In this document: positions 1 through 64,000 of the stretch, piece after piece | How the letters are laid out: each line of letters starts with the position of its first letter | How positions within the stretch are numbered: the first letter of the stretch is position 1 | Source: Phaeobacter sp. 11ANDIMAR09 | Lineage (GTDB): Bacteria > Pseudomonadota > Alphaproteobacteria > Rhodobacterales > Rhodobacteraceae | Assembly: GCF_001294455.1 (NCBI RefSeq) | Contig: NZ_LIKT01000007.1 | Coordinates: forward strand, 1 to 64,000 | Reading direction: 5' to 3' | DNA length: 64,000 nt | The notes under the pieces: generated by a model | Databases searched by the model: none | The model's input: only the letters and a program-made list of their open reading frames with translations | What the model was told of the DNA's origin: nothing | Translations under genes and position numbers: made by a program

Positions 1-292
1 TATTCACCCGCCGCAGGACCAGTTCTTCGCCGCCGGGCAATCCCGCCTCTTCCAGAATTGCATGGGCCGGGTGGTCCCTGCCCAGCTCGAATTCCGCAAT
101 GACCTCTCCCTGGGCAGCCCCCTGGCGGACCAATTCAGCGCGTCCACGCCACCCCAGCACAAAACCAAGCGAATCCAGCAGGATCGACTTCCCTGCCCCG
201 GTTTCACCGGTCAGCACATTCAAGCCTGGCTGAAACGCCAGCTCCAGGTGGTCAATGATCAGCAGATCACGGATATCAAGTGCACGCAGCAT
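1..292 (-). CDS. recN: DNA repair protein RecN (N-terminal part, runs off the window edge)
   Basis: RecN is an SMC-like ATPase that acts at DNA double-strand breaks during recombinational repair. Only the first 97 residues are visible. They begin MLRALDIRDLLIIDHLEL and carry the Walker A motif GETGAGKS at residues 29-36, followed by the SLGFVLGWRGRAELVR segment typical of RecN. The ATG at 292 is the only start that leaves the family N-terminus intact. The gene lies 36 bp downstream of bamD in the same direction, the usual order in Rhodobacterales. Confidence 0.93.
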   Translation of the reverse strand, partial: MLRALDIRDLLIIDHLELAFQPGLNVLTGETGAGKSILLDSLGFVLGWRGRAELVRQGAAQGEVIAEFELGRDHPAHAILEEAGLPGGEELVLRRVN

Positions 293-328
293 GGCCAGAT
301 GTATCGCCTTGTTCTTTCGGCAGGCAGA

Positions 329-1177
329 TCAGAGCCAGCGCCCTTTGATCGACTGGCGGTAGATCTGGCTCAGCCAGTTATTGCCGCGATCCTTCAGTTT
401 AAGCCCCTGCGAAGTCAGCAGTTTATAGCTGTCCTCATACCAATCGGTAGACTGATAGTTATGGCCCAGAATAGCCCCGGCGGTCTGCGCTTCGTCGAGC
501 AGGCCCAAAGACAGATAGGCTTCGACCAGGCGATGCAGAGCTTCGGCCGTGTGGCTGGTGGTCTGGAACTCCTCGACCACAACCCGGAAGCGGTTGATGG
601 CAGAAGTATAATGGCCACGGCGCAGATAGTAGCGTCCGATTTCCATTTCCTTGCCCGCCAGGTGATCAAAAGCGAGATCAAACTTGAGGATTGCGGAAGT
701 GGCATATTCGCTGTCTGGGTAGACTTCGATCACTGTGCGCAGCGCCTGCAGCGCCTGGAAGGTCAGCCCCTGATCGCGGCCAACTTCGTCGATCTGGTCA
801 TAATAGCTCAACGCCAAAAGATACTGCGCATAGGCGGCATCTTCATCCGTCGGATAGAAATCTATGAAACGCTGCGCGGCACCGCGACTTTCCTCATAGT
901 TTTTGGCTTTGTGATTGGCAAAGGCCTGCATGATCAATGCCTGTTTGGCATATTCCGAATAAGGGTAAAGCCGTTCGATTTCAGAGAAGTAGAAGGCTGC
1001 GTCCTTGGTGCGGCTGCGCGCCAGCTCGAACTCACCACGCTCAAAGATCTGCTGAGGTGTAAAGCTCTCCAGCGGCACGGTCTGCTCGGCGGCGCCACCG
1101 TCCCCGCCACATCCAGAGAGTGCTGCCATCAACAGAGCCGCGCTGATAAATTTGGCTCCTGCCTTGATGCCGATCAT
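329..1177 (-). CDS. bamD: Outer membrane assembly lipoprotein BamD
   Basis: BamD is the essential lipoprotein of the BAM complex that inserts beta-barrel proteins into the outer membrane. The 282-residue product begins with a lipoprotein signal peptide whose lipobox LSGC places the lipidated cysteine at residue 23. It continues with TPR-like helical repeats (for example ERGEFELARSRTKDAAFYF and ALIMQAFANHKAKNYEESR), as expected for the family. It sits between lpxC and recN. A terminator upstream (1367-1393) suggests it has its own promoter in the roughly 280 bp gap. Confidence 0.93.
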   Translation of the reverse strand: MIGIKAGAKFISAALLMAALSGCGGDGGAAEQTVPLESFTPQQIFERGEFELARSRTKDAAFYFSEIERLYPYSEYAKQALIMQAFANHKAKNYEESRGAAQRFIDFYPTDEDAAYAQYLLALSYYDQIDEVGRDQGLTFQALQALRTVIEVYPDSEYATSAILKFDLAFDHLAGKEMEIGRYYLRRGHYTSAINRFRVVVEEFQTTSHTAEALHRLVEAYLSLGLLDEAQTAGAILGHNYQSTDWYEDSYKLLTSQGLKLKDRGNNWLSQIYRQSIKGRWL

Positions 1178-1366
1178 ATCGCCTTAACCTCACCGTCTTT
1201 GACTTTCGGGTGTCATGCCCCGGGTTCTGCCCCGTTTAGCACATTCATCCAGCGTGCAAAACGTCTTTCATCCACATTGCCCCCACTTGGCAGAGAATGT
1301 TTGGACAGGTCAAGCCTGTCCGCTCGGTGCCTAGGCCACGCCGGCGGGGCTCCGCCTTTTGATACA

Positions 1367-1393
1367 GAAAAAGGCCCCGGAAAACAGGGCCCT
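1367..1393 (-). terminator. Rho-independent terminator of lpxC
   Basis: Read on the minus strand, a GC-rich stem (GGCCC pairing with GGGCC, loop about 9 nt) is followed directly by a run of five T. It lies about 65 bp after the lpxC stop codon and closes the lpxC transcript before bamD. The rest of the 1178-1455 gap shows no gene. Confidence 0.75.
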
Positions 1394-1455
1394 CGCAACA
1401 ATCTTGCCGCGCATCTGGTCAGTTACAATCAAAGCCAAAGGCTGAAGCCGGGCGA

Positions 1456-2391
1456 TCAGGCCACGCGGCGGCTGATACGGGGAATTTCCGAGCGCACAAG
1501 ACCCTGGCCTGGAAGGCGCGCGGTCATTGCCAGATCACAATCTACCTGGCGCATAGCACCGGGGGTCGCAAAGAGCGCACGCAGGAGCGTATTGGTCAGG
1601 GCATGTCCCGCCCGGTCACCAACATAGCGCCCCAGCAAAGGGCCACCCGCCAGCGCCAGATCCCCAAGCGCATCCAGCATCTTGTGACGCACAGGTTCAT
1701 CTGAGTGACGCAGACCAGCCCCGCTCTCAACCCGGTTACCATCAAAGACAATTGCATTTTCACCAGGAACCCCACCCAGCGCCAGGCCATTGGCCTGCAT
1801 GGCCTCAACATCGGCGCGGCGGCAGAAGGTGCGGCTGTCACAAAGTTCGCGTACAAAGGCGCCATTGCGCAAATCCAGAACCCGGCTTTGACGGCCAATT
1901 TCCTGCTCGTCAAAATCGATGTGGAATTCAATCATAAGGCGATCGCAGGGCAGCAATGTAGCAGTTGCCCCATCTTTTTCTACGGTCACCGGTTTGAGCA
2001 CCTGGATCGCCGAAACCGGGGTGTTCAAACGGTGAACCCCCTGAGCCATAATCCCATGCACAAACTCCGCAGAAGAGCCGTCCAAGATCGGAACCTCAGG
2101 ACCATCAATTTCAATCAGCGCATTGTGGACACCACAGCCGGCCAAAGCCGCCATGACATGCTCAACGGTGGAGACAGAAACGCCTGCTGCATTCACCAGT
2201 CGGGTACATAGAGCGGTGCGCTCAACATAGTTCCAAAGAGCGGGAACGATGGTATTGCCCAAAGCGATGTCAGTGCGTTTGAAAACGATGCCGTGTCCTG
2301 CTGCTGCAGGGTTGATCACCAGGCGTGTCGACTGACCAGAATGCAGGCCGACCCCTTCAAATGTCACTGATGCTTTAAGCGTATTTTGCAC
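1456..2391 (-). CDS. lpxC: UDP-3-O-acyl-N-acetylglucosamine deacetylase LpxC
   Basis: LpxC is the zinc-dependent deacetylase that catalyses the committed step of lipid A synthesis in the cytoplasm. The 311-residue product shows family landmarks VTFEGVGLHSG near the N-terminus, the zinc-ligand motif STVEHVMAAL, LDGSSAEFV, and VRHKMLDALGDLAL near the C-terminus. The reading frame is open upstream to 2520, but no ATG gives a sensible N-terminus. I chose the GTG at 2391 because AGGAG lies about 6 bases before it and the length then matches the family (about 305 residues). It follows ftsZ with its own terminator in between, so it is probably a separate transcript. Confidence 0.93.
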   Translation of the reverse strand: MQNTLKASVTFEGVGLHSGQSTRLVINPAAAGHGIVFKRTDIALGNTIVPALWNYVERTALCTRLVNAAGVSVSTVEHVMAALAGCGVHNALIEIDGPEVPILDGSSAEFVHGIMAQGVHRLNTPVSAIQVLKPVTVEKDGATATLLPCDRLMIEFHIDFDEQEIGRQSRVLDLRNGAFVRELCDSRTFCRRADVEAMQANGLALGGVPGENAIVFDGNRVESGAGLRHSDEPVRHKMLDALGDLALAGGPLLGRYVGDRAGHALTNTLLRALFATPGAMRQVDCDLAMTARLPGQGLVRSEIPRISRRVA

Positions 2392-2553
2392 CTTGTGCTC
2401 CTGGTCCTTATGTCCGGCGACAGGCGCCGTGTTGGAGAAATAGGTAAGGATTTCACAAAAAAGCCACAACTCAATCTTTGTAACGGATTGAAACATGACT
2501 GTAACAGATAGGCAAAACACTGCTCAGTCGCGTATAAAATATTGTTTTTAAAC

Positions 2554-2580
2554 AAAAAAGGGCCGCCTGAAGGCGACCCT
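2554..2580 (-). terminator. Rho-independent terminator of ftsZ
   Basis: On the minus strand a hairpin AGGGTCGCCT-TC-AGGCGGCCCT with one internal mismatch is followed by TTTTTTG. It starts about 20 bp after the ftsZ stop codon and ends the ddl-ftsQAZ run of genes. Confidence 0.85.
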
Positions 2581-2600
2581 TAATCTTGATTAGTGAAAAG

Positions 2601-4319
2601 TTAATTTGCCTGGCGGCGCAGGAAAGCAGGAATTTCGATACGATCTTGCTCTGCATCGGGCTCCTGTTGCTGAACCGGCTGCGGCTGTGGCGCTGCTGCC
2701 TGCTGCTGAATCGGTGGCTGCTGGCGCACGGGCTGCGGCTTTGCAGCCTGGGTTTCAGCGGCGCTACCGGTCATCCGGTGGATCAGAGAGTTGAGCCCAA
2801 AACGGCGTTGCTCGGAATGCTGTTCAGCTTCCGAAGAGGACGCTGCGGCCGCCTGACGCTGCTGCGGCTGAGCGGCTGGAGCCGACTGAACCGGCGCTTG
2901 AGCCGGAGCGGGCTGCGCCATCGGCTGCTGCCCCTGGGCCCGCGCCGCTGCCGCTTGCAGACGCACGATAGCATCCGCCGAAGGTGTCCCCGGAGCCGGG
3001 GCTTTGGGTGCTACAAAAGAGGCACCGGGCTGCTCTTCGGCCGCATCCGCCTGAGGCTGGAACGCAGGAACCTGTGGCTGATAGGCGGGCTGTGGCAGCC
3101 CGTCCTGGCCGGTGTCTTCGATCTCTTCAAAAATGTCCTCGGCCTGCTCTTGAGCAGCAACCTGCTGCACATCCATACCTTCGAACAGGGAGGGCTCCTG
3201 TGGCGCCGGTGCCGGCTCAGGTACTGCAACCTGAGGTTGCTCGATTGGGGTGCTCAGCTCAAGAGGAGCCGCGCGTGTCTGTTCGACGCTGACAGATTTT
3301 TTCAGCGGCGCCGACATCGGACGGCGCGGAACCGGAATCTCGGTCATCACTTCGGTGGCATCAATGCCCGTTGCCACGACGGAGACGCGCATCTTGCCTT
3401 CCATAGCCGTATCCAGTGTGGAGCCGACGATGATATTCGCCTCAGGGTCCACCTCTTCGCGGATGCGATTGGCGGCCTCGTCCAGCTCAAACAGCGTGAG
3501 GTCATGTGCGCCGGTGATATTGATAAGCACACCCTTGGCGCCACGCAGGCTGATTTCATCGAGCAGCGGGTTGGCGATGGCCTTTTCAGCGGCCTGAACG
3601 GCGCGATCTTCGCCCTCGGCCTCACCGGTCCCCATCATCGCTTTGCCCATCTCGTCCATCACGGCGCGCACATCGGCAAAGTCGAGGTTGATCAGGCCCG
3701 GACGGACCATCAGATCAGTCACGCCTTTAACGCCCTGATACAACACGTCATCGGCCATCGAGAAGGCCTCGGTGAAGGTGGTCTTTTCATTGGCCAGACG
3801 GAACAGGTTCTGGTTGGGAATGATGATCAGCGTATCCACGACCTTTTGCAGGGCTTCGACACCCTCCTCGGCCTGCTTCATCCGCTTGTTGCCTTCGAAC
3901 TGGAACGGTTTGGTCACAACACCAACCGTCAGAACCCCCAGCTCACGGGCGGCCTGCGCGATGATCGGAGCAGCCCCCGTGCCTGTACCACCGCCCATAC
4001 CGGCTGTGATGAAGCACATATGTGCACCAGCCAGGTGATCCACAATCTGCTCGATGCTTTCTTCAGCAGACGCCGAGCCAACGGAGGGGCGCGCCCCAGC
4101 GCCCAGGCCTTCGGTGACTTTTACGCCCAACTGGATCCGGCTTTTCGCCGCGTTTTGTTGCAGGGCCTGAGCATCGGTATTGGCGACGACAAAATCGACG
4201 CCCTCCAGCTCTTTTGCGATCATATTGTTGACCGCATTGCCACCTGCGCCGCCGACACCGAACACGGTGATCTTAGGGGCCAGTTCTTCCTGCCCGGGCA
4301 TCGAAAGGTTCAATGTCAT
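2601..4319 (-). CDS. ftsZ: Cell division protein FtsZ
   Basis: FtsZ is the tubulin-like GTPase that polymerises into the Z ring at midcell. The 572-residue product contains the tubulin signature GGGTGTG (residues 109-115), the T7 loop NLDFADV and a complete GTPase core to about residue 330. A very long Pro/Gln/Ala-rich linker follows, then the conserved C-terminal peptide [12 protein letters not shown] that binds FtsA. E. coli FtsZ is about 383 residues; long linkers are usual in alphaproteobacteria. I chose the ATG at 4319 (GGAAAGAGC just upstream) over an in-frame start 60 bases earlier because [13 protein letters not shown] is the standard N-terminus. It is 375 bp downstream of ftsA and probably also has its own promoter. 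Confidence 0.97.
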
Positions 4320-4694
4320 GCTCTTTCCGCCTGTTTCTTGAGCCCTCCCGCAAGGGCTATTCCTGTTAATCCGCTTCAATCCTACCGTGAAGGCGGAGTC
4401 TCGTCATCCTAAAAAACGAAATATACCACAAAATATGGGCCAAATTCGAGAAGAACCCGCAACTCTCCGCTCATTCAGGCAGATCTGGTAGAAAACGACA
4501 AACCATGACACAATAGAAAACAGGGCCCAGTGGCGGCACCCCAGGGTCCTTAGGTTTGTATGTATGGTTGCCTTCTGCTCGGCAATTCGGCGTCACTTTT
4601 TGCGACTGTTAAATCTTTGTTATCCGGTTTTCCCAGCCCTGTCACCCAGTTCGTTCCAGGTTTTTCCACAGGCTGGGGATATTTTTTTCTACGC
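4320..4694. other. ftsA-ftsZ intergenic region with a CtrA-like box
   Basis: These 375 bases hold no convincing gene. They include a near match to the CtrA box TTAA-N7-TTAA at 4609-4623 (TTAA, 7 bases, TTAT) and a DnaA-box-like TTTTCCACA near 4662. FtsZ transcription is CtrA- and DnaA-controlled in Caulobacter, so a regulated ftsZ promoter here is plausible, but the matches are imperfect and could be chance. Confidence 0.3.
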
Positions 4695-6029
4695 TTACCA
4701 ATTGTCCCGGAACCAGCGCACCGCACGGCTGAGTGATCGAGCCGGATAGCGGTCGACTGGCGTTTCAAAGTCCCACCATTCATCCTGCGGATGGGCGGCA
4801 AAGAGACAAAGTCCAACGGAAGCCGCAAAACCAGGGCCTGTGGCCGATTGCGGTAGGCCATGAACCCGCAAAGGACGCCCCAAACGCACCTGCTGCCCCA
4901 GGATCCGGGAGGCCAAACCGTCGAGCCCAAGGATCTGACTCGAGCCGCCGGTGAGAACGATCTGCTGGCTGGGAAGGTATTCGAATCCGGCGGCATCAAG
5001 CCGCGCGCGCACCTCTTCGAGGATTTCCTCGACACGGGGGCGCATAATGCCAATGAGTTCGGCCCGGCTGACGGTGCGGCGGTCATGCTCCCAATCGCCG
5101 GTATCACCGCCAATATCGATCATGTCGCGATCATCCACCCCAGTGGCATGAACGCCTCCGCAGAAGGTTTTAATCCGCTCAGCATTGGCCATAGGCACAC
5201 CCAGCCCCATGGAAATATCGCTGGTGATGTGATCACCGCCCATCCGCACCGCATCGGCATAGATCATATGTTTCTTCATAAAGACCGAAATGGAGGTGGA
5301 GCCGCCCCCCATGTCAATGCAGGCCGCGCCCAGCTCCTGCTCGTCCTCGACCAGTGCCGCATAGCCTGAGGCATAGGCCGAAGAGGCAATTCCCGCGAGC
5401 TCCAGATCGCAGCGTTGAATACAGCGCACCAGATTTTGCACCGTTCCAGTATCCACGGTCAGCATATGCATATCCACCGCCAGGGTCTGCCCCAACTGGC
5501 CACGCGGATCTGCAAGGCCAGAGCGGTTGTCCAGCGCAAAATTGACCGGCTGCGCATGCAAAACTTCGCGATCTGCCCCATATTCCGGCACCTCGCAGGC
5601 GGCCAGAACCTGGGCGATCTCTCCCTCAGAGACCTCCTGGCCCTCCAGCTCCAACCGGGCATCCAGCCCATAGGATCGCGGATTGGCCCCTGAGAAACTG
5701 GCGATCACGTGATCCACACGCACCCCTGCCATTTTCTGCGCCGCCTGCACGGCGGTACGAATGGCGCGCTCGGTTTCCTGCATGGCGGTGATTTCGCCAA
5801 ACTGTACCCCACGAGACCGCGTGGTCGCAGCGCCAATCACCCGAAAGCCAGATTGCCCTGCCAAGGAGCCAATGGAATTGTCTTCGCTGAGCCGGCTGGA
5901 GCCATCGAAGCGCAGCACCAGGCAGGCAATCTTGGAGCTGCCGATATCCAGAATGGCAACGACACCACGCTGCATCGCCTGACGGCGCATCTGCCGCATC
6001 GCGCGCTGGGACTGATAAAGATCCGTCAT
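4695..6029 (-). CDS. ftsA: Cell division protein FtsA
   Basis: FtsA is the actin-like ATPase that anchors FtsZ filaments to the cytoplasmic membrane and recruits later divisome proteins. The 444-residue product has actin-fold motifs: phosphate 1 VVAILDIGSSKIACLV, phosphate 2 CIDMGGGSTSISVF and the adenosine motif IVLTGGSSQILG. The C-terminus ends in DRYPARSLSRAVRWFRDNW, a good membrane-binding amphipathic helix. The ATG at 6029 touches the ftsQ stop codon, which implies translational coupling; a GTG four codons earlier (6041) is an alternative start. Confidence 0.95.
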   Translation of the reverse strand: MTDLYQSQRAMRQMRRQAMQRGVVAILDIGSSKIACLVLRFDGSSRLSEDNSIGSLAGQSGFRVIGAATTRSRGVQFGEITAMQETERAIRTAVQAAQKMAGVRVDHVIASFSGANPRSYGLDARLELEGQEVSEGEIAQVLAACEVPEYGADREVLHAQPVNFALDNRSGLADPRGQLGQTLAVDMHMLTVDTGTVQNLVRCIQRCDLELAGIASSAYASGYAALVEDEQELGAACIDMGGGSTSISVFMKKHMIYADAVRMGGDHITSDISMGLGVPMANAERIKTFCGGVHATGVDDRDMIDIGGDTGDWEHDRRTVSRAELIGIMRPRVEEILEEVRARLDAAGFEYLPSQQIVLTGGSSQILGLDGLASRILGQQVRLGRPLRVHGLPQSATGPGFAASVGLCLFAAHPQDEWWDFETPVDRYPARSLSRAVRWFRDNW

Positions 6030-6030
6030 C

Positions 6031-6921
6031 CTACAACCCACCCTCGTTCATTTCTCTGATGCGCCACCAGTTTTCCACTGCTTTCTCCGTCATTCGAACT
6101 GTCGGCCGTGCCGCAATCCGCATATCCACCGCCGCGACATCGCGCTCCAGCAGATCCTGTACTTCACTCACCACGATCACCCGCTCCAAGGCCTGGACCG
6201 GCTGGTCCTGCGGCAGCATGATGCGCTGCCCGCGATCCAGCACCACGTCCCAGCGGCGCTTCCCAATGCGGACCAGCCCGCGCAGACGGGTGCCAAGAGG
6301 GCGGGCGGTGGCAAAAAGCGCCAGGGCCTCAGCCGCAACAAGATCCGCGGACTCGCCTGCGATCAGAGGCAAATCCGGGTGCATGGCCCGCCGCCCCAGC
6401 TCAGCCACATGAGCCCCCGTATCGTCCAACAAGGCCAGACCTTCGTGGTTGCGCCAGATCAGAGCGGGGCGGCGCTCTTCCACATCGATCTGCAAAATGC
6501 CTCCGGGGCGAATGCGCACATTGGCGGTTTTCACCGGGTCCAGGCTTTCGATCTGCATCCGGATCTGCGCCAGATCCAGGTCAAAGGAGCTGACCGGAAA
6601 TTCCAGCGGCATCACTTCACGTACATCCTGCGCAACCGAAGTCCCTGCCCCGTCTATGGCCATGACATTGACCATGAATTCGGGGCGCTCTTCGATTGCG
6701 GCCCAGAGTGCGCGCAGATTGTCACCAACCATCTCGCGCCGGGACCCATCCGCCAGAAACGCGCCACCAGCGGCAAGCATAAGGCACAGCGGCACGCCGT
6801 ATTTCAGCCCAAAGCGAATACCAGGCGTGAGCATCCAGCGCTGCAACCGATACTTCAGGCGCGAGGGCGCTGGATCGGCCTGGTTGCCCTTGCGCTTAAA
6901 CTGGCCCTTCAGCGTCCGCAT
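6031..6921 (-). CDS. ftsQ: Cell division protein FtsQ
   Basis: FtsQ is the bitopic divisome protein that links cytoplasmic and periplasmic division proteins. The 296-residue product has a basic cytoplasmic N-terminus, one membrane helix at about residues 40-60, a POTRA domain ([15 protein letters not shown] region) and the FtsQ beta domain. The start overlaps the end of ddl by 13 bases and the stop abuts ftsA, so ddl, ftsQ and ftsA form one operon. Confidence 0.93.
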
Positions 6922-7829
6922 GATGCATCCTCAACCAGCCAGGCGCACAGAGCCCCAAAAGAAATCCCGCAATAGGCCGCCTGTTCTGGAGCCAGTGAGG
7001 TCGGAGTCATACCGGGCTGATTGTTTGTCTCCAACAGGATCAGGCCCTCGGCCCCCTTGGTCTCATCCCAGCGAATGTCTGTGCGGCTCAGCCCCCGACA
7101 GCCCAGAGCGCGATGGGCACGCAGCGCGTAGTCGCAGCAGAGGTCGCGAACATCAGCCGGAAGATCCGCCGGGATCACATGACGTGAGCCGCCAGCCTTG
7201 TATTTGGCATCATAGTCATACCAGCCATCGGTAAGAATATCTGTCACCTCGAGGGCCCGATCTCCCAGCACTGAAACGCTAAGCTCGCGTCCAGGAGCAA
7301 AGGCCTCGACCAAGACCTCATCCGGCATATCGGGAGACAGTTGCGGCGGCCCATTGGCCGCCTCATGCACCAGGTATATTCCAACACTGGAACCTTCATT
7401 GTTGGGTTTCACCACATAGGGTGGCGCCATCACATGCGCGGCCATCACCGCATCTTTGGCAAACAGGCCACTGACCATGATCGGCAGACCTGCCTCCTGG
7501 AACACCATCTTGCTGCGCTGCTTGTCCATCGCCAAGGCCGAGGCCAGCACGCCAGAGTGAGTATAGGGCAGCCCCATCCATTCCAACAGCCCCTGGACAC
7601 AGCCATCTTCGCCCCAGCGGCCATGCAGGGCGTTAAATACCACATCTGGTTGGAGTGCCGTCAGCTGTGCATAAAGATCCGGACCCGCGTCCAGTTCAAC
7701 CACATCATATCCTTCGCCCCGTAGTGCGGCTGCGCATTCACGCCCACTGGACAAAGAGACCTCGCGTTCAGCTGAAGGTCCGCCCAATAGTACCGCCACT
7801 TTCGGGAGTGTTCTGCTCGACTCACCCAC
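6909..7829 (-). CDS. ddl: D-alanine--D-alanine ligase
   Basis: Ddl is the cytoplasmic ATP-grasp enzyme that joins two D-alanines for the peptidoglycan stem peptide. The 306-residue product shows [19 protein letters not shown] at the N-terminus, the glycine-rich ATP-grasp loop NNEGSSVGI, and the metal and substrate motif [14 protein letters not shown] (LLEVNTxPGMT in most relatives). The start is GTG at 7829, with GAGG seven bases upstream. It heads the ftsQ-ftsA operon and is separated from murB by a 400 bp gap. Confidence 0.95.
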
Positions 7830-8233
7830 GATAGCGCCTCAAAATTATCGGGCTTTTCGCCCTTGGTTATTGGAGCCCTTGAAATTGGCCCGCTTTGTTA
7901 TCGGGACGTTGCCCGTATTTTTGTCTGGGTCGTTGCCCATCGTCATTATTAGGGGGCCTAGCCCCTTTTTCACTGCAAGATCCAGGACCTTGCCTCCCCA
8001 AATGGCCGCCTGATGCCACCGAGAAAAAAACATGTGCCCAGCTCTCAGGGCCCTATGCCATCTTAACGCCGCATGTCTTACCGGAGTATTAACAGCGCCT
8101 TTACCAGTCTTAAGATTACCCCTGCCCGCGGTCACGCCCCATTGGATCAAAAATACATTCAAAAGTCCCCAAATTGCCCCAGAGCGGGTTGAAAAGGCGA
8201 CTAATTTCGGAATGTTCCGAGGCTACTCTTGCG
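7830..8233. other. murB-ddl intergenic region with hairpin and CtrA-like box
   Basis: About 400 bases with no recognisable gene. On the plus strand GGGGC-cta-GCCCC followed by TTTTT (7952-7969) looks like a rho-independent terminator, although no plus-strand gene precedes it. A near CtrA box, TTAC-N7-TTAA, is at 8078-8092. The promoter for ddl-ftsQA most likely lies here. A 105-codon minus-strand frame in this stretch does not resemble a protein I know and I do not call it. Confidence 0.35.
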
Positions 8234-9184
8234 TCAATCATATTCTTTTGGCTGGGGTTCTCCGACCCGCATGATTTCCCACTTTAGCTCTATGCCGGAA
8301 TTGGCGTAAACCTTTTTTCTGACATCTTCGCCCAAAGTTTCCAGATCTGCGGCAGTTGCGCCACCGGTATTGATCATAAAATTAGAGTGCTTCTCGCTCA
8401 TCTGTGCGCCACCAACGCGCGCGCCGCGCAGCCCGGCGTCGTCAATTACCTTCCAGGCCTTCAGATCCTGAACGTCATCCGCGCGCCCCGTAGAGGAAAA
8501 CCCGGCAGGATTGCGAAAGGTCGACCCGGCCGAACGTTCCTTGGTGGGCTGGGTCTCATCCCGCTTTTTCAGCTGCGCCTCCATGCGCGCGTGCAGGGCT
8601 TCGGGCTCTGCTGCATCGGCGCGCAAAGTGGCTGACACCAGCACCGCGCCTTCGGGGAGTTCAGTCTGCCGGTACTGAAATTGCAGCTCTTGCCCGGTGA
8701 TCTGGCGCAGCTCTCCATGGCGTGTGACGATCTGGGCAGAGACAAAGTGATCCGCAATATAGGAGCCATAGCAACCAGCATTCATTCGCACCGCTCCACC
8801 AATGGAGCCCGGAATTGTACGCAGGAACGTAAGGTCGAGCCCGGCGTCCGCCGCCTTGCGCGCTACATGAGCATCCAGCGCCGCCGCTCCCGCAGTGACC
8901 AGATCACCCTCCGTCTCGATGGTGTTGAAGCCGCGTCCCAGACGGATCACCACCGCCCGCAAGCCCCCGTCTCGCACAATAAGATTGGAGCCAACACCCA
9001 TAGGAAACACAACCACTTCGGCAGGAAGTTCAGCCAGGAAATGCTGCAGATCCTCAACATCAGCGGGCTGAAACAAATAGTCGGCCGCACCGCCAACCCG
9101 TAACCAGGTCAAGTCTGACAAGCTACGGTTCGCCGTCAGTTTTCCTCTAATCCCGCGAATGTCCATTCCTAAGCCGTTCCTCAT
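8234..9184 (-). CDS. murB: UDP-N-acetylenolpyruvoylglucosamine reductase MurB
   Basis: MurB is the FAD enzyme that reduces UDP-GlcNAc-enolpyruvate to UDP-MurNAc with NADPH. The 316-residue product has the FAD-binding motif [12 protein letters not shown], the segment [19 protein letters not shown] and the proton-donor region [11 protein letters not shown]. The start is ATG at 9184, with a second in-frame ATG at 9166 that would give [14 protein letters not shown] and is also acceptable. It belongs to the dcw cluster between the DUF2484 pair and ddl. Confidence 0.95.
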
Positions 9185-9301
9185 TCCGTCCGCTTTGAGC
9201 CGGAGTTTACGTCAAATGCGCATCGTCCAAACTGCCTTTTGCCCGTGATCGCAGGCAAAGACAACGGCCCCGCCTCAGACAATAGCTAATCCGCTGTGGG
9301 T

Positions 9302-9580
9302 TCAGTCCAAGCCTGTCTCGGACTTGTCAGCACCTGACCCAATATTTGAACCAAGCCAGCGCCCCAGATAGATCACCGGCCAACGCAGCACACTCACCCC
9401 GGCGCAAAGCACGCCCAGCCCCCACCAGGGGCCGTTTTCATAGACCACATAGCCCAAGAGCGGAATGCCAATTGCGATCAATACATAGGCGCGTCGCCAG
9501 TGATTGTCCTTGCTGGGAAACATGGCCAGCAGATTGGCCAGCAGCGCCCAGACTGCGGCAAGCGTCAGCGAGAGTGTCAT
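9302..9580 (-). CDS. DUF2484 family small membrane protein (second of a pair)
   Basis: This 92-residue protein has two or three hydrophobic segments (LTLAAVWALLANLLAMFPS, AYVLIAIGIPLLGYVVY, GVLCAGVSVLRWPVIYLG) and the W/P pattern of DUF2484, a family typical of Rhodobacterales and found near murB. Function is unknown. The ATG at 9580 has AGGAGG just upstream and overlaps the stop codon of the preceding DUF2484 gene (ATGA), so the two are translationally coupled. Confidence 0.75.
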   Translation of the reverse strand: MTLSLTLAAVWALLANLLAMFPSKDNHWRRAYVLIAIGIPLLGYVVYENGPWWGLGVLCAGVSVLRWPVIYLGRWLGSNIGSGADKSETGLD

Positions 9581-9822
9581 TGTACCTCCTCCTTTGGCTC
9601 GCGCCATTTTCTCCAGTAATAGCGGATTGGGCGGCGATACATCGACCCCACGGCAAACAAGCCAAAGGCCACAGCCAACCAGCCGAGCTCGATCCCCATC
9701 CAGATCAACAGCACCGGGGCCAAAAACAGAAGAATGCGACCCGGCACAAAGTGCCGTTCAACCGGAAGCATCGCCACCGCCGTGGTGGCCAGAACCCACA
9801 AAATTCCAGCGATCAGGCTCAC
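9577..9822 (-). CDS. DUF2484 family small membrane protein (first of a pair)
   Basis: An 81-residue protein beginning VSLIAGILWVLATTAVAMLP, with two or three membrane segments and a basic C-terminus (RRPIRYYWRKWREPKEE). It resembles its downstream neighbour and fits DUF2484. The start is GTG at 9822, which overlaps the stop codon of the APC permease. The longer reading frame in this phase is a shadow of the permease. The overlap on both sides shows that permease, DUF2484 and DUF2484 are made from one message. Confidence 0.7.
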   Translation of the reverse strand: MSLIAGILWVLATTAVAMLPVERHFVPGRILLFLAPVLLIWMGIELGWLAVAFGLFAVGSMYRRPIRYYWRKWREPKEEVQ

Positions 9823-11042
9823 ATCCAGCCCCCGATAGCGGTGGCAAGCGCCAAAAGCGACAGCAGCAGCCCCACCACAGGAACCGCCATTGGCACCTGA
9901 AACGGTGCCTCGGGCTGGCGGCGCTTTTGAAGAATGAGGGCCAGGTTCACCAAGACAAAGACAGAGAGCAGTGTCGTTGATGTGGCCTCCGCCAAGCGCG
10001 CGACCGGCAGCCAATAGGCGGCAACCAGAACCGCCACACCAATCATCACTGTGGCACGCACCGGGGTGCCAAAGCGCGGATGCGCGTGGCGAAAGGCGGC
10101 CAAGCCGGTTGTCCGTCCGCCCAACCCATAGAGCACCCGCGAGGCCATGACGATCTGCGCCAACACCCCGTTCAAAGCCGCAAAAACCGCAATGGCAGAC
10201 AAAAAGCGCGCATTGCCCCCCTGCGACTGCTGCCAGACCAGCGCCAGCGGGCTCTGTGATCCGGCCAGTGCCTCCAGCGAAACCGTGCGCACCGCTGCCC
10301 AGCACACCAGCGCGTAGATCACCGAGGTCACAGCCAGCGAGAGTACAATCGCCTTGGGCAAAACGCGGGTTGGATCGCGCACTTCTTCGGCCATATTGAC
10401 GATGTCTTCAAAACCGATGAAAGCAAAAAAGGCCAGGACCGCGCCAAAGGCAATCCCCGTGGCAACACCCGGCGTCACGAGGGCCTCAGTCAGCAGCGGG
10501 GCGGCAAGCCAATCCGGGCTGGCGGAGGTGGAAAACCCCGCCCAAACCACCAGCGCCAGGCCCAGAACCTCGATCAGTGTAAAGACAGCCACCAGGGCAA
10601 AGCTTTCGAGCACGCCGACAATAGCAACCAGGATCAACGCCAGCCCCATGGCCACAATGGCAATCTCTGAGCCCAGCCCAGTGGCAGCGGCAAAATACCC
10701 AGCCCCTCCGCGCAGCACCGCCCCGGCAGAAACTGTCCCGGCCAGCACCACAGCCAGCCCGACAAAAACGGCAAAATTCTTGGAATTGAACCCCTGCCCC
10801 ACATAGGCGGCTTCCCCTGCGGCCTCTGGCAGGCGAGAGGAAAATTCAGCATAGGACAGTGCAGTGGGCGCTGCGATCACCCCGGCCAGCAAAAAGGCCA
10901 GCGGCGCCAAAACTCCGGCCTCCCCCGCGACGGCCCCCACCAGAACATAAATCCCGGCCCCCACCATGACGCCAATCCCATAGGCGGTCAAAAGACCTAA
11001 TCCGATGCGACGCTTCAGATGTTCGCTGCTGGACTGGCTCAT
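9819..11042 (-). CDS. APC superfamily amino acid permease
   Basis: A 407-residue inner membrane transporter of the amino acid-polyamine-organocation superfamily. The N-terminus (GLLTAYGIGVMVGAGIYVL) carries the unwound first helix motif and the middle has the family signature FIGFEDIVNMAEEVRDPTR. About 11-12 membrane helices are visible, so it is full length apart from a short C-terminus. The substrate cannot be told from sequence. It sits 30 bp after murC and inside the dcw operon, which is not part of the general dcw gene set; a role in supplying a wall amino acid is only a guess. Confidence 0.8.
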   Translation of the reverse strand: MSQSSSEHLKRRIGLGLLTAYGIGVMVGAGIYVLVGAVAGEAGVLAPLAFLLAGVIAAPTALSYAEFSSRLPEAAGEAAYVGQGFNSKNFAVFVGLAVVLAGTVSAGAVLRGGAGYFAAATGLGSEIAIVAMGLALILVAIVGVLESFALVAVFTLIEVLGLALVVWAGFSTSASPDWLAAPLLTEALVTPGVATGIAFGAVLAFFAFIGFEDIVNMAEEVRDPTRVLPKAIVLSLAVTSVIYALVCWAAVRTVSLEALAGSQSPLALVWQQSQGGNARFLSAIAVFAALNGVLAQIVMASRVLYGLGGRTTGLAAFRHAHPRFGTPVRATVMIGVAVLVAAYWLPVARLAEATSTTLLSVFVLVNLALILQKRRQPEAPFQVPMAVPVVGLLLSLLALATAIGGWM

Positions 11043-11072
11043 GGGAGAGGTTTCCTTTGCTCTAGTAGAGGG

Positions 11073-12485
11073 TCACTTTTTCTGCAATCGATCCGGCAGA
11101 CCATTGGCCCAGGCGCTGATTGTCCCGGCGCCAAGGCAGACAACCATATCACCAGAGCGCGCCTGCTCGCGCACCAGGCGCTCCAGATCATCTTCATCCA
11201 ACAGCGCCCGGGCGTGACGATGACCATGGCGGATCATGCCTGCCACCAGATCATCGCGGCTGGCGCCGGGAATTGGATCTTCTCCGGCGGCAAAGACTTC
11301 GGCGATGGCAACGACATCAGCCTCGTTAAAACAAGCGCAGAAATCTTCAAACAGATCTGACAGGCGCGAATAGCGATGGGGCTGATGCACGGCGATGACC
11401 CGCGCGCCCGGCGTATCGGCAATGGCTTGGCGCGCGGCCTTGAGCACCGCGGCAATCTCAACCGGGTGATGGCCGTAGTCGTCGATGATGGTGACGCCGT
11501 CCACTTCACCTACCTTGGTAAAGCGGCGATTGACGCCGCCAAAATTGGCCAGGGCTTCGCGAATTTCGCTGGTATTCATGCCCAAATGCCGGGCCACGGC
11601 CACAGCGGACAGGGCGTTGGAAACATTGTGATCGCCCGGCATGGGCAGGCTGCAGCCTTCGATCACCTGCCCCTCGGCCTGCAGATGGATGTCAAAATGC
11701 GCAACCCCGGCCTTATAGGTTAGATTGGTGGCACGCACATCTGCCTGGGCGTTAAACCCATAGGTGACAACCCGGCGATCGGTGATCCGCCCCACAAGGG
11801 CCTGCACCTCGGCGTGATCGGTGCAACAGACTGCCACGCCGTAAAAGGGAATATTAGAGACAAACTCGTGGAAGCCATCCCGCAGCCTGTCAAAATCCCC
11901 CCAATGCTCCATGTGCTCGGGGTCAATATTGGTCACCACCGCAATGGTCGCAGGCAGGCGATTAAAGGTGCCGTCGCTCTCGTCGGCCTCCACCACCATC
12001 CATTCGCCCTGCCCCATGCGGGCATTCGATCCATAGGCATGGATAATGCCGCCGTTGACAACAGTAGGGTCAAATTTGCCCGCCACCATGAGCTCTGCCA
12101 TCATGGTTGTGGTGGTGGTTTTGCCATGGGTGCCGCCAATGGCGATATTGGATTTGAGCCGCATCAGCTCGGCCAGCATCTCGGCCCGGCGCACCACCGG
12201 CAGGCCACGACGGCGGGCCTCGTCCAGCTCGGGGTTGCCCGGTTTGATGGCGGAGGAAATCACCACGACCTCAGCCTCGGTCAGGTTTGCGGCCTGCTGT
12301 CCTTCAAAGACCAGCGCGCCCAGTTTTTCCAGCCGCTGGGTGATCTTGGAGGATTTCAAATCCGAGCCCTGCACCACATAGCCCAGGTTCAGCAGCACTT
12401 CGGCAATGCCAGACATGCCAATGCCACCAATGCCAACAAAATGGATCGGGCCTACGTCACCGGGCAGTTTGGTTGCTGGGGTCAT
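11073..12485 (-). CDS. murC: UDP-N-acetylmuramate--L-alanine ligase MurC
   Basis: MurC adds the first amino acid, L-alanine, to UDP-MurNAc in the cytoplasm. The 470-residue Mur ligase has the N-terminal Rossmann motif [15 protein letters not shown], the ATP-binding loop [11 protein letters not shown] and the C-terminal-domain motifs [14 protein letters not shown] and [12 protein letters not shown] chose the ATG at 12485 because GGAAGGA lies five bases upstream; a GTG one codon earlier is too close. It follows murG by two bases. Confidence 0.96.
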
Positions 12486-12487
12486 CA

Positions 12488-13579
12488 CTATCCTTCCTCA
12501 GCCAGTTGCTCGACCAGAGCCACCAATCTTTCGGTGGCGTCGGGAACACCGGCGCTTAATGCGGCAAGCGACATTTGCTGTGCCGCCTGCGGGTTACTCA
12601 AAACTGCCTCGATTTGCGCCGACATGGCAGCGACGTCAAGAGCGCTTTCGGGAATAAGGATCGCAGCCCCTGCGTCTACCAGCCCACGGGCATTGGCGGT
12701 CTGGTGATCCCCAGTTGCCGCCGCATAGGGCACCAGAATGGACGGGCGACCGATGACGCTGATATCCGCAACCGAAGAAGCCCCAGCGCGCGAAATCACC
12801 AGCTGGGCCTCGGACATGCGCGCCGGTACATCATGGAAGAAGGGCTGCACATCCGCAGCAATGCCATGTGTTTCGTAGAATTCACTGACCCGCGCCATAT
12901 CCTCATCGCGGGCCTGATGCGAGACGCGCAGGTATTGGCGGATCTCTTGTGGCACAGCCGCAATGGCCGCAGGCACCACATCCGACAGAATGCGGGCGCC
13001 CTGGCTGCCGCCCATCACCAGGATCGACATCGGGTAATCCCCTGGTGATATATAGCCAGCCCCCGCCCGCTCCAGCACCGCGCCCCGCACCGGATTGCCG
13101 ACGTGCTCATGGGCTACGTTTTCGGGCAGCTCGGTCGGCCAGGTGCCACAGGCAACCCCGGCAACCCGGGTGGCAAACAGCTGGTTTACACGGCCCAGCA
13201 CGCCGTTTTGTTCGTGGATCATCCGGGGGCGCTTTAGCAGGGTCGCCGCGCCCAGAGCCGGGATTGAGGGATAGCCACCAAAGCCAATCACCGCATCAGG
13301 ACGATCGCGCCGCATCTGCCAGGCCATCGACAAAACACCACCCGCGATCTTGGGCGCCACTAGGGCCTTAGCCAACAGCCCGCCGCGGGCAAAGGTGGCC
13401 GAAGACACCTCGGTAATTTCAGTGGTATGGGGAAAGCCACCAGTGTAGCGCGCGCCCCGTGCATCCGTCGACAGCTTGACCCGCCAGCCTTTGCGCAACA
13501 TCGCCTCGGCCAGAGCCTGGGCGGGAAACATATGTCCACCGGTGCCACCGGCCGCCATCAAAAGCAGTTTCTGTGTCAT
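12488..13579 (-). CDS. murG: UDP-N-acetylglucosamine transferase MurG
   Basis: MurG is the membrane-associated glycosyltransferase that converts lipid I to lipid II. The 363-residue product begins [20 protein letters not shown], with the glycine-rich loop GGTGGH at residues 11-16. The C-terminal half contains the loops [11 protein letters not shown] and [15 protein letters not shown] that bind UDP-GlcNAc. It lies between ftsW and murC. Confidence 0.96.
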
Positions 13580-13654
13580 ATCAATCGCGCTTCTTTGCTT
13601 GGGTCTGGCCCCCGGTGATCATTCCGGTGCCAGTCGTTTTGGGTCTTCTTGGGC

Positions 13655-14824
13655 TCAGCCGCGCCCGCGGCCACGCAGGAAATCGGCGATCTCACCCTGC
13701 GGCCTGGCACGGGTAAAAGACAAGAGCATCCCCAGGGCAATCCCGCCGGCAATCAGCGAAGACCCGCCGTAGCTGACAAAGGGCAGCGTCATGCCCTTGG
13801 CTGGAAGCAGCCGAACAGCCACGCCCATGTTGATGATCGCCTGCACGCCAAACATGCAGATCAGACCGGTGCCCGCCAAACGAATAAAGGTATCGCGCTC
13901 CCGCATCAGTCGAAACAGCGAGCGCACCACCACCATGGCGTAAAGACCTATCAGCACCAACACCAGGATCAGCCCGTATTCCTCGGCGGCAACCGCCACG
14001 ATGAAATCGGTATGGGCATCGGGCAGCGACCATTTCACCTGCCCCTCTCCGACGCCAACGCCGAACAGCCCACCTTCGCGGATCGCATTGGTGGCATAGC
14101 CCATCTGAGTGGTGGGATCGATCTCGGGGTTGAGAAAGCCGTCGATGCGGCGAGCAAAGTGCTCGGAATTGGAATAGGCAACAACGCCGCCCAGGACCAC
14201 AACGCCTGCCATCCCCACCAGCAGCAACATCGGCGCACCAGCGACAAAATACATCACACCCCAGCCAAACAGGATCAGACAGGCCTGGCCAAAATCGGGC
14301 TGCAGCACCAGCATCATCACCACTGCCATACAAATCCCAAAGGAAATCAAAGTGCCAGGAGGGCCGTTGATCTGCTGACTAGACGAAATCATCCAGGCGG
14401 CTACTACGACAAAACCGGGTTTTAGAAACTCGGAAGGCTGCAAGGAGGCAAAGCCGAGCGAGTACCAGCGCACGGCTCCTTTGCCAAAGTCAGTGCCCAG
14501 AATAGGCAACAGCGCCAAGGCCAGAAAGGCACAGGCAAAGCCAACAACCGCCAGACGGCGCACCAGCTGCGGCGACATCATCGAGGTCAGGATCATCGCC
14601 ATCAGCGCCGTGCAGCCAAAAATGGCCTGCCGCTGTACATAGTGAAAATTGTCAAACCCGTTGCGCTCAGCCAGCGGCACCGAGGCCGCCAACCCCAGTA
14701 GCAATCCCAACACAAAGAGCATCAGAATGCAGGACATGGACCACTTGTCCAGGGTCCGCCACCATTTCGGAAGGATCGGTTCACCTGTGGGTACAGGAAC
14801 CGCTCCATAGACCATCTCAGTCAT
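13655..14824 (-). CDS. ftsW: Lipid II polymerase FtsW
   Basis: FtsW is the SEDS-family glycosyltransferase that polymerises septal peptidoglycan with FtsI. The 389-residue product has about ten membrane helices and SEDS motifs: SLGFASLQPSEFLKPGFV, the extracytoplasmic loop with AHTDFIVAVAAEEYGLI, and the C-terminal LPFVSYGGSSLIA. It precedes murG. The gene upstream of it is on the opposite strand, so a promoter must lie in 14825-15001. Confidence 0.96.
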   Translation of the reverse strand: MTEMVYGAVPVPTGEPILPKWWRTLDKWSMSCILMLFVLGLLLGLAASVPLAERNGFDNFHYVQRQAIFGCTALMAMILTSMMSPQLVRRLAVVGFACAFLALALLPILGTDFGKGAVRWYSLGFASLQPSEFLKPGFVVVAAWMISSSQQINGPPGTLISFGICMAVVMMLVLQPDFGQACLILFGWGVMYFVAGAPMLLLVGMAGVVVLGGVVAYSNSEHFARRIDGFLNPEIDPTTQMGYATNAIREGGLFGVGVGEGQVKWSLPDAHTDFIVAVAAEEYGLILVLVLIGLYAMVVVRSLFRLMRERDTFIRLAGTGLICMFGVQAIINMGVAVRLLPAKGMTLPFVSYGGSSLIAGGIALGMLLSFTRARPQGEIADFLRGRGRG

Positions 14825-15001
14825 GGGTTTACCGCCAGTCTTGCCTCAAAATCAGCCCCGTTTTCGGGGTCATTGCAGGCACAGTAACCGCAAACCATTG
14901 CTCAAGCCAGCCTTTGAATGGTTAACGGGCAGGAAATCGCGAGGGGGCACGGCAAGGCCTGCCCTCTTGCGTCGCCGGGGCATCCATGGTCGATGCTGCG
15001 C

Positions 15002-16201
15002 ATGTATATAAACACCGTGATTCTTGGCGCTGGCGCTGCTGGCATGATGTGTGCCGCCCATGCAGGTGGCGACTGCCTGGTGATTGACCATGCCAAATCT
15101 CCGGGTGAGAAAATCCGCATCTCCGGCGGCGGGCGTAGCAATTTCACCAATCTGGACGTCACCCCGGAAAACTACCTGTCGCAGAACCCGCATTTCTGCA
15201 AATCCGCCCTGGCCCGCTATACGCAATGGGACTTTATCTCGCTGGTCGACCAATATGGCATCGCCTGGCATGAAAAGACTCTCGGCCAGTTGTTTTGTGA
15301 TGGATCCGCCAAACAAATCGTCGCTATGCTGGTGGAAGAACTAACAAAAGCGGGCGCCCAGCTCTGGCTACTGACCTCTCTTGAAACCGTGCAGTATGAA
15401 GACGGCCACTACCAGCTGACCCTGCTGCGCGAGGGCAAGCCGCACAAGGTCCGTTGCAAGAACCTGGTCCTGGCCACCGGCGGCAAAAGCATCCCCAAGA
15501 TGGGCGCAACCGGCCTGGCCTATGACATTGCCCGCCAGTTTGACCTGCCGCTGATTGACACCCGCCCCGGTCTGGTGCCCTTCACCTTCCCCGAGGGGCG
15601 CTTTGCCACCTTAGCCGGCACCGCCCTGCCCGCACGTCTCTCCAATGCGCGGACCAGTTTTGATGAGGCGCTTTTGTTCACCCATCGTGGTCTCTCTGGC
15701 CCCGCGGTGTTGCAGCTCTCCTCTTATTGGCATGAGGGCGAAGACATCAGCGTCAATCTAATCCCGCAGACTGATCTGTTCACCCTGTTGCGCGACCAGC
15801 GCCAAAGCCAGGGCCGCCGCGCCCTGACAAATGAGATCGCCCGCCATCTACCCAGTCGACTGGTGGAGTTTCTGGCCGCGGAGTTCTCCATCACCGGCCG
15901 TTTGGCCGATCAGTCTGACGCCGCGCTACAGGATCTCTGCAACGCCCTGCAACATTGGCCTCTCACCCCTGGCGGTTCTGAGGGCTATCGCACCGCCGAG
16001 GTCACCCTGGGCGGTATCGACACCGATGCGCTGTCGTCCAAAACCATGCAGGCCAAATCACAGCCCGGTCTTTTTGCCATCGGCGAGGCGGTCGATGTCA
16101 CCGGCTGGTTGGGCGGCTATAATTTCCAATGGGCCTGGGCCTCGGGCCATGCGGCAGGGCGCGCGATCGCAGCTACCACCTGCCCCCCTCAGCCGCTGTA
16201 G
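15002..16201 (+). CDS. HI0933/YhiN (BaiN) family FAD-dependent oxidoreductase
   Basis: A 399-residue flavoprotein of the HI0933/YhiN family. It shows the dinucleotide-binding motif TVILGAGAAGMMCA at the N-terminus, the family stretch GEKIRISGGGRSNFTN, an ATG-type second motif LVLATGGKSIPKMGATG, and GEAVDVTGWLGGYNFQWAWASG at the C-terminus. The physiological substrate of the family is not settled. I chose the ATG at 15002 because the motif then starts at the usual place; ATGs at 14993 and 14918 would add residues with no family support. It is the only plus-strand gene within the dcw cluster and converges on murD. Confidence 0.85.
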   Translation: MYINTVILGAGAAGMMCAAHAGGDCLVIDHAKSPGEKIRISGGGRSNFTNLDVTPENYLSQNPHFCKSALARYTQWDFISLVDQYGIAWHEKTLGQLFCDGSAKQIVAMLVEELTKAGAQLWLLTSLETVQYEDGHYQLTLLREGKPHKVRCKNLVLATGGKSIPKMGATGLAYDIARQFDLPLIDTRPGLVPFTFPEGRFATLAGTALPARLSNARTSFDEALLFTHRGLSGPAVLQLSSYWHEGEDISVNLIPQTDLFTLLRDQRQSQGRRALTNEIARHLPSRLVEFLAAEFSITGRLADQSDAALQDLCNALQHWPLTPGGSEGYRTAEVTLGGIDTDALSSKTMQAKSQPGLFAIGEAVDVTGWLGGYNFQWAWASGHAAGRAIAATTCPPQPL

Positions 16202-16420
16202 AATTTCCGTTTCGGAGTCACCCTCGCCTGTCCGCTCCAGACAGGAGGGGACAGGCTGGATCAGGAGGGGTCGCTGCGGGGCCCCGCTCCCGGCGGGGAT
16301 AGGGGCTATGTCTTTTGAACCGGACGCGGCTCCTGTCAGCAAGAGCTTAGGCTTGGGTGCACCGCAACGGATTTTCCGTTTTGGTGACCCCGAGCCCCAA
16401 CCAAAATCCTCGGCAAAAAA
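16202..16420. other. Convergent intergenic region with an imperfect direct repeat
   Basis: Between the convergent flavoprotein and murD there is no gene. An imperfect repeat is visible: TTTCCGTTTCGGAGTCACCC (16205) resembles TTTCCGTTTTGGTGACCCCG (16373). An inverted repeat CCTGTC / GACAGG lies near 16230. No clean T-tract terminator was seen. Confidence 0.35.
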
Positions 16421-17818
16421 TCAGCCCAAATGCTTGTGGACTTCCGCAATGAAATCATCACCGCGCTGCTCAAAATTGTCGTATTGATCAAAACTCGCCG
16501 CGGCCGGAGCCAAAAGCACCACATCCCCCGGTTCGGCCTCTGCCACCGCGCAGGCAACCGCCCGCTCCATTGTGGTGCAGACCTCGGATTCAACATCCAA
16601 CTGCATGGCAAAACCGGCGGCCTCGCGGCCAATCACATAGGCCTTGCGCACCGTTTCTGTCTGACCCTTGAGTGCAGCCAAGCCGCCCTCTTTTTCCAGC
16701 CCGCCGCAGATCCAGCGGATATTCTTGAAAGCGCTCAAAGCTTTGACAGCGCTGTCCAGGTTGGTGGCCTTGCTGTCATTGACATAGCGCACGCCCGCCA
16801 CCTCTGCCACGGTCTGGCTGCGATGCGGCAGGCCTGGATATGTCGCCAGCGCTGCCTCGATCACTCGGGGCGCCAATCCCAGAACCCGCGCCGCCGCATA
16901 GGCCGCGCAGGCGTTTTGGTGGTTATGGGCACCCGGCAACCCGGTCATCTGGCGCAGATCAATCGAGGCCACCTGCCGCCCCTTGCGCATCTCGCTCAGG
17001 AACCCTTTGCGGGCAAAAACCTGCCAGCCGGGGCCCGTGAGCTTGCGCCCCGAGGCCACCCGGATCACCCTGTCATCGCTGGCCGCCTGCGACATCTGCC
17101 CCGCCAGAAACAGGCCCTCATCCTCATCCACGCCAATAATGGCCCGGTCCGGCCCGCCCTCGGCAAAGAGCCGGCGTTTGGCGGCAAAATACCCTCCTAC
17201 CCCCGCATGGCGGTCAAGGTGATCTGGAGATAGATTGGTCAGAATTGCTACATCCGGGGTCAGGGCGCGGGCCAGTTCGGTCTGATAGCTGGACAGCTCC
17301 AGCACCACCACGCCAGCCTCACCGGGCGGATCGATGTCCAACACCCCCCGGCCGATATTGCCGGCCATCTGGCTGTCACGGCCTACGCTTTCCAGAATAT
17401 GATGTAACAGCGCCACCGTGGTGGATTTGCCGTTGGAGCCGGTGATGGCCACCACCTTGGGCGGCTGATCCAGCATGTCCCATCCCTGGGCAGGCAATGA
17501 GGCAAAGAACAAGCCGATGTCATTGTCCACGGGCACGCCTGCCTCCAGCGCGGCCCGGATCACCGGGTTGGGCTGTGGGTAAAGATGCGGGATCCCAGGC
17601 GAAGTCACCAGCACGGCAACATCATCAAAAGCCCCCCGTTTGTGCAGATCGCGCAGCTCAAACCCCTCAGCCTCAGCCCGCTCACGTGCCTGTGGCTGGT
17701 CATCCCAACAAATGGGATTGGCACCGCCACCCAGCAAGGCCCGCGCGGTAGCCAGCCCTGACCGGCCCAACCCCAAAACGGCGACAGTTGCGCCTTCAAA
17801 CCCTTGAACCGGGATCAT
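16421..17818 (-). CDS. murD: UDP-N-acetylmuramoylalanine--D-glutamate ligase MurD
   Basis: MurD adds D-glutamate to UDP-MurNAc-L-alanine. The 465-residue product has [19 protein letters not shown] at the N-terminus, the ATP loop [20 protein letters not shown] and the conserved [18 protein letters not shown] chose the ATG at 17818 (GGCGGAG about nine bases upstream); a GTG three codons earlier is too close to that site. In most Rhodobacterales it directly follows mraY, but here two foreign-looking genes lie between them. Confidence 0.96.
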
Positions 17819-17982
17819 TGCATACACTCCGCCTGCACTTCATTTATCCAGATATTGAGCAGATGGGCCAGGCAGGTGCAAGCGAGTCTAGCTACAGGAA
17901 GTACTTTCCGAATACACTTTTGGGCCACAACGCCTTGAAAGCCTCAGCTTTGTCGCTCACATGTGACGACGCAAATTGGCGC

Positions 17983-18558
17983 CTAAACGACGATCTGGCC
18001 ACTAGCCACTGCCATAGCCACCGTATGGGTTGAGTTGAGTGCTCCCAACTTGAAGCGAGCGCTCTCGAGATAGACCCTTAAAGTGTGCTCTGAGATCGAA
18101 AGAGCCTTGGCCACCTGTGCCCGACTGTAACCAATTGCAAGTAATTGCAAAGCATCTACTTCGCGCTGCGAAAGGGTCTCTTTTTCTTGTGGCACTGTTT
18201 CGCGAAGTGTTTCCGCCTCTTCAAAACGTCCCAATTCAGTTAGCAATTCCGCAAATTCATTCAACCGCGTGGAGTACACAGGGTGGTGTATGCCAAGTGA
18301 CTTTCGCGTAAGTTCCAAGGCTTCACTTAGTAGAGGTTCGGCTCTATTAAACTGCCTAGAAGCAACAAACAATTTTCCCAGCTGGGACAAGTATTCTGGG
18401 TAGCCAATGCCACCTTTTTCTAGCACCTCATTGCCCAATCGCTGACTAGCTTCGGCCAATGCTCTCCCACTCAATCCCGTGACTTCCTGCACAGCATCGA
18501 CAAAGCTGCCTTCCGAACAGAAAAGTTTGGTCATAGCTTCGTAAAAGGAGACTTTCAT
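17983..18558 (-). CDS. TPR-like protein with C-terminal LuxR-type DNA-binding domain
   Basis: A 191-residue protein. Residues about 53-120 form two TPR-like helical pairs (YPEYLSQLGKLFVASRQF, ALELTRKSLGIHHPVYS). Residues 128-190 form a LuxR/GerE helix-turn-helix: LSQREVDALQLLAIGYSRAQ, then VAKALSISEHTLRVYLESA. No receiver or autoinducer-binding domain is present, so it is a small atypical transcription regulator that may sense a partner through the TPR part. It starts two bases after the stop of the upstream unknown gene, so the two form an operon. Base composition is visibly more AT-rich than the dcw genes. The family call for the HTH is firm; the biological role is unknown. Confidence 0.7.
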   Translation of the reverse strand: MKVSFYEAMTKLFCSEGSFVDAVQEVTGLSGRALAEASQRLGNEVLEKGGIGYPEYLSQLGKLFVASRQFNRAEPLLSEALELTRKSLGIHHPVYSTRLNEFAELLTELGRFEEAETLRETVPQEKETLSQREVDALQLLAIGYSRAQVAKALSISEHTLRVYLESARFKLGALNSTHTVAMAVASGQIVV

Positions 18559-18560
18559 TG

Positions 18561-19361
18561 CTATTCGTCCTCAGAGATCACATCCGCTACAGTAATGGAC
18601 GCAAACTTTTCCGCCACACCCTCAAATTCCAAACCTTCAGATGCTAGAGTATCTTTGATAATTGCCTCCGCCAATCGCAGCTTTACCGCTTCCCCGACCC
18701 CACGTCTTAGTAGTCTTTTCGAAACAGTCTTTGGCTCCAAGTCCAATATATCAATATCTTCGCGAAGGCATTTAACTTGGACCTTCACAACCGGAGAGAT
18801 TTTTTTCATTGGCTCCACGTGTTTGACTTTCATCAATGGATCAGTTCGATCAAACGCTTGTCCTAACAGATGTTCTCCTCCTACTGGAGAGAAAGACCAA
18901 CGGTTATTGCCATCCAAATCAACGGAATGCTCGACTAACGTTCCGCTTGCTCTTAACTTTCGAGTTGATTTGGTCGTCTCGCCCACCTTTTGAGCGGCGT
19001 TTGCAGTTAGACGCAGGTTTCCTTTCGCGCCGAGTGGCGAAACCTCTCCAGAAACCTCCCCACAAATATCAGCCCCTTTCTCTTCAGTCCTCTCTTGTTC
19101 ATAGGTTGCTTCAACATTCAGGCGGTCACGCCGAACGCTAGATTTGGGGATCTTTAGCGGTTCTTCAACACTCACAACCACATCTGCTTTGCGTAACCGC
19201 AATCGGAAACGGACGGACTGCTCTGGTTCGCCGCCAAAAACCGCCTCTTGAAAACGAACATGCATGAAAAAATCGCTTTCTCGGTTCTCTTCACTGAATC
19301 GAGTGTACCACGACTCAACAGATACGATTTCACTAAGCGACTTAGACAGATTCGACTTCAA
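18561..19361 (-). CDS. Unknown protein paired with the LuxR-type regulator
   Basis: A 266-residue protein that I do not recognise. It has no signal peptide or membrane helix. The N-terminal two thirds look beta-rich with alternating charge (SVRFRLRLRKADVVVSV, KSSVRRDRLNVEATYEQ), with a glycine-rich stretch GEVSGEVSPLGAKGNLR. The C-terminal part (residues about 210-255) is helical (KRLLRRGVGEAVKLRLAEA). GC content is low: a sample line (18841-18900) is 45 percent GC against 60 percent in a murD line (17221-17280), which suggests horizontal transfer. It lies between mraY and the regulator gene in the same orientation as the dcw genes. Confidence 0.6.
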   Translation of the reverse strand: MKSNLSKSLSEIVSVESWYTRFSEENRESDFFMHVRFQEAVFGGEPEQSVRFRLRLRKADVVVSVEEPLKIPKSSVRRDRLNVEATYEQERTEEKGADICGEVSGEVSPLGAKGNLRLTANAAQKVGETTKSTRKLRASGTLVEHSVDLDGNNRWSFSPVGGEHLLGQAFDRTDPLMKVKHVEPMKKISPVVKVQVKCLREDIDILDLEPKTVSKRLLRRGVGEAVKLRLAEAIIKDTLASEGLEFEGVAEKFASITVADVISEDE

Positions 19362-19459
19362 TGAGTAGCCTCCCGTTGCAAAAAATAACCCACTTCAAAA
19401 TACAGAAATCCGCACGCACTCCACTTCGACTCCAAGATGGCTCGGACAAAATTGCGGAC

Positions 19460-20542
19460 CTACCGCACTTTCAGGGTGGCCAGACCAATCATCGCCAGGA
19501 TCAGCGCGATGATCCAGAAACGGATCACAATCGTGGGCTCGGCCCAGCCCTTTTTCTCATAGTGGTGATGGATTGGCGCCATCAGGAACACCCGCCGTCC
19601 GGTGCGCTTAAAGTAAAGCACCTGAATGATCACCGACAGGGCCTCCAACACAAACAAGCCGCCAACGATGGCCCAGACCAGCTCGTGTTTGGTGACCACC
19701 GCAATCGCCCCCAAAGCGCCGCCCAGGGCCAGCGAGCCAGTATCGCCCATAAAGACCGCAGCGGGGGGCGCATTGTACCACAAGAAGCCCAGACCACCGC
19801 CAAAGAGCGCGGCAGCAAAGATCAGGATCTCTCCGGTGCCCGGCACGTAGTGCACATCCAGATATTCGGTGAAATCGACTCGGCCCACCGCATAGGCAAT
19901 CACGCCCAGGGTGCCCGCTGCGATCATCACCGGCATGATCGCCAGACCATCCAGACCATCTGTCAGGTTCACCGCATTGGCAGAACCCACGATGACGCAG
20001 ATCACAAAGGGCACGTAGAAATAGCCCAGATTTATCAATGTATCCTTGAACACCGGCAGGGCCAGCTGGTTCTGCAGCGCCTCGGGGTGAAAGGCCCGTG
20101 CACAGAGCGCCGCGATCACCGCGATTATGATCCCCAAAAGCAGCCGCACCTTGCCAGAAACCCCGGCGGTGTTCTGCTTGGACACCTTGGCATAATCATC
20201 CGCAAAGCCGATCAGCGCAAAAGAGAGCGTCACAAAAAGCACCAACCAGACAAAGGGATTGTCTAGCCGTGCCCAGATCAGGGTCGCCGTCAGCAGCGCC
20301 CCAACGATGAGCAACCCGCCCATTGTGGGGGTGCCGGCCTTAGTGAAATGCCCCTCTGGGCCGTCATCGCGGATCGGCTGCCCCTTGCCCTGTTTGCGGC
20401 GCAGCACATTGATCAGCGGCTTGCCAAACAGAAAGCCAAACAGAAGCGCCGTCATAAAGGCGCCCCCTGCCCGGAAGGTGATATAGCGGAACAGGTTGAA
20501 AAAATCGCCGCCATCCGACAGGGCCGTCAGCCAATAGAGCAT
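19460..20542 (-). CDS. mraY: Phospho-N-acetylmuramoyl-pentapeptide-transferase MraY
   Basis: MraY is the inner membrane enzyme that makes lipid I from UDP-MurNAc-pentapeptide and undecaprenyl phosphate. The 360-residue product has ten membrane helices and the family motifs [10 protein letters not shown], the aspartate pair [34 protein letters not shown] and [15 protein letters not shown]. It sits 36 bp downstream of murF. Confidence 0.97.
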
Positions 20543-20578
20543 CTCGGATTGATCCTCGCCTTTACATAGGTTTCAAGA

Positions 20579-21988
20579 TTAGCGCTTGCCATGACCCAAT
20601 TCCCGGATGCCGTCAACGATCTTGGACAGCCCCGCACTCAATGACCCCTTGGCCAGCACAATATCGCCACAGCCCAATTGTGTGGGCAAATCTGGCAGCA
20701 CATCCTCAGAGGTTGCGTAGTGCGATCCACGCTTTTCCGCAGGTAGAGCTTGATGGAGGTGGGCCATAAGCGGGCCAATACAGTGCACCCTGTCTATGGC
20801 CTCCAGTGCCGCCAGATCAGCCAGCCCCGCATGCAAGGCCACCTCCTGCGGTCCTAGCTCGCCCATGTCACCAAGATAAGCAATCTTGCGCCCCTTGACG
20901 CCCGCATCAGATCCCAGATCCGGCGTTGCCGCCAGTACAGCCAGCGCCGCTGCCATAGAGGTCGGATTGGCGTTGTAGCTGTCATCAAGAAGCAGCAGTT
21001 TGCCGCCCTCCATGGCGACCTCAACACGCGCGCCGCGCCCCTGTACCGGTGACCAAAGCGCCAGCACCTGCGCGGCCCGCTGTACATCTGCGCCAACCGC
21101 CGCCACACAGGCCAGCGCGCCCAGGGCGTTCATAGCAAAATGCGCCCCCAATGACTGAATGGTGAGCTGCATCTGCTCAGCGCCACAGCGCACCTCTGCC
21201 AGAGTGGCCTCCCCACTGATTTTAGTGCTCAGCAATTTATACTCTGTTGCACCCTCACCAAACCACTGATGGGCAACCCCAAGTCTCTGAGCCTCAGCCG
21301 CCAGAATCTGCGCCTCTTCGATATCGGCGTTGAGAACAGCGATACCCCCGAGCTCCAGCCCTTCCATAATGGCGGATTTTTCACGGGCAATGCCCGCCAC
21401 ATCCTCAAAGGCCTCCAGATGCACAGCAGCAACCGTAGTCACCATGGCCAAATGGGGGCGGGCCTGACGCGCCAGCGGCGCGATCTCGCCGGGGTGGTTC
21501 ATGCCGATCTCGATCACCGCAAATTCCGTGTCGCGTGGCATCCGCGCCAGCGTCAGCGGCACCCCCCAGTGATTGTTGTAGCTGGCCACCGCCGCATGGG
21601 TACGGCCCTGATCTGCCAGCATGCAGGCCAGCATTTCCTTGGTGGAGGTTTTGCCAACCGAACCGGTGACCGCAATCACCTTGGCCTGGGTGCGCGCCCG
21701 CGCGACCTGCCCCAGGCCTTCAAGCGCCGCCTGAACATCTTCGACGATCAGCAAAGGCGCATCCGCAGCCACGCCTGCCGGGCGATGGGTCACCAGGGCC
21801 GCGCCTGCGCTCTTCTCCAGCGCATGAGCCACAAAATCATGGCCATCACGGGCCGCCTTTAGCGCGACGAAGAGATCCCCCGGCTGCAAGGTACGGGTGT
21901 CAATCGAAATCCCCGAGACTTGCCAGTCGCCTATGGCCTCACCACCTGTCGCCGTTGCGGCCTCTGCCGCCGTCCAAAGCGCGCTCAT
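20579..21988 (-). CDS. murF: UDP-N-acetylmuramoyl-tripeptide--D-alanyl-D-alanine ligase MurF
   Basis: MurF adds D-Ala-D-Ala to the UDP-MurNAc tripeptide and so uses the product of ddl in this cluster. The 469-residue Mur ligase has the ATP loop AVTGSVGKTSTKEML, the carbamylated-lysine region EIGMNHPGEI and the C-terminal LDDSYNANPTSM. Its ATG overlaps the murE stop codon by four bases, indicating coupling. Confidence 0.96.
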   Translation of the reverse strand: MSALWTAAEAATATGGEAIGDWQVSGISIDTRTLQPGDLFVALKAARDGHDFVAHALEKSAGAALVTHRPAGVAADAPLLIVEDVQAALEGLGQVARARTQAKVIAVTGSVGKTSTKEMLACMLADQGRTHAAVASYNNHWGVPLTLARMPRDTEFAVIEIGMNHPGEIAPLARQARPHLAMVTTVAAVHLEAFEDVAGIAREKSAIMEGLELGGIAVLNADIEEAQILAAEAQRLGVAHQWFGEGATEYKLLSTKISGEATLAEVRCGAEQMQLTIQSLGAHFAMNALGALACVAAVGADVQRAAQVLALWSPVQGRGARVEVAMEGGKLLLLDDSYNANPTSMAAALAVLAATPDLGSDAGVKGRKIAYLGDMGELGPQEVALHAGLADLAALEAIDRVHCIGPLMAHLHQALPAEKRGSHYATSEDVLPDLPTQLGCGDIVLAKGSLSAGLSKIVDGIRELGHGKR

Positions 21989-23484
21989 ATTGCTTTTCCA
22001 TCCAAAACGGCCACCGCCATGCTGGCCTGTTCCACATCATCAAAGGGCAAGATATCCGTGCCAACCACCTGGCCGCTCTCGTGGCCCTTGCCGCAGATCA
22101 ACAGCACGTCGCCTGCGCCCAGCATATCGACCCCGCGCAGGATTGCCTCAGCCCGATCGCCGACCTCCAGCGCATCCGGGGCGCCGCCCTTGACGGCGGC
22201 GCGGATCAGGGCGGGATCTTCCGTGCGGGGGTTGTCATCGGTTACAATGACAACATCCGCATTGTCCTGCGCCGCCTGGCCCATCAGGGGGCGCTTTGTG
22301 GCATCCCGGTCCCCGCCGGCGCCAACAATCGCAATCAGCCGCCCCAAAACATGCGGGCGCAGCGCCTTGATCGCCGTGGTCACCGCATCCGGGGTATGGG
22401 CGTAATCGACAAAGACCGCAGCGCCATTGTCGCGGGTTGCGGCATGTTCCATGCGGCCGCGCACCGTGGTCAGCTGCGGCAGGGTGTCAAAGACCGCTGC
22501 GGGGTCTTCCCCCCCGGCAATCACCAGGCCGCAAGCCAGAAGCACATTTTCGGCCTGAAAGCCGCCGATAAGGTTCAACCGCTTCTGGTAGGGTTGGTCG
22601 TGCCAATTGAAGCGCAGGTCCTGCCCGGTGTCATCATAACGCAGCCCCGTAAGGCTGATATCGCCCAAGCCCCGCCCGATGCTGATCACCTCTTGCCCGC
22701 GGGCTGCGGCCACCGCGCGCATCTCTGCCCCGCGCGGGTCATTCATATTGATCACCGCGACGCCATCCTCGGGCAGAACCCGGCGAAACAGCCCGGCCTT
22801 GGCGGCAAAATAGGCCTCAAATGTCTCGTGATAGTCCAGATGATCCTGGGTGAAATTGGTAAACCCCGCCGCCGCCAGCTGCACCCCATCCAGACGGCAT
22901 TGGTCCAGCCCATGGGACGAGGCCTCCATCGCCGCATGGGTAACACCGGCCTCTGCGGCCTTGGCCAGGGCGCGGTGCAGTGTGATCGGCTCAGGCGTGG
23001 TATGGGCCAGCGGATGACTCCAGGCGCCTTCAATCCCGGTGGTGCCAAGGTTCACGGCCTCATGGCCCAGGGCGCACCAGATCTGGCGCACAAAGGTCGC
23101 CACCGAGGTTTTGCCATTGGTGCCCGTCACTGCAACCATGGTCTGCGGCTGGGCGCCAAACCACAGAGCCGCCGCATAGGCCAGCGCCTGACGCGGGTCT
23201 TCGACAATCACCACAGCGGCATGGCTTTCTTCGAGCGGCTGCGCCGCAATCTTGGCGCCAGCGGCATCGGTCAAAATCGCCACAGCGCCCTGCTCCAATG
23301 CCGCTGGGATGAATTTAGCCCCATGCACCTGACTGCCCGGCAGAGCGGCAAAAAGCGTGCCCTCTGCCACGCGACGGCTATCAACCGCGAGGCCGGAAAT
23401 CAGCGGATCTGCGCCGCCACGAGCGGTGAGGCCCAGCTCGCTTAGGGGGCGGAGGTCGGAAGTATCGTCGGGGTTGCTGCGCAT
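21985..23484 (-). CDS. murE: UDP-N-acetylmuramoyl-tripeptide synthetase MurE (meso-DAP adding)
   Basis: MurE adds the third stem residue. The 499-residue product has the ATP loop VTGTNGKTSVATF, ASSHGLDQCRLDGV and the substrate motif DNPR within VIVTDDNPRTEDP. DNPR is the signature of enzymes that select meso-diaminopimelate rather than lysine, so the wall should be of the DAP type. It is 44 bp downstream of ftsI and coupled to murF. Confidence 0.96.
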   Translation of the reverse strand: MRSNPDDTSDLRPLSELGLTARGGADPLISGLAVDSRRVAEGTLFAALPGSQVHGAKFIPAALEQGAVAILTDAAGAKIAAQPLEESHAAVVIVEDPRQALAYAAALWFGAQPQTMVAVTGTNGKTSVATFVRQIWCALGHEAVNLGTTGIEGAWSHPLAHTTPEPITLHRALAKAAEAGVTHAAMEASSHGLDQCRLDGVQLAAAGFTNFTQDHLDYHETFEAYFAAKAGLFRRVLPEDGVAVINMNDPRGAEMRAVAAARGQEVISIGRGLGDISLTGLRYDDTGQDLRFNWHDQPYQKRLNLIGGFQAENVLLACGLVIAGGEDPAAVFDTLPQLTTVRGRMEHAATRDNGAAVFVDYAHTPDAVTTAIKALRPHVLGRLIAIVGAGGDRDATKRPLMGQAAQDNADVVIVTDDNPRTEDPALIRAAVKGGAPDALEVGDRAEAILRGVDMLGAGDVLLICGKGHESGQVVGTDILPFDDVEQASMAVAVLDGKAI

Positions 23485-23528
23485 CTGCGGCCCTCACCAG
23501 GTATTAGGCCCGGGATCACTCGCCGGGG

Positions 23529-25313
23529 TCAGTTTGAAGTGAGGGTTATACCAGTCACCTCGGTGGGTTCAACTTGTGGTCTGAGCCCCAAAAGCGGCGC
23601 CAATCGCCCAATCATTTCCGCTGCCACCGGAACGGCAGTCCAGCCCGCTGTGCGGCGCTCTTCGCCATGGGCAATGACTGAAGGTTCATCCAGTGTCACC
23701 ACCAGCACATATTTGGGATCATGGGCCGGAAAGATCGAGGCAAAAGTGGCGATCACCTTGTCCTCATAATACCCACCGCGCGGTTTGGGCTTGTCGGCAG
23801 TGCCGGTCTTGCCACCGACCTGATAGCCGGGCACGCGGGCAAAGCTCGCGGTGCCTTCGGTTACCACCTGACGCAGCATGGTACGGGCTGCTGCCGCGGA
23901 TTCTTCGGACATGATACGACGCCCCAGCTGCGGGCCATCCTGCTTGAGGATGGTCGGGCTGACATAGCGCCCCCCATTGGCCACAGCCGCATAGCCAGCC
24001 GCCAAATGCATCGGCGTCGTCGAGATCCCGTGGCCATAGGAGATGGTCATTGCCGAGAGCTCGGACCAGTTCTTGGGCAGCAGGGGCTTACCCCCCTGGG
24101 CCTCAACGATCTCAAAGGGTGTGGCCTCCAGCATGCCCAGCTGCTGCAGGAAATCCTGCTGACGCTCAGCGCCAATTTGCTGCGCCAAGCGGGCGGTGCC
24201 GATATTGGAGGATTTGACAATGATCTTGGTCACTGACAGCTCATTGCCGTAGTTGCGGAAATCCTTGATCGAGAATTTCCCCCACCGCAGCGGTCCGCGG
24301 GTGTCAATGACGGTGTCCGCATTCACCAGCCCCAGATCCATGGCCTGAGCCGCCGTAAAGATCTTGAAGGTCGAGCCAAGCTCATAGACGCCTTGAACTG
24401 CACGATTGAACAAGGGGCTCACCGATGGGTCAAAGCCCGAGGTCGGCGGCGCGGGGCGCTCATTGGGATCAAAGTCAGGCAGCGAAACCACCGAGATAAC
24501 CTCGCCGGTCTGCACATCCATCAGGATCGAGGTTGCGCCTTCGGCGTTCATCAGCTTCATGCCGCCGTCCAGCACCCGCTCAGCCGCTGCCTGCACGGTT
24601 AGATCCAATGAGAGCTCAAGAGGTTTGGTGCCATTGCCCGGGTTGCGCAGGTAGTCGTCAAACTGTTTTTCGACGCCTGCCACCCCGATCACCTCGGCGG
24701 CGCTGACCCCTTCCTTGCCAAAACTCGCACCGCCCAGAACATGGGCCGCAACCGAGCCATTGGGATAAAGGCGCATCTCGCGCGGGCCAAACAATAGGCC
24801 GGGATCTCCAATATCATGTACAGCTTGCTTTTGCTCGGGGCTGATTTTCTTTTTGATCCACAAAAACTTGCGTGATCCGGTGAATTTCTCAAGCAGGTCG
24901 GCATGATCAAGATCCGGGAAGATCTCGACCAGTCGGTCCACCGCATTTTGCGGATCAATCAGTTGCTGGGGCTGCACATAGAGCGAGTGTGTCTCAAAAT
25001 TGGTCGCCAGAATGCGCCCCTGGCGATCGACGATATCAGCCCGCTGCATGGCAATTGCGCTGCCCGCCACGCTGGCAACTGGCTCACGCGGTTCAGAGGT
25101 CGCCATGACCCCCATCCGCGCGGCAACCGCTGCGTAGGCACAGAGAAAAAACACCCCCAGAACCAACAGGCGCCCTTCGGCGCGCTGGCGCGATTTCACC
25201 TGCATCTCGTCATGGCGTTGACGGATATTCTCTTTCTCGATGACGTCAGGGTTTTCGCCTTTAGCGCGGGCATCCAGAACCCGGGCAAGGGGGCGCAGCG
25301 GTTTGCGGATCAT
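23529..25313 (-). CDS. ftsI: Peptidoglycan D,D-transpeptidase FtsI (PBP3)
   Basis: FtsI is the class B penicillin-binding protein that crosslinks septal peptidoglycan with FtsW. The 594-residue product has a cytoplasmic N-terminus, one membrane helix (LLVLGVFFLCAYAAVAARM, about residues 48-66), the PBP dimer region and all three catalytic motifs: STFK in ELGSTFKIF, SSN in VKSSNIGTARL and KTGT in QVGGKTGTADKP. The start overlaps the ftsL stop codon. Confidence 0.96.
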   Translation of the reverse strand: MIRKPLRPLARVLDARAKGENPDVIEKENIRQRHDEMQVKSRQRAEGRLLVLGVFFLCAYAAVAARMGVMATSEPREPVASVAGSAIAMQRADIVDRQGRILATNFETHSLYVQPQQLIDPQNAVDRLVEIFPDLDHADLLEKFTGSRKFLWIKKKISPEQKQAVHDIGDPGLLFGPREMRLYPNGSVAAHVLGGASFGKEGVSAAEVIGVAGVEKQFDDYLRNPGNGTKPLELSLDLTVQAAAERVLDGGMKLMNAEGATSILMDVQTGEVISVVSLPDFDPNERPAPPTSGFDPSVSPLFNRAVQGVYELGSTFKIFTAAQAMDLGLVNADTVIDTRGPLRWGKFSIKDFRNYGNELSVTKIIVKSSNIGTARLAQQIGAERQQDFLQQLGMLEATPFEIVEAQGGKPLLPKNWSELSAMTISYGHGISTTPMHLAAGYAAVANGGRYVSPTILKQDGPQLGRRIMSEESAAAARTMLRQVVTEGTASFARVPGYQVGGKTGTADKPKPRGGYYEDKVIATFASIFPAHDPKYVLVVTLDEPSVIAHGEERRTAGWTAVPVAAEMIGRLAPLLGLRPQVEPTEVTGITLTSN

Positions 25314-25672
25314 TGGCCGGGCTCCTCACCACTCTGGGCGTTCAGACCCGAGACATCAACGCCTTCGGTAATCAACAAAGCTGGCTGCACCGGGTAGGAG
25401 ACCTCATCTACCCGCCCGAACTGATCAGGGCGCAGCGGCAACAAGCCAAGGCGTTCAAAGTTGAGCTCCGCCAGTTCCATCAGCCGGTCAGGACGGTTGA
25501 GATAGGCCCATTCCGCCCTGAGCACACTAAGCCGTTCCTGCGCAGCGCCGATTTCACGTTGCAGCCCACGGGTCTCTTTTAGCACCTGCTGGGTGGCGTA
25601 GTTTTCGCGGTAGGCCCAAAAGGCGAGTCCAAAGACGGCCAGAGCCGTCAGCGCATAGAGCAAAGACTTCAT
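25310..25672 (-). CDS. ftsL: Cell division protein FtsL
   Basis: A 120-residue bitopic protein with one membrane helix (residues about 3-21) followed by a coiled coil ([20 protein letters not shown]) and the [20 protein letters not shown] motif of the alphaproteobacterial FtsL family. It forms a complex with FtsB and FtsQ at the septum. It overlaps both rsmH and ftsI by ATGA-type junctions. Confidence 0.85.
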
Positions 25673-26661
25673 TTTCGCCCCTCTTTCAGCTGAGGCATGC
25701 TCAGATCCTTCGCGGTGATCGGCGCCGGAGCCGCCTCGGTCCGTCGGCCAACCCGCAATCGGGCGGACCGGGAGCGTGGATTTTCTGCCAGTTCCTCGTC
25801 ATCGGGACCCACGGCCTTGCGGGTCACCAGTTCGAACTGCGACGGCACCTCTTCGATTTCAGGCGCATAGCGGTTGGCGCGCCCGGTCTTGTTGGCCCGA
25901 TGCTGAAAGAAGCGCTTGACCATGCGATCCTCGACAGAATGGAAAGTGACAACCGCCAGTAGCCCGCCGGGCTTGAGCGCACGCTCCGCCGCCAGCAAAC
26001 CGTTGAACAGCTCTTCGTATTCGGCATTTACGGCAATCCGCAGAGCCTGAAAACTGCGTGTCGCAGGATGTGACTGGCCTGGTTTTGAACGCGGCAGGCA
26101 GCCCTCAACCAGCTGAGCCAGCTGCAGGGTTGTGGTGATCGGTTCCAGCTCGCGGGCCTTGACGATGGCCTTGGCGATACGGCGGCTGGCGCGCTCCTCA
26201 CCAAAGTGGAACAGGATATCGGCCAGCTGCACCTCGGAAAGTTCCGCCACCAGATCCGCAGCCGACGGCCCGGCCTGCGACATCCGCATATCCAACGGCC
26301 CGTCGCGCATAAAGGAAAAGCCGCGTTCCGCCAGATCCAGTTGCATCGAAGATACGCCAAGATCCAGCACCACGCCGTCCAGATCCTGAGCATATTCATC
26401 CATTTTGGAAAACACACCCTGCTGCATAATCAGACGGTCGCCATACTCCCCGGCCCAGGGTTTGGCGAGCTCAAAGGCCAGCGGATCACGGTCGACGCCG
26501 ATGACCTGACCGGCTCCAGCCTCAAGCAATCCGCGGCTATAGCCGCCCGCACCAAAGGTACCATCCAGCCAACGCCCCGACACAGGCGCAACCGCTTTGA
26601 GAAGGGGGCGCAGCAGAACCGGAACATGGGGAGCAGAGGGGGCGGGGTGTTCCGTGGTCAT
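25669..26661 (-). CDS. rsmH: 16S rRNA m4C1402 methyltransferase RsmH
   Basis: RsmH methylates N4 of C1402 in 16S rRNA. The 330-residue product has APHVPVLL at the N-terminus, the SAM-binding motif [44 protein letters not shown] and [14 protein letters not shown], all standard for the family. It follows mraZ by three bases. Confidence 0.96.
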
Positions 26662-26664
26662 TTC

Positions 26665-27168
26665 TTATGCGCCTCCGGCGCCATCAAGGAACTCCAGCGG
26701 GTCAAACCCTTCTGGCAGCTCATCCATCCATTTGTCGGCAAGCGCCATTTCTTCTTCTTCATAGGTCTCGGGCTTCCAGATCTGGAAGGTATCACCGGCC
26801 GCCATAAAGAAGGCTTCTTTTTCCAAGTCGATCTTGTTGCGCAGCTTGGCTGGCAACACCAGGCGACCCGTCTCATCAATTGTGGTGGGAAAGGACTGGC
26901 CATGAAACAGGCGCTGCAGCATCTTGCGCTGCATAGAACCACGCGGCAGAGCGTCGATTTTGTCATCGACCTCTTCAATCGCTTCGATGGTGTAGCATTC
27001 CAGGTAGTTGCGGCGATGGTCGCCATAGACGATAACCAGCTCCGGATTCTCTCCGGACTTCCAATTCGGGTCGCTGGCTTCGATCACACGACGAAAGGAG
27101 GCCGGAATCGATACCCGCCCCTTTGTGTCCACCTTATGGTGGCTTTCGCCTCTGAACCTACGGCCCAA
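26665..27168 (-). CDS. mraZ: Transcriptional regulator MraZ
   Basis: MraZ is the nucleoid-associated DNA-binding regulator at the head of the dcw operon. The 167-residue product contains two SpoVT-AbrB-like repeats, HKVDTKGRVSIPASFR and TIDETGRLVLPAKLRN, in line with the ring-forming family. The start is a TTG at 27168 (GGGCG eight bases upstream, within GAGGGCG); no ATG is available. The C-terminus is longer and more acidic than in E. coli MraZ (152 residues). Confidence 0.93.
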   Translation of the reverse strand: MGRRFRGESHHKVDTKGRVSIPASFRRVIEASDPNWKSGENPELVIVYGDHRRNYLECYTIEAIEEVDDKIDALPRGSMQRKMLQRLFHGQSFPTTIDETGRLVLPAKLRNKIDLEKEAFFMAAGDTFQIWKPETYEEEEMALADKWMDELPEGFDPLEFLDGAGGA

Positions 27169-27221
27169 GAATTCGCCCTCTACCTGCGCCCGGCGGCGCG
27201 TTGCCTTCCCCAGAAACTAAG

Positions 27222-27431
27222 GAAGGCGGGTTGATCTGCTGCCACTGATCAACCCGCCTCCTAATTCCCGCTTAGCGGGGTGTCCGACTGCGCGCGCCAC
27301 CTGGGGGGATGTCTGCTCGCCCGCGCGCCGGATCTCTCATTGTTCGGATGAAATGAAGGCCTGTATGAACCTGCTTATTATTATGAGCTGGGGTCTTTAG
27401 CGCCCCGATGTGCTCTTCGTCGCATCCGATG
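27222..27431 (-). ncRNA. upsM: UpsM-like sRNA / long dcw 5' leader
   Basis: In Rhodobacter sphaeroides the dcw operon has an unusually long leader whose 5' part is released as the abundant sRNA UpsM, ending at a terminator-like hairpin. Here a promoter-like pair (27438-27466) would place the 5' end near 27431, about 263 nt before the mraZ start. A perfect 13-bp hairpin (27224-27236 with 27247-27259, 10-nt loop) would close an RNA of about 210 nt and is followed by a T-rich stretch. A smaller 5-bp hairpin precedes it (27267-27279). Position, length and hairpin match the known case; the sequence itself was not compared. Confidence 0.6.
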
Positions 27432-27437
27432 AATTAG

Positions 27438-27466
27438 GGATACTATGGGAAATCATGGCCTGACAA
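27438..27466 (-). promoter_or_regulatory. Putative promoter of the dcw leader
   Basis: On the minus strand TTGTCA (27461-27466, five of six to the -35 consensus) is followed by a -10-like region containing TAGTAT (27440-27445, spacing 15) or GTATCC (27438-27443, spacing 17). A GTGGG half-site of the kind bound by MraZ touches the -35 box (27467-27471). The -10 match is weak, so this is an inference from position. Confidence 0.35.
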
Positions 27467-27700
27467 CCCACTATTAAAAAAACTCGCCACAATACCGCCT
27501 CGAACGCCGCAGAGAAGCCACATTTCATTAACCATATTCTGAAAAATATCGCCCTATTTGCGCCAAAAGCGGCATCAAACACTACATATAGTGAGGCAAA
27601 AAAGTTGTAGAAAGGCACAAGGTTTGGCCCATGAAATCCCAACTCGAGACCAACTTGTTAACAACAGATTAAGAGTTCACTTAATGTTCTAGCCTCAATC

Positions 27701-27721
27701 TGTGCATAACTCTGTGGGTAA
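27701..27721 (-). promoter_or_regulatory. Pair of DnaA-box-like sites upstream of dcw
   Basis: On the minus strand TTACCCACA (27713-27721, one mismatch to TTATCCACA) is followed three bases later by TTATGCACA (27701-27709, a full match to TTATNCACA). Two boxes in tandem in an AT-rich gap upstream of a division operon could bind DnaA. They are too few to argue for a replication origin. Confidence 0.35.
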
Positions 27722-27786
27722 TGAGAATCGAAGGCGGACTCAGCGCTCCGATTCGGAAAAACTGCACTGCAAGGGAGAGCTCATGC

Positions 27787-27840
27787 CCCATCTCGTCCCA
27801 AAATCGGACCCCGAATTCCCATGGGTCCCATAATTTCCCA
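27787..27840 (-). promoter_or_regulatory. Cluster of TGGG repeats, possible MraZ binding region
   Basis: Read on the minus strand this stretch contains five TGGG tetramers (plus-strand CCCA at 27787, 27797, 27818, 27827 and 27837) with spacings of 9-10 bases inside two groups, plus one GGGG between the groups. MraZ binds TGGG/GTGGG repeats with about 10-base periodicity upstream of dcw operons. The cluster is about 320-380 bases upstream of the putative leader promoter, which is farther than expected, so the assignment is tentative. The remainder of the 27432-28015 gap shows no gene; a hairpin GAGTTTTG / CAAAACTC lies at 27908-27933. Confidence 0.3.
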
Positions 27841-28015
27841 TATTCGCAAATTCAGCGCATATCACCCCTGGGTTGTGACGAGGGCTGCGAGCCCCGCAGG
27901 ATCAGGCGAGTTTTGTAGAATACCTCAAAACTCAAGCCGACCTGTAATGCCCAAGGCGCCCACTCATACTATTGGCGCCTCAGACAAGGGAAATAGCAGC
28001 ACGGCGCAACGAGGC

Positions 28016-29131
28016 CTAAGCCATGCCGCCCGCCACAAGCCCCTTGGCAATTTGTGCATAGGCCTCAGCAATTGGCCCCGCTCCTGTGGCGACAGGCCTA
28101 CCGGCATCCCCGGCCAGGCGGGTGTCAAGATCAATGGGCAGCGCTCCGAGCAAAGGCAGACCCAGCGCCTCGGCCTCGGCCGCGACACCCCCATGACCAA
28201 AGATATGATGCTCACCGCCACAATCCGGGCAGGTGAAGAAGGACATGTTCTCGATCAGACCCAGAACCGGCGTCTTTAGGGTTTTGAACATATCCAGCGC
28301 CTTGCGGGCATCTATAAGTGCAACATCCTGCGGCGTGCTGACAACAATGGCGCCGCTCAATTCGCTCTTGGTGCAGAGGGTCAGCTGCACATCCCCCGTT
28401 CCGGGCGGCAGATCAACGATCAGCACATCTAACTCGCCCCAGTTCACCTGGCCCAACATCTGTTGCAGAGCCCCCATCAGCATGGGCCCCCGCCAGACGA
28501 CAGCCTTGTCTTCGGGCACCATAAGACCAATGGACATCAGGGTGACGCCATGGGCGTGCAAAGGTTCTATCACAGTGCCATCGGAACTGCTTGGCCGCCC
28601 AGAGACCCCCATCATACGCGGCTGGCTTGGGCCATATATATCGGCATCCAGCAAACCAACGCGCCGCCCCTGCCGCGACAGCGCCACCGCCAGGTTGGCA
28701 CTGACGGTAGACTTCCCCACGCCTCCTTTGCCAGAGGCCACAGCCAGAATACGGGCAACCCCTTTGGGTTTGATTGGTCCAGCTTGGGCTTTTGAGTGTC
28801 CGCCAATTTTTAGACTTGGCGCTGCGCCCGCCTTAGGCGGGGAAGACGCAGGCGCATCTGCCGGACCATGGGCTGTCAGCGCCACCGAAACAGCCCCCAC
28901 CCCGCTGAGCGCCAGAACAGCGGCCTCCGCCGCGCGACGCAGAGGCTCCATGTGTTGCGCTATTTCGGGGCTTGGGGCTTCGATGACAAAACGGACCTTA
29001 GCCTGCCCCTCTGTGCCCGGCATCTCATCAAACCTTAGCGCACGCACCATATCCCGAGATATCAAAGTACCCCCATCCGGCAGCGCCAAGCGCTCCAGCG
29101 CGGCTTTTACCTGTTTCTGTGTTACCGGCAT
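28016..29131 (-). CDS. mrp: Mrp/NBP35-family iron-sulfur cluster carrier
   Basis: Mrp (ApbC) is a P-loop ATPase that carries and delivers iron-sulfur clusters in the cytoplasm. The 371-residue product has an N-terminal MIP18-like domain (residues about 1-90), a low-complexity linker, the deviant Walker A motif ASGKGGVGKSTVSANLA, DADIYGPSQPRM and the cluster-binding CxxC in MSFFTCPDCGG. A strong AGGAGGG precedes the ATG at 29131. Confidence 0.94.
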   Translation of the reverse strand: MPVTQKQVKAALERLALPDGGTLISRDMVRALRFDEMPGTEGQAKVRFVIEAPSPEIAQHMEPLRRAAEAAVLALSGVGAVSVALTAHGPADAPASSPPKAGAAPSLKIGGHSKAQAGPIKPKGVARILAVASGKGGVGKSTVSANLAVALSRQGRRVGLLDADIYGPSQPRMMGVSGRPSSSDGTVIEPLHAHGVTLMSIGLMVPEDKAVVWRGPMLMGALQQMLGQVNWGELDVLIVDLPPGTGDVQLTLCTKSELSGAIVVSTPQDVALIDARKALDMFKTLKTPVLGLIENMSFFTCPDCGGEHHIFGHGGVAAEAEALGLPLLGALPIDLDTRLAGDAGRPVATGAGPIAEAYAQIAKGLVAGGMA

Positions 29132-29334
29132 GTCCCGCCCTCCTACGCCCGATTCCCAAGGCCCACCCCTAGCTCAAGGAGCTGTCTTGGTGAAGCAGGC
29201 AGCCTGGACCCGCCCGGCCCATTCCGCAAGGGAAAGCAGGCAGAGGGTCCGAGCAAGTTGCCCCATCGGAAAGCAGAAATGGACAATTTCGCCCAAAAAA
29301 CAGCCTGTTTACAAAAGGGTAACAATCAACCCAT

Positions 29335-29398
29335 GCAAATGCTGCATAGCAGAATTGCTTTCAAAGGGGATTGTGCAAGTGCAGCATTTAGCTATTTT
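29335..29398 (+). promoter_or_regulatory. Putative promoter and inverted-repeat operator of the DUF1127-CcsR unit
   Basis: In the 326-bp gap between mrp and the DUF1127 gene, TTGTGC (29371) and TATTTT (29393) are spaced by 16 bases and could serve as promoter boxes. A perfect 10-base inverted repeat flanks and enters it: AAATGCTGCA (29337-29346) and TGCAGCATTT (29380-29389). The 13-mer GCAAATGCTGCAT at 29335 recurs upstream of pyc (36378). In R. sphaeroides the homologous unit is driven by RpoH-type sigma factors; I could not confirm a sigma class here. Confidence 0.35.
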
Positions 29399-29457
29399 GA
29401 ATTCAAGAAACGCCGAGACCGGCACAACACATTAGACCAGTTCTGAGGATAGACCCG

Positions 29458-29676
29458 ATGGCCGCTGTAAACCAAATCGCAACACCTAAGTCTGTATTCT
29501 CGTTCCTGCCAATCGCCTGGTTCGACGGGCTGAGCACAAAATTCGCGCGTTACCGTCTGTACCGCGAAACCTACAATGAGCTCTCCGAGCTTTCGGGGCG
29601 TGATCTGGCAGATCTGGGTTTGAACCGCTCGATGATCAAACGCGTCGCCTATCAGGCCGCATACGAAAACAACTAA
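29458..29676 (+). CDS. ccaF1: DUF1127 small protein, CcaF1-like RNA-binding factor
   Basis: A 72-residue basic protein whose C-terminal half (FARYRLYRETYNELSELSGR, then DLADLGLNRSMIKRVA) is a typical DUF1127 domain with an arginine-rich helix. GAGGA lies seven bases before the ATG. It is followed directly by four CCUCCUCCC stem-loops, the arrangement of CcaF1 and CcsR1-4 in Rhodobacter sphaeroides, where CcaF1 binds RNA and affects processing and turnover of the sRNAs. The assignment as CcaF1 rests on domain plus context. Confidence 0.85.
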   Translation: MAAVNQIATPKSVFSFLPIAWFDGLSTKFARYRLYRETYNELSELSGRDLADLGLNRSMIKRVAYQAAYENN

Positions 29677-29683
29677 TAGAGAT

Positions 29684-29716
29684 CAGGCTCTTTTCTCCTC
29701 CTCCCTAAAGAGCCTG
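29684..29716 (+). ncRNA. CcsR/cuckoo-type stem-loop RNA 1
   Basis: A perfect 10-bp stem (CAGGCTCTTT with AAAGAGCCTG) presents the loop motif CTCCTCCTCCCT, which is an anti-Shine-Dalgarno sequence. It begins eight bases after the DUF1127 stop codon. In R. sphaeroides such RNAs are cut from the DUF1127 mRNA and titrate targets through the CCUCCUCCC loop. Confidence 0.85.
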
Positions 29717-29722
29717 TCCTAC

Positions 29723-29756
29723 GCGGTGACATCCTCCTCCTCCCTGATGTCACCGC
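29723..29756 (+). ncRNA. CcsR/cuckoo-type stem-loop RNA 2
   Basis: A perfect 11-bp stem (GCGGTGACATC with GATGTCACCGC) carries the identical 12-base loop CTCCTCCTCCCT at 29734-29745. It is separated from stem-loop 1 by six bases. The stem sequence is unrelated to that of RNA 1 while the loop is identical, so selection is on the loop. Confidence 0.85.
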
Positions 29757-29785
29757 ACCCTATACCGGCCAAGCCGGAACAGAAT

Positions 29786-29819
29786 ACATCTGGATCTCCT
29801 CCTCCCTTGGTCCCGATGT
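29786..29819 (+). ncRNA. CcsR/cuckoo-type stem-loop RNA 3
   Basis: The same 12-base loop motif (29796-29807) sits on a weaker stem, ACATC with GATGT, then a mismatch, then GGAT with GTCC. A small hairpin CCGGC-CAA-GCCGG (29765-29777) precedes it. This copy is the least stable of the four. Confidence 0.75.
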
Positions 29820-29827
29820 TGTCATGA

Positions 29828-29875
29828 ACGGCGGTGCCCCCTCCTCCTCCCTGGGCGCCGCCGTTTCTTGTTTTT
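29828..29875 (+). ncRNA. CcsR/cuckoo-type stem-loop RNA 4 with terminator tail
   Basis: A 12-bp stem (ACGGCGGTGCCC with GGGCGCCGCCGT, one G-T pair) carries the fourth CTCCTCCTCCCT loop (29841-29852). It is followed by TTCTTGTTTTT, so this copy also works as the rho-independent terminator of the DUF1127-sRNA transcript. Confidence 0.85.
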
Positions 29876-30370
29876 GCCCTTTCGAACCCGATTGCGCTGC
29901 TCTGCACCGGAATGCGCCTCACAACTACCCCCCCTTCGCGCCCCGTGGCCCTCGGCACGGCGACAGGAGCTGGGCTCAGAGGGCTCTCTGGCAGCAAGAA
30001 ACGCCCCAGATCATTGCTTGGCCCGGCACTCAAACAGCTCGGGAAAGATCGCCAGCTCTGCGGAGAAGCCTGGGTAAACACCGGGCTCGGTGGATCTCGC
30101 CCGGTTTGCACTGACGGTTTGCACCGCTCATGTAAAAAGCATGGGGTTTCACGTCAGTGCCGACCGACCAAGGCTGAACCCCTGGTACGGAAACCTGCTA
30201 AAACAGGCAGGCCGAGCGTTCCCTGGCTTCAGGTTTTAACTGGGCATTTCCGCAGGTTTTCCTCTCCACCCCGACAGTTCTCGACCAGGGACGAAATCGG
30301 GGCACAATCCGGCCCAGGCAGCCCCTGAAAACGTGGCGACTGTTGCGGATCTCAACAGTGGCAAGGGGGT
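29876..30370. other. Non-coding stretch, nothing recognised
   Basis: About 500 bases between the sRNA array and the triple hairpin. Several plus-strand frames are open but have no family resemblance or ribosome-binding site. I looked for RNase P, tmRNA, SRP and 6S RNA landmarks and found none. Short inverted repeats (for example CACTGACGG near 30108 against the CGTCAGTG at 30152) suggest structured RNA is possible. Confidence 0.3.
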
Positions 30371-30458
30371 GGCGGGGGCGCCGAGACAGTTTACTGTCTC
30401 GGCGCCCCCGCCCGGATCGGATCGCTCTGCGATCCGATCCGGTGATCTTTCAGATCAC
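30371..30458. repeat. Three adjacent perfect hairpins beside uvrD
   Basis: Three perfect inverted repeats lie end to end. First, a 19-bp stem (30371-30389 with 30394-30412, loop TTTA). Second, a 13-bp stem (30413-30425 with 30429-30441, loop TCT). Third, a 7-bp stem (30442-30448 with 30452-30458, loop TTC). No base separates them. The array ends eight bases beyond the stop codon of uvrD. There is no T-tract on either side, so it is not a standard terminator. Confidence 0.85.
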
Positions 30459-30466
30459 ATATCGCC

Positions 30467-32968
30467 TCAAAACGGGACATCATCCGAGCCGGTTGAAGCA
30501 GTCTCACCACCTGCAGAAGAAATAAAGCGGGCAACCACCTTTTTCACCCCGGCCTTTTCAAAGCTCACTTCCAGCTTGTCGCCTTCAATACCTGTGATGG
30601 CACCATAGCCAAATTTCTGGTGAAACACCCGATCGCCCAGGGTAAAGCTGGAACTCGCCGTCAGATCAATCACCTGGCTCTGCGCCGCTTTGGGCTGGGC
30701 AGTCCCACGCTGCGCTGAACGCGCCTGCATGCGCTTCCACCCAGGCGAGTTGTACCCATCAGCCTGGGCCACCTTGGCATCAATGGTCGAGCGCACCGGC
30801 TCAGCCGCACTGGCCGCAGCACCATAGCCGCCCCCATAAAGGCCGGGTGGCGTCAGCACCTCGACATGCTCTTCCGGCAGCTCATCCACAAAGCGCGAGG
30901 GCAGCTGCGACTGCCATTGGCCAAAGACACGGCGATTGCCAGCAAAGGAAATGGTACAGATCTCTTCGGCGCGGGTGATGCCGACATAGGCGAGACGGCG
31001 TTCTTCCTCGAGCCCCTTGAGCCCGCTTTCATCCATCGAGCGCTGCGAGGGGAACAACCCGTCCTCCCAGCCCGGCAGGAAGACAGCCGGAAACTCCAGC
31101 CCCTTGGCCGCATGCAGGGTCATGATTGAAACCTTCTGGTCCGAATCCTGTTTGTCATTGTCCATCACCAGACTGACATGCTCCAGAAAACCCTGAAGGT
31201 TTTCAAAGTTCTCCAGCGCCTTGACCAGTTCCTTGAGGTTTTCCAGACGGCCCGGACTGTCCGGGTTCTTATCCATCTGCCACATGGCGGTGTAGCCGCT
31301 TTCATCCAGAATGATCTCGGCCAACTCCATATGGGAGACATCAGCGTCCCCAACCATACGCCCCCAGCGCGCCAAATCTTCGACCAGGCGCCGCAGGGCA
31401 GCGCCACCCTTACCCTTGATCGCGCCAGCCTCCACAGCCAGCCGCGCGCCCTCTATCAGCGACACGCCGTTTTCGCGAGCAAAACTCTGAATCGTCTGCT
31501 GTGCTTTGTCACCCAGGCCACGTTTGGGGGTGTTCACAATCCGCTCGAACGCAAGATCATCATCAGCTGAGGTGACCATGCGGAAATAGCCCATAGCATC
31601 GCGGATCTCCAGGCGCTCGTAAAAGCGAGGCCCCCCAATGACGCGATAGGGCAGACCGATGGTCAAGAACCGATCTTCAAAGGCGCGCATCTGATGCGAG
31701 GCCCGCACCAGGATCGCCATATCATTCAATCCAATGGGGCGCTGACCGCGAGTCCCACGCTGGGTCGCCTCGACCTCTTCGCCGATCCAGCGCGCCTCTT
31801 CCTCGCCGTCCCAGTGACCGATCACGCGAACCTTCTCGCCCCCCTGGGCAGCGGTCCACAGCTCCTTGCCCAAGCGGCCGGAATTGCCGCTGATCACTCC
31901 TGAGGCGGCCGCCAGGATGTGTTCAGTCGAGCGATAATTCTGCTCCAGCCGCACCACCTTGGCGCCGGGGAAATCCTTTTCAAAGCGTAGGATATTGCCC
32001 ACCTCGGCCCCACGCCAGCCATAGATCGACTGGTCATCATCGCCAACGCAGCAGATGTTTTTATGACCGCCCGCCAACAGCCGCAGCCACATGTATTGGG
32101 CAATATTGGTATCTTGATACTCATCCACCATGATGTATCGGAACCAGCGCTGATACTGCGCCAGAATATCGCTATGGGTCTGAAAGATCGTCACCACGTG
32201 CAGCAGAAGATCGCCAAAATCGACGGCATTGAGCTCTAGCAGACGGCGCTGGTACTGGGCATAAAGCTCTGGCCCGCGATGGTTATAAGCACCCGCCTCT
32301 GAGCTAGGCAATTTCTCCGGCGTGAGTGCCCGGTTCTTCCAGTCATCGATGATGCCCGCCAGCATCCGCGGTGGCCAGCGCTTTTCATCAATCCCCGCAG
32401 CGCGGATCAGCTGTTTGAGCAGCCGGATCTGATCATCTGTGTCGAGGATGGTGAAATTGGATTTCAGATGCAGGGTGTTGCGCCGACGTGGTGCCGCCGA
32501 TGCTCCCAAATCCCCATAGGGGTTCGGGTTTTCCGATTCCTCAACCTCTTCGACAACTGCATCCGAATTTGGCGAGGCTTCACCGCAAATCAGCTCCGCA
32601 TGGCGGCGCAGCAGCTTTACGCAGACCGAATGGAAGGTCCCTAACCAGGGCATGCCCTCGGCAGGTTGCCCCAGCATAGTGCCAACCCGCTCTTTCATCT
32701 CGCGCGCGGCCTTGTTGGTAAAGGTCACCGCCAGAATCTCGTTGGTGCGGGCTGAACCGGTGTTCAGCAGGTGCACAATCCGTGCCGTCAGCGCCTTGGT
32801 CTTGCCCGTTCCGGCGCCAGCCAACATCAGAACCGGCCCCTCCAGGCATTCCACGGCTTCTCGCTGGGCCGGGTTCAGCCCATCAAGATAGGGGGTAGGA
32901 CGGGCCGCCATGGCCCGGGACGACAGGGAGGCGCCCTCGAAGGCGTCCATTTCATCAAAACTGCTCAT
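30467..32968 (-). CDS. uvrD: ATP-dependent DNA helicase UvrD/PcrA
   Basis: A 3'-5' superfamily 1A helicase of nucleotide excision and mismatch repair, 833 residues. Visible motifs are LNPAQREAVE (Q motif), the Walker A loop LAGAGTGKTKALTARI (residues 49-64), VDEYQDTN, GDDDQSIYGWRGA, LEQNYRS and VSIMTLHAAKGLEFPAVFLPG. The C-terminus (FTLGDRVFHQKFGYGAITG) is the Tudor-like domain that contacts RNA polymerase in PcrA/UvrD. The frame is open for 149 more codons upstream, but the N-terminal family sequence starts at the ATG at 32968; another ATG two codons earlier is possible. Confidence 0.95.
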   Translation of the reverse strand: MSSFDEMDAFEGASLSSRAMAARPTPYLDGLNPAQREAVECLEGPVLMLAGAGTGKTKALTARIVHLLNTGSARTNEILAVTFTNKAAREMKERVGTMLGQPAEGMPWLGTFHSVCVKLLRRHAELICGEASPNSDAVVEEVEESENPNPYGDLGASAAPRRRNTLHLKSNFTILDTDDQIRLLKQLIRAAGIDEKRWPPRMLAGIIDDWKNRALTPEKLPSSEAGAYNHRGPELYAQYQRRLLELNAVDFGDLLLHVVTIFQTHSDILAQYQRWFRYIMVDEYQDTNIAQYMWLRLLAGGHKNICCVGDDDQSIYGWRGAEVGNILRFEKDFPGAKVVRLEQNYRSTEHILAAASGVISGNSGRLGKELWTAAQGGEKVRVIGHWDGEEEARWIGEEVEATQRGTRGQRPIGLNDMAILVRASHQMRAFEDRFLTIGLPYRVIGGPRFYERLEIRDAMGYFRMVTSADDDLAFERIVNTPKRGLGDKAQQTIQSFARENGVSLIEGARLAVEAGAIKGKGGAALRRLVEDLARWGRMVGDADVSHMELAEIILDESGYTAMWQMDKNPDSPGRLENLKELVKALENFENLQGFLEHVSLVMDNDKQDSDQKVSIMTLHAAKGLEFPAVFLPGWEDGLFPSQRSMDESGLKGLEEERRLAYVGITRAEEICTISFAGNRRVFGQWQSQLPSRFVDELPEEHVEVLTPPGLYGGGYGAAASAAEPVRSTIDAKVAQADGYNSPGWKRMQARSAQRGTAQPKAAQSQVIDLTASSSFTLGDRVFHQKFGYGAITGIEGDKLEVSFEKAGVKKVVARFISSAGGETASTGSDDVPF

Positions 32969-33170
32969 GGCCATAACCCTAGCGTGATTCAACGCCCGAG
33001 AAAAGGGGACGTTCGCATTCTGTTCGCCACTTATGTCGGGATTAAACTGCGTCGAATTTGACGGAAAATGCGCAACCCAGAGCTGGTTCCCTACTGCAAT
33101 TTTCCCTTTTATTACGATATATTTAACTCTCAAAGCGCATCGTGACCGGGACGAGAAAGCCAGGTGAAAC

Positions 33171-34961
33171 ATGAGTAATAAGTTTAAGCCGCTGATCCAT
33201 GGAAAGTTGCGCAGCCTCTTCCTATTGGTCTTGCTGCTGGGGATGGCTGCCGGATCCATCTGGGCCATTGTAGCGGTCCCCACTCCGGTTGTGGACCGCA
33301 TGCTGGAAGCAGATATCCGCCAGGAGTCACAGCTCTGGCAGCGCCGTGTTGTCCTACACCTGGAAGACGCGGAGGCAACACTTGAGGACGGGATTATCAC
33401 GCCCTCGGACGCCAAGTATCTGAATCTTATGCCCGAAGCATCAGATGTCTACCGCTTTCGCCTGTTCAACAGCGACGGTATGATCTTCTGGTCCACACGG
33501 CCGGAGGAGATCGGAGAGTATGAGTCGCGCGCCTATTTCGACACCATCGTCGCCCAGGGCGAGACCTTCTATATGCATGAAACTCTGCCCACCTCCGAGA
33601 TCGACGGCATTCTTATGCATGTGGGAGACAGCTATGCAGCGGGCGCGCGCGAGGTGGCTCAGATCTATGTGCCCTTGATGCACAATGGCCATTTTGATGG
33701 CGCCATTGAATTCTTCACCGATATCACAGAGCGCCGCGATACCTTTGTCAATCGCGCCCGCCTTTCGCTTATTGTCTTGACCACGATTGCTTTTGTTGCG
33801 CTTTCGGTTGCGGTCTACATGACCTTCAGCGCCAATAGCATGCGGATGAAGCAGCTGAACGAGCGCAATGAAAGCGAGCGCGCCATTTTGGACGAGCAAC
33901 TGCGCCTGGCCCGCGAAGTGCAGCTGCTGGGGGAGCTGAACGAATGGCTGCAATCCAGCCGTTCGCTGGACGAGCTGTTTGACATGGTGGCCCGCTTTAT
34001 GACCCACATCCTGCCCGAAGCCGAGGGCAGCGTTTATGTCTATTCAAACTCGCGGGATGTCCTGGATGGCTGTGCCAGCTGGAACGGCGGCACGCATAAG
34101 GATCACATCCACCCAGAAGAATGCTGGGGGCTGCGCCGGGGGCGCACCTATGAGTATGGCTCTTCCGAAATCGACTTTGTCTGTGAACACGCCGAGCCAC
34201 ATGACGGCCGCAGCTACTACTGCTTCCCGATCCTGGCCCATGGCGAAACCGTTGGCTTGATGCATCTGCGCGCGGCCCAAGAAAAGGGGGACAATTTCAG
34301 GGAAAGTAAGAAATTGGCGCAGATGTGTGCCGAGCAAATCTCTATGGCCATTGCAAATGTGCAGATGCGCGATCAACTGCATGACCAGTCGGTGCGCGAC
34401 CCGCTCACCGGATTGTTCAACCGACGCCACATGAATGACTCGCTGCGCAAACTGATCAATGCCAGCCAGAACTCTGGCAAGAAGCTCAGCCTCATTGCAC
34501 TCGACGTGGATCACTTCAAGAAGTTCAACGACAACCATGGCCATGATGCCGGCGACATGGTGCTGCGCGCTGTAGGATCGGTTCTGGAACAGGCCTGCGA
34601 TGTTGATGACATTGCCTGTCGCCCGGGCGGCGAGGAGTTCACCCTGATCGTGTCCGGCAGCAGCCAGGAAGATGTCATCACCAAGGCCGAATTGTTGCGT
34701 CAGGCGGTTGAGGCCATTGTGGTCCGCTACGGCGAAAAATCCCTGCCGCGGATCACCATCTCGCTGGGGGTGGCCCATTACCCCGCCCACGGCACCATGC
34801 CGCAGGATCTTCTGCGCGCCTCGGATGAGGCGCTTTATGATGCGAAGGCAAAGGGACGCAATCAAGTCTGTATCGCTTCCGGTGCCGAGGTTGAGCCTCG
34901 CGCGCCGCAGGAAAAGACACAGTTTGGTCCCGAGCGCCCCGAGGACAGCGCCGTGGCCTGA
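33171..34961 (+). CDS. Membrane-bound diguanylate cyclase with GAF domain
   Basis: A 596-residue signalling protein predicted to make cyclic di-GMP. It has a membrane helix at residues 15-37, a periplasmic sensor region (about 40-195), a second helix (198-219), a coiled segment, a GAF-like domain (about 255-400) and a C-terminal GGDEF domain (about 405-575). The active-site motif is GGEEF at 486-490, with DPLTGLFNRRH and ALDVDHFKKFNDNHGHDAGD intact, so activity is expected. The inhibitory I-site (RxxD five residues before GGEEF) is replaced by DVDD, so product inhibition through it is unlikely. It is divergent from uvrD. Confidence 0.9.
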   Translation: MSNKFKPLIHGKLRSLFLLVLLLGMAAGSIWAIVAVPTPVVDRMLEADIRQESQLWQRRVVLHLEDAEATLEDGIITPSDAKYLNLMPEASDVYRFRLFNSDGMIFWSTRPEEIGEYESRAYFDTIVAQGETFYMHETLPTSEIDGILMHVGDSYAAGAREVAQIYVPLMHNGHFDGAIEFFTDITERRDTFVNRARLSLIVLTTIAFVALSVAVYMTFSANSMRMKQLNERNESERAILDEQLRLAREVQLLGELNEWLQSSRSLDELFDMVARFMTHILPEAEGSVYVYSNSRDVLDGCASWNGGTHKDHIHPEECWGLRRGRTYEYGSSEIDFVCEHAEPHDGRSYYCFPILAHGETVGLMHLRAAQEKGDNFRESKKLAQMCAEQISMAIANVQMRDQLHDQSVRDPLTGLFNRRHMNDSLRKLINASQNSGKKLSLIALDVDHFKKFNDNHGHDAGDMVLRAVGSVLEQACDVDDIACRPGGEEFTLIVSGSSQEDVITKAELLRQAVEAIVVRYGEKSLPRITISLGVAHYPAHGTMPQDLLRASDEALYDAKAKGRNQVCIASGAEVEPRAPQEKTQFGPERPEDSAVA

Positions 34962-35023
34962 CGGCGGATGCCGTCTTCCGGCCCCCTCTTGCCAAACCAT
35001 CATCTCCGCTTATCAATGCGGGG

Positions 35024-36214
35024 ATGGATTTGCATCAACACTGCCCCGGATTGTCAGACCTGCGCGCACGGGCCAAGGCCCGCCTGCCCCGCTTTGTCTG
35101 GGAATATCTCGACAGCGCCACCGGCACCGAGGCCACCAAGCGACGCAATCGCGAGGCTCTGGATCAGATTGGTTTTCTGCCCTCGATCCTGCATGGACCA
35201 CAGGAGGTGGATCTGACAACACGCCTGCTGGGGCGGGACTTGCCGCTGCCCTTTGGCATAGCGCCCGTGGGCATGTCCGGCCTGATCTGGCCTGACGCCG
35301 AGGGCCAGCTGGCCCGGTTTGGTGCCAGCTCTGGCATCCCCTATTCCCTGTCGACGGTGGCCAGCCAATCCCCCGAGGATCTGGCCCCACACCTGGGGGA
35401 GGAGGCCTGGTTCCAGCTCTATCCCCCCAAAGATGAAGGCATTCGGCAAGACATGCTGGCACGCGCCCGTATCGCTGGCTTCAAGACTCTGGTGCTGACT
35501 GTAGATGTCCCCGTGGCCTCGCGACGCGAACGCCAGGTGCGCTCGGGCCTGACCCAGCCGCCGCGCTTGACCCCGCGCCTCTTGGCGCAGGTCGCCCGGC
35601 GTCCCGCTTGGGCCATGGGCATGGCGCTCAAACACCGGGCACAGGGCGGCATGCCGCATATGCGCACTCTGGACAAATACATCACCGAAAACAGCCGAGG
35701 GCTCTCCTCTACCGCCCATATCGGCTATCTGCTGCGCACCTCCCCCGATTGGGACTATGTGAAATGGCTGCGCGACAACTGGCAGGGGAGCCTGGTTATC
35801 AAAGGCGTGATGCGCGCAGAGGATGCCGCTCCGCTGGAACAGCTCGGCGTTGACGCGCTTTGGGTGTCAAACCATGCAGGGCGCCAATTTGATGCCGCCC
35901 CCGCCGCAATCGAGATGCTGCCGGAACTGCGCGCTGCCACCCAACTGCCGCTGATTTTTGACAGTGGCGTCGAGGGCGGATTGGACATCCTGCGCGCCCT
36001 GGCTCTGGGGGCGGATTTTGTCATGCTGGGGCGGGCCTTTCACTTTGCACTTGCAGCATTGGGCGCCAAAGGCCTGCCGCATCTGGCAGAGATCCTGAGC
36101 AAGGATCTGGAGGCCAATATGGGGCAGCTTGGGCTACGTTCCCTGGCAGAGGCGAAGACTTTGCAAATTCGCAATCTGACGTTACGGGCGAATGTGAAAA
36201 CCCTAAACACCTGA
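35024..36214 (+). CDS. FMN-dependent alpha-hydroxy acid dehydrogenase (L-lactate dehydrogenase type)
   Basis: A 396-residue flavoenzyme of the family that includes LldD, glycolate oxidase and mandelate dehydrogenase. It oxidises a 2-hydroxy acid to the keto acid with electrons passed to FMN. Motifs are FVWEYLDSATG at the N-terminus, IAPVGMSGLIWPDAE, LTVDVPVASRRERQVRSGL, the FMN lysine in LVIKGVM, and the catalytic-base motif SNHAGRQFD (SNHGGRQLD in most relatives). Its neighbour pyc, 308 bp downstream, would use pyruvate, which fits an L-lactate substrate, but this is inference. Confidence 0.85.
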   Translation: MDLHQHCPGLSDLRARAKARLPRFVWEYLDSATGTEATKRRNREALDQIGFLPSILHGPQEVDLTTRLLGRDLPLPFGIAPVGMSGLIWPDAEGQLARFGASSGIPYSLSTVASQSPEDLAPHLGEEAWFQLYPPKDEGIRQDMLARARIAGFKTLVLTVDVPVASRRERQVRSGLTQPPRLTPRLLAQVARRPAWAMGMALKHRAQGGMPHMRTLDKYITENSRGLSSTAHIGYLLRTSPDWDYVKWLRDNWQGSLVIKGVMRAEDAAPLEQLGVDALWVSNHAGRQFDAAPAAIEMLPELRAATQLPLIFDSGVEGGLDILRALALGADFVMLGRAFHFALAALGAKGLPHLAEILSKDLEANMGQLGLRSLAEAKTLQIRNLTLRANVKTLNT

Positions 36215-36522
36215 AACATGTAGCAAAGCCTGCGAGCGACTTTCGCTCTTCTTCCACGGATTGTGGCACCGGAGACGGGGTTAGACATATGTCAGTAGCA
36301 ATGACCAAAGATTCGCTACGGCCTGATTTGCACAAAATTTAGGCGAAAAAAGAAGGGCCCTGCGCGCAATTTCAGCCGCAAATGCTGCATCTGCACAGAA
36401 AACTGACGGATTCTAGCCGTATGCGAGCGCAATCATGCCGCAGATACCCAATACTACGGCTATACCAGTGGCTAAGATGTAACTAACACTTCGCCAACCC
36501 TAGACTACTCCGAGGAGCGACA
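36215..36522. other. Intergenic region upstream of pyc with inverted repeats
   Basis: These 308 bases contain no gene. They should hold the pyc promoter. Two features stand out: GCAAATGCTGCAT at 36378-36390, identical to a 13-mer upstream of the DUF1127 gene, and an 8-base inverted repeat TAGCCGTA (36414-36421) / TACGGCTA (36455-36462). GAGGAG precedes the pyc start. Confidence 0.4.
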
Positions 36523-39500
36523 ATGCCTGATTTCAAGAAGATCCTGATTGCAAACCGGGGCGAAATCGCCATTCGCGTCATGCGTGCTGCAAATGAAATG
36601 GGCAAACGCACGGTTGCCGTCTATGCCGAAGAGGACAAGCTGGGCCTGCACCGCTTCAAAGCCGATGAGGCTTACCGCATTGGCGAAGGCATGGGCCCGG
36701 TTGCCGCCTATCTGAGCATTGACGAGATCATTCGCGTCGCCAAAGAGTGCGGCGCCGATGCGATCCACCCCGGCTACGGCCTGCTGTCGGAGAACCCGGA
36801 TTTCGTCGATGCCTGCGCCCGCAACGGCATCACCTTTATCGGCCCCAAAGCCGAAACAATGCGTGCACTGGGCGACAAGGCCTCGGCCCGTCGCGTTGCC
36901 ATTGAAGCCGGTGTGCCGGTCATTCCCGCCACCGAGGTGCTGGGCGATGACATGAAGGCCATCGCAGAGGAAGCTACCGAAGTCGGCTATCCGCTGATGC
37001 TCAAGGCCTCCTGGGGCGGTGGCGGTCGCGGCATGCGCCCCATTCACGGCCCGGACGAGCTGGAAGAAAAAGTGCTGGAAGGTCGCCGCGAGGCCGAAGC
37101 CGCCTTTGGTAATGGCGAGGGCTATCTGGAAAAGATGATCACCCGCGCGCGTCACGTCGAGGTGCAGATCCTGGGCGACAAGCACGGCGAGATCTACCAC
37201 CTGTTTGAGCGCGACTGTTCGGTGCAACGGCGTAACCAGAAAGTGGTAGAACGCGCGCCCGCCCCCTATCTCTCTGAGGAACAGCGCGCCGAGATCTGCG
37301 AGCTGGGCCGCAAGATCTGTGCCCATGTAAATTATGAATGCGCCGGCACCGTTGAATTCCTGATGGATATGGAGAGCGGCAAGTTCTACTTCATCGAGGT
37401 GAACCCCCGCGTTCAGGTGGAACATACCGTCACCGAAGAGGTCACCGGTATCGACATCGTTCAGGCGCAGATCCTGATCGCCGAGGGCAAACCCATTGCC
37501 GAGGCCACCGGCAAGGCCGCGCAGAGCGAGATCCGCCTCAATGGGCACGCGCTGCAGACCCGGGTAACCACTGAGGATCCACTGAACAACTTCATCCCCG
37601 ATTACGGCCGTATCACCGCTTACCGTTCGGCCACAGGCATGGGCATCCGTCTGGACGGCGGCACCGCCTATGCCGGCGGGGTGATCACCCGCTATTATGA
37701 CAGCCTGCTGACCAAGGTCACCGCCTGGGCACAGACCCCAGAAAAGGCCATTGCCCGTATGGACCGCGCCCTGCGTGAATTCCGGGTCCGCGGTGTGTCC
37801 ACCAATATTGCCTTTGTTGAGAACCTGCTGAAGCACCCGACCTTCCTCGACAACAGTTATACCACCACATTCATCGACAATACGCCGGGCCTGTTCCAGT
37901 TTGCCAAACGCCAGGACCGCGGCACCAAGGTGCTGACCTATCTGGCGGATATCTCCGTGAACGGCCACCCCGAGACCGAAGGTCGGGCCGCCCCTGCGGC
38001 AGATCTGAAAGAGCCGCGTGCACCGCATGTGGACCCGGCGCCGCTGCCCTATGGTACCCGCAACCTGCTGGAGCAAAAGGGCGCCCAAGCCGTGGCCGAC
38101 TGGATGAAGGCCCAGCGGCAGTTGCTGCTGACTGATACCACCATGCGCGATGGCCACCAGTCGTTGCTGGCCACCCGGATGCGCAGCCATGACATGATTA
38201 AGGTGGCCCCTGCCTATGCACAAAACCTCAGCCAGCTGTTCTCGGTGGAATGCTGGGGCGGCGCGACCTTTGATGTGGCCTATCGCTTCCTGCAGGAATG
38301 CCCCTGGCAGCGCCTGCGCGATCTGCGCGAAGCCATGCCCAATGTGATGACCCAAATGTTGCTGCGCGCTTCCAATGGCGTGGGCTATACCAACTACCCC
38401 GACAACGTGGTGCAGGAGTTTGTCCGCCAGGCGGCGGAGACCGGCGTTGATGTGTTCCGGGTGTTTGACAGCCTCAACTGGGTGGAAAACATGCGCGTCG
38501 CCATGGATGCGGTGGTCGAGAGCGGCAAGCTCTGCGAAGGCACCATCTGCTACACCGGCGATATCCTCGACCCCAACCGGGCCAAATATGACCTGAAATA
38601 CTATGTCGGCATGGCCAAGGAGCTGGAGGCCGCAGGCGCCCATGTTCTGGGTCTGAAAGACATGGCCGGCCTGCTGAAGCCCGCCGCCGCCCGGCAGCTG
38701 GTCAAAGCGTTGAAATCCGAAGTTGGCCTGCCGGTCCACTTCCATACCCATGACACCTCGGGCATTGCCGGGGCCACCATCCTGGCGGCCGCAGATGCCG
38801 GCGTCGATGCGGTGGATGTTGCTATGGACGCCTTCTCCGGCGGCACCTCGCAACCCTGCTTTGGCTCCATCGTCGAAGGGCTGCGCAACACCGACCGTGA
38901 CACCGGGCTGGATATCGCCGCAATCCGCGAAATCTCAGACTACTGGGAGCAGGTCCGCGCACAATATGCCGCCTTTGAAAGCGGCCTCGCCGCCCCTGCC
39001 TCGGAGGTTTATCTGCACGAAATGCCCGGTGGCCAGTTCACCAACCTCAAAGCGCAGGCTCGCAGCCTTGGTTTGGAAGAGCGCTGGCATGAGGTCGCCC
39101 AGACCTATGCCGATGTGAACCAGATGTTTGGCGATATCGTCAAGGTGACCCCCTCCTCCAAAGTGGTGGGCGACATGGCGCTGATGATGGTCTCTCAGAA
39201 CCTCAGCCGCGCCGAGGTCGAAAGCCCCGACACCGAGGTCTCCTTCCCTGACAGCGTCGTCGACATGATGCGCGGCAACCTGGGCCAGCCTCCGGGCGGC
39301 TTCCCCGAAGGGATCACCGCCAAGGTGCTCAAAGGCGACGCCCCCAATCTGGCCCGTCCCGGCGCCCATCTGGAGCCGGTGGATCTGGAAGCCACCCGCA
39401 CCGAGCTCAGCCAGCAGCTGGAAGGCAAAGTGGTGGATGACGAAGATCTCAACGGCTATCTGATGTATCCCAAGGTCTTCCTCGACTACATGGGGCGTCA

Positions 39501-39984
39501 CCGCCAATACGGTCCGGTGCGTACCCTGCCCACCCGCGCCTTCTTCTACGGCATGGAGCCCGGCGAAGAGATCACCGCCGAGATTGACCCCGGCAAGACG
39601 CTGGAGATCCGCCTGCAAGCCATTGGCGAAACCGACGAGACTGGCGAAGTCAAAGTCTTCTTTGAACTCAACGGCCAGCCCCGCGTCATCCGAGTGCCAA
39701 ACCGTCTGGTCAAGGCCAGCACCGACAGCCGTCCCAAAGCCGAAGCAGGCAATGCCGATCACATCGGCGCACCAATGCCCGGTGTTGTGGCCAGTGTTGC
39801 GGTACAGGTCGGCCAAGAGGTGCACGAGGGCGATATGCTGCTGACCATTGAGGCAATGAAGATGGAAACAGGTCTACACGCCGAACGCTCAGCCCGTATC
39901 AAGGCCCTGCATGTCTCGGCGGGCACTCAGATCGATGCCAAAGACCTGCTGATTGAGCTGGAAGAGCTAGGCACAGAAGACTAA
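36523..39984 (+). CDS. pyc: Pyruvate carboxylase
   Basis: A 1153-residue single-chain pyruvate carboxylase that makes oxaloacetate from pyruvate, bicarbonate and ATP, an anaplerotic enzyme. Domains in order are biotin carboxylase (residues 1-450, with ILIANRGEIAIRVMRAA and the ATP loop WGGGGRGMR), carboxyltransferase (from about 530, LLLTDTTMRDGHQSLLATRM) and a C-terminal biotinyl domain with the carrier lysine in EAMKMET (Lys 1113). The length matches the alpha4 type. The ATG at 36523 has CCGAGGAGCGACA just upstream. Confidence 0.97.
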   Translation: MPDFKKILIANRGEIAIRVMRAANEMGKRTVAVYAEEDKLGLHRFKADEAYRIGEGMGPVAAYLSIDEIIRVAKECGADAIHPGYGLLSENPDFVDACARNGITFIGPKAETMRALGDKASARRVAIEAGVPVIPATEVLGDDMKAIAEEATEVGYPLMLKASWGGGGRGMRPIHGPDELEEKVLEGRREAEAAFGNGEGYLEKMITRARHVEVQILGDKHGEIYHLFERDCSVQRRNQKVVERAPAPYLSEEQRAEICELGRKICAHVNYECAGTVEFLMDMESGKFYFIEVNPRVQVEHTVTEEVTGIDIVQAQILIAEGKPIAEATGKAAQSEIRLNGHALQTRVTTEDPLNNFIPDYGRITAYRSATGMGIRLDGGTAYAGGVITRYYDSLLTKVTAWAQTPEKAIARMDRALREFRVRGVSTNIAFVENLLKHPTFLDNSYTTTFIDNTPGLFQFAKRQDRGTKVLTYLADISVNGHPETEGRAAPAADLKEPRAPHVDPAPLPYGTRNLLEQKGAQAVADWMKAQRQLLLTDTTMRDGHQSLLATRMRSHDMIKVAPAYAQNLSQLFSVECWGGATFDVAYRFLQECPWQRLRDLREAMPNVMTQMLLRASNGVGYTNYPDNVVQEFVRQAAETGVDVFRVFDSLNWVENMRVAMDAVVESGKLCEGTICYTGDILDPNRAKYDLKYYVGMAKELEAAGAHVLGLKDMAGLLKPAAARQLVKALKSEVGLPVHFHTHDTSGIAGATILAAADAGVDAVDVAMDAFSGGTSQPCFGSIVEGLRNTDRDTGLDIAAIREISDYWEQVRAQYAAFESGLAAPASEVYLHEMPGGQFTNLKAQARSLGLEERWHEVAQTYADVNQMFGDIVKVTPSSKVVGDMALMMVSQNLSRAEVESPDTEVSFPDSVVDMMRGNLGQPPGGFPEGITAKVLKGDAPNLARPGAHLEPVDLEATRTELSQQLEGKVVDDEDLNGYLMYPKVFLDYMGRHRQYGPVRTLPTRAFFYGMEPGEEITAEIDPGKTLEIRLQAIGETDETGEVKVFFELNGQPRVIRVPNRLVKASTDSRPKAEAGNADHIGAPMPGVVASVAVQVGQEVHEGDMLLTIEAMKMETGLHAERSARIKALHVSAGTQIDAKDLLIELEELGTED

Positions 39985-40034
39985 CCGGGCCAAGCTTTTC
40001 GGCTCTCTGCGCTAGAATAGCTCAAAACCAAAAG

Positions 40035-40067
40035 AGCCCCGAAGGAATATTCCTTCGGGGCTTTTCT
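40035..40067 (+). terminator. Rho-independent terminator of pyc
   Basis: An 11-bp perfect stem (AGCCCCGAAGG with CCTTCGGGGCT, loop AATATT) is followed by TTTTCTT, about 50 bp after the pyc stop codon. Confidence 0.9.
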
Positions 40068-40171
40068 TCATCGTGCGAGCCCTGCCCCCAACCTCAGCGG
40101 CAGCCTTTGAGGCCACTCAAGTCGGTACACAAAGGCCTGTTCATTCATCCTGCGCTATCTTTCGGCCTCTG

Positions 40172-40516
40172 TCAGGCATCGCGCCAGACGGGCCTGTGAG
40201 GGCTGTCGCATTCAAGCACATAGAAACTAGGGGCAAGATATCTATGCTCCCCCGCCGCCGTCATGCCCCAGCGGGAGTGCTGCCAACGCAATGCCATAAC
40301 GGCCCAGGCTTCTACCGGAGTGACGACAAGCTGCCCGCCCAAATCGCATTGCGCCTGTAGCGCCTGCTCTTGAAGAGGGGGCACTGACAGGGCCTGACCA
40401 GAGGCTTCAATTCCGTCATCGGTTGAGTCTATGCGGGTGCCAGCCTGCACCACCAACCCCGACACAACTGCCAAGGACAAGGCCGTAAGCCGCATCGTTT
40501 CTTTGAACTTTCCCAC
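40172..40516 (-). CDS. Hypothetical secreted small protein
   Basis: A 114-residue protein I do not recognise. The N-terminus (MRLTALSLAVVSGLVVQAG after a short basic lead) looks like a signal peptide, so it is probably periplasmic. The mature part is polar with two cysteines (AQCDLGGQ and LECDSP) that could form a disulfide. I chose the GTG at 40516 because GGGAGAG precedes it by about five bases; an ATG at 40495 is the alternative. No neighbour suggests a function. Confidence 0.5.
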   Translation of the reverse strand: MGKFKETMRLTALSLAVVSGLVVQAGTRIDSTDDGIEASGQALSVPPLQEQALQAQCDLGGQLVVTPVEAWAVMALRWQHSRWGMTAAGEHRYLAPSFYVLECDSPHRPVWRDA

Positions 40517-40748
40517 GGCGCTCTCCCTTACTTTTACGCTGCTGTATTACCCAACGTTCATGGCACCGCTTTCCGTCGCAGGAGACGCAAAAAATTACCC
40601 TGTCCCTTTTTCCCAAGGACCCGCAGCAGCAAGACCCTGGGAAAAATCCTAGGTCAGAAATGCCTCCCAATCAGAATTACAAAATCTGCGCATTTTTCTC
40701 TTGTGCCTGTGGCTCAACCCCACTAGAAGCCCCCTCACCAAATGGTGC

Positions 40749-40823
40749 GCGGGCGTAGCTCAGGGGTAGAGCATAACCTTGCCAAGGTTAGGGTCGGGCG
40801 TTCGAATCGCCTCGCCCGCTCCA
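40749..40823 (+). tRNA. tRNA-Gly(GCC), copy 1
   Basis: A complete tRNA with acceptor GCGGGCG / CGCCCGC, D-loop AGCTCAGGGGTAGAGC, anticodon loop CTTGCCAAG (anticodon GCC), T-arm GGGCGTTCGAATCGCC region and encoded CCA. Identical copies are at 43128 and 43381. Confidence 0.97.
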
Positions 40824-40838
40824 TTTTGGATTTCGAAC

Positions 40839-40866
40839 AGGCCACTCCTTCTGGGGTGGCCTTTCG
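40839..40866 (+). terminator. Terminator after tRNA-Gly copy 1
   Basis: AGGCCACTCC-TTCT-GGGGTGGCCT forms a near-perfect stem followed by TTCG, right after the tRNA. The T-tract is short. Confidence 0.55.
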
Positions 40867-40966
40867 CGTTCCAATGGGTGACTCTAACGCAGCCTTGCGT
40901 GGAATCAGCTTTGCGCATAGGAACAGATCCAGAACACCAAAACAAGAAACAGGCAGGCGGCACGAC

Positions 40967-41926
40967 ATGCTCACATCCGTGGAACTTTGCGCAGGGGCTG
41001 GCGGTCAGGCGCTGGGACTGGAACGCGCCGGCTTTGATCACACCGCATTGGTCGAGATCGACAAGCACTGCTGTGCCACCCTGCGCCACAACCGCCCCAA
41101 CTGGAACGTGCTCGAAGAGGACCTGCGCCTGTTCAAAGACGACGCCAGCGCCTACAAAGGCATTGATCTACTGGCTGGCGGCCTGCCCTGCCCGCCCTTT
41201 TCCGTCGCGGGCAAACAGCTGGGCGAAAAGGATGAGCGCAATCTCTTCGACGATGCCATTCATATCGTCGATTCGACCCGTCCCCGTGCGGTCATGATCG
41301 AAAACGTGCGCGGCTTTCTGGATGCCGCCTTTCATGACTACCGCGAAAAGCTGAAAAAGCAGCTCTCCAAACTCGGCTATGAAACCGATTGGCGCCTGCT
41401 CAATGCCTCTGACTACGGCGTGCCGCAGCTGCGCCCGCGGGTGGCAATTGTGGCGCTGCGCAAGGAATACTCAGACCAGTTCAACTGGCCGGAACCACTG
41501 CCACACAATCCGCCCACCGTGGGCGAAACCCTGTTGGACCTGATGAAGGCCCGCGGCTGGCGCGGTGCCGACGACTGGGCCGCCCAGGCGGATGAGATTG
41601 CCCCGACAATCGTCGGGGGCTCCAAAAAACACGGCGGGCCGGACTTGGGCCCAACACGGGCCCGGCGCGCCTGGGCCTCTCTGGGAGTTGAGGGACGCAC
41701 CATCGCCTATGAGGCACCAGACCCTTTCCACAACGATATGCCCCGCCTTACCGTGCGCATGGTGGCCCGCATCCAGGGCTTCCCGGATGCCTGGCATTTC
41801 ACCGGCGCCAAGACCAATGCCTATCGCCAGGTTGGCAATGCCTTCCCGCCCCCCGTAGCCGAGGCCGTGGCCCGCCAGCTGCGCGAGGCCATCGCCCGCC
41901 CTGCCCTGCGTGTGGTCTCGAAATAG
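40967..41926 (+). CDS. DNA (cytosine-5) methyltransferase of a type II restriction-modification system
   Basis: A 319-residue C5-cytosine methyltransferase. Conserved motifs are I (ELCAGAGGQALGLERAGF), IV with the catalytic cysteine (GGLPCPPFSV, Cys 75), VI (IENVRGF), VIII (QLRPRV) and X (QVGNAFPPPVAEAVA). The open frame extends back through the tRNA, but the protein must start at the ATG at 40967, where motif I begins at residue 6. It is followed after 105 bases by a NaeI-like endonuclease gene, so it most likely protects the host from that enzyme. The target sequence is set by the variable region between motifs VIII and IX and cannot be read directly. Confidence 0.92.
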   Translation: MLTSVELCAGAGGQALGLERAGFDHTALVEIDKHCCATLRHNRPNWNVLEEDLRLFKDDASAYKGIDLLAGGLPCPPFSVAGKQLGEKDERNLFDDAIHIVDSTRPRAVMIENVRGFLDAAFHDYREKLKKQLSKLGYETDWRLLNASDYGVPQLRPRVAIVALRKEYSDQFNWPEPLPHNPPTVGETLLDLMKARGWRGADDWAAQADEIAPTIVGGSKKHGGPDLGPTRARRAWASLGVEGRTIAYEAPDPFHNDMPRLTVRMVARIQGFPDAWHFTGAKTNAYRQVGNAFPPPVAEAVARQLREAIARPALRVVSK

Positions 41927-41972
41927 CCACAGCCACAACAGGACGCCTCCGATCCAAAAGCGCCTGTCCTTT

Positions 41973-42000
41973 CCCTTTCACCTTTCTATAAATATTCAAA
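41973..42000. repeat. 28-base intergenic repeat, copy 1
   Basis: A 28-base stretch starting CCCTTTCACCTTTCTA and ending AAATATTCAAA recurs at 48256-48283 with one mismatch. This copy lies between the methyltransferase and endonuclease genes. Confidence 0.7.
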
Positions 42001-42031
42001 TTCACCGATTTCGGCCCAGACCGAGGTAGAT

Positions 42032-42931
42032 ATGAAACGCAGCCTGCCGCCCAGTCTCATTGCCCCGGGTCACCCGGATTTCGACGCTCTGACCGCGCTG
42101 GCAACAGAGATCACTGCCCGCGCTGGTGGGACGCTGGAGCTGCAGCAGAGCTTCCCGGCCATGCTGCGCGCCTGCATTGATGATGTCATCATGACGCCCA
42201 AAACCGGACGGCGTGCCTATGAAGAGCTGGAAAAAACCGAAAAGACCTATATCGGCACCCGCGTCGAGATCGAGCTGCGCGCCCTGTTGCGCCTGCCTCG
42301 GGGACGGCTTGACACCGAAATCCTGGGGCGGGACATGGATATCAAAAACACCATGGGCAGCAATTGGATGATTCCAACCGAAGCCCTGGGCCAGCCTTGC
42401 CTGCTGGTGGCTGCCGATGAGGCCCGCGCGCGCTGCTATCTCGGGCTGATTATCGCCCACCCCGATTACCTGACCAAAGGCAAAAACAAGGATGGCAAAG
42501 CATCAATCTCGGCGGCAGGCTTTGCCAATATCCTCTGGCTGATCTGCGATCAGGCCTACCCTGCCAATTTCTGGCGTCGACAACCTGCCGAGATCGTCAC
42601 CGAGATCTTTGCCCAGCCCACCGGCAATGCCCGCATGGCCTGCCTGTTTCGCCTTATCCAAAATCAGCCCATCGCCCGCGATGTGGTCGAAGCCGTAGCC
42701 CAGCAAAAGGACTTCATGCGCCGCATCCGCTCGGACAAGGGCCGTGGCACCCGGGACCTGCTGGAACAAGAGGGCATCCTGCTGCTCTCGGGCCAATACG
42801 ACAGCCAGCTGATCAAGGCGCTGGAGTTGCCCCATTGCAGCGGCGCAGAATTCATCTCCTCAACGCCCCAAGGCAAGCGACACCAGGGCCTGGCTGCGCA
42901 GGCCGGGTTCAACCTGCCCCAGGGTCTCTAA
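42032..42931 (+). CDS. NaeI-family type II restriction endonuclease
   Basis: A 299-residue protein resembling the NaeI restriction endonuclease. Family landmarks are YEELEKTEKTYIGTRVE, DMDIKNTMGSNWMIPTEA, PCLLVAADEARARCYLGLI and KASISAAGFANILWL. Acidic and basic residues fit the NaeI active site: D94, D103 and K105 have the same spacing as D86, D95 and K97 of NaeI, with E79 or E81 as the first acid. NaeI cuts GCCGGC and its partner is a C5 methyltransferase, as here. Specificity in this organism is inferred only. The C-terminal part would correspond to the CAP-like DNA-binding domain. Confidence 0.8.
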   Translation: MKRSLPPSLIAPGHPDFDALTALATEITARAGGTLELQQSFPAMLRACIDDVIMTPKTGRRAYEELEKTEKTYIGTRVEIELRALLRLPRGRLDTEILGRDMDIKNTMGSNWMIPTEALGQPCLLVAADEARARCYLGLIIAHPDYLTKGKNKDGKASISAAGFANILWLICDQAYPANFWRRQPAEIVTEIFAQPTGNARMACLFRLIQNQPIARDVVEAVAQQKDFMRRIRSDKGRGTRDLLEQEGILLLSGQYDSQLIKALELPHCSGAEFISSTPQGKRHQGLAAQAGFNLPQGL

Positions 42932-43127
42932 ACTAGCGGCCACGTCCAAGCCCTCTGACCAAGCTGCCTTTAGCGCCCGCAAAGAACCGCCCCTGCACCA
43001 CGGACAAGAGATGCCCCGCCCTGCCCCTGCACCGATTTGGGGGAATGCAGAATTCTTACGCCCCAAGTCACTTTCCCTCTTGCGGCCTCGCTGGGGATTG
43101 CCTAAACACCGCTTCACCAAATGTAGC

Positions 43128-43202
43128 GCGGGCGTAGCTCAGGGGTAGAGCATAACCTTGCCAAGGTTAGGGTCGGGCGTTCGAATCGCCTCGCCCGCTC
43201 CA
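43128..43202 (+). tRNA. tRNA-Gly(GCC), copy 2
   Basis: Identical in sequence to copy 1 over all 75 bases including CCA. It lies in the first unit of a 253-bp tandem duplication. Confidence 0.97.
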
Positions 43203-43215
43203 TTTGGACCAAACA

Positions 43216-43252
43216 GGCCGCCAGATGCATATCGCATCGGCGGCCTTTTGTT
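43216..43252 (+). terminator. Terminator after tRNA-Gly copy 2
   Basis: GGCCGCC-A-GATGC pairs with GCATC-G-GCGGCC and is followed by TTTTGTTT. Confidence 0.85.
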
Positions 43253-43380
43253 TGCCTCGCACCCCCTTCTGCGCTGCAATCAGCTTGCGTCACCGCGGTG
43301 CAAAAAACTCTCCCTCCCCGTCACTTTCCCTCTTGCGGCCCCTCCCGGCTTTGCCTAAACACCGCTTCACCAAATGTAGC

Positions 43381-43455
43381 GCGGGCGTAGCTCAGGGGTA
43401 GAGCATAACCTTGCCAAGGTTAGGGTCGGGCGTTCGAATCGCCTCGCCCGCTCCA
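43381..43455 (+). tRNA. tRNA-Gly(GCC), copy 3
   Basis: Identical to copies 1 and 2, in the second unit of the tandem duplication. Confidence 0.97.
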
Positions 43456-43468
43456 TTTGGACCAAACA

Positions 43469-43507
43469 GGCCGCCTGATGCGTCTCGCATCGGCGGCCTT
43501 TTTGTTT
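43469..43507 (+). terminator. Terminator after tRNA-Gly copy 3
   Basis: The same stem as after copy 2 with an altered loop (GGCCGCC-T-GATGC / GCATC-G-GCGGCC), followed by TTTTTG. The stem is kept while the loop differs. Confidence 0.85.
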
Positions 43508-43702
43508 GCTACCTGTCCTGGTGTTTTTCGACCAAAACAATCCAGTGCTCCTGCCTCGGGGAAATTTTGATCAAATTCCTTTGACCTCTCCAGTAAAACA
43601 AGACAAAGCTAGCCGCAACAGCGTGGCACCCCAGCGCCTCGCCTCTTCACATTACCTTCGCCCATGTCCCGAAAACATGCGCCCAACCAGAGGAATTCCA
43701 CA

Positions 43703-45055
43703 ATGGCTCCAGTCGTTTACCCTACCACAAACCTCACCGCGACCGAACAGATGTGCCTGGAACGTGGCGAGGGAATCTATGTCTTTGATAGCGAAGGTAA
43801 CAAATACATCGAAGGCCTGGCTGGGCTGTGGTGCACCTCGTTGGGCTACAACAACACAGAGGTGGTCGAGGCCATCACCGAGCAGTTGAACAAACTGCCC
43901 TTCAGCCACACCTTTGGCGGCAAGACCCATCAGCCGATCATCGACCTGGCGGAAAAGCTAAAGGCCATGGTGCCGGTAGAAGACGCCTATATCTTCTTTG
44001 GCAATTCCGGCTCGGATGCCAATGACAGCCACTACAAGATGCTGCGCTACTATTTCAACGCCATCGGCAAACCGGAAAAGCGCAAGATCATCACCCGTGA
44101 GCGCGGCTATCACGGTGTCACCGTCGCCGCCGGCTCGCTGACCTCGCTGCCCGCCAACCTGGCGCATTTTGATGCCCCTGTTGAGGCCCTGAGCATCCTG
44201 CGCACCGATGCCCCGCATTACTACACCGGCCGCAAGGGCAACGAGACCGAAGCGCAGTTTGTCGACCGCATCCTGAAAAACCTCGAAGATCAGATCCTGG
44301 CGGAAGACCCCGACACCATCGCCGCCATGGTGATGGAGCCGATCACTGGCGCCTCGGGTGTGATCGTGCCGCCAGAAGGCTACTACGAGAAGCTCCAGGC
44401 CCTGCTGCGCAAACATGGTATTCTGGTCTGGGCGGACGAGGTGATCACCGGATTTGGCCGCACCGGCGCCGATTTTGGCTGCACCACCATGGGCATCAAG
44501 CCCGATCTGATGACCTTTGCCAAACAGCTGTCGTCGGCCTACTTTCCGATCTCGGCCAGCATCATTCCCGGCTGGATGTACAAGGAAATGATCGCTCCCT
44601 CAAATGAGGTTGGCGTTTTTGGCCATGGCTACACATATTCCGGCCACCCCGCCGCCTGTGCCGCCGCGCTAAAAACGCTCGAGATCTACGAGCGCGACAA
44701 TCTGTTTGAGCACGCAGCCGAAGTGGGTGACTACATGCAGGCCCAGCTGCGCGAGATCTTTACAGATCACCCGCTGGTGGGCGAGGTACGCGGCAAGGGC
44801 CTGATCGCAGCGCTGGAACTGGTGTCGAACAAAACCACAGGTGCCACAATTGCCGGCGGCAAGGGCGGTGCCACCGCGGTCAAGGCTTGCCAGGACAATG
44901 GCGTGATCCTGCGCGCAGTGGCGGGCAATGCCCTGGCCTTCTGCCCACCGCTGATCATCACCAAGCCCGAGATTGACGACATGCTGGCCCGCGTCAAAAC
45001 TGCACTGAACAGCAGCTACGAGAGCCTCAAGGCCGATGGGCTGGTTGAGGGCTGA
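43703..45055 (+). CDS. Class III (omega) aminotransferase
   Basis: A 450-residue PLP-dependent aminotransferase of fold type I, class III. It shows GLAGLWCTSLGYNN near the N-terminus, FFGNSGSDANDSHYKML, RGYHGVTVAAGSLTSLP, the PLP-phosphate aspartate in VWADEVITGFGRTG and the Schiff-base lysine in DLMTFAKQLSSAYFPISAS. Related Roseobacter enzymes use pyruvate as acceptor and amines, beta-alanine or taurine as donors; the substrate here is not determined. The ATG at 43703 has AGAGGAA upstream. A terminator follows. Confidence 0.9.
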   Translation: MAPVVYPTTNLTATEQMCLERGEGIYVFDSEGNKYIEGLAGLWCTSLGYNNTEVVEAITEQLNKLPFSHTFGGKTHQPIIDLAEKLKAMVPVEDAYIFFGNSGSDANDSHYKMLRYYFNAIGKPEKRKIITRERGYHGVTVAAGSLTSLPANLAHFDAPVEALSILRTDAPHYYTGRKGNETEAQFVDRILKNLEDQILAEDPDTIAAMVMEPITGASGVIVPPEGYYEKLQALLRKHGILVWADEVITGFGRTGADFGCTTMGIKPDLMTFAKQLSSAYFPISASIIPGWMYKEMIAPSNEVGVFGHGYTYSGHPAACAAALKTLEIYERDNLFEHAAEVGDYMQAQLREIFTDHPLVGEVRGKGLIAALELVSNKTTGATIAGGKGGATAVKACQDNGVILRAVAGNALAFCPPLIITKPEIDDMLARVKTALNSSYESLKADGLVEG

Positions 45056-45074
45056 TCCTGCATCGGTTCAAACA

Positions 45075-45108
45075 AAAACGCCCCGGATAACTTCCGGGGC
45101 GTTTTTTG
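45075..45108. terminator. Bidirectional terminator between the aminotransferase and Lrp-like genes
   Basis: AACGCCCCGG-ATAACTT-CCGGGGCGTT is a perfect stem with TTTTTTG on the plus side and a T run on the minus side, so it can end both convergent transcripts. Confidence 0.9.
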
Positions 45109-45135
45109 TTGCATGCTGATGTTAGCAATTTTGGC

Positions 45136-45375
45136 TCAGAAGACCTTGAAGGTCATGGTGGTGAGCGAGCGCTCAATATTGGGGATCACCAAGAGGTGCT
45201 CGTTGATGTATTTGCCCACATCCGCATCCGAGGGGATATAGAGCTTCATCAGGAGGTCATATTCACCGCTGGTGGAATAGAGCTCTGAGTGAATTTCGCG
45301 CAGGGCAATTTCCTCGGCCACGGAATAGGTGGTGCCGGGTTTGCAGCGGATCTGGATGAATACGCAGGTCGACAT
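45136..45375 (-). CDS. Stand-alone Lrp/AsnC ligand-binding (RAM) domain protein
   Basis: A 79-residue protein equal to the C-terminal effector domain of Lrp/AsnC regulators, without the DNA-binding part: CVFIQIRCKPGTTYSVAEEI, ELYSTSGEYDLLMKLYIPSD and NIERSLTTMTFKVF. Such proteins bind small molecules such as amino acids or associate with full-length Lrp proteins. It is convergent with the aminotransferase. Confidence 0.85.
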   Translation of the reverse strand: MSTCVFIQIRCKPGTTYSVAEEIALREIHSELYSTSGEYDLLMKLYIPSDADVGKYINEHLLVIPNIERSLTTMTFKVF

Positions 45376-45555
45376 GGGGCGTCCCTCTGGTCTTTTGGGT
45401 CAAGTGATTTGCCGCCCAAGCTGGCATGCAGAGCCGCCGGGCGCAATGGTCGCAGCTCATCCGGGCAACAGAGAATGGCGATTGCCCCGCTAGGGCCTTG
45501 AGCCAGCCCCCCTCCCCACCCTATAAGTGGCGCGCAGATAGCAAGGAATTCCCAT

Positions 45556-46143
45556 ATGCGTAGCGCCACGATCAGCCGCCAGACCGCCGAAACCAAAATC
45601 ACGGTCGAGATCAATCTCGACGGCACCGGTTCTTATGACAACCAGACCGGGGTTGGTTTTTTTGACCATATGCTGGACCAACTGGCGCGCCATTCGCTGA
45701 TCGACATTACCATTCGCGCCGAGGGCGATTATCACATCGATGATCACCACACCGTCGAAGACACCGGCATTGCCCTGGGCCAGGCTCTGGCGCAGGCGCT
45801 TGGCGACAAGAAAGGCATCCGCCGCTACGGTGAATGCCACTTGCCGATGGATGACGCCCAGGTTCGTTGTGCCCTGGACCTTTCCGCGCGCCCCTATCTG
45901 GTCTGGAATGTCGAGATCCCAACGCAAAAGATCGGCACCTTTGATACCGAGCTGGTACGCGAATTCTTTACCGCCTTTGCCACACATGGCGGTATCACCC
46001 TGCACATCGACCAGCTGCATGGCTTCAACAGCCACCACATCGTCGAGGCCGCCTTCAAGGCGGTGGCCCGCGCCCTGCGCCTTGCGGTCGAGACCGATCC
46101 GCGCAAATCCGACGCAATCCCCTCGACCAAAGGCGCGCTCTAG
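45556..46143 (+). CDS. hisB: Imidazoleglycerol-phosphate dehydratase HisB
   Basis: HisB carries out the sixth step of histidine synthesis with Mn2+. The 195-residue monofunctional enzyme has the metal-binding histidine motifs [24 protein letters not shown] and [15 protein letters not shown], and is full length. AAGGAAT precedes the ATG at 45556. hisH should follow it directly in a compact operon, but here two convergent and divergent genes intervene. Confidence 0.96.
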
Positions 46144-46175
46144 CTGCGCCACTTGATCGCATAGGCTCCCAGACC

Positions 46176-46802
46176 TCAGGCCGGTTGCTCAACCGGCCTG
46201 TTTCTATCGCGCCTAAGCAACCACTCTGCCAACAACATATTTGGTACCCAGCAGGCCCAGGCCACTAGCGTATAGCCCAATTCCTCGCCCAAGGTCGCAA
46301 AAAGAAACGGCAAATATAGCCGCAGAGTCACAGCCGCAAAGGTCAGCGCCCCGGACCGGATCATCCAGACCCGATGCTCCGCAATCCGTCCCTGCATCGC
46401 CAGCCAGATGCCGCGCCCAGTTGTTCCCAGCCACAAAAACGCCAACAGGCCAAACCCCAGCCCAGCAACCAGCCCAGAGCTGGTGCCAATTGCCATGATC
46501 AACCCACCCAGGCCCGATACCAAAATGGCCCCCCCATAACCTCGCCCGATCCAGCGATGCAGGTGTGGACGCCGTTGACGCAGGGCCCGCCAAAACTGAA
46601 AGGGCAAGAGCGCCAATGCCACTGGAGCCAGACCAATATGCGCATAAAAGGCCAGGGGGCGCTCAAGGGCGTGGTAGGCGACAAAAGGCATGGAAAGCTC
46701 CACCCCAATCAAAAGAAACCGCCAAGATGCCAGGGCGATCAACAAACACAAAATCCAAAGAGCACCGTTCCGCAGCTTTGGCAGGGTCGTAGAAAGGGAC
46801 AT
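46176..46802 (-). CDS. DUF2306-like integral membrane protein
   Basis: A 208-residue membrane protein with five or more helices (for example GALWILCLLIALASWRFLLI and AAVTLRLYLPFLFATLGEEL). The histidine and arginine motifs HLHRWIGRGY and AEHRVWMIRSGALT are those of the DUF2306 family. Function is unknown. It is divergent from a TetR regulator, and three palindromic sites lie in the shared 88-base promoter region, so it is probably the regulated target. Confidence 0.75.
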   Translation of the reverse strand: MSLSTTLPKLRNGALWILCLLIALASWRFLLIGVELSMPFVAYHALERPLAFYAHIGLAPVALALLPFQFWRALRQRRPHLHRWIGRGYGGAILVSGLGGLIMAIGTSSGLVAGLGFGLLAFLWLGTTGRGIWLAMQGRIAEHRVWMIRSGALTFAAVTLRLYLPFLFATLGEELGYTLVAWACWVPNMLLAEWLLRRDRNRPVEQPA

Positions 46803-46814
46803 GTTTCCTCCAAC

Positions 46815-46867
46815 TTTACGCTGTAAACTTTACATTGTAAAAATCACGTCACCTTGACGCTGTCAAG
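46815..46867. promoter_or_regulatory. Tandem palindromic operators of the TetR regulator
   Basis: Two 13-base palindromes of the form TTTAC-N3-GTAAA (46815-46827 and 46829-46841) are spaced by one base. A related palindrome CTTGAC-GCT-GTCAAG lies at 46853-46867. Its TTGACG on the plus strand and TTGACA on the minus strand could also serve as -35 boxes for the two divergent genes. Binding by the adjacent TetR protein is inferred from position and symmetry. Confidence 0.65.
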
Positions 46868-46890
46868 TTGCCTGTTATTCTGCGCCTCAA

Positions 46891-47505
46891 ATGGCTGATC
46901 TGACCGGAAAAAAACCACATCACCACGGCGATTTGCGCGCCGCTCTGATCCAAAGCGGCATCGAGATTCTGACCGAATCCGGGCTCGATGCTCTGACCCT
47001 GCGTCGCTGCGCTGCCCGTGCGGGCGTCTCTCATGCCGCACCTGCGCATCATTTTGACGGGCTCGCTGGCCTGCGTGGCGCCATTGCCAAAGAAGGCTTT
47101 GACCGCTTTCGCCAACAGATGCTGCGCGCCCGCGCTGTCGGAGGGCAAGACCCCAAGGGGCGTATTCTGTCACTCTGCCGGGGCTATCTGGAGTTTGCCG
47201 TCGAAAACCCTGGACTTTTCACCCTGATCTTCAGCTGCGGTCCGATGTCCCAGTTTGAAGAAGACATGAATGCGGGTAGCGCCACCGCCTATGGAGTTCT
47301 GCGTGAGACCTGCGCGCCCTTTGTGCCCAAGGATACTGATCCGATGGTGATTGAAACCCAGGTCTGGTCGCTGATCCATGGGTTTTCCCACCTGTTCCTG
47401 GCCGGCACCTTTGGCCCCGGCCATGGCCCCCCTGATCATCACCGGCTCTTTGCCCCGGTAATGGCCCTGTTGCAGGAAATTGGCACAGATCCCGCGCCAA
47501 AGTGA
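46891..47505 (+). CDS. TetR/AcrR family transcriptional regulator
   Basis: A 204-residue regulator. The helix-turn-helix (residues about 12-58: GDLRAALIQSGIEILTESGL, TLRRCAARAGVSHAAPAHHF) is typical of TetR. The C-terminal part (ENPGLFTLIFSCGP) matches the TetR_C_33-like class. The start is ATG at 46891 with no clear ribosome-binding site; a promoter ending just upstream suggests a leaderless message. It probably represses the divergent DUF2306 gene. Confidence 0.88.
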   Translation: MADLTGKKPHHHGDLRAALIQSGIEILTESGLDALTLRRCAARAGVSHAAPAHHFDGLAGLRGAIAKEGFDRFRQQMLRARAVGGQDPKGRILSLCRGYLEFAVENPGLFTLIFSCGPMSQFEEDMNAGSATAYGVLRETCAPFVPKDTDPMVIETQVWSLIHGFSHLFLAGTFGPGHGPPDHHRLFAPVMALLQEIGTDPAPK

Positions 47506-47587
47506 CCAGCCGGCCTGCCCCGCACTTGACCTTTTGCACAAATCAAGAGAGGTCTCAGGCACAATCCCAAGAAAGCGCAGACCTGCC

Positions 47588-48226
47588 ATGCTGACAGCCA
47601 TCATCGACTATGAATCCGGCAATCTCCATTCTGCTGAAAAAGCCTTTCAACGTATGGCTCAGGAAATGAATGCTGGTGAGGTTGTTGTCACCTCCGATGC
47701 GGATGTGGTGGCTCGCGCCGACCGTCTGGTGCTGCCCGGCGATGGTGCCTTTCCAGCCTGTGCCGCTGAATTGCGCGGCCACAAGGGCATCTATGAAGCC
47801 ATGGTCGAAGCCGTCGAGCAAAAGGGCCGTCCCTTTCTCGGCATCTGCGTTGGCATGCAGTTGATGGCGACAACCGGCCACGAATATGAGGACACACCCG
47901 GCCTGGATTGGATTGCAGGCGATGTGGTCAAGATTGCGCCTCAGGATGCCAGTCTGAAGGTGCCCCACATGGGCTGGAACGATCTCATCCTCAACCAGCC
48001 GCATCCGATCTTTGACGGTATTGCCAGTGGCGATCACGTCTATTTTGTGCATAGCTATCACTTCCGCGTCGCCAATGCGGCTGAACGCCTTGCCCATGTC
48101 GACTATGGCAGCGATGTCACCGCCGTGATCGGCCGGGACACCATGCTGGGCATGCAGTTCCATCCGGAAAAAAGCCAGGACGTGGGTCTGCGCATGATCG
48201 GAAATTTCCTCACCTGGGCCCCCTAA
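47588..48226 (+). CDS. hisH: Imidazole glycerol phosphate synthase subunit HisH
   Basis: HisH is the glutaminase subunit that supplies ammonia to HisF. The 212-residue class I glutamine amidotransferase has the catalytic triad Cys 87 (LGICVGMQLM), His 192 and Glu 194 (QFHPEKS). An open frame runs upstream, but MLTAIIDYESGNL at 47588 is the family N-terminus. Its partner hisF is about 4 kb downstream. Confidence 0.95.
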   Translation: MLTAIIDYESGNLHSAEKAFQRMAQEMNAGEVVVTSDADVVARADRLVLPGDGAFPACAAELRGHKGIYEAMVEAVEQKGRPFLGICVGMQLMATTGHEYEDTPGLDWIAGDVVKIAPQDASLKVPHMGWNDLILNQPHPIFDGIASGDHVYFVHSYHFRVANAAERLAHVDYGSDVTAVIGRDTMLGMQFHPEKSQDVGLRMIGNFLTWAP

Positions 48227-48255
48227 CACAGGTTGCGAGGCGGCGCGCAAACGCC

Positions 48256-48283
48256 CCCTTTCACCTTTCTACAAATATTCAAA
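48256..48283. repeat. 28-base intergenic repeat, copy 2
   Basis: Matches the element at 41973-42000 in 27 of 28 bases. It lies 30 bases after the hisH stop codon in the convergent gap with the AraC-family gene. Confidence 0.7.
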
Positions 48284-48328
48284 ATCCACTGCCCGCCAAA
48301 GGTACAGGCCTCGCTGTTCTGCGCCGCC

Positions 48329-49054
48329 TCAGCCAAAGGTGCGCAGCGACACCGGCGCCACGCCATAGGCCTTGCGAAAGGCGCGGGTAAACCCCTCGGG
48401 GGAGGCATAGGCATAGCGCCGCGCCACTGCCTCCACCCGGTCACCCTTTGCCAAATCCTGATGCGCCAATGTCAAACGCCAGCGCCGCAAATAGCCCATG
48501 GGCGTCTCGCCGACCTCAGCGGCAAAAAGCTCCGCAAACCGCGACAGCGACAACCCCGCCTCGCCAGCCAGGTCGGCATTGGACCACAACCGACCCGGAT
48601 GGTCATGCACCGCCACAATCGCACGGCTTAACCGTGGGTTTGCCAGACCTGCCAGCAGCCCTGGCTCAGTTGCGCCCTGTTCGATCTGATTGCGCAGCAG
48701 CCGCACCATCAGCACTTCCCCCAGGCGATTGACCACAGATTGCGCCCCACAGCGCCTGCCGGTGCTTTCTGCCAGCATGACCTGCAGCAAATCACGCGTT
48801 TCAAAATTTTCCACCAGGTCAAATTCCACGCACTTCGGCAGAGCAGCCACCAGGGGGTTGTGCCCAGCGCCCCAGTCGACCCTGACGCTCAGCAGCACCG
48901 CGTGCTCAGCTTTGATGTCCACCTTTCCGCGAGGAAAAAACACCAGACGGTCCGGTGCGCTGGGCGCGCCCAGCGCCACCAGATTGGCGTGAGACAGTGG
49001 CGCAGGATGCACCGAAAGCTGGAACCGCTCCATCAACGTCGTAAGCCGGTCCAT
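48329..49054 (-). CDS. AraC family transcriptional regulator
   Basis: A 241-residue regulator with an N-terminal cupin-type sensor (about residues 10-100, LSVHPAPLSHANLVALG, HAVLLSVRVDWGAGHNPL) and a C-terminal double helix-turn-helix (ADLAGEAGLSLSRFAELFAA, ARRYAYASPEGFTRAFRKAY). GGGGGAGAGAGG lies before the ATG. It is divergent from the peroxiredoxin-like gene, which is therefore its likely target. Confidence 0.88.
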   Translation of the reverse strand: MDRLTTLMERFQLSVHPAPLSHANLVALGAPSAPDRLVFFPRGKVDIKAEHAVLLSVRVDWGAGHNPLVAALPKCVEFDLVENFETRDLLQVMLAESTGRRCGAQSVVNRLGEVLMVRLLRNQIEQGATEPGLLAGLANPRLSRAIVAVHDHPGRLWSNADLAGEAGLSLSRFAELFAAEVGETPMGYLRRWRLTLAHQDLAKGDRVEAVARRYAYASPEGFTRAFRKAYGVAPVSLRTFG

Positions 49055-49214
49055 CCTCTCTCCCCCTCGCAGCCATCAGCAGCACGACCACAGTCTAGCC
49101 AGCTGTGCTGGATCGGCCAAGAGAGTTTTCGGTGTTTTGGTTTGGTTTTTCGGATTTATCAGTTGAAAATTCCTGCAATACCTCCCTCAATCACTCAAAC
49201 CTACAGGAGCCATC

Positions 49215-49751
49215 ATGCTTATTCCCCGTCAGAAAACCCCCGATCTGAACCTGCCGCTGCTGGGTGGCGGTCAGTTTGACCTGGCCAGCGAGGGCAGCAG
49301 CCGCGGCACTGTGATCTGCTTTTACCGTGGTTTGCACTGCCCGATCTGCGCCAACTACCTGAAGGAGTTGGAAAAACGGGTTGCTGATTTTGCTGAGCGC
49401 GGCGTGACCTGCATCGCTGTTTCCTCGGATGGCGAAGAGCGCACCCAGGCCATGGCCGACAAGATCGAAGCCAGCGGCCTGCGCTTTGCCTATGATCTGC
49501 CACTGGATGTGGCAAAATCCTGGGGGCTCTATATCTCCACCTCACGCGGCAAAACCTCCATCGGCATCGAAGAGCCTGCGCTGTTCTCCGAACCCGGCCT
49601 GTTCATGGTGACCCCAGAGCAGACGCTCTACTACGGCTCGACCCAGACCATGCCCTTTGTACGCCCCCATTTCTCGGAACTGGTTGGCGCGCTGGATTTT
49701 GCCATCGCCAATGACTACCCGGCGCGCGGCGAATACATCGGCGACGTCTAA
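49215..49751 (+). CDS. Peroxiredoxin-like (AhpC/TSA) family protein
   Basis: A 178-residue thioredoxin-fold protein. The segment VICFYRGLHCPICANYLKEL holds Cys 42 and Cys 45 in a CxxC arrangement at the usual peroxidatic position. It resembles the bacterial peroxiredoxin-like family and is expected to reduce peroxides or act as a thiol oxidoreductase in the cytoplasm. AGGAG lies before the ATG. The AraC regulator is divergent and a terminator follows. Confidence 0.82.
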   Translation: MLIPRQKTPDLNLPLLGGGQFDLASEGSSRGTVICFYRGLHCPICANYLKELEKRVADFAERGVTCIAVSSDGEERTQAMADKIEASGLRFAYDLPLDVAKSWGLYISTSRGKTSIGIEEPALFSEPGLFMVTPEQTLYYGSTQTMPFVRPHFSELVGALDFAIANDYPARGEYIGDV

Positions 49752-49807
49752 TTCGAGATCCCCTCTAACCAAATGCCTGCGACCATCACTCACGGATTTT
49801 GCAGGTC

Positions 49808-49845
49808 AAACCGCCGCTTTCACAATTTTGAAAGTGGCGGTTTTT
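49808..49845 (+). terminator. Terminator of the peroxiredoxin-like gene
   Basis: AAACCGCCGCTTTCA pairs with TGAAAGTGGCGGTTT (one mismatch, loop CAATTT) and is followed by TT, about 60 bp after the stop codon. Confidence 0.85.
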
Positions 49846-49935
49846 CCATGCCCGCCCCTACACTGAGGGAATGGACAGAGAGAGGCTTTGCAGGCATAGA
49901 GAGGCTCCCGCCCAACGAAGGCATAGACGCCACCC

Positions 49936-50187
49936 GTGCAGACCAGACTTGAAAAATTCGACTATGTTGACGGACGCCACCGCTACTGCGTGTTGCGGCT
50001 CAGTCAGACGCTGTTTGGCGAATGGTGTCTGGAACAGGCCAAAGGCCCCATAGGTGCCCCCGGTGGTCAGCAGATCCGGGCCTATTACCTCCAGCACGGC
50101 GAGGCCCTGCAAAGCTATGAAACCATGCGCGACAGCCAGGTCAAACGCGGTTTTGTGCCAATTCCGGTGCAGCTGGGACTGCTGTAG
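49936..50187 (+). CDS. Small WGR-like domain protein
   Basis: An 83-residue protein resembling a stand-alone WGR domain: CVLRLSQTLFGEWCLEQAKG, then PIGAPGGQQIRAYYL and a C-terminal KRGFVPIP. The diagnostic WGR tripeptide itself is replaced by AKG, so this is a degenerate member. WGR domains bind nucleic acid ends in PARPs and related proteins. The start is GTG at 49936 and is not supported by a strong ribosome-binding site. Confidence 0.6.
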   Translation: MQTRLEKFDYVDGRHRYCVLRLSQTLFGEWCLEQAKGPIGAPGGQQIRAYYLQHGEALQSYETMRDSQVKRGFVPIPVQLGLL

Positions 50188-50227
50188 CAGCCCCAGCATG
50201 TGTTTTTAGTGCCTCCGGTCGATCAGA

Positions 50228-50614
50228 TCATTTGACCCGCGTCCAGGTCTGTTTCGAGCAGATCAAGCCACCAGCCACACAGCCCCGCAGCGCCAAAGAA
50301 TTGCCCTTCAGATCCATCTTACCGGTGTAGATCTTGTCATTCGACGGCCGCCAGACCTCGCCCGTGTAATAGCCCTCGCCCTTGGCAACCATATCGATCA
50401 CCAGGGTCTTGCCGATATTGGGCGAGCTATACTCGCCTGCGTCATTGAAGGTACGGGCGATTTTGCCACAGATTGCCGCGCCGCAGGGGGCCATTTCGAT
50501 ATGGGCATAAGAGCCGTCATCTGGTTGGGTTTTCCAGGTACCCAGGATTGGATCCGCCAAAGCGGCCCCCGCCAGGGTCAGCCCCGCCAGCGCCGTTGCC
50601 AAAAACATCTTCAT
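50228..50614 (-). CDS. DUF2147 family periplasmic protein
   Basis: A 128-residue secreted protein. Residues 1-20 form a signal peptide ending ALA. The mature part starts DPILGTWKTQPDDGSYAHIE and contains APCGAAICGKI, the hallmark of DUF2147, with paired cysteines likely to form disulfides. Function is unknown. Confidence 0.85.
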   Translation of the reverse strand: MKMFLATALAGLTLAGAALADPILGTWKTQPDDGSYAHIEMAPCGAAICGKIARTFNDAGEYSSPNIGKTLVIDMVAKGEGYYTGEVWRPSNDKIYTGKMDLKGNSLALRGCVAGGLICSKQTWTRVK

Positions 50615-50845
50615 CTTGTCTCTCCCTTTCGCCTTGCATGTCGTTTGACCGTCTCACCGCACCTAGTCACAAATATTTGGCACAGTTTTGCGACTACAGT
50701 GACGCAGGCGAGGCATTTCAGGCAAGGTTGACTTTGGGTCGCGTTGCAATTCCACCCTGCCCCGTGCAAAACACCGCCTAACAGCTATGGCCAGTTCCGC
50801 TGGCCCCACACCGGCAAGACCAAGACCAACACAAGGGCCGCGCAT

Positions 50846-51568
50846 ATGATTCTCTACCCCGCAATCGACCTCAAAGACGGCCAGGCCGTGCGCCTGGTAC
50901 ATGGCGACATGGAGCAGACCACTGTCTTCAACGACAATCCCGCTGCCCAGGCGCTGGAATTTGTCAAAGCAGGCTGTGACTGGTTGCATTTGGTGGATCT
51001 GAATGGCGCCTTTGCCGGCGAGCCAGTAAATGCCGCTCCGGTTGAGGAAATCCTGAAACAGTGCAAGGTGCCTGCGCAGCTGGGCGGCGGCATTCGCGAC
51101 ATGAAGACCATTGAGAACTGGATCGACAAGGGGCTGGCGCGGGTGATCCTGGGTACGGTCGCGGTGGAAGATCCCGACCTGGTGCGTCAGGCCGCGCGCG
51201 AATTTCCCGGCAAAGTCGCCGTTGGCATTGACGCCCGAAATGGTCGCGTCGCAACCAAGGGCTGGGCGGAAGAAACCGATGTCATGGTCACTGACCTGGC
51301 AAAATCCTTTGAGGACGCAGGGGTTGCCGCCATCATCTATACTGACATCATGCGTGACGGCGCCATGAAAGGCCCCAATGTCGAAGCCACAGCCGCGCTT
51401 GGTAATGCGGTCTCAATCCCGGTAATTGCCTCGGGTGGGGTTTCATCGCTGGACGATTTGCGGGCGTTGAAATCCTGCGGCGCGCCGCTCAATGGCGCAA
51501 TTTCCGGCCGCGCGCTGTATGATGGGGCAATTGACCTGGCCGAAGCCCTCTCGGTCATGAAGGGCTAA
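50846..51568 (+). CDS. hisA: Phosphoribosylformimino-AICAR ribotide isomerase HisA
   Basis: HisA isomerises ProFAR to PRFAR, the substrate of HisF. The 240-residue TIM barrel starts [20 protein letters not shown] and contains [16 protein letters not shown], the catalytic aspartates in PAIDLKDG and [15 protein letters not shown], and [11 protein letters not shown]. The open frame extends upstream, but the family N-terminus begins at the ATG at 50846. It is followed six bases later by the DUF2867 gene. Confidence 0.96.
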
Positions 51569-51574
51569 TCTGCC

Positions 51575-52024
51575 ATGGGTTCAGTCCGCGCAACCGACCT
51601 GCCGCATTCCAGCCTGCTGTTTCAACAACCCGCAGGCATCAAGCCAGATGACTTTGTGGATTGCTACGCCAAGCCCAGTGATTGCCCGCTTGACGAAGCG
51701 GCGGAGCGGGCCTTTCGTTTCCCGGCCTGGGTCTCGGCTCTGATGCGGCTGCGCAATCTGCTGGTGACTCCATTCGGGCTGAACACTGAGGTTACCTCAC
51801 CGAACAAGATAGGTTTCTTCCCGCTTGTCACCCGCTCCGAGACCGAGCTGATCCTGGGGCTGGACGATAGCCATCTGGATTTTCGCATCTCGGTCCTCAA
51901 ACAGGATGGCATGATCCATTTTGCCACCTGGGTGCGAACGAAGAACCGGTTTGGCAAAATCTATCTGCGTCTGATCATGCCCTTCCATGTGCTGATCGTG
52001 CGCAATGCGGTGTCACGGGTCTGA
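51575..52024 (+). CDS. DUF2867 family protein within the his gene group
   Basis: A 149-residue protein with the DUF2867 pattern: FPAWVSALMRLRNLLVTPFG, LILGLDDSHLDFRISVL and RFGKIYLRLIMPFHVLIVRN. Its function is unknown; the fold is related to lipid- or hydrophobic-ligand-binding proteins. It lies six bases after hisA and about 110 before hisF in the same direction, so it is very likely co-transcribed with histidine genes. Confidence 0.75.
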   Translation: MGSVRATDLPHSSLLFQQPAGIKPDDFVDCYAKPSDCPLDEAAERAFRFPAWVSALMRLRNLLVTPFGLNTEVTSPNKIGFFPLVTRSETELILGLDDSHLDFRISVLKQDGMIHFATWVRTKNRFGKIYLRLIMPFHVLIVRNAVSRV

Positions 52025-52131
52025 TCCGGTGTCAAATTTGCCTCTCGCCTCTATGCCGCCAAAACCAGCGACTGGCATTTTACCCCACCCCATGGCATTG
52101 ACCCGCCATATCCACAAAAGGAAGCCCTGAC

Positions 52132-52893
52132 GTGCTGAAAACCCGCATCATTCCCTGCCTTGACGTGGCTGATGGCCGCGTAGTCAAGGGCGTCAATTTT
52201 GTTGGCCTGCGCGATGCAGGCGATCCGGTTGAATCGGCCAAGGCCTATGATGCCGCCGGCGCAGACGAGATAACCTTCCTCGATATTCACGCCACCCATG
52301 AAAACCGCGGCACCATGTTTGATGTGGTGCGCCGCACTGCCGAGCAGTGCTTTGTGCCGCTCACCGTTGGCGGGGGCGTACGTACCCGCGAAGACGTGCG
52401 GGCACTATTGCTTGCGGGCGCCGACAAGGTCTCCTTCAACTCAGCCGCTGTCGCCAATCCAGATGTAATCGCCGAGGCCGCAGACCAATTTGGCAGCCAG
52501 TGCATTGTCTGTGCGATTGATGCCAAAACTGTGAGCCCGGGAAAATGGGAGATCTTCACCCATGGTGGCCGGCGCCCGACCGGTATTGATGCAGTGGAAT
52601 TTGCCCGCACCGTGGTTGCCAAAGGCGCCGGAGAGATCCTGCTCACCTCGATGGATCGTGACGGCACCAAGGCGGGCTTTAACCTGCCGCTGACCCGTGC
52701 CATCTCGGATGCGGTGCATGTGCCGGTAATCGCCTCGGGCGGCGTTGGCACCCTGGACCATCTGGTCGAAGGCGTCACTGAGGGCGGTGCCTCAGCAGTG
52801 CTGGCCGCATCCATTTTTCACTTTGGCGAGTATTCCATTCAGGAGGCCAAGGAACATATGGCCGCCGCAGGCATCCCAATGAGGCTGACATGA
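52132..52893 (+). CDS. hisF: Imidazole glycerol phosphate synthase subunit HisF
   Basis: HisF is the cyclase subunit that makes imidazole glycerol phosphate and AICAR using ammonia from HisH. The 253-residue TIM barrel has [47 protein letters not shown] and the catalytic aspartate in [16 protein letters not shown]. The start is GTG at 52132. Its stop codon overlaps the hisE start. Confidence 0.97.
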
Positions 52894-53207
52894 GCATTCT
52901 GCACGATCTCGAAGCAACCATCATCAACCGCAAATCCGCGGATCCCAAAAGCAGCTGGACCGCCAAGCTGCTTGCCAAGGGGCCGGAGAAATGCGCCGAG
53001 AAATTTGGCGAAGAAGCCATCGAAGCCATCATCGAAGCGGTCAAGGGCGATCGGGTGAAACTGGCCTCCGAGGGCGCCGATGCGCTCTACCATTTCCTGG
53101 TGATGCTGGCGGCGCGCGATGTCCCGCTGGATGATGTTCTCGCAGAACTGGCCAAACGTAAAAGCCAAAGCGGGTTGGACGAAAAAGCCTCCCGCGCAAA
53201 AAGCTAG
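52890..53207 (+). CDS. hisE: Phosphoribosyl-ATP pyrophosphatase HisE
   Basis: HisE hydrolyses PR-ATP to PR-AMP, the second step of histidine synthesis. The 105-residue alpha-helical protein has [20 protein letters not shown], then EAIEAIIEA and the metal-binding [14 protein letters not shown]. It is a single-domain enzyme not fused to HisI. It overlaps hisF by four bases (ATGA). Confidence 0.95.
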
Positions 53208-53307
53208 TTCTCAGCCCCCTTGTCTGCCGGGTCTAGGGCCGCCCCGGCGGCCGCGCGCCAGCGCGGCTTACCCTTGAGGCGGCAAACCCAATACAATTAA
53301 TCTGGCT

Positions 53308-53335
53308 CTCTGAGGGGCAGGACTGCCCCTCAGAG
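53308..53335. repeat. Perfect 12-bp hairpin downstream of hisE
   Basis: CTCTGAGGGGCA and TGCCCCTCAGAG flank a GGAC loop. No T-tract follows on either strand, so terminator function is uncertain. The rest of the 53208-53444 gap is GC-rich, with overlapping short inverted repeats, and shows no gene. Confidence 0.6.
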
Positions 53336-53444
53336 GCTTCTCAGAAAATGCCTTTGCCGGGCCGCAGGCCCGGCTGGGCCCAACGGGGGAGGGTCAATCT
53401 TTGATTGGTCCGAGACAGGCGGGAGCCCCTGCCCTCTTCAGCCG

Positions 53445-53915
53445 CTACAGTTTGGAAGAGATAATTCCGGTAGCAAAGCCCCCCATGCGCAGCTCACCAA
53501 ACAGGCGCTGGTATTCGATCTTGGGGCAGCGGTCCTGCACCACATCCACCCCGCGCGCCTCCGCCAGAGCCGCTGCCTCGGCATGTTCCACCCCGATCTG
53601 CATCCAGATACATTTTAACGCCGGAAACACCTCCAGGGCCTCCTCCACGATGGGGGGCACCGCCTCGGAGCGGCGAAAGATGTCCACCATATCCACCGGA
53701 TCGGTGACCGCCGACAGGCTCGGCTGAACGATTTCCCCAAACAGGCGCTTGCCTGCATGGCCGGGATTTACCGGGATCACCCGATAGCCCTTGAGGCCAA
53801 GATAACGCGCCACGTAATAGCTGGGGCGGACCGGGTTCATAGACACCCCAACAACGGCAATGGTTCGGTTGCCTTGCAGGATGGATTTCAAATGGCTGTC
53901 ACTATAGTCTGGCAT
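53445..53915 (-). CDS. CoA-binding domain protein (YccU type)
   Basis: A 156-residue protein with a Rossmann-like CoA-binding fold: TIAVVGVSMNPVRPSYYVAR, YRVIPVNPGHAGKRLFGE, CIWMQIGVEHAEAAALA and VVQDRCPKIEYQRL. It belongs to the single-domain YccU family, whose role is not well defined. It is convergent with hisE. Confidence 0.88.
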   Translation of the reverse strand: MPDYSDSHLKSILQGNRTIAVVGVSMNPVRPSYYVARYLGLKGYRVIPVNPGHAGKRLFGEIVQPSLSAVTDPVDMVDIFRRSEAVPPIVEEALEVFPALKCIWMQIGVEHAEAAALAEARGVDVVQDRCPKIEYQRLFGELRMGGFATGIISSKL

Positions 53916-54011
53916 GCCCTAGACCTAGCTGCTGTACGCACTTCCGCCTAGCCCTCAAACGACAGAAAACTGACGCGATCGACCCAATAAGGATGCAGCT
54001 CAGCACGCGCC

Positions 54012-54046
54012 CTAAAAAGGACGCCCGGAAGCAAAAGCTCCGGGCG
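54012..54046 (-). terminator. Terminator, probably of the YHS-domain gene
   Basis: On the minus strand CGCCCGGA-GC-TTTT-GC-T-TCCGGGCG forms a strong stem followed by TCCTTTTTA. It is about 135 bp after the YHS gene stop codon. Confidence 0.6.
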
Positions 54047-54183
54047 CGAGGTATGGAACGAGGGACAATGAAATGATCTACGGTGGTTCCACTCCGCAGT
54101 CCCTATAGATGTAGGCGGGCAACAGTGAAAAAAAAGATGCTGCCCGGTCTTTTTTTCGTGAAATCAGACAGTCCTGCAAAGCT

Positions 54184-54633
54184 TCAGTCGCGCAGAACCG
54201 CCGGCCAATTGCCCCGGGCTGCCTGCAGTAGTTCTCGGGCCTCCTGCTGCCAGATGGCCTGGACAGAGGCGTTGTTCAGCAACAACAGCTCGCCATCGTC
54301 AATCCGCCAGAGCCGGGGATCACCAGGGGCCAGGTAGCCCTGCGACATGGCATAGGCACAATAGCCGCCAAACACCGGAGCATAGGCGCGAGGGTTCGCC
54401 TCAAACCGCGCCTGATTGTCCAAGGAGACAAAGCGCCAGACAACGCCCTTCCACATCAGGGCGTGGTTCTGATGGCCCACTACGGCTCCCTCACCCTGGA
54501 AAAAGGCCACCACATCATAGCCATCCAGCGCGACACCATTGCGCGCAGAAAAGATCGGCACTTCTGCCCGCACAGAAAGCGGCGCAAAGGAGACGATCAG
54601 TGCCAAAGCAACAAGGATAGGGCGCAGAGCCAA
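54184..54633 (-). CDS. YHS domain secreted protein
   Basis: A 149-residue protein with a signal peptide (ALRPILVALALIVSFAPLSVRA) and a YHS domain: VALDGYDVVAFFQGEGAVVG, then WRFVSLDNQARFEANPRAYAP and FGGYCAYAMSQG. YHS domains are thought to bind metal. I chose the TTG at 54633 because GGAGG lies five bases before it; an upstream in-frame TTG at 54645 overlaps that site and is less likely. Confidence 0.82.
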   Translation of the reverse strand: MALRPILVALALIVSFAPLSVRAEVPIFSARNGVALDGYDVVAFFQGEGAVVGHQNHALMWKGVVWRFVSLDNQARFEANPRAYAPVFGGYCAYAMSQGYLAPGDPRLWRIDDGELLLLNNASVQAIWQQEARELLQAARGNWPAVLRD

Positions 54634-54751
54634 GGGAACCTCCAAGAGGGCGAAAATGGGAACAGGGCCAAATCTGGCGTAGAAAAACCATTTTGCCTAG
54701 TGAGATTACGCAGTTGTGATCGCAAAGAGCGCAGGATCAAACAGAGAAAGC

Positions 54752-55117
54752 CTAGTCAAAGATGTCTTCGACGATATCGACGGCTTCGGACAGAAACTTA
54801 TGCAAGAGACCTTTGCGCTTTTTCACCTTCTTGCCCTTGCCCCGTTTATCGGCGCCCGCCTTGCCCTTAGCCCCCTTCACCTTCTTGCCCGTTGATTTTG
54901 CGGCCCCCGGCTTGGAGCTTTCTGCCCCAGGCAATCGCGCGCCCTTTCCGGGGGTCAGGGGGCGGGCCTTTTGGCTGGACAACGGCGCCCCGCAGGTGCC
55001 GCAGATCAGCGTCGAAACACTTCCCCCGCCCCGCGCGGGTCCCGGCACAAAGCTAGACTGGACGCCGCAATAACAACAGCTCAGTATCTTGCCACCATGG
55101 GCCCCGGATTGTGCCAT
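54752..55117 (-). CDS. Zinc-ribbon protein with lysine-rich tail
   Basis: A 121-residue cytoplasmic protein. Two cysteine pairs, CYCG (residues 15-18) and CGTCG (39-43), look like a zinc ribbon. A long lysine-, glycine- and alanine-rich stretch (KKVKGAKGKAGADKRGKGKK) follows, then an acidic helix (FLSEAVDIVEDIFD). This layout suggests nucleic acid binding, but I do not recognise a family. It is 30 bp upstream of the rlmB stop codon region in the opposite reading order and shares rlmB's direction. Confidence 0.6.
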   Translation of the reverse strand: MAQSGAHGGKILSCCYCGVQSSFVPGPARGGGSVSTLICGTCGAPLSSQKARPLTPGKGARLPGAESSKPGAAKSTGKKVKGAKGKAGADKRGKGKKVKKRKGLLHKFLSEAVDIVEDIFD

Positions 55118-55146
55118 TCGCCTCTTACCCTATTTTCTTTTCGGCC

Positions 55147-55935
55147 CTAAGACCGTTCCAGACTCGCATATAGGGCGATTGCCGCCGCATTTGAGACATT
55201 GAGCGAGCCAAAACCGCCTGCTGCGTCAATTTTCACCAGATGATCGACAGTTTCCTTGGTTTTCTGCCGCAGACCAGGACCTTCGGCCCCGAGCACCAGA
55301 GCAACAGGCAGATCCTTGCGCCCTTCAAGGCAGCTTTCTATTGTCTGCTCGGCCTCGCCATCCAGCCCCAGCACCACATAGCCCATATTTTGCAGCTCGG
55401 TGATGGTGTCGGCCAGGTTGCGCATGCGCAAATAGGGCTGGCGTTCCAGAGCACCGCTTGCGGTTTTTGCCAGTGCCCCTGTTTCCGGCGCAGAATGGTG
55501 CCTAGTGCCAATGACGGCGCTGGCTCCAAAAACCTCGGCCGAGCGCAGGATCGCGCCGACATTATGCGGATCAGTCACCCGGTCCAGCAAAATCACCCGC
55601 GGCACCTCGGCGCCGATGCAATTGTCCGACAAGGAGCCCCAGTTCAGCGGTTTCACTTCCAGTGCCGCGCCCTGATGCACCGAATTCGGATCCAGCGGCG
55701 CGTTGAATTTACGCGGCTCTACCAGCTCAGGCGTGATACCGGAGGCTGCAATCGCCTCCTCCAATTTATTCTGGGCATTCAGCGTCACGATAAGACGCAG
55801 TTTTTCCCGCTTTGGGTTCATCAGCGCATCGCGCACGGCATGCAGGCCAAACAGCCACACATTGTCGACACCGGCTTTTTTGTGCTGCTCCTTTTCGATC
55901 ACCCACTGGGGCTTTTTCGTGGGTTTCTTGGACAT
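55147..55935 (-). CDS. rlmB: 23S rRNA 2'-O-methyltransferase, TrmH/RlmB family
   Basis: A 262-residue SpoU/TrmH-family methyltransferase. It has an N-terminal substrate-binding domain (VWLFGLHAVRDALMNPKRE), motif 1 (ILLDRVTDPHNVGAILRSAE), motif 2 (VALVLGAEGPGLRQKT) and motif 3 (GSLNVSNAAAIALY). The knotted family uses SAM; RlmB acts on G2251 of 23S rRNA. The ATG at 55935 has GGAGAG upstream and is preferred over the in-frame start at 55950. Confidence 0.9.
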   Translation of the reverse strand: MSKKPTKKPQWVIEKEQHKKAGVDNVWLFGLHAVRDALMNPKREKLRLIVTLNAQNKLEEAIAASGITPELVEPRKFNAPLDPNSVHQGAALEVKPLNWGSLSDNCIGAEVPRVILLDRVTDPHNVGAILRSAEVFGASAVIGTRHHSAPETGALAKTASGALERQPYLRMRNLADTITELQNMGYVVLGLDGEAEQTIESCLEGRKDLPVALVLGAEGPGLRQKTKETVDHLVKIDAAGGFGSLNVSNAAAIALYASLERS

Positions 55936-56054
55936 CGTTCTCTCCAGCAAAAGGAATTTTGAGTTAGGGCAAAAAACTTGCGTTTTTTTGGTTGACGCCC
56001 CTTGGGTGCGCTAGTAATCACCCCCTCACAGCAGGTCAACAGCGACTTGCTAGT

Positions 56055-56138
56055 GGGCGACAGGCCGCAAGGTGTGGCAGGGGACTGTAACTCCCTCGCG
56101 GAGACGCACGCCTGGTTCGATTCCAGGGTCGCCCACCA
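56055..56138 (+). tRNA. tRNA-Tyr(GTA)
   Basis: A class II tRNA with acceptor GGGCGAC / GTCGCCC, anticodon loop CTGTAAC (anticodon GTA), a long variable arm (CGCGGAGACGCACG region), T-arm CCTGG-TTCGATT-CCAGG, discriminator A and encoded CCA. It probably served as the attachment site for the integrase remnant that follows. Confidence 0.95.
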
Positions 56139-56223
56139 CTTCCTTCTCAAGTAGGAAGTGAAAAGAAATAGACATCAATAACTTACAAGAAATTCAATTT
56201 TCACCTTAGTGATATGAGTTGAA

Positions 56224-56247
56224 AATCCCGTAAGGAATCCCGTAAGT
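56224..56247. repeat. Tandem 12-base repeat upstream of the integrase remnant
   Basis: AATCCCGTAAG occurs twice in tandem with a 12-base period (56224 and 56236), between tRNA-Tyr and the integrase start. Such repeats often are arm-type binding sites of tyrosine recombinases. Confidence 0.5.
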
Positions 56248-56293
56248 TTTCCGCACCACCACAGCCGATCACAAGATGGCGGAGGTCCGGAAA

Positions 56294-56635
56294 ATGCCCA
56301 AGAAGCGTGCCCCATACTATTGGCACCGGGGCGGATATTATTTTCGCAAATGGGTCCCTAAGTGGTATCGGACGGTTGATCCTCGACAGCCCTTAGGATC
56401 TGCCTGCACACTAAAGATGGGCTGGAGGCCGCCGCTGTAGAAAAGGAAGTCCAAGCAAACTGGGATGCCCGACTTGCAGGACAATCCAACGACACGACAT
56501 CAGCTTGGAAATCCGCACTTAGTCTGGCAGCGACGAAAGGCTTTTCCTATGTGCCCGCCGCTGATCTGGCCAAGGGGCCGCTGCATGACATAATCAACCG
56601 CCTCGAAGCTCTTCCAGCTTTTCACAACTCAGTCC
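56294..56635 (+). pseudogene. Integrase (tyrosine recombinase) N-terminal fragment, frameshifted
   Basis: The frame starting at 56294 reads MPKKRAPYYWHRGGYYFRK, the N-terminus of phage-type integrases with a DUF6538-like domain. After QPL (about 56395) the matching sequence continues in another frame (RICLHTKDGLEAAAVEKEVQ), as if one base had been lost. The gene is then cut off at about 56635 by an insertion element. The catalytic domain is absent, so it is a remnant of an integrated element at tRNA-Tyr. Confidence 0.8.
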
Positions 56636-57175
56636 GGCTTTGTTGCACAAATCGGGGTTTGGGCACACTTCGCCTTTCCCCAGACGGACTTTTCCTAAGG
56701 GCTCTGGGAGGAGTATGCCAAGAGCGGTGTAGCGGTTCAGAACCGCGATCCGGATCTGGAGTTCAGCGACCCAAAGGCCCCGTCCCTCCGCGATAGGGGA
56801 TGGCCACGCTCAACGTCTTTTGGCGGCGGCACAGAGTGCTCAAGTTTGGTATTTTCCAGCCAAAGCCTGCCAGTCGCAACAAGCTCTCGACGAGGCCGGT
56901 CGTCTGACGAACGGGCATGCCCAATAGCACCTTAATCGTAAGACAGACCTGGGTTGCCGCGCCGCTGAACTTGCTCTGACGACCGCGCTTGCCAGTCGAC
57001 CTGGCATACCATTCCATATCAGGATCAAACCAGATCGAAGGCGAACCGTGCTACCTCAGCGCCGTGTTGAACGAAGGCCAGTTCTGGGTCTTGTACGTCG
57101 CAGGGAACCAACCGCTCATGCGCCGTTGCTACTCCACTGGATTCAAATCCCTCAAACCCTTTGTGCAACAAGGTC
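56636..57175 (-). mobile_element. Internally deleted IS5-family insertion sequence
   Basis: Inverted ends share TTGTTGCACAAA: GGCTTTGTTGCACAAATC at 56636-56653, and GACCTTGTTGCACAAA reading inward from 57175. Between them lie only the start and end of an IS5-family transposase. At about 540 bp it is too short for a complete IS5-family element, so it could move only with a transposase supplied from elsewhere. Confidence 0.8.
56637..57119 (-). pseudogene. IS5-family transposase, nonsense codon and central deletion
   Basis: From the ATG at 57119 the frame reads MSGWFPATYKTQNWPSFN, then an in-frame TAG after TALR, and continues HGSPSIWFDPDMEWYAR, TGKRGRQSKFSG and RQTTGLVESLLRLAGFGW to IPYRGGTGP near 56770. 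There the sequence jumps to the transposase C-terminus (ELQIRIAVLNRYTALGI, KVRLGKGEV, DLCNKA). The DDE catalytic core between the two parts is missing. Confidence 0.8.
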
Positions 57176-57257
57176 GCGACGATGGATAATTCGCGATGCA
57201 GTCTAAGCGCTCAATCAAATATCATTTCCTAGATTTCAGGATCACTGAAACACCTGC

Positions 57258-57286
57258 AAAAGCCCGCCCCAACAAGCTTGGGGCGG
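57258..57286 (-). terminator. Terminator of the BMP transporter operon
   Basis: On the minus strand CCGCCCCAA-GCTTG-TTGGGGCGG is a perfect 9-bp stem followed by GCTTTTG, 16 bases after the substrate-binding protein stop codon. Confidence 0.85.
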
Positions 57287-57301
57287 TAGTTCAAGGAGCT
57301 G

Positions 57302-58255
57302 CTATTGTGGTTCAACCACCAATGCGCCGGACTTCATGGCATCGATCAGTTTTGCGACCTCGTCAACAACTTCGACCGGGATATCCGGGTGGAAGGACCC
57401 GATACGCATTGCCAACTCGTTGCTCATGTTTGCCCGATAAAGCTCGCCGTCCAGCTCACCTGCGGCCGCCCGCTCCAGGTAAGAGCGCATGTTACCGCGC
57501 ACATCCAAGATCGCGGACTGCAGAATTTCCGGCCATTCATTGATTGCATCACGGTAGATCCCAATGCCGTAGACGCCCTTTTCCTGCACGGCCTGCATAG
57601 CCCCGAGCGTTGCGCTGTCCATGGTCGGCCAAACAACATCCGCGCCCTGCGAAATCTGATTCAAAGCGGCCTCCTTACCTTTGGCAATGTCGTCCCAGTC
57701 GCCCGTCCAGGTCACCAGTACACTGACGTCAAGGTTTGCAGCCTTGGCGCCTGCCTCATAGCCCGCCACAGTATCCGTGGTGAACTTGAACTTTTGCGCG
57801 GCGATGATGCCAATCGTGTCGGATTGTGTCATCGAACCGGCAATATAGCCCATGAGATAGGCAATCTGACTGAAGTAAAAATCAGCATTGGCAACGTTCT
57901 CCTTGGTGCCAAGGCCATTGTTGACCATGAACATGGTTTCCGGAAACCGGCTTGCGACACGTTCCACGGCGTCCTGGAATTCACCACCATGGCCGATCAC
58001 CAGGTCATATCCGCGACGGGCGTAGTCGCTGAGCACTTCGATCTGCTCGGGCTGGTGCACGCTTTCGGAAAAGGTGGTCTCAAAACCAAGGGCCTCACCG
58101 GCCTGCGTCAAACCTTCAAACCCTGCCTGGTTCCAACCATTGTCAGAAATTGAACCTGGCATCACAATAGCGGCCCGTTCAAAGTCATCGGACGCTGCAG
58201 GACCGGCCAACATCAGTGCCGCAAGTCCTGCTAAGATGTTATGTTTCAGTGTCAT
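57302..58255 (-). CDS. BMP family ABC transporter substrate-binding protein
   Basis: A 317-residue periplasmic solute-binding protein of the BMP/Med family. It has a signal peptide (residues 1-22) and ERAAIVMPGSISDNGWNQAG, GYDLVIGHGGEFQDAVERVA, YFSQIAYLMGYIAGSM and the GADVVWPTMDSATLGAM region. BMP proteins bind nucleosides, purines or related molecules. It is the last gene of the transporter operon. Confidence 0.92.
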   Translation of the reverse strand: MTLKHNILAGLAALMLAGPAASDDFERAAIVMPGSISDNGWNQAGFEGLTQAGEALGFETTFSESVHQPEQIEVLSDYARRGYDLVIGHGGEFQDAVERVASRFPETMFMVNNGLGTKENVANADFYFSQIAYLMGYIAGSMTQSDTIGIIAAQKFKFTTDTVAGYEAGAKAANLDVSVLVTWTGDWDDIAKGKEAALNQISQGADVVWPTMDSATLGAMQAVQEKGVYGIGIYRDAINEWPEILQSAILDVRGNMRSYLERAAAGELDGELYRANMSNELAMRIGSFHPDIPVEVVDEVAKLIDAMKSGALVVEPQ

Positions 58256-58344
58256 TTATCTTCCTCCCGAGTTGATATGTCGTCAAAGTTTGCAGGGGGA
58301 AGCCGGACGTGAAAAGCGATGGTTTCTCACGTCACGGCTGAGTT

Positions 58345-59277
58345 TTATCTATGCTCGCGATCATAAGGCAGTCCCACACTGGCCGGGGCACTGGCCTTGG
58401 CCCCCAGGATCACCAGGGCGATCAAAGAAGCGATGTAGGGCAGGATTAGGAACAACTGATAGGGCACTTCCGGCGATGAGAACTGCAGTTTGAACTGGGC
58501 CGCGTCACAGAAGCCAAAAAACAGAGCTGCACAGACCGCACCGATCGGTGACCAGCGTCCCAAGATAATGGCAGCCAGAGCGATGAACCCTTTGCCGGCA
58601 CTCATGCCTTCGGCAAAGACATAGACCTGTGAAAGGACCAGATGCGCCCCCGCCAGAGCTGCCAAGGCACCGCTAACCGAGATCGCAAGATATTGCAGGC
58701 GAAAGACCGGGACCCCCGCCAGGTCGGCGGCCTTTGGGTTTTCGCCCACTGCACGCAAATCCAGCCCCTTATGCGACTTCATGAGCCAATACCAAGCCAG
58801 GACCGCGATGCCGATCAGCAGGTAGAACAGCGGGTCTTGTGAAAACAGTGATGGGCCTAGGACCGGGATGTCTGTCAGCAGCGGTATGTGGATTTGGGTG
58901 AACCCTTCAACGCGCGCACCACCGGCTTGCGCTCCGAAAATCTGGCGGGAGAGAAAGGCGGTCAGCCCGGCCAATAGTAAGTTGAGGGCAATACCTCCGA
59001 CCAGTTGATTGATACGCAGGCGAATGGACATGTAGCCGAGAAAAAGCCCCGAAATCAGACCGCAGATAACGCCGCAACCGAGCCCGATCAGAGCAGAGCC
59101 CGTCGCAAAGGAACCTGCCGCTGCCCCCAGGGCACCGGCCAAGATCTGGCCCTCCAGACCAATGTTGTACAACCCGCTTCTTTCCGCGATCACGCCACCT
59201 AGGGCGGCAAAGGCGATAGGGGTGCCCAAACGTGCGGTTCCGGCCAGGACGTCGCCCAATAAAACAAGATCAAACAT
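58345..59277 (-). CDS. BMP-type ABC transporter permease (second)
   Basis: A 310-residue inner membrane permease with eight or more helices. Diagnostic stretches are GVIAERSGLYNIGLEGQI, MSIRLRINQLVGGIALNLLL and the loop RAVGENPKAADLAGVPVFRL. It matches the YufQ/NupQ-like half of nucleoside transporters. It starts three bases after the first permease gene stops. Confidence 0.93.
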   Translation of the reverse strand: MFDLVLLGDVLAGTARLGTPIAFAALGGVIAERSGLYNIGLEGQILAGALGAAAGSFATGSALIGLGCGVICGLISGLFLGYMSIRLRINQLVGGIALNLLLAGLTAFLSRQIFGAQAGGARVEGFTQIHIPLLTDIPVLGPSLFSQDPLFYLLIGIAVLAWYWLMKSHKGLDLRAVGENPKAADLAGVPVFRLQYLAISVSGALAALAGAHLVLSQVYVFAEGMSAGKGFIALAAIILGRWSPIGAVCAALFFGFCDAAQFKLQFSSPEVPYQLFLILPYIASLIALVILGAKASAPASVGLPYDREHR

Positions 59278-59280
59278 GGG

Positions 59281-60366
59281 CTATGCCTCTTTCTTTTTAC
59301 TGTGCTTCTGGCGGCCAAACAGGCCCCCTATCAGCAGGTTTTTCAGGATGGGTTTCGATGAATTTCGCGGTGCAACAAGGGCAGCAGCAACAAAGACGAC
59401 GACAAGCCCCTCGACCACTTCGATGACAGAGCTGTCAACACCGATAGCGCGTTGCATCGTACCGGCCCCCGCGGACAGCCCGGCCAAAAACAGAGCAGTC
59501 AATGGCGCGACAATCGGGTTGAGAGCCGCAAGAAAGGCGACAACAATGCCGTCGTAGCCATATCCGTCACTGAACAAATGGAAGAGCCGATACTTCAAAC
59601 CGATGACTTCGATTGCCCCGGCCATGCCCGCGAGGCTCCCGCCGATCAACATGGCGCGGATGATGGTCTTCCTTTGATCCACTCCGGCGTATGCGGCTGC
59701 CCGGGCATTGCGGCCAACCAGGTCTAGCTGGAACCCAGAAGGCGTGAACCGCAGCCAGAAATACAGAATAAGCGCCATGGACAGCCCAAATACGAACCCC
59801 GCATGGGCATCTGAACGGGGCATCACAATAGGCAAACGATAGGCTTCAGCGACCTCATTCGAATAGGGATAGGGAGCCCCCTCTGCCAAGAGTGGTCCGG
59901 CGACAGCATAGCTAACGATGTGGATCGCCACGAAGTTCATCAAAAGCGTCACAATGACTTCGTTGGTGCCGCGATAGGCCTTTAGATAAGCTGGTATCGC
60001 GGCCCATAAGGCTCCGCCGATGGCGGCGGCCAGAAAGATCAGCGGCACCCCCAGCACAGTGGGTAGGTCCGGGGCGGTTAATGCAAAGACCGTGCCGAAA
60101 AGCCCGCCTATGTATATCTGGCCTTCGCCTCCGATGTTAAACACGCCCGCGCGCATCGGAATGATCACAGCGAGGCCAGCCAAAAGCATAGGCGAGGCTT
60201 TCACCAAGGTATTGGAAAACCCCCAATAGTTCAGAAAGGATTCAAAAAACAAAACCTTGTAAGCTGCAAAAGGATTGTGCCCGTCGAACAGGATCAAAAA
60301 GCCACCGACGGTCAATGCAAGAAGTAAGGCTAATGCAACTCTGCGCTGCATGACCAAGCTATTCAT
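59281..60366 (-). CDS. BMP-type ABC transporter permease (first)
   Basis: A 361-residue permease (YufP/NupP-like). It has ASPMLLAGLAVIIPMRAGVF, NIGGEGQIYIGGLFG, GTNEVIVTLLMNFVAIHIV and the cytoplasmic loop LVGRNARAAAYAGVDQRK. It overlaps the ATPase gene by four bases (ATGA), so ATPase, both permeases and the binding protein form one operon. Confidence 0.93.
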   Translation of the reverse strand: MNSLVMQRRVALALLLALTVGGFLILFDGHNPFAAYKVLFFESFLNYWGFSNTLVKASPMLLAGLAVIIPMRAGVFNIGGEGQIYIGGLFGTVFALTAPDLPTVLGVPLIFLAAAIGGALWAAIPAYLKAYRGTNEVIVTLLMNFVAIHIVSYAVAGPLLAEGAPYPYSNEVAEAYRLPIVMPRSDAHAGFVFGLSMALILYFWLRFTPSGFQLDLVGRNARAAAYAGVDQRKTIIRAMLIGGSLAGMAGAIEVIGLKYRLFHLFSDGYGYDGIVVAFLAALNPIVAPLTALFLAGLSAGAGTMQRAIGVDSSVIEVVEGLVVVFVAAALVAPRNSSKPILKNLLIGGLFGRQKHSKKKEA

Positions 60367-61892
60367 ACTACCTCCTCCGGCGATGCCGTCATTAAAAGCC
60401 CAATGTTCTGAAGCGTGGTGTTCTGTGGATTGACAACTCCGGTGATGCGTCCAAACGCCATGACGGCCACGCGGTCTGAGATCTCCAGAACATGTTCCAA
60501 CTCTGTCGAGATATAGAGCACCCCGACGCCGCTCTGGGCGACGGCGCGGATCTGGTCCTGAACGAATTGCGTTGCCCCGACATCAAGACCTTTGGTCGGT
60601 TGCACGACCACCAATAGGTTCCGCGCTCGAGCGACTTCGCGGGCCATAACGATCTTTTGCTGATTGCCGCCGGACAGGGCTGAGGCATTCAATTTTGGAT
60701 TGGACGGGCGAATGTCATAGGCTTTGACGGCGTCTTCAGCGATTTTGCCGATGGCGCGCCTTGAGATCATCCCACCGGACATGAACTTGTCCTCACCAAT
60801 CGAGCGAAAGGCGAAATTCTCTTCGACGCTCAGTGACAGGACTAGCCCCTCTGCGTGGCGATCTTCGGGCACAAATCCGATGCCATCAGCGATGCGCGCA
60901 GCGATGGAACTACCGGAAATCTCCTTGTCGCCGAGAAGGATTGTCCCGCTCGTCTGCCGCTTCAACCCCGTGATCACTTCGCTGAGTTCGGTTTGTCCAT
61001 TGCCGTCAATGCCCGCAATCCCAAGGATCTCCCCTGCGCGCAGAGTTAGATCAACCTCCTTCAAAATCTCAGCACCGCTGGAGGTCGTGAGGCTGACATC
61101 AGAAACAACCAACGCTTTCGCGGCTTGCGTCGTATCCAGGCGCATCTCTTTGGTGTTTGGTTTCTCCGTGGGTTGGTCAGCATCAGCTTGCCCCATCATT
61201 AGGGCCGACATCTGGGCCATGGGTGTGCTCGCCACTGGCAGAATGCCTTCAACACGGCCATGGCGCATGATCATGACGCGATCCGCAATCTCTCGGATTT
61301 CGTCGAGTTTATGGCTGATGAAAAAGACCAGGCACCCAGTGGCAACAAGCTTGCGTACCCCCTGCAGGAAAGGCGCCACTTCGGTTGGAGCAAGAACACT
61401 GGTGGGTTCATCCAGGATCAGGATCGACACGTCGCGAAACAGAGCCTTCAGGATTTCTACCCGCTGCTTCATGCCGACGGCCATTTTGGCTACAGGCACA
61501 TTGAAATCCACGGTGAAGTCGAAATCATCACATAGCTGGCGAATACGCGCGCGCGCCGCTGGGCCACGTTTTTCACGAGGAAGCCCGATCAGAATATTTT
61601 CCTCTGCGGTCATGGCGCCAACCAGGCTGAAGTGCTGGTGGATCATGCCAATTCCGTGCTCGATCGCCGCTGCGGGACTGGTGACAGAAATCTGCACCCC
61701 ATCCAGTACTATCTGGCCACTGTCAGGCTGATAGAGACCGATTAAGACGCTGGCGAGCGTCGTTTTTCCTGCACCGTTCTCGCCCAAAATCGCGATGCAT
61801 TCTCCCTTTGAGGCAAGTAAATTGACATCATTTAGCGCGCGCACAGCACCGAAGGTTTTTCCCACCCCTGTGACTCTTAAGAATTCTTCCAA
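60363..61892 (-). CDS. BMP-type ABC transporter ATP-binding protein (two ABC domains)
   Basis: A 509-residue duplicated ATPase of the sugar/nucleoside type. The first domain has Walker A GENGAGKT (residues 37-44) and LILDEPTSVLAP. The second has the degenerate Walker A GIDGNGQTEL, the signature LSGGNQQKIVMAREV and QPTKGLDVGA. I chose the TTG at 61892 because GGGAGG lies five bases before it and the ABC domain then begins at once; a GTG at 61940 opens the longer frame without a ribosome-binding site. Confidence 0.92.
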   Translation of the reverse strand: MEEFLRVTGVGKTFGAVRALNDVNLLASKGECIAILGENGAGKTTLASVLIGLYQPDSGQIVLDGVQISVTSPAAAIEHGIGMIHQHFSLVGAMTAEENILIGLPREKRGPAARARIRQLCDDFDFTVDFNVPVAKMAVGMKQRVEILKALFRDVSILILDEPTSVLAPTEVAPFLQGVRKLVATGCLVFFISHKLDEIREIADRVMIMRHGRVEGILPVASTPMAQMSALMMGQADADQPTEKPNTKEMRLDTTQAAKALVVSDVSLTTSSGAEILKEVDLTLRAGEILGIAGIDGNGQTELSEVITGLKRQTSGTILLGDKEISGSSIAARIADGIGFVPEDRHAEGLVLSLSVEENFAFRSIGEDKFMSGGMISRRAIGKIAEDAVKAYDIRPSNPKLNASALSGGNQQKIVMAREVARARNLLVVVQPTKGLDVGATQFVQDQIRAVAQSGVGVLYISTELEHVLEISDRVAVMAFGRITGVVNPQNTTLQNIGLLMTASPEEVV

Positions 61893-62054
61893 AACGACCT
61901 CCCAACTTTCGCACAATTTGACGGGAGAACGCCGAACCACCTCAACCGATATGTTTTCATTCGACAGCTGAGAAATTCATACGCACGCAGTTGGCAAAGT
62001 GGGTTACGATGCTAGGGCGGCAAACAGATCCAAAGGAGATCAAAACAGCGAGAT

Positions 62055-62981
62055 ATGGCAAAGATACCGTCTTTAAAAAGCATTCAGGCCTTTGAGGCAG
62101 CCTGTCGGCACCTGAGCTTCAAGGACGCCGCGGATGAATTGTGCGTAACGCCCACCGCAGTCTCCCATCAAATAAAGTCGCTAGAAGAACAGCTCGGTGT
62201 TCCCCTGTTTCACAGGCTAACGCGTGCTTTGAAGCTGACGGAGGATGGGGCGCGTTACGCGCCGTTTATCATTGAAGCTTTCAAGAACTTTGAGGCTGCG
62301 ACTCTTGCGCTAGAAGAGGATGTGCTTGAGGGGACCCTGACCATATCCACAACCGGCTCCTTTGCTGCAAACTGGCTGAGCCCAAGGTTGCGCAGTTTCT
62401 ATGAAAAATACCCCGATATATCGGTGCGTGTCCTGTCCAGCGATCAATTGGTGGACTTTAAAACAAGCAACGTGGATGTAGCCATTCGCTATAGCTCTGG
62501 AGACTATTCAGACAGCAATGTTGTATGGGTTTTGAATGACAAGGTTGCGCCGGTTTGTAGCTTGGAAAAGGCGAAAACGCTTGTAAACGCTACAGACTTG
62601 CTTGGATCCAAACTCATTGAGTACAAATGGAGCGGGTTTTCAGAAGCAGATCCGAGCTGGGCAAGCTGGATGAACGCCGTTGGATTGGCGGACAGAAAAG
62701 TCGAGCCCTATGTCACCTATTCCGAAGAACACATCTGCTTGTTGACGGCAAGTGATGGGCATGGCGTTGCTTTGGTCAGCCTGCTGGCCGCAGCACGCTT
62801 TCTGGAAAGGCAGATGCTTGTAGCCCCCTTTGACACAGCACTGGACAACAAAAGCTACTTTCTCGTTTGCCCGGAAACATATGCCAACCGGGCGCGTGTG
62901 CGGGTATTCCGCGATTGGTTGCTTGATCAGGCCGATGAGTTTCGGGAAAGCGCAGTTGGTCAAAGGTTCTTTGAAGACTGA
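62055..62981 (+). CDS. LysR family transcriptional regulator (GcvA-like)
   Basis: A 308-residue regulator. Residues 5-64 form the winged helix-turn-helix (PSLKSIQAFEAACRHLSFKD, TAVSHQIKSLEEQLGVPLF, HRLTRALKLTEDG). The effector domain begins TLTISTTGSFAANWLSPRL and resembles GcvA-type members. It is divergent from the transporter operon (162-base gap) and upstream of the DUF1989 and amidohydrolase genes, so it probably controls both. Confidence 0.9.
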   Translation: MAKIPSLKSIQAFEAACRHLSFKDAADELCVTPTAVSHQIKSLEEQLGVPLFHRLTRALKLTEDGARYAPFIIEAFKNFEAATLALEEDVLEGTLTISTTGSFAANWLSPRLRSFYEKYPDISVRVLSSDQLVDFKTSNVDVAIRYSSGDYSDSNVVWVLNDKVAPVCSLEKAKTLVNATDLLGSKLIEYKWSGFSEADPSWASWMNAVGLADRKVEPYVTYSEEHICLLTASDGHGVALVSLLAAARFLERQMLVAPFDTALDNKSYFLVCPETYANRARVRVFRDWLLDQADEFRESAVGQRFFED

Positions 62982-63089
62982 CACTGCAACCGGGCGCCTT
63001 TGATGAGTTCACTCGTCGGGTGAATTCTTGTCATTTTTAAACTGCGCGGGGTCATGCGTTTCTGGACATCCAATCTGGAGTTTCAGCGC

Positions 63090-63773
63090 ATGCAAAAATA
63101 TGACCCTTCGAATCCTGATGGCCTTAACCAAAGCTTGGAGAACGCCATTTCTGGCAACGGCGTTCCCGTACTCTCGCGGCGCTATACCATTCCGGCGCGC
63201 TGCGGAGCCGCGGTGCGACTGGATGCGGGGCAATGCCTGACGATCACCAATCCCAGCGGCTGGCAGGTCTGTGATTTCTGGGCGTTCAAAGCCAGTGATC
63301 TGGGCGAGTTCATGTCCATGGAGCATGTGCACACAGACCTCCTATCGGTGTCTCCAAAAGTCGGGGATCGGCTGGTCAGCAACCTGCGCAATCCCTTGCT
63401 GTCTCTAACCCAGGACAGTTCGCCGGGTGTACATGATACTCTGATCGCCAGTTGTGATTGGAACCGCTACAAACAGCTGGGCTGCACGGAATACCATGAC
63501 AACTGCGCGGATAACCTACGGCAAGCATTGCTGGCGATCGGTCAAAAAGCACCGCATGTGCCTGCGCCGTTTAATCTATGGATGAATGTCCCGATCAAAG
63601 CAGACGGGGCGCTTGATTGGGAGCCGCCGGTTTCCAAGCCGGGGGAAACGATCACCTTTCAGGCGGAGATGTCGGTCTACGCGGTGATGTCAGCCTGCCC
63701 GCAGGACATCACTCCGGTAAACGGGTCCGAAGGCAAACCGGCAACACTAGAATTTGTTGTACATGATGGGTGA
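63090..63773 (+). CDS. DUF1989 (urea carboxylase-associated type) family protein
   Basis: A 227-residue protein of the DUF1989 family: YTIPARCGAAVRLDAGQCLT, NPSGWQVCDFWAFKA, DTLIASCDWNRYKQLGCTEY and FNLWMNVPI. The conserved histidine, cysteine and glutamate residues suggest metal binding; relatives occur beside urea, guanidine and pyrimidine degradation genes. The ATG at 63090 has GGAG nine bases upstream; an ATG at 63054 is an alternative. Its end overlaps the amidohydrolase start. Confidence 0.82.
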   Translation: MQKYDPSNPDGLNQSLENAISGNGVPVLSRRYTIPARCGAAVRLDAGQCLTITNPSGWQVCDFWAFKASDLGEFMSMEHVHTDLLSVSPKVGDRLVSNLRNPLLSLTQDSSPGVHDTLIASCDWNRYKQLGCTEYHDNCADNLRQALLAIGQKAPHVPAPFNLWMNVPIKADGALDWEPPVSKPGETITFQAEMSVYAVMSACPQDITPVNGSEGKPATLEFVVHDG

Positions 63774-64000
63774 CGGTGGAAGTATTTTCTCGGCCCGTTG
63801 GGTTCTTGTTGATGCGTTTCACAGCCGCAAAGATTGTGCGATCCATGTCCAGGATGGGAAGATCGGTGAAATTGCCCCCCTACAAGACCTGACCTCGCGG
63901 TTTCCTGCGGCCGAGGTCCACATAGGCGAGAATGTCGCGATCCTGCCTGGCTTTGTGAACGCACATCACCATTGTTTCGGGGTGAATCTGGTCAATCAGG
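63763..64000 (+). CDS. Amidohydrolase / deaminase family protein (N-terminal part, cut by window edge)
   Basis: The first 79 residues of a metal-dependent hydrolase. They contain the beta-sandwich start (VLVDAFHSRKDCAIHVQDGK) and the first metal-binding motif GFVNAHHHCFG. This is the pattern of ATZ/TRZ-type amidohydrolases such as guanine, cytosine or triazine deaminases. Two adjacent ATGs (63763, 63766) both overlap the end of the DUF1989 gene. With the BMP transporter it suggests breakdown of an imported nitrogen heterocycle. Confidence 0.8.
   Translation, partial: MMGDGGSIFSARWVLVDAFHSRKDCAIHVQDGKIGEIAPLQDLTSRFPAAEVHIGENVAILPGFVNAHHHCFGVNLVNQ

Follow-up and report, generated by a model that had tools for sequence, protein, structure and literature searches.

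The closest described counterpart of the locus analysed here is the ccaF1-CcsR operon of Rhodobacter sphaeroides, in which a DUF1127 gene is accompanied by hairpins with CCUCCUCCC loops (PMC10253847); one RNA of that species, RS0680a, is described as two stem-loops with the motif (PMC3927594). A second precedent is NfeR1 of S. meliloti, which silences ntrB and the mRNAs of two ABC transporter binding proteins (PMC10746234), and whose candidate targets are mostly transport mRNAs (PMC10746234, PMC7143759). The NfeR1 promoter carries TGCA-N6-GCAT in the stretch from -72 to -60, close to the LsrB site of AbcR1, and is bound by LsrB (PMC10746234). In Brucella, three DUF1127 genes and an sRNA are under the control of the LysR-type regulator VtlR (PMC12595884), and the trxB-vtlR arrangement has been called well conserved in Alphaproteobacteria (PMC7486931). 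A 2025 paper whose tree contains R. sphaeroides describes LsrB itself as found only in Rhizobiales (PMC11975290).

Herein, we investigated a 64,000-nt stretch of the draft genome of Phaeobacter sp. 11ANDIMAR09 (4.7 Mb, 101 contigs), hereafter the window, in which a first-pass annotation made from the letters alone had proposed a CcaF1-CcsR-like array of four stem-loops behind a DUF1127 gene. The kind of locus had been correctly recognised (PMC10253847): CCUCCUCCC loops are found on successive hairpins with variable stems, and a short DUF1127 gene lies directly upstream on the same strand, as is typical of the CcsR/cuckoo (CIN1) family. Motif counts, folding and the PF06568 match agree on four hairpins with the loop CUCCUCCUCCCU located 3' of the 72-aa reading frame. 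On the plus strand, CCTCCTCCC occurs at 29697, 29736, 29798 and 29843, within 155 bases 3' of the DUF1127 gene, and each of the four copies forms the loop of one hairpin upon folding. A fifth match in the window (35397, minus strand) is away from the array; the shuffled window contained 0.74 matches on average, and none of 100 shuffles reached 5. Across the 4.7 Mb of the genome, CCTCCTCCCT was found five times, four of them in the array, and the sole remaining copy lies just 3' of a second DUF1127 gene of the genome. The features of the locus are given in Table 1.

Table 1. Position of the features of the DUF1127 locus within the window.
Feature	Position	Strand	Remarks
Box 1, TGCA-N6-GCAT, candidate LsrB/VtlR-type (LysR-type) site	29334..29347	+	roughly -71 to -58 relative to the inferred start
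Promoter core TTG-N19-TAT	29371..29395	+	TTG 29371-29373, TAT 29393-29395; RpoH-like or housekeeping
Box 2, TGCA-N6-GCAT	29374..29387	+	directly behind TTG; less constant than box 1
DUF1127 gene (ccaF1-like), 72 aa	29458..29676	+	PF06568, E 5.1e-13
First CcsR1-type unit (hairpins 1 + 2)	29681..29761	+	RF02791 1-83/83, 37.1 bits, E 1.4e-7
Hairpin 1	29684..29716	+	loop motif 29697-29705; -15.2 kcal/mol, z -4.1
Hairpin 2	29723..29756	+	loop motif 29736-29744; -19.2 kcal/mol, z -7.1
Small spacer hairpin without loop motif, between the two units	29765..29777	+	folding, alignment
Second CcsR1-type unit (hairpins 3 + 4)	29782..29869	+	RF02791 1-83/83, 34.5 bits, E 8e-7
Hairpin 3	29786..29819	+	loop motif 29798-29806; -17.7 kcal/mol, z -2.8, weakest fold
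Hairpin 4, probable terminator	29827..29875	+	hairpin 29827-29865, loop motif 29843-29851, then T-rich tail; -27.1 kcal/mol, z -5.6

The DUF1127 gene is preceded by a gene for a Mrp/NUBPL-type P-loop ATPase and the array is followed by a gene for a UvrD-type helicase, both on the minus strand. The DUF1127 protein shares 94% identity with a protein of a Pseudophaeobacter MAG and 93% with a protein of Roseobacter sp. MED193, and a search of annotated plasmids with the locus gave no match. Elsewhere in the window, three identical tRNA genes (40749, 43128 and 43381; span 40749-43452) are clustered within 2.7 kb, and their anticodon, read by eye, is GCC.

The entire array of 207 nt folds with a z-score of -9.9. 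Hairpin 4 had been proposed to double as a terminator; this is plausible, as its stem and T-rich tail are kept in relatives, but it was not reported by a terminator scan limited to loops of 3-8 bases. The spacer hairpin between the two units was paired in 97.8% of cells over 27 aligned sequences; by eye, comparable short hairpins stand between the units of longer arrays, and the spacer hairpin is possibly a processing landmark.

The first-pass annotation had further taken the fixed loop on free stems as a sign of selection on the loop. Alignment A1 comprised 27 sequences: the window plus 26 relatives out of the 28 that have four motifs exactly, loci L209 and L218 being omitted because their spacing is odd. 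In A1, whose members are orthologues and not independent, the loops are nearly fixed while the stems vary with compensation: over the 49 pairs, 90.3% of cells are paired, compared with 25.0-48.7% in slid controls, and changes on both sides were seen in 37 cells, compared with 17.0 in shuffles and 1-30 when slid. The covariation score was 0.125 versus 0.097, and none of 500 shuffles reached 0.125. Two weaker measures were less decisive: 11 pairs had changed on both sides versus 7.9 expected from shuffling (24 of 500 shuffles reach 11), and the further pair types numbered 30 versus 31.2 (reached by 427 of 500). Hairpin 2 was paired in 100% of cells, with 3 of its 11 pairs changed on both sides; helix 1 was paired in only 75.6%, partly owing to alignment gaps. 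In addition, the arms of 302 motif copies from 69 loci matched within their own hairpin at 7.70 of 8 positions and at 6.22 when swapped, the highest of 200 shuffles in the swapped-arm matching being 6.34. Covarying stems, nearly fixed loops and the better match of own arms over swapped arms support selection on the loop. The description of the stems as unrelated holds only in part: swapped arms still match at 6.2 of 8 positions on average, compared with 7.7 for true partners, and by eye hairpins 2 and 4 have a G-rich, GCGGYG-type 5' arm in common.

We next considered whether the four hairpins represent four RNAs or two. The CcsR1 model (RF02791) covers 83 nt with two hairpins, and in a search of 461 bases with permissive settings it fitted the array end to end twice, giving two full-length units of about 83 nt. 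Both fits of this covariance model, a kind of search named as a check in the first-pass annotation, are below the RF02791 gathering score of 65.3. The same model fitted an 8-motif relative four times and a 10-motif relative five times (three at E 0.002-0.01), in each case once per hairpin pair and in no case reaching the gathering score. The spacing of the motifs in the window is 39, 62 and 45. When the close relatives are counted together with the window, the 233 spacings divide into 135 of 36-50, 87 of 58-85 and 11 others, and neighbouring spacings alternate between short and long in 145 of 156 cases. In 30 loci from across the wider family, alternation was seen in 50 of 90 cases, with 24 of the 40 exceptions coming from one 26-motif array, so the paired layout is not universal. 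The ar14 model (RF02344, three hairpins) placed over hairpins 1-3 scored 49.9 bits, below its gathering score of 58.8, which two of 11 other loci (L319 and L321) passed; since it outscores both CcsR1 fits, the reading as two units is not forced by Rfam. Because of the paired spacing, the double CcsR1 fit and the two stem-loops of RS0680a, the four loops are nevertheless better read as two putative CcsR-type RNAs than as CcsR1-4. The one-to-one match of the four hairpins to CcsR1-4, as first proposed, is given up accordingly, RS0680a having two stem-loops and the two-hairpin CcsR1 model fitting twice.

The number of hairpins varies widely. At least one motif was present in 68 of 76 relative loci, with a maximum of 11, and every motif was on the strand of the gene, none on the other strand; at least one motif pair was found in 218 of 295 family genomes. 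Arrays of the cuckoo family are reportedly described with 2 to 4 hairpins. One family genome (G165, locus L015) carries a tandem array of 26 CCTCCTCCC hairpins, with spacings of 42-51 nt that recur in sets of three, and by eye this array stands behind a DUF1127-like reading frame. Loops that face each other were considered for the long arrays of G165 and G272; for G165 the idea was rejected, since folding of 330 nt gave ordinary single-loop hairpins. Phage-borne arrays were also considered; a two-motif scan of viral contigs gave at least 120 stretches, 79 of the 80 listed being single matches, and the pattern is too loose to tell.

Two further DUF1127 genes of the genome are followed by related elements. 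Behind the second (G000:C6:102133-102390, minus strand; L001, L232) stands a single hairpin that has this loop too; of 11 further genomes from the genus, one keeps CTCCTCCC within 130 nt, and several others have degenerate forms. The third (G000:C26:46591-46803, minus strand; L234, L298) is followed by CTCCTCCCT, and CTCCTCCC is kept at this place in 7 of the 10 genus relatives found.

The promoter region was assessed in alignment A2, consisting of the window and 20 of the 76 relatives, picked by hand. Within these 21 promoters the TTG-N19-TA core was invariant, as were the TGCA and GCATAGC blocks; a sigma-70 scan found no promoter. The core is compatible with the TTG / TAT motif of RpoHI/RpoHII promoters (PMC10673084), which is no proof of RpoH control. 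With TAT taken as beginning at -12, the start would lie near 29405, from which the place of box 1 in Table 1 is counted.

The distribution of TGCA-N6-GCAT was surveyed in 134 DUF1127 loci, in either orientation and within 330 nt upstream; the loci belong to several paralogous classes and are non-independent. Of one set of 30 loci, 24 were included; L315 (truncated), L322 (a stop inside), L325-L327 (genes already in the other locus set) and L314 (simply not entered) were left out, and one gene was counted twice (L294 = L312, both without a box). The box was present upstream of 105 of the 134 loci, compared with 0 for the reversed pattern and 4 in a downstream control of equal length. In the gene class of the window it was found in 73 of 77 loci, and in a second class outside the genus in 10 of 18, all from different genera. 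Three DUF1127 genes of the genome itself lack it. That anti-Shine-Dalgarno loops and boxes form a linked pair had been suggested by three of the six DUF1127 genes of the genome and was rejected, as the association was not significant within gene classes (p 0.32, 0.49 and 0.08); the pooled value (p 1e-8) is confounded by gene class. The box is common to many DUF1127 genes and is not specific to array-bearing ones. Two published forms of the site were missing: the A. tumefaciens and B. abortus consensus GCAT-N3-TG-N3-T was absent from 29127-29457 on either strand, and the Brucella motif CAATGCAGCCATGCA was absent upstream of the DUF1127 gene of the window. An extra box of the form TGCA-N2-TGC-N-GCAT was noticed at 36382-36395; it lies on the minus strand and seems to be intergenic.

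A candidate regulator was sought in 40 genomes with a LysR-type protein encoded behind trxB in another genome as the query. The genome of the window has one strong LsrB/VtlR-like match (G000:C14:24735-25598; 50% identity, 300.6 bits; next own match 124.3), with 56 of 66 residues identical in the DNA-binding domain, and a match of at least 266 bits was found in all 24 family genomes searched, this one included. A position of the homologue beside trxB was ruled out, as the two are not adjacent in this genome.

Given that the loops are complementary to an extended Shine-Dalgarno sequence, the start sites of the genome were examined. The pattern GGGAGGA-N3-11-ATG was found 83 times, compared with 15 times for the reversed pattern. 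Two of these sites are on the strand opposite the array and a third is close to a contig end (C15); without them, the survey comprised 77 distinct ORFs, of which 59 have 90 aa or more. For the control, the pattern AAAGGAG gave 123 sites, and the first 30 of these led to 29 ORFs, 16 with the same minimum length. Periplasmic solute-binding families accounted for 25 of the 59 ORFs behind GGGAGGA and one of the 16 behind AAAGGAG (Fisher p 0.007), where false starts may be more numerous, the reversed-pattern count being relatively higher (38 to 123 versus 15 to 83). When only Pfam-matching ORFs were considered, the proportions were 25 of 51 and one of 14 (p 0.005). The 25 ORFs comprise nine DctP, five Peripla_BP_6, three SBP_bac_1/8, three TctC and two NMT1-like proteins and one each of Bmp, SBP_bac_3 and SBP_bac_5; two DctQ proteins and five AMP-binding CoA ligases also stand among the 59. 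A crude signal-peptide test was positive for 35 of the 59 and two of the 16 controls, and GGGAGGA could also be a strong Shine-Dalgarno sequence favoured by secreted proteins, without regulation. The density of GGGAGGA per Mb in genomes G001-G100 of the 295 had a median of 17.0 in those without a motif pair (32), 21.9 in those with one (13) and 25.8 in those with at least two (55); this was set aside, since the p value of 4e-4 (first versus last) ignores G+C and kinship.

Collectively, we consider it probable, judging from sequence comparison, that the locus is a ccaF1-CcsR (cuckoo, CIN1-type) operon with an anti-Shine-Dalgarno sRNA array that is processed and restrains solute uptake. Transcription would begin around 29405, from a promoter whose conservation suggests an RpoH-like or housekeeping type, and the LysR-type box upstream, likewise conserved, would most likely be read by the genome's own LsrB/VtlR homologue. 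A single transcript, ending at hairpin 4, would contain the DUF1127 mRNA and a pair of CcsR-type RNAs, each with two hairpins. By homology to R. sphaeroides, RNase E together with the DUF1127 protein may cut this transcript into mRNA and sRNAs. The loop CUCCUCCUCCCU is predicted to pair with GGGAGGA-type extended Shine-Dalgarno sequences and to block translation; to go by the start-site survey, the targets would chiefly be periplasmic solute-binding proteins and some CoA ligases. Stress induction and a role in carbon metabolism, both part of the first-pass proposal, are inferred here by carrying them over from R. sphaeroides.

The loops might instead mimic the 3' end of 16S rRNA and act on all Shine-Dalgarno mRNAs, with no defined regulon. 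The loop presumably includes the 16S anti-Shine-Dalgarno core, and the array with 26 motifs resembles a dosage effect, both of which would suit such a global titration; however, we take the loop to continue into CCC, unlike the 16S tail, and the starts that carry the matching GGG extension show a functional bias, which makes titration improbable in our view. It also appears unlikely that the main role of the array lies in cis or in sponging proteins, with hairpins that bind Hfq, RNase E or the DUF1127 protein and tune the operon's own mRNA, pairing with other mRNAs being secondary. This would accord with the reports that CcaF1 is an RNA-binding protein involved in CcsR maturation (PMC10253847) and that CcsR1-4 are Hfq-dependent (PMC7866481), but a 9-base loop that stays fixed on variable stems and is complementary to Shine-Dalgarno sequences points to base pairing, and in NfeR1 this loop acts through pairing (PMC10746234).

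The identity of the regulator is a more serious matter, and that the boxes serve another LysR-type or an unrelated regulator, rather than the LsrB/VtlR homologue, is a real possibility that we place a little short of an even chance. TGCA-N6-GCAT is short, and its link to LsrB derives from rhizobia; the A. tumefaciens/B. abortus consensus is absent at the window locus, the Brucella motif has N5, not N6, between its half sites, and LsrB has been described as confined to Rhizobiales (PMC11975290). Against this stand the control of three DUF1127 genes by VtlR in Brucella (PMC12595884) and the strong LsrB/VtlR-like match in each of the 24 family genomes. The statement on Rhizobiales in the available text of PMC11975290, the absence of GCAT-N3-TG-N3-T and the weaker alternation in the wider family lowered our confidence in the operon and in its proposed regulatory circuit, and raised that in a different regulator.

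The array itself is ordinary and of an already-known type; novelty would lie in the circuit. Tentatively, and with some doubt, we propose that the DUF1127-CcsR operon of Rhodobacterales is the RNA arm of an LsrB/VtlR-type circuit, in which the regulator would activate DUF1127 genes via TGCA-N6-GCAT and the array would shut down solute-binding proteins via GGGAGGA starts. The link from CcsR to LsrB/VtlR is not made in the available text of PMC12501420, PMC10746234, PMC7143759 and PMC11975290, which is weak evidence of absence, the subscription literature being mostly uncovered. If true, the circuit would correspond to AbcR/NfeR1 of Rhizobiales while lying beyond that group, to which LsrB is reportedly confined, and its strength would be set by the hairpin number (up to at least 26). 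CcsR RNAs, the control of DUF1127 genes by VtlR/LsrB and the silencing of uptake by anti-Shine-Dalgarno loops would then be joined in a large marine lineage. The proposal gives a candidate target list, a testable promoter box with its regulator, and a reason for the variable number of hairpins.

Compared with the named systems, the locus most resembles ccaF1-CcsR1-4 of R. sphaeroides (RF02791) in its DUF1127 gene, the CCUCCUCCC hairpin loops, the terminator at the end and the TTG / TAT core. It differs in that R. sphaeroides has four RNAs, whereas two putative CcsR-type units below the Rfam gathering score are found here, and in the conserved TGCA-N6-GCAT boxes, for which the available text on the R. 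sphaeroides operon contains no mention. With alpha-r14/NfeR1 of S. meliloti (RF02344) it has in common a shared loop on variable stems, a TGCA-N6-GCAT at a similar promoter position and a leaning of the predicted targets towards transport, transport mRNAs being most of those described for NfeR1 in the text available, though the largest group of candidate targets here is TRAP (DctP), not ABC. NfeR1, unlike the array here, is a three-hairpin RNA with its own sigma-70 promoter (PMC10746234). Finally, the VtlR-DUF1127/AbcR2 circuit of Brucella, as far as the available text describes it, combines a LysR-type regulator of DUF1127 genes with an sRNA, as is proposed here; its published motif CAATGCAGCCATGCA is absent from the upstream region here, and that text mentions no DUF1127 array with such loops.
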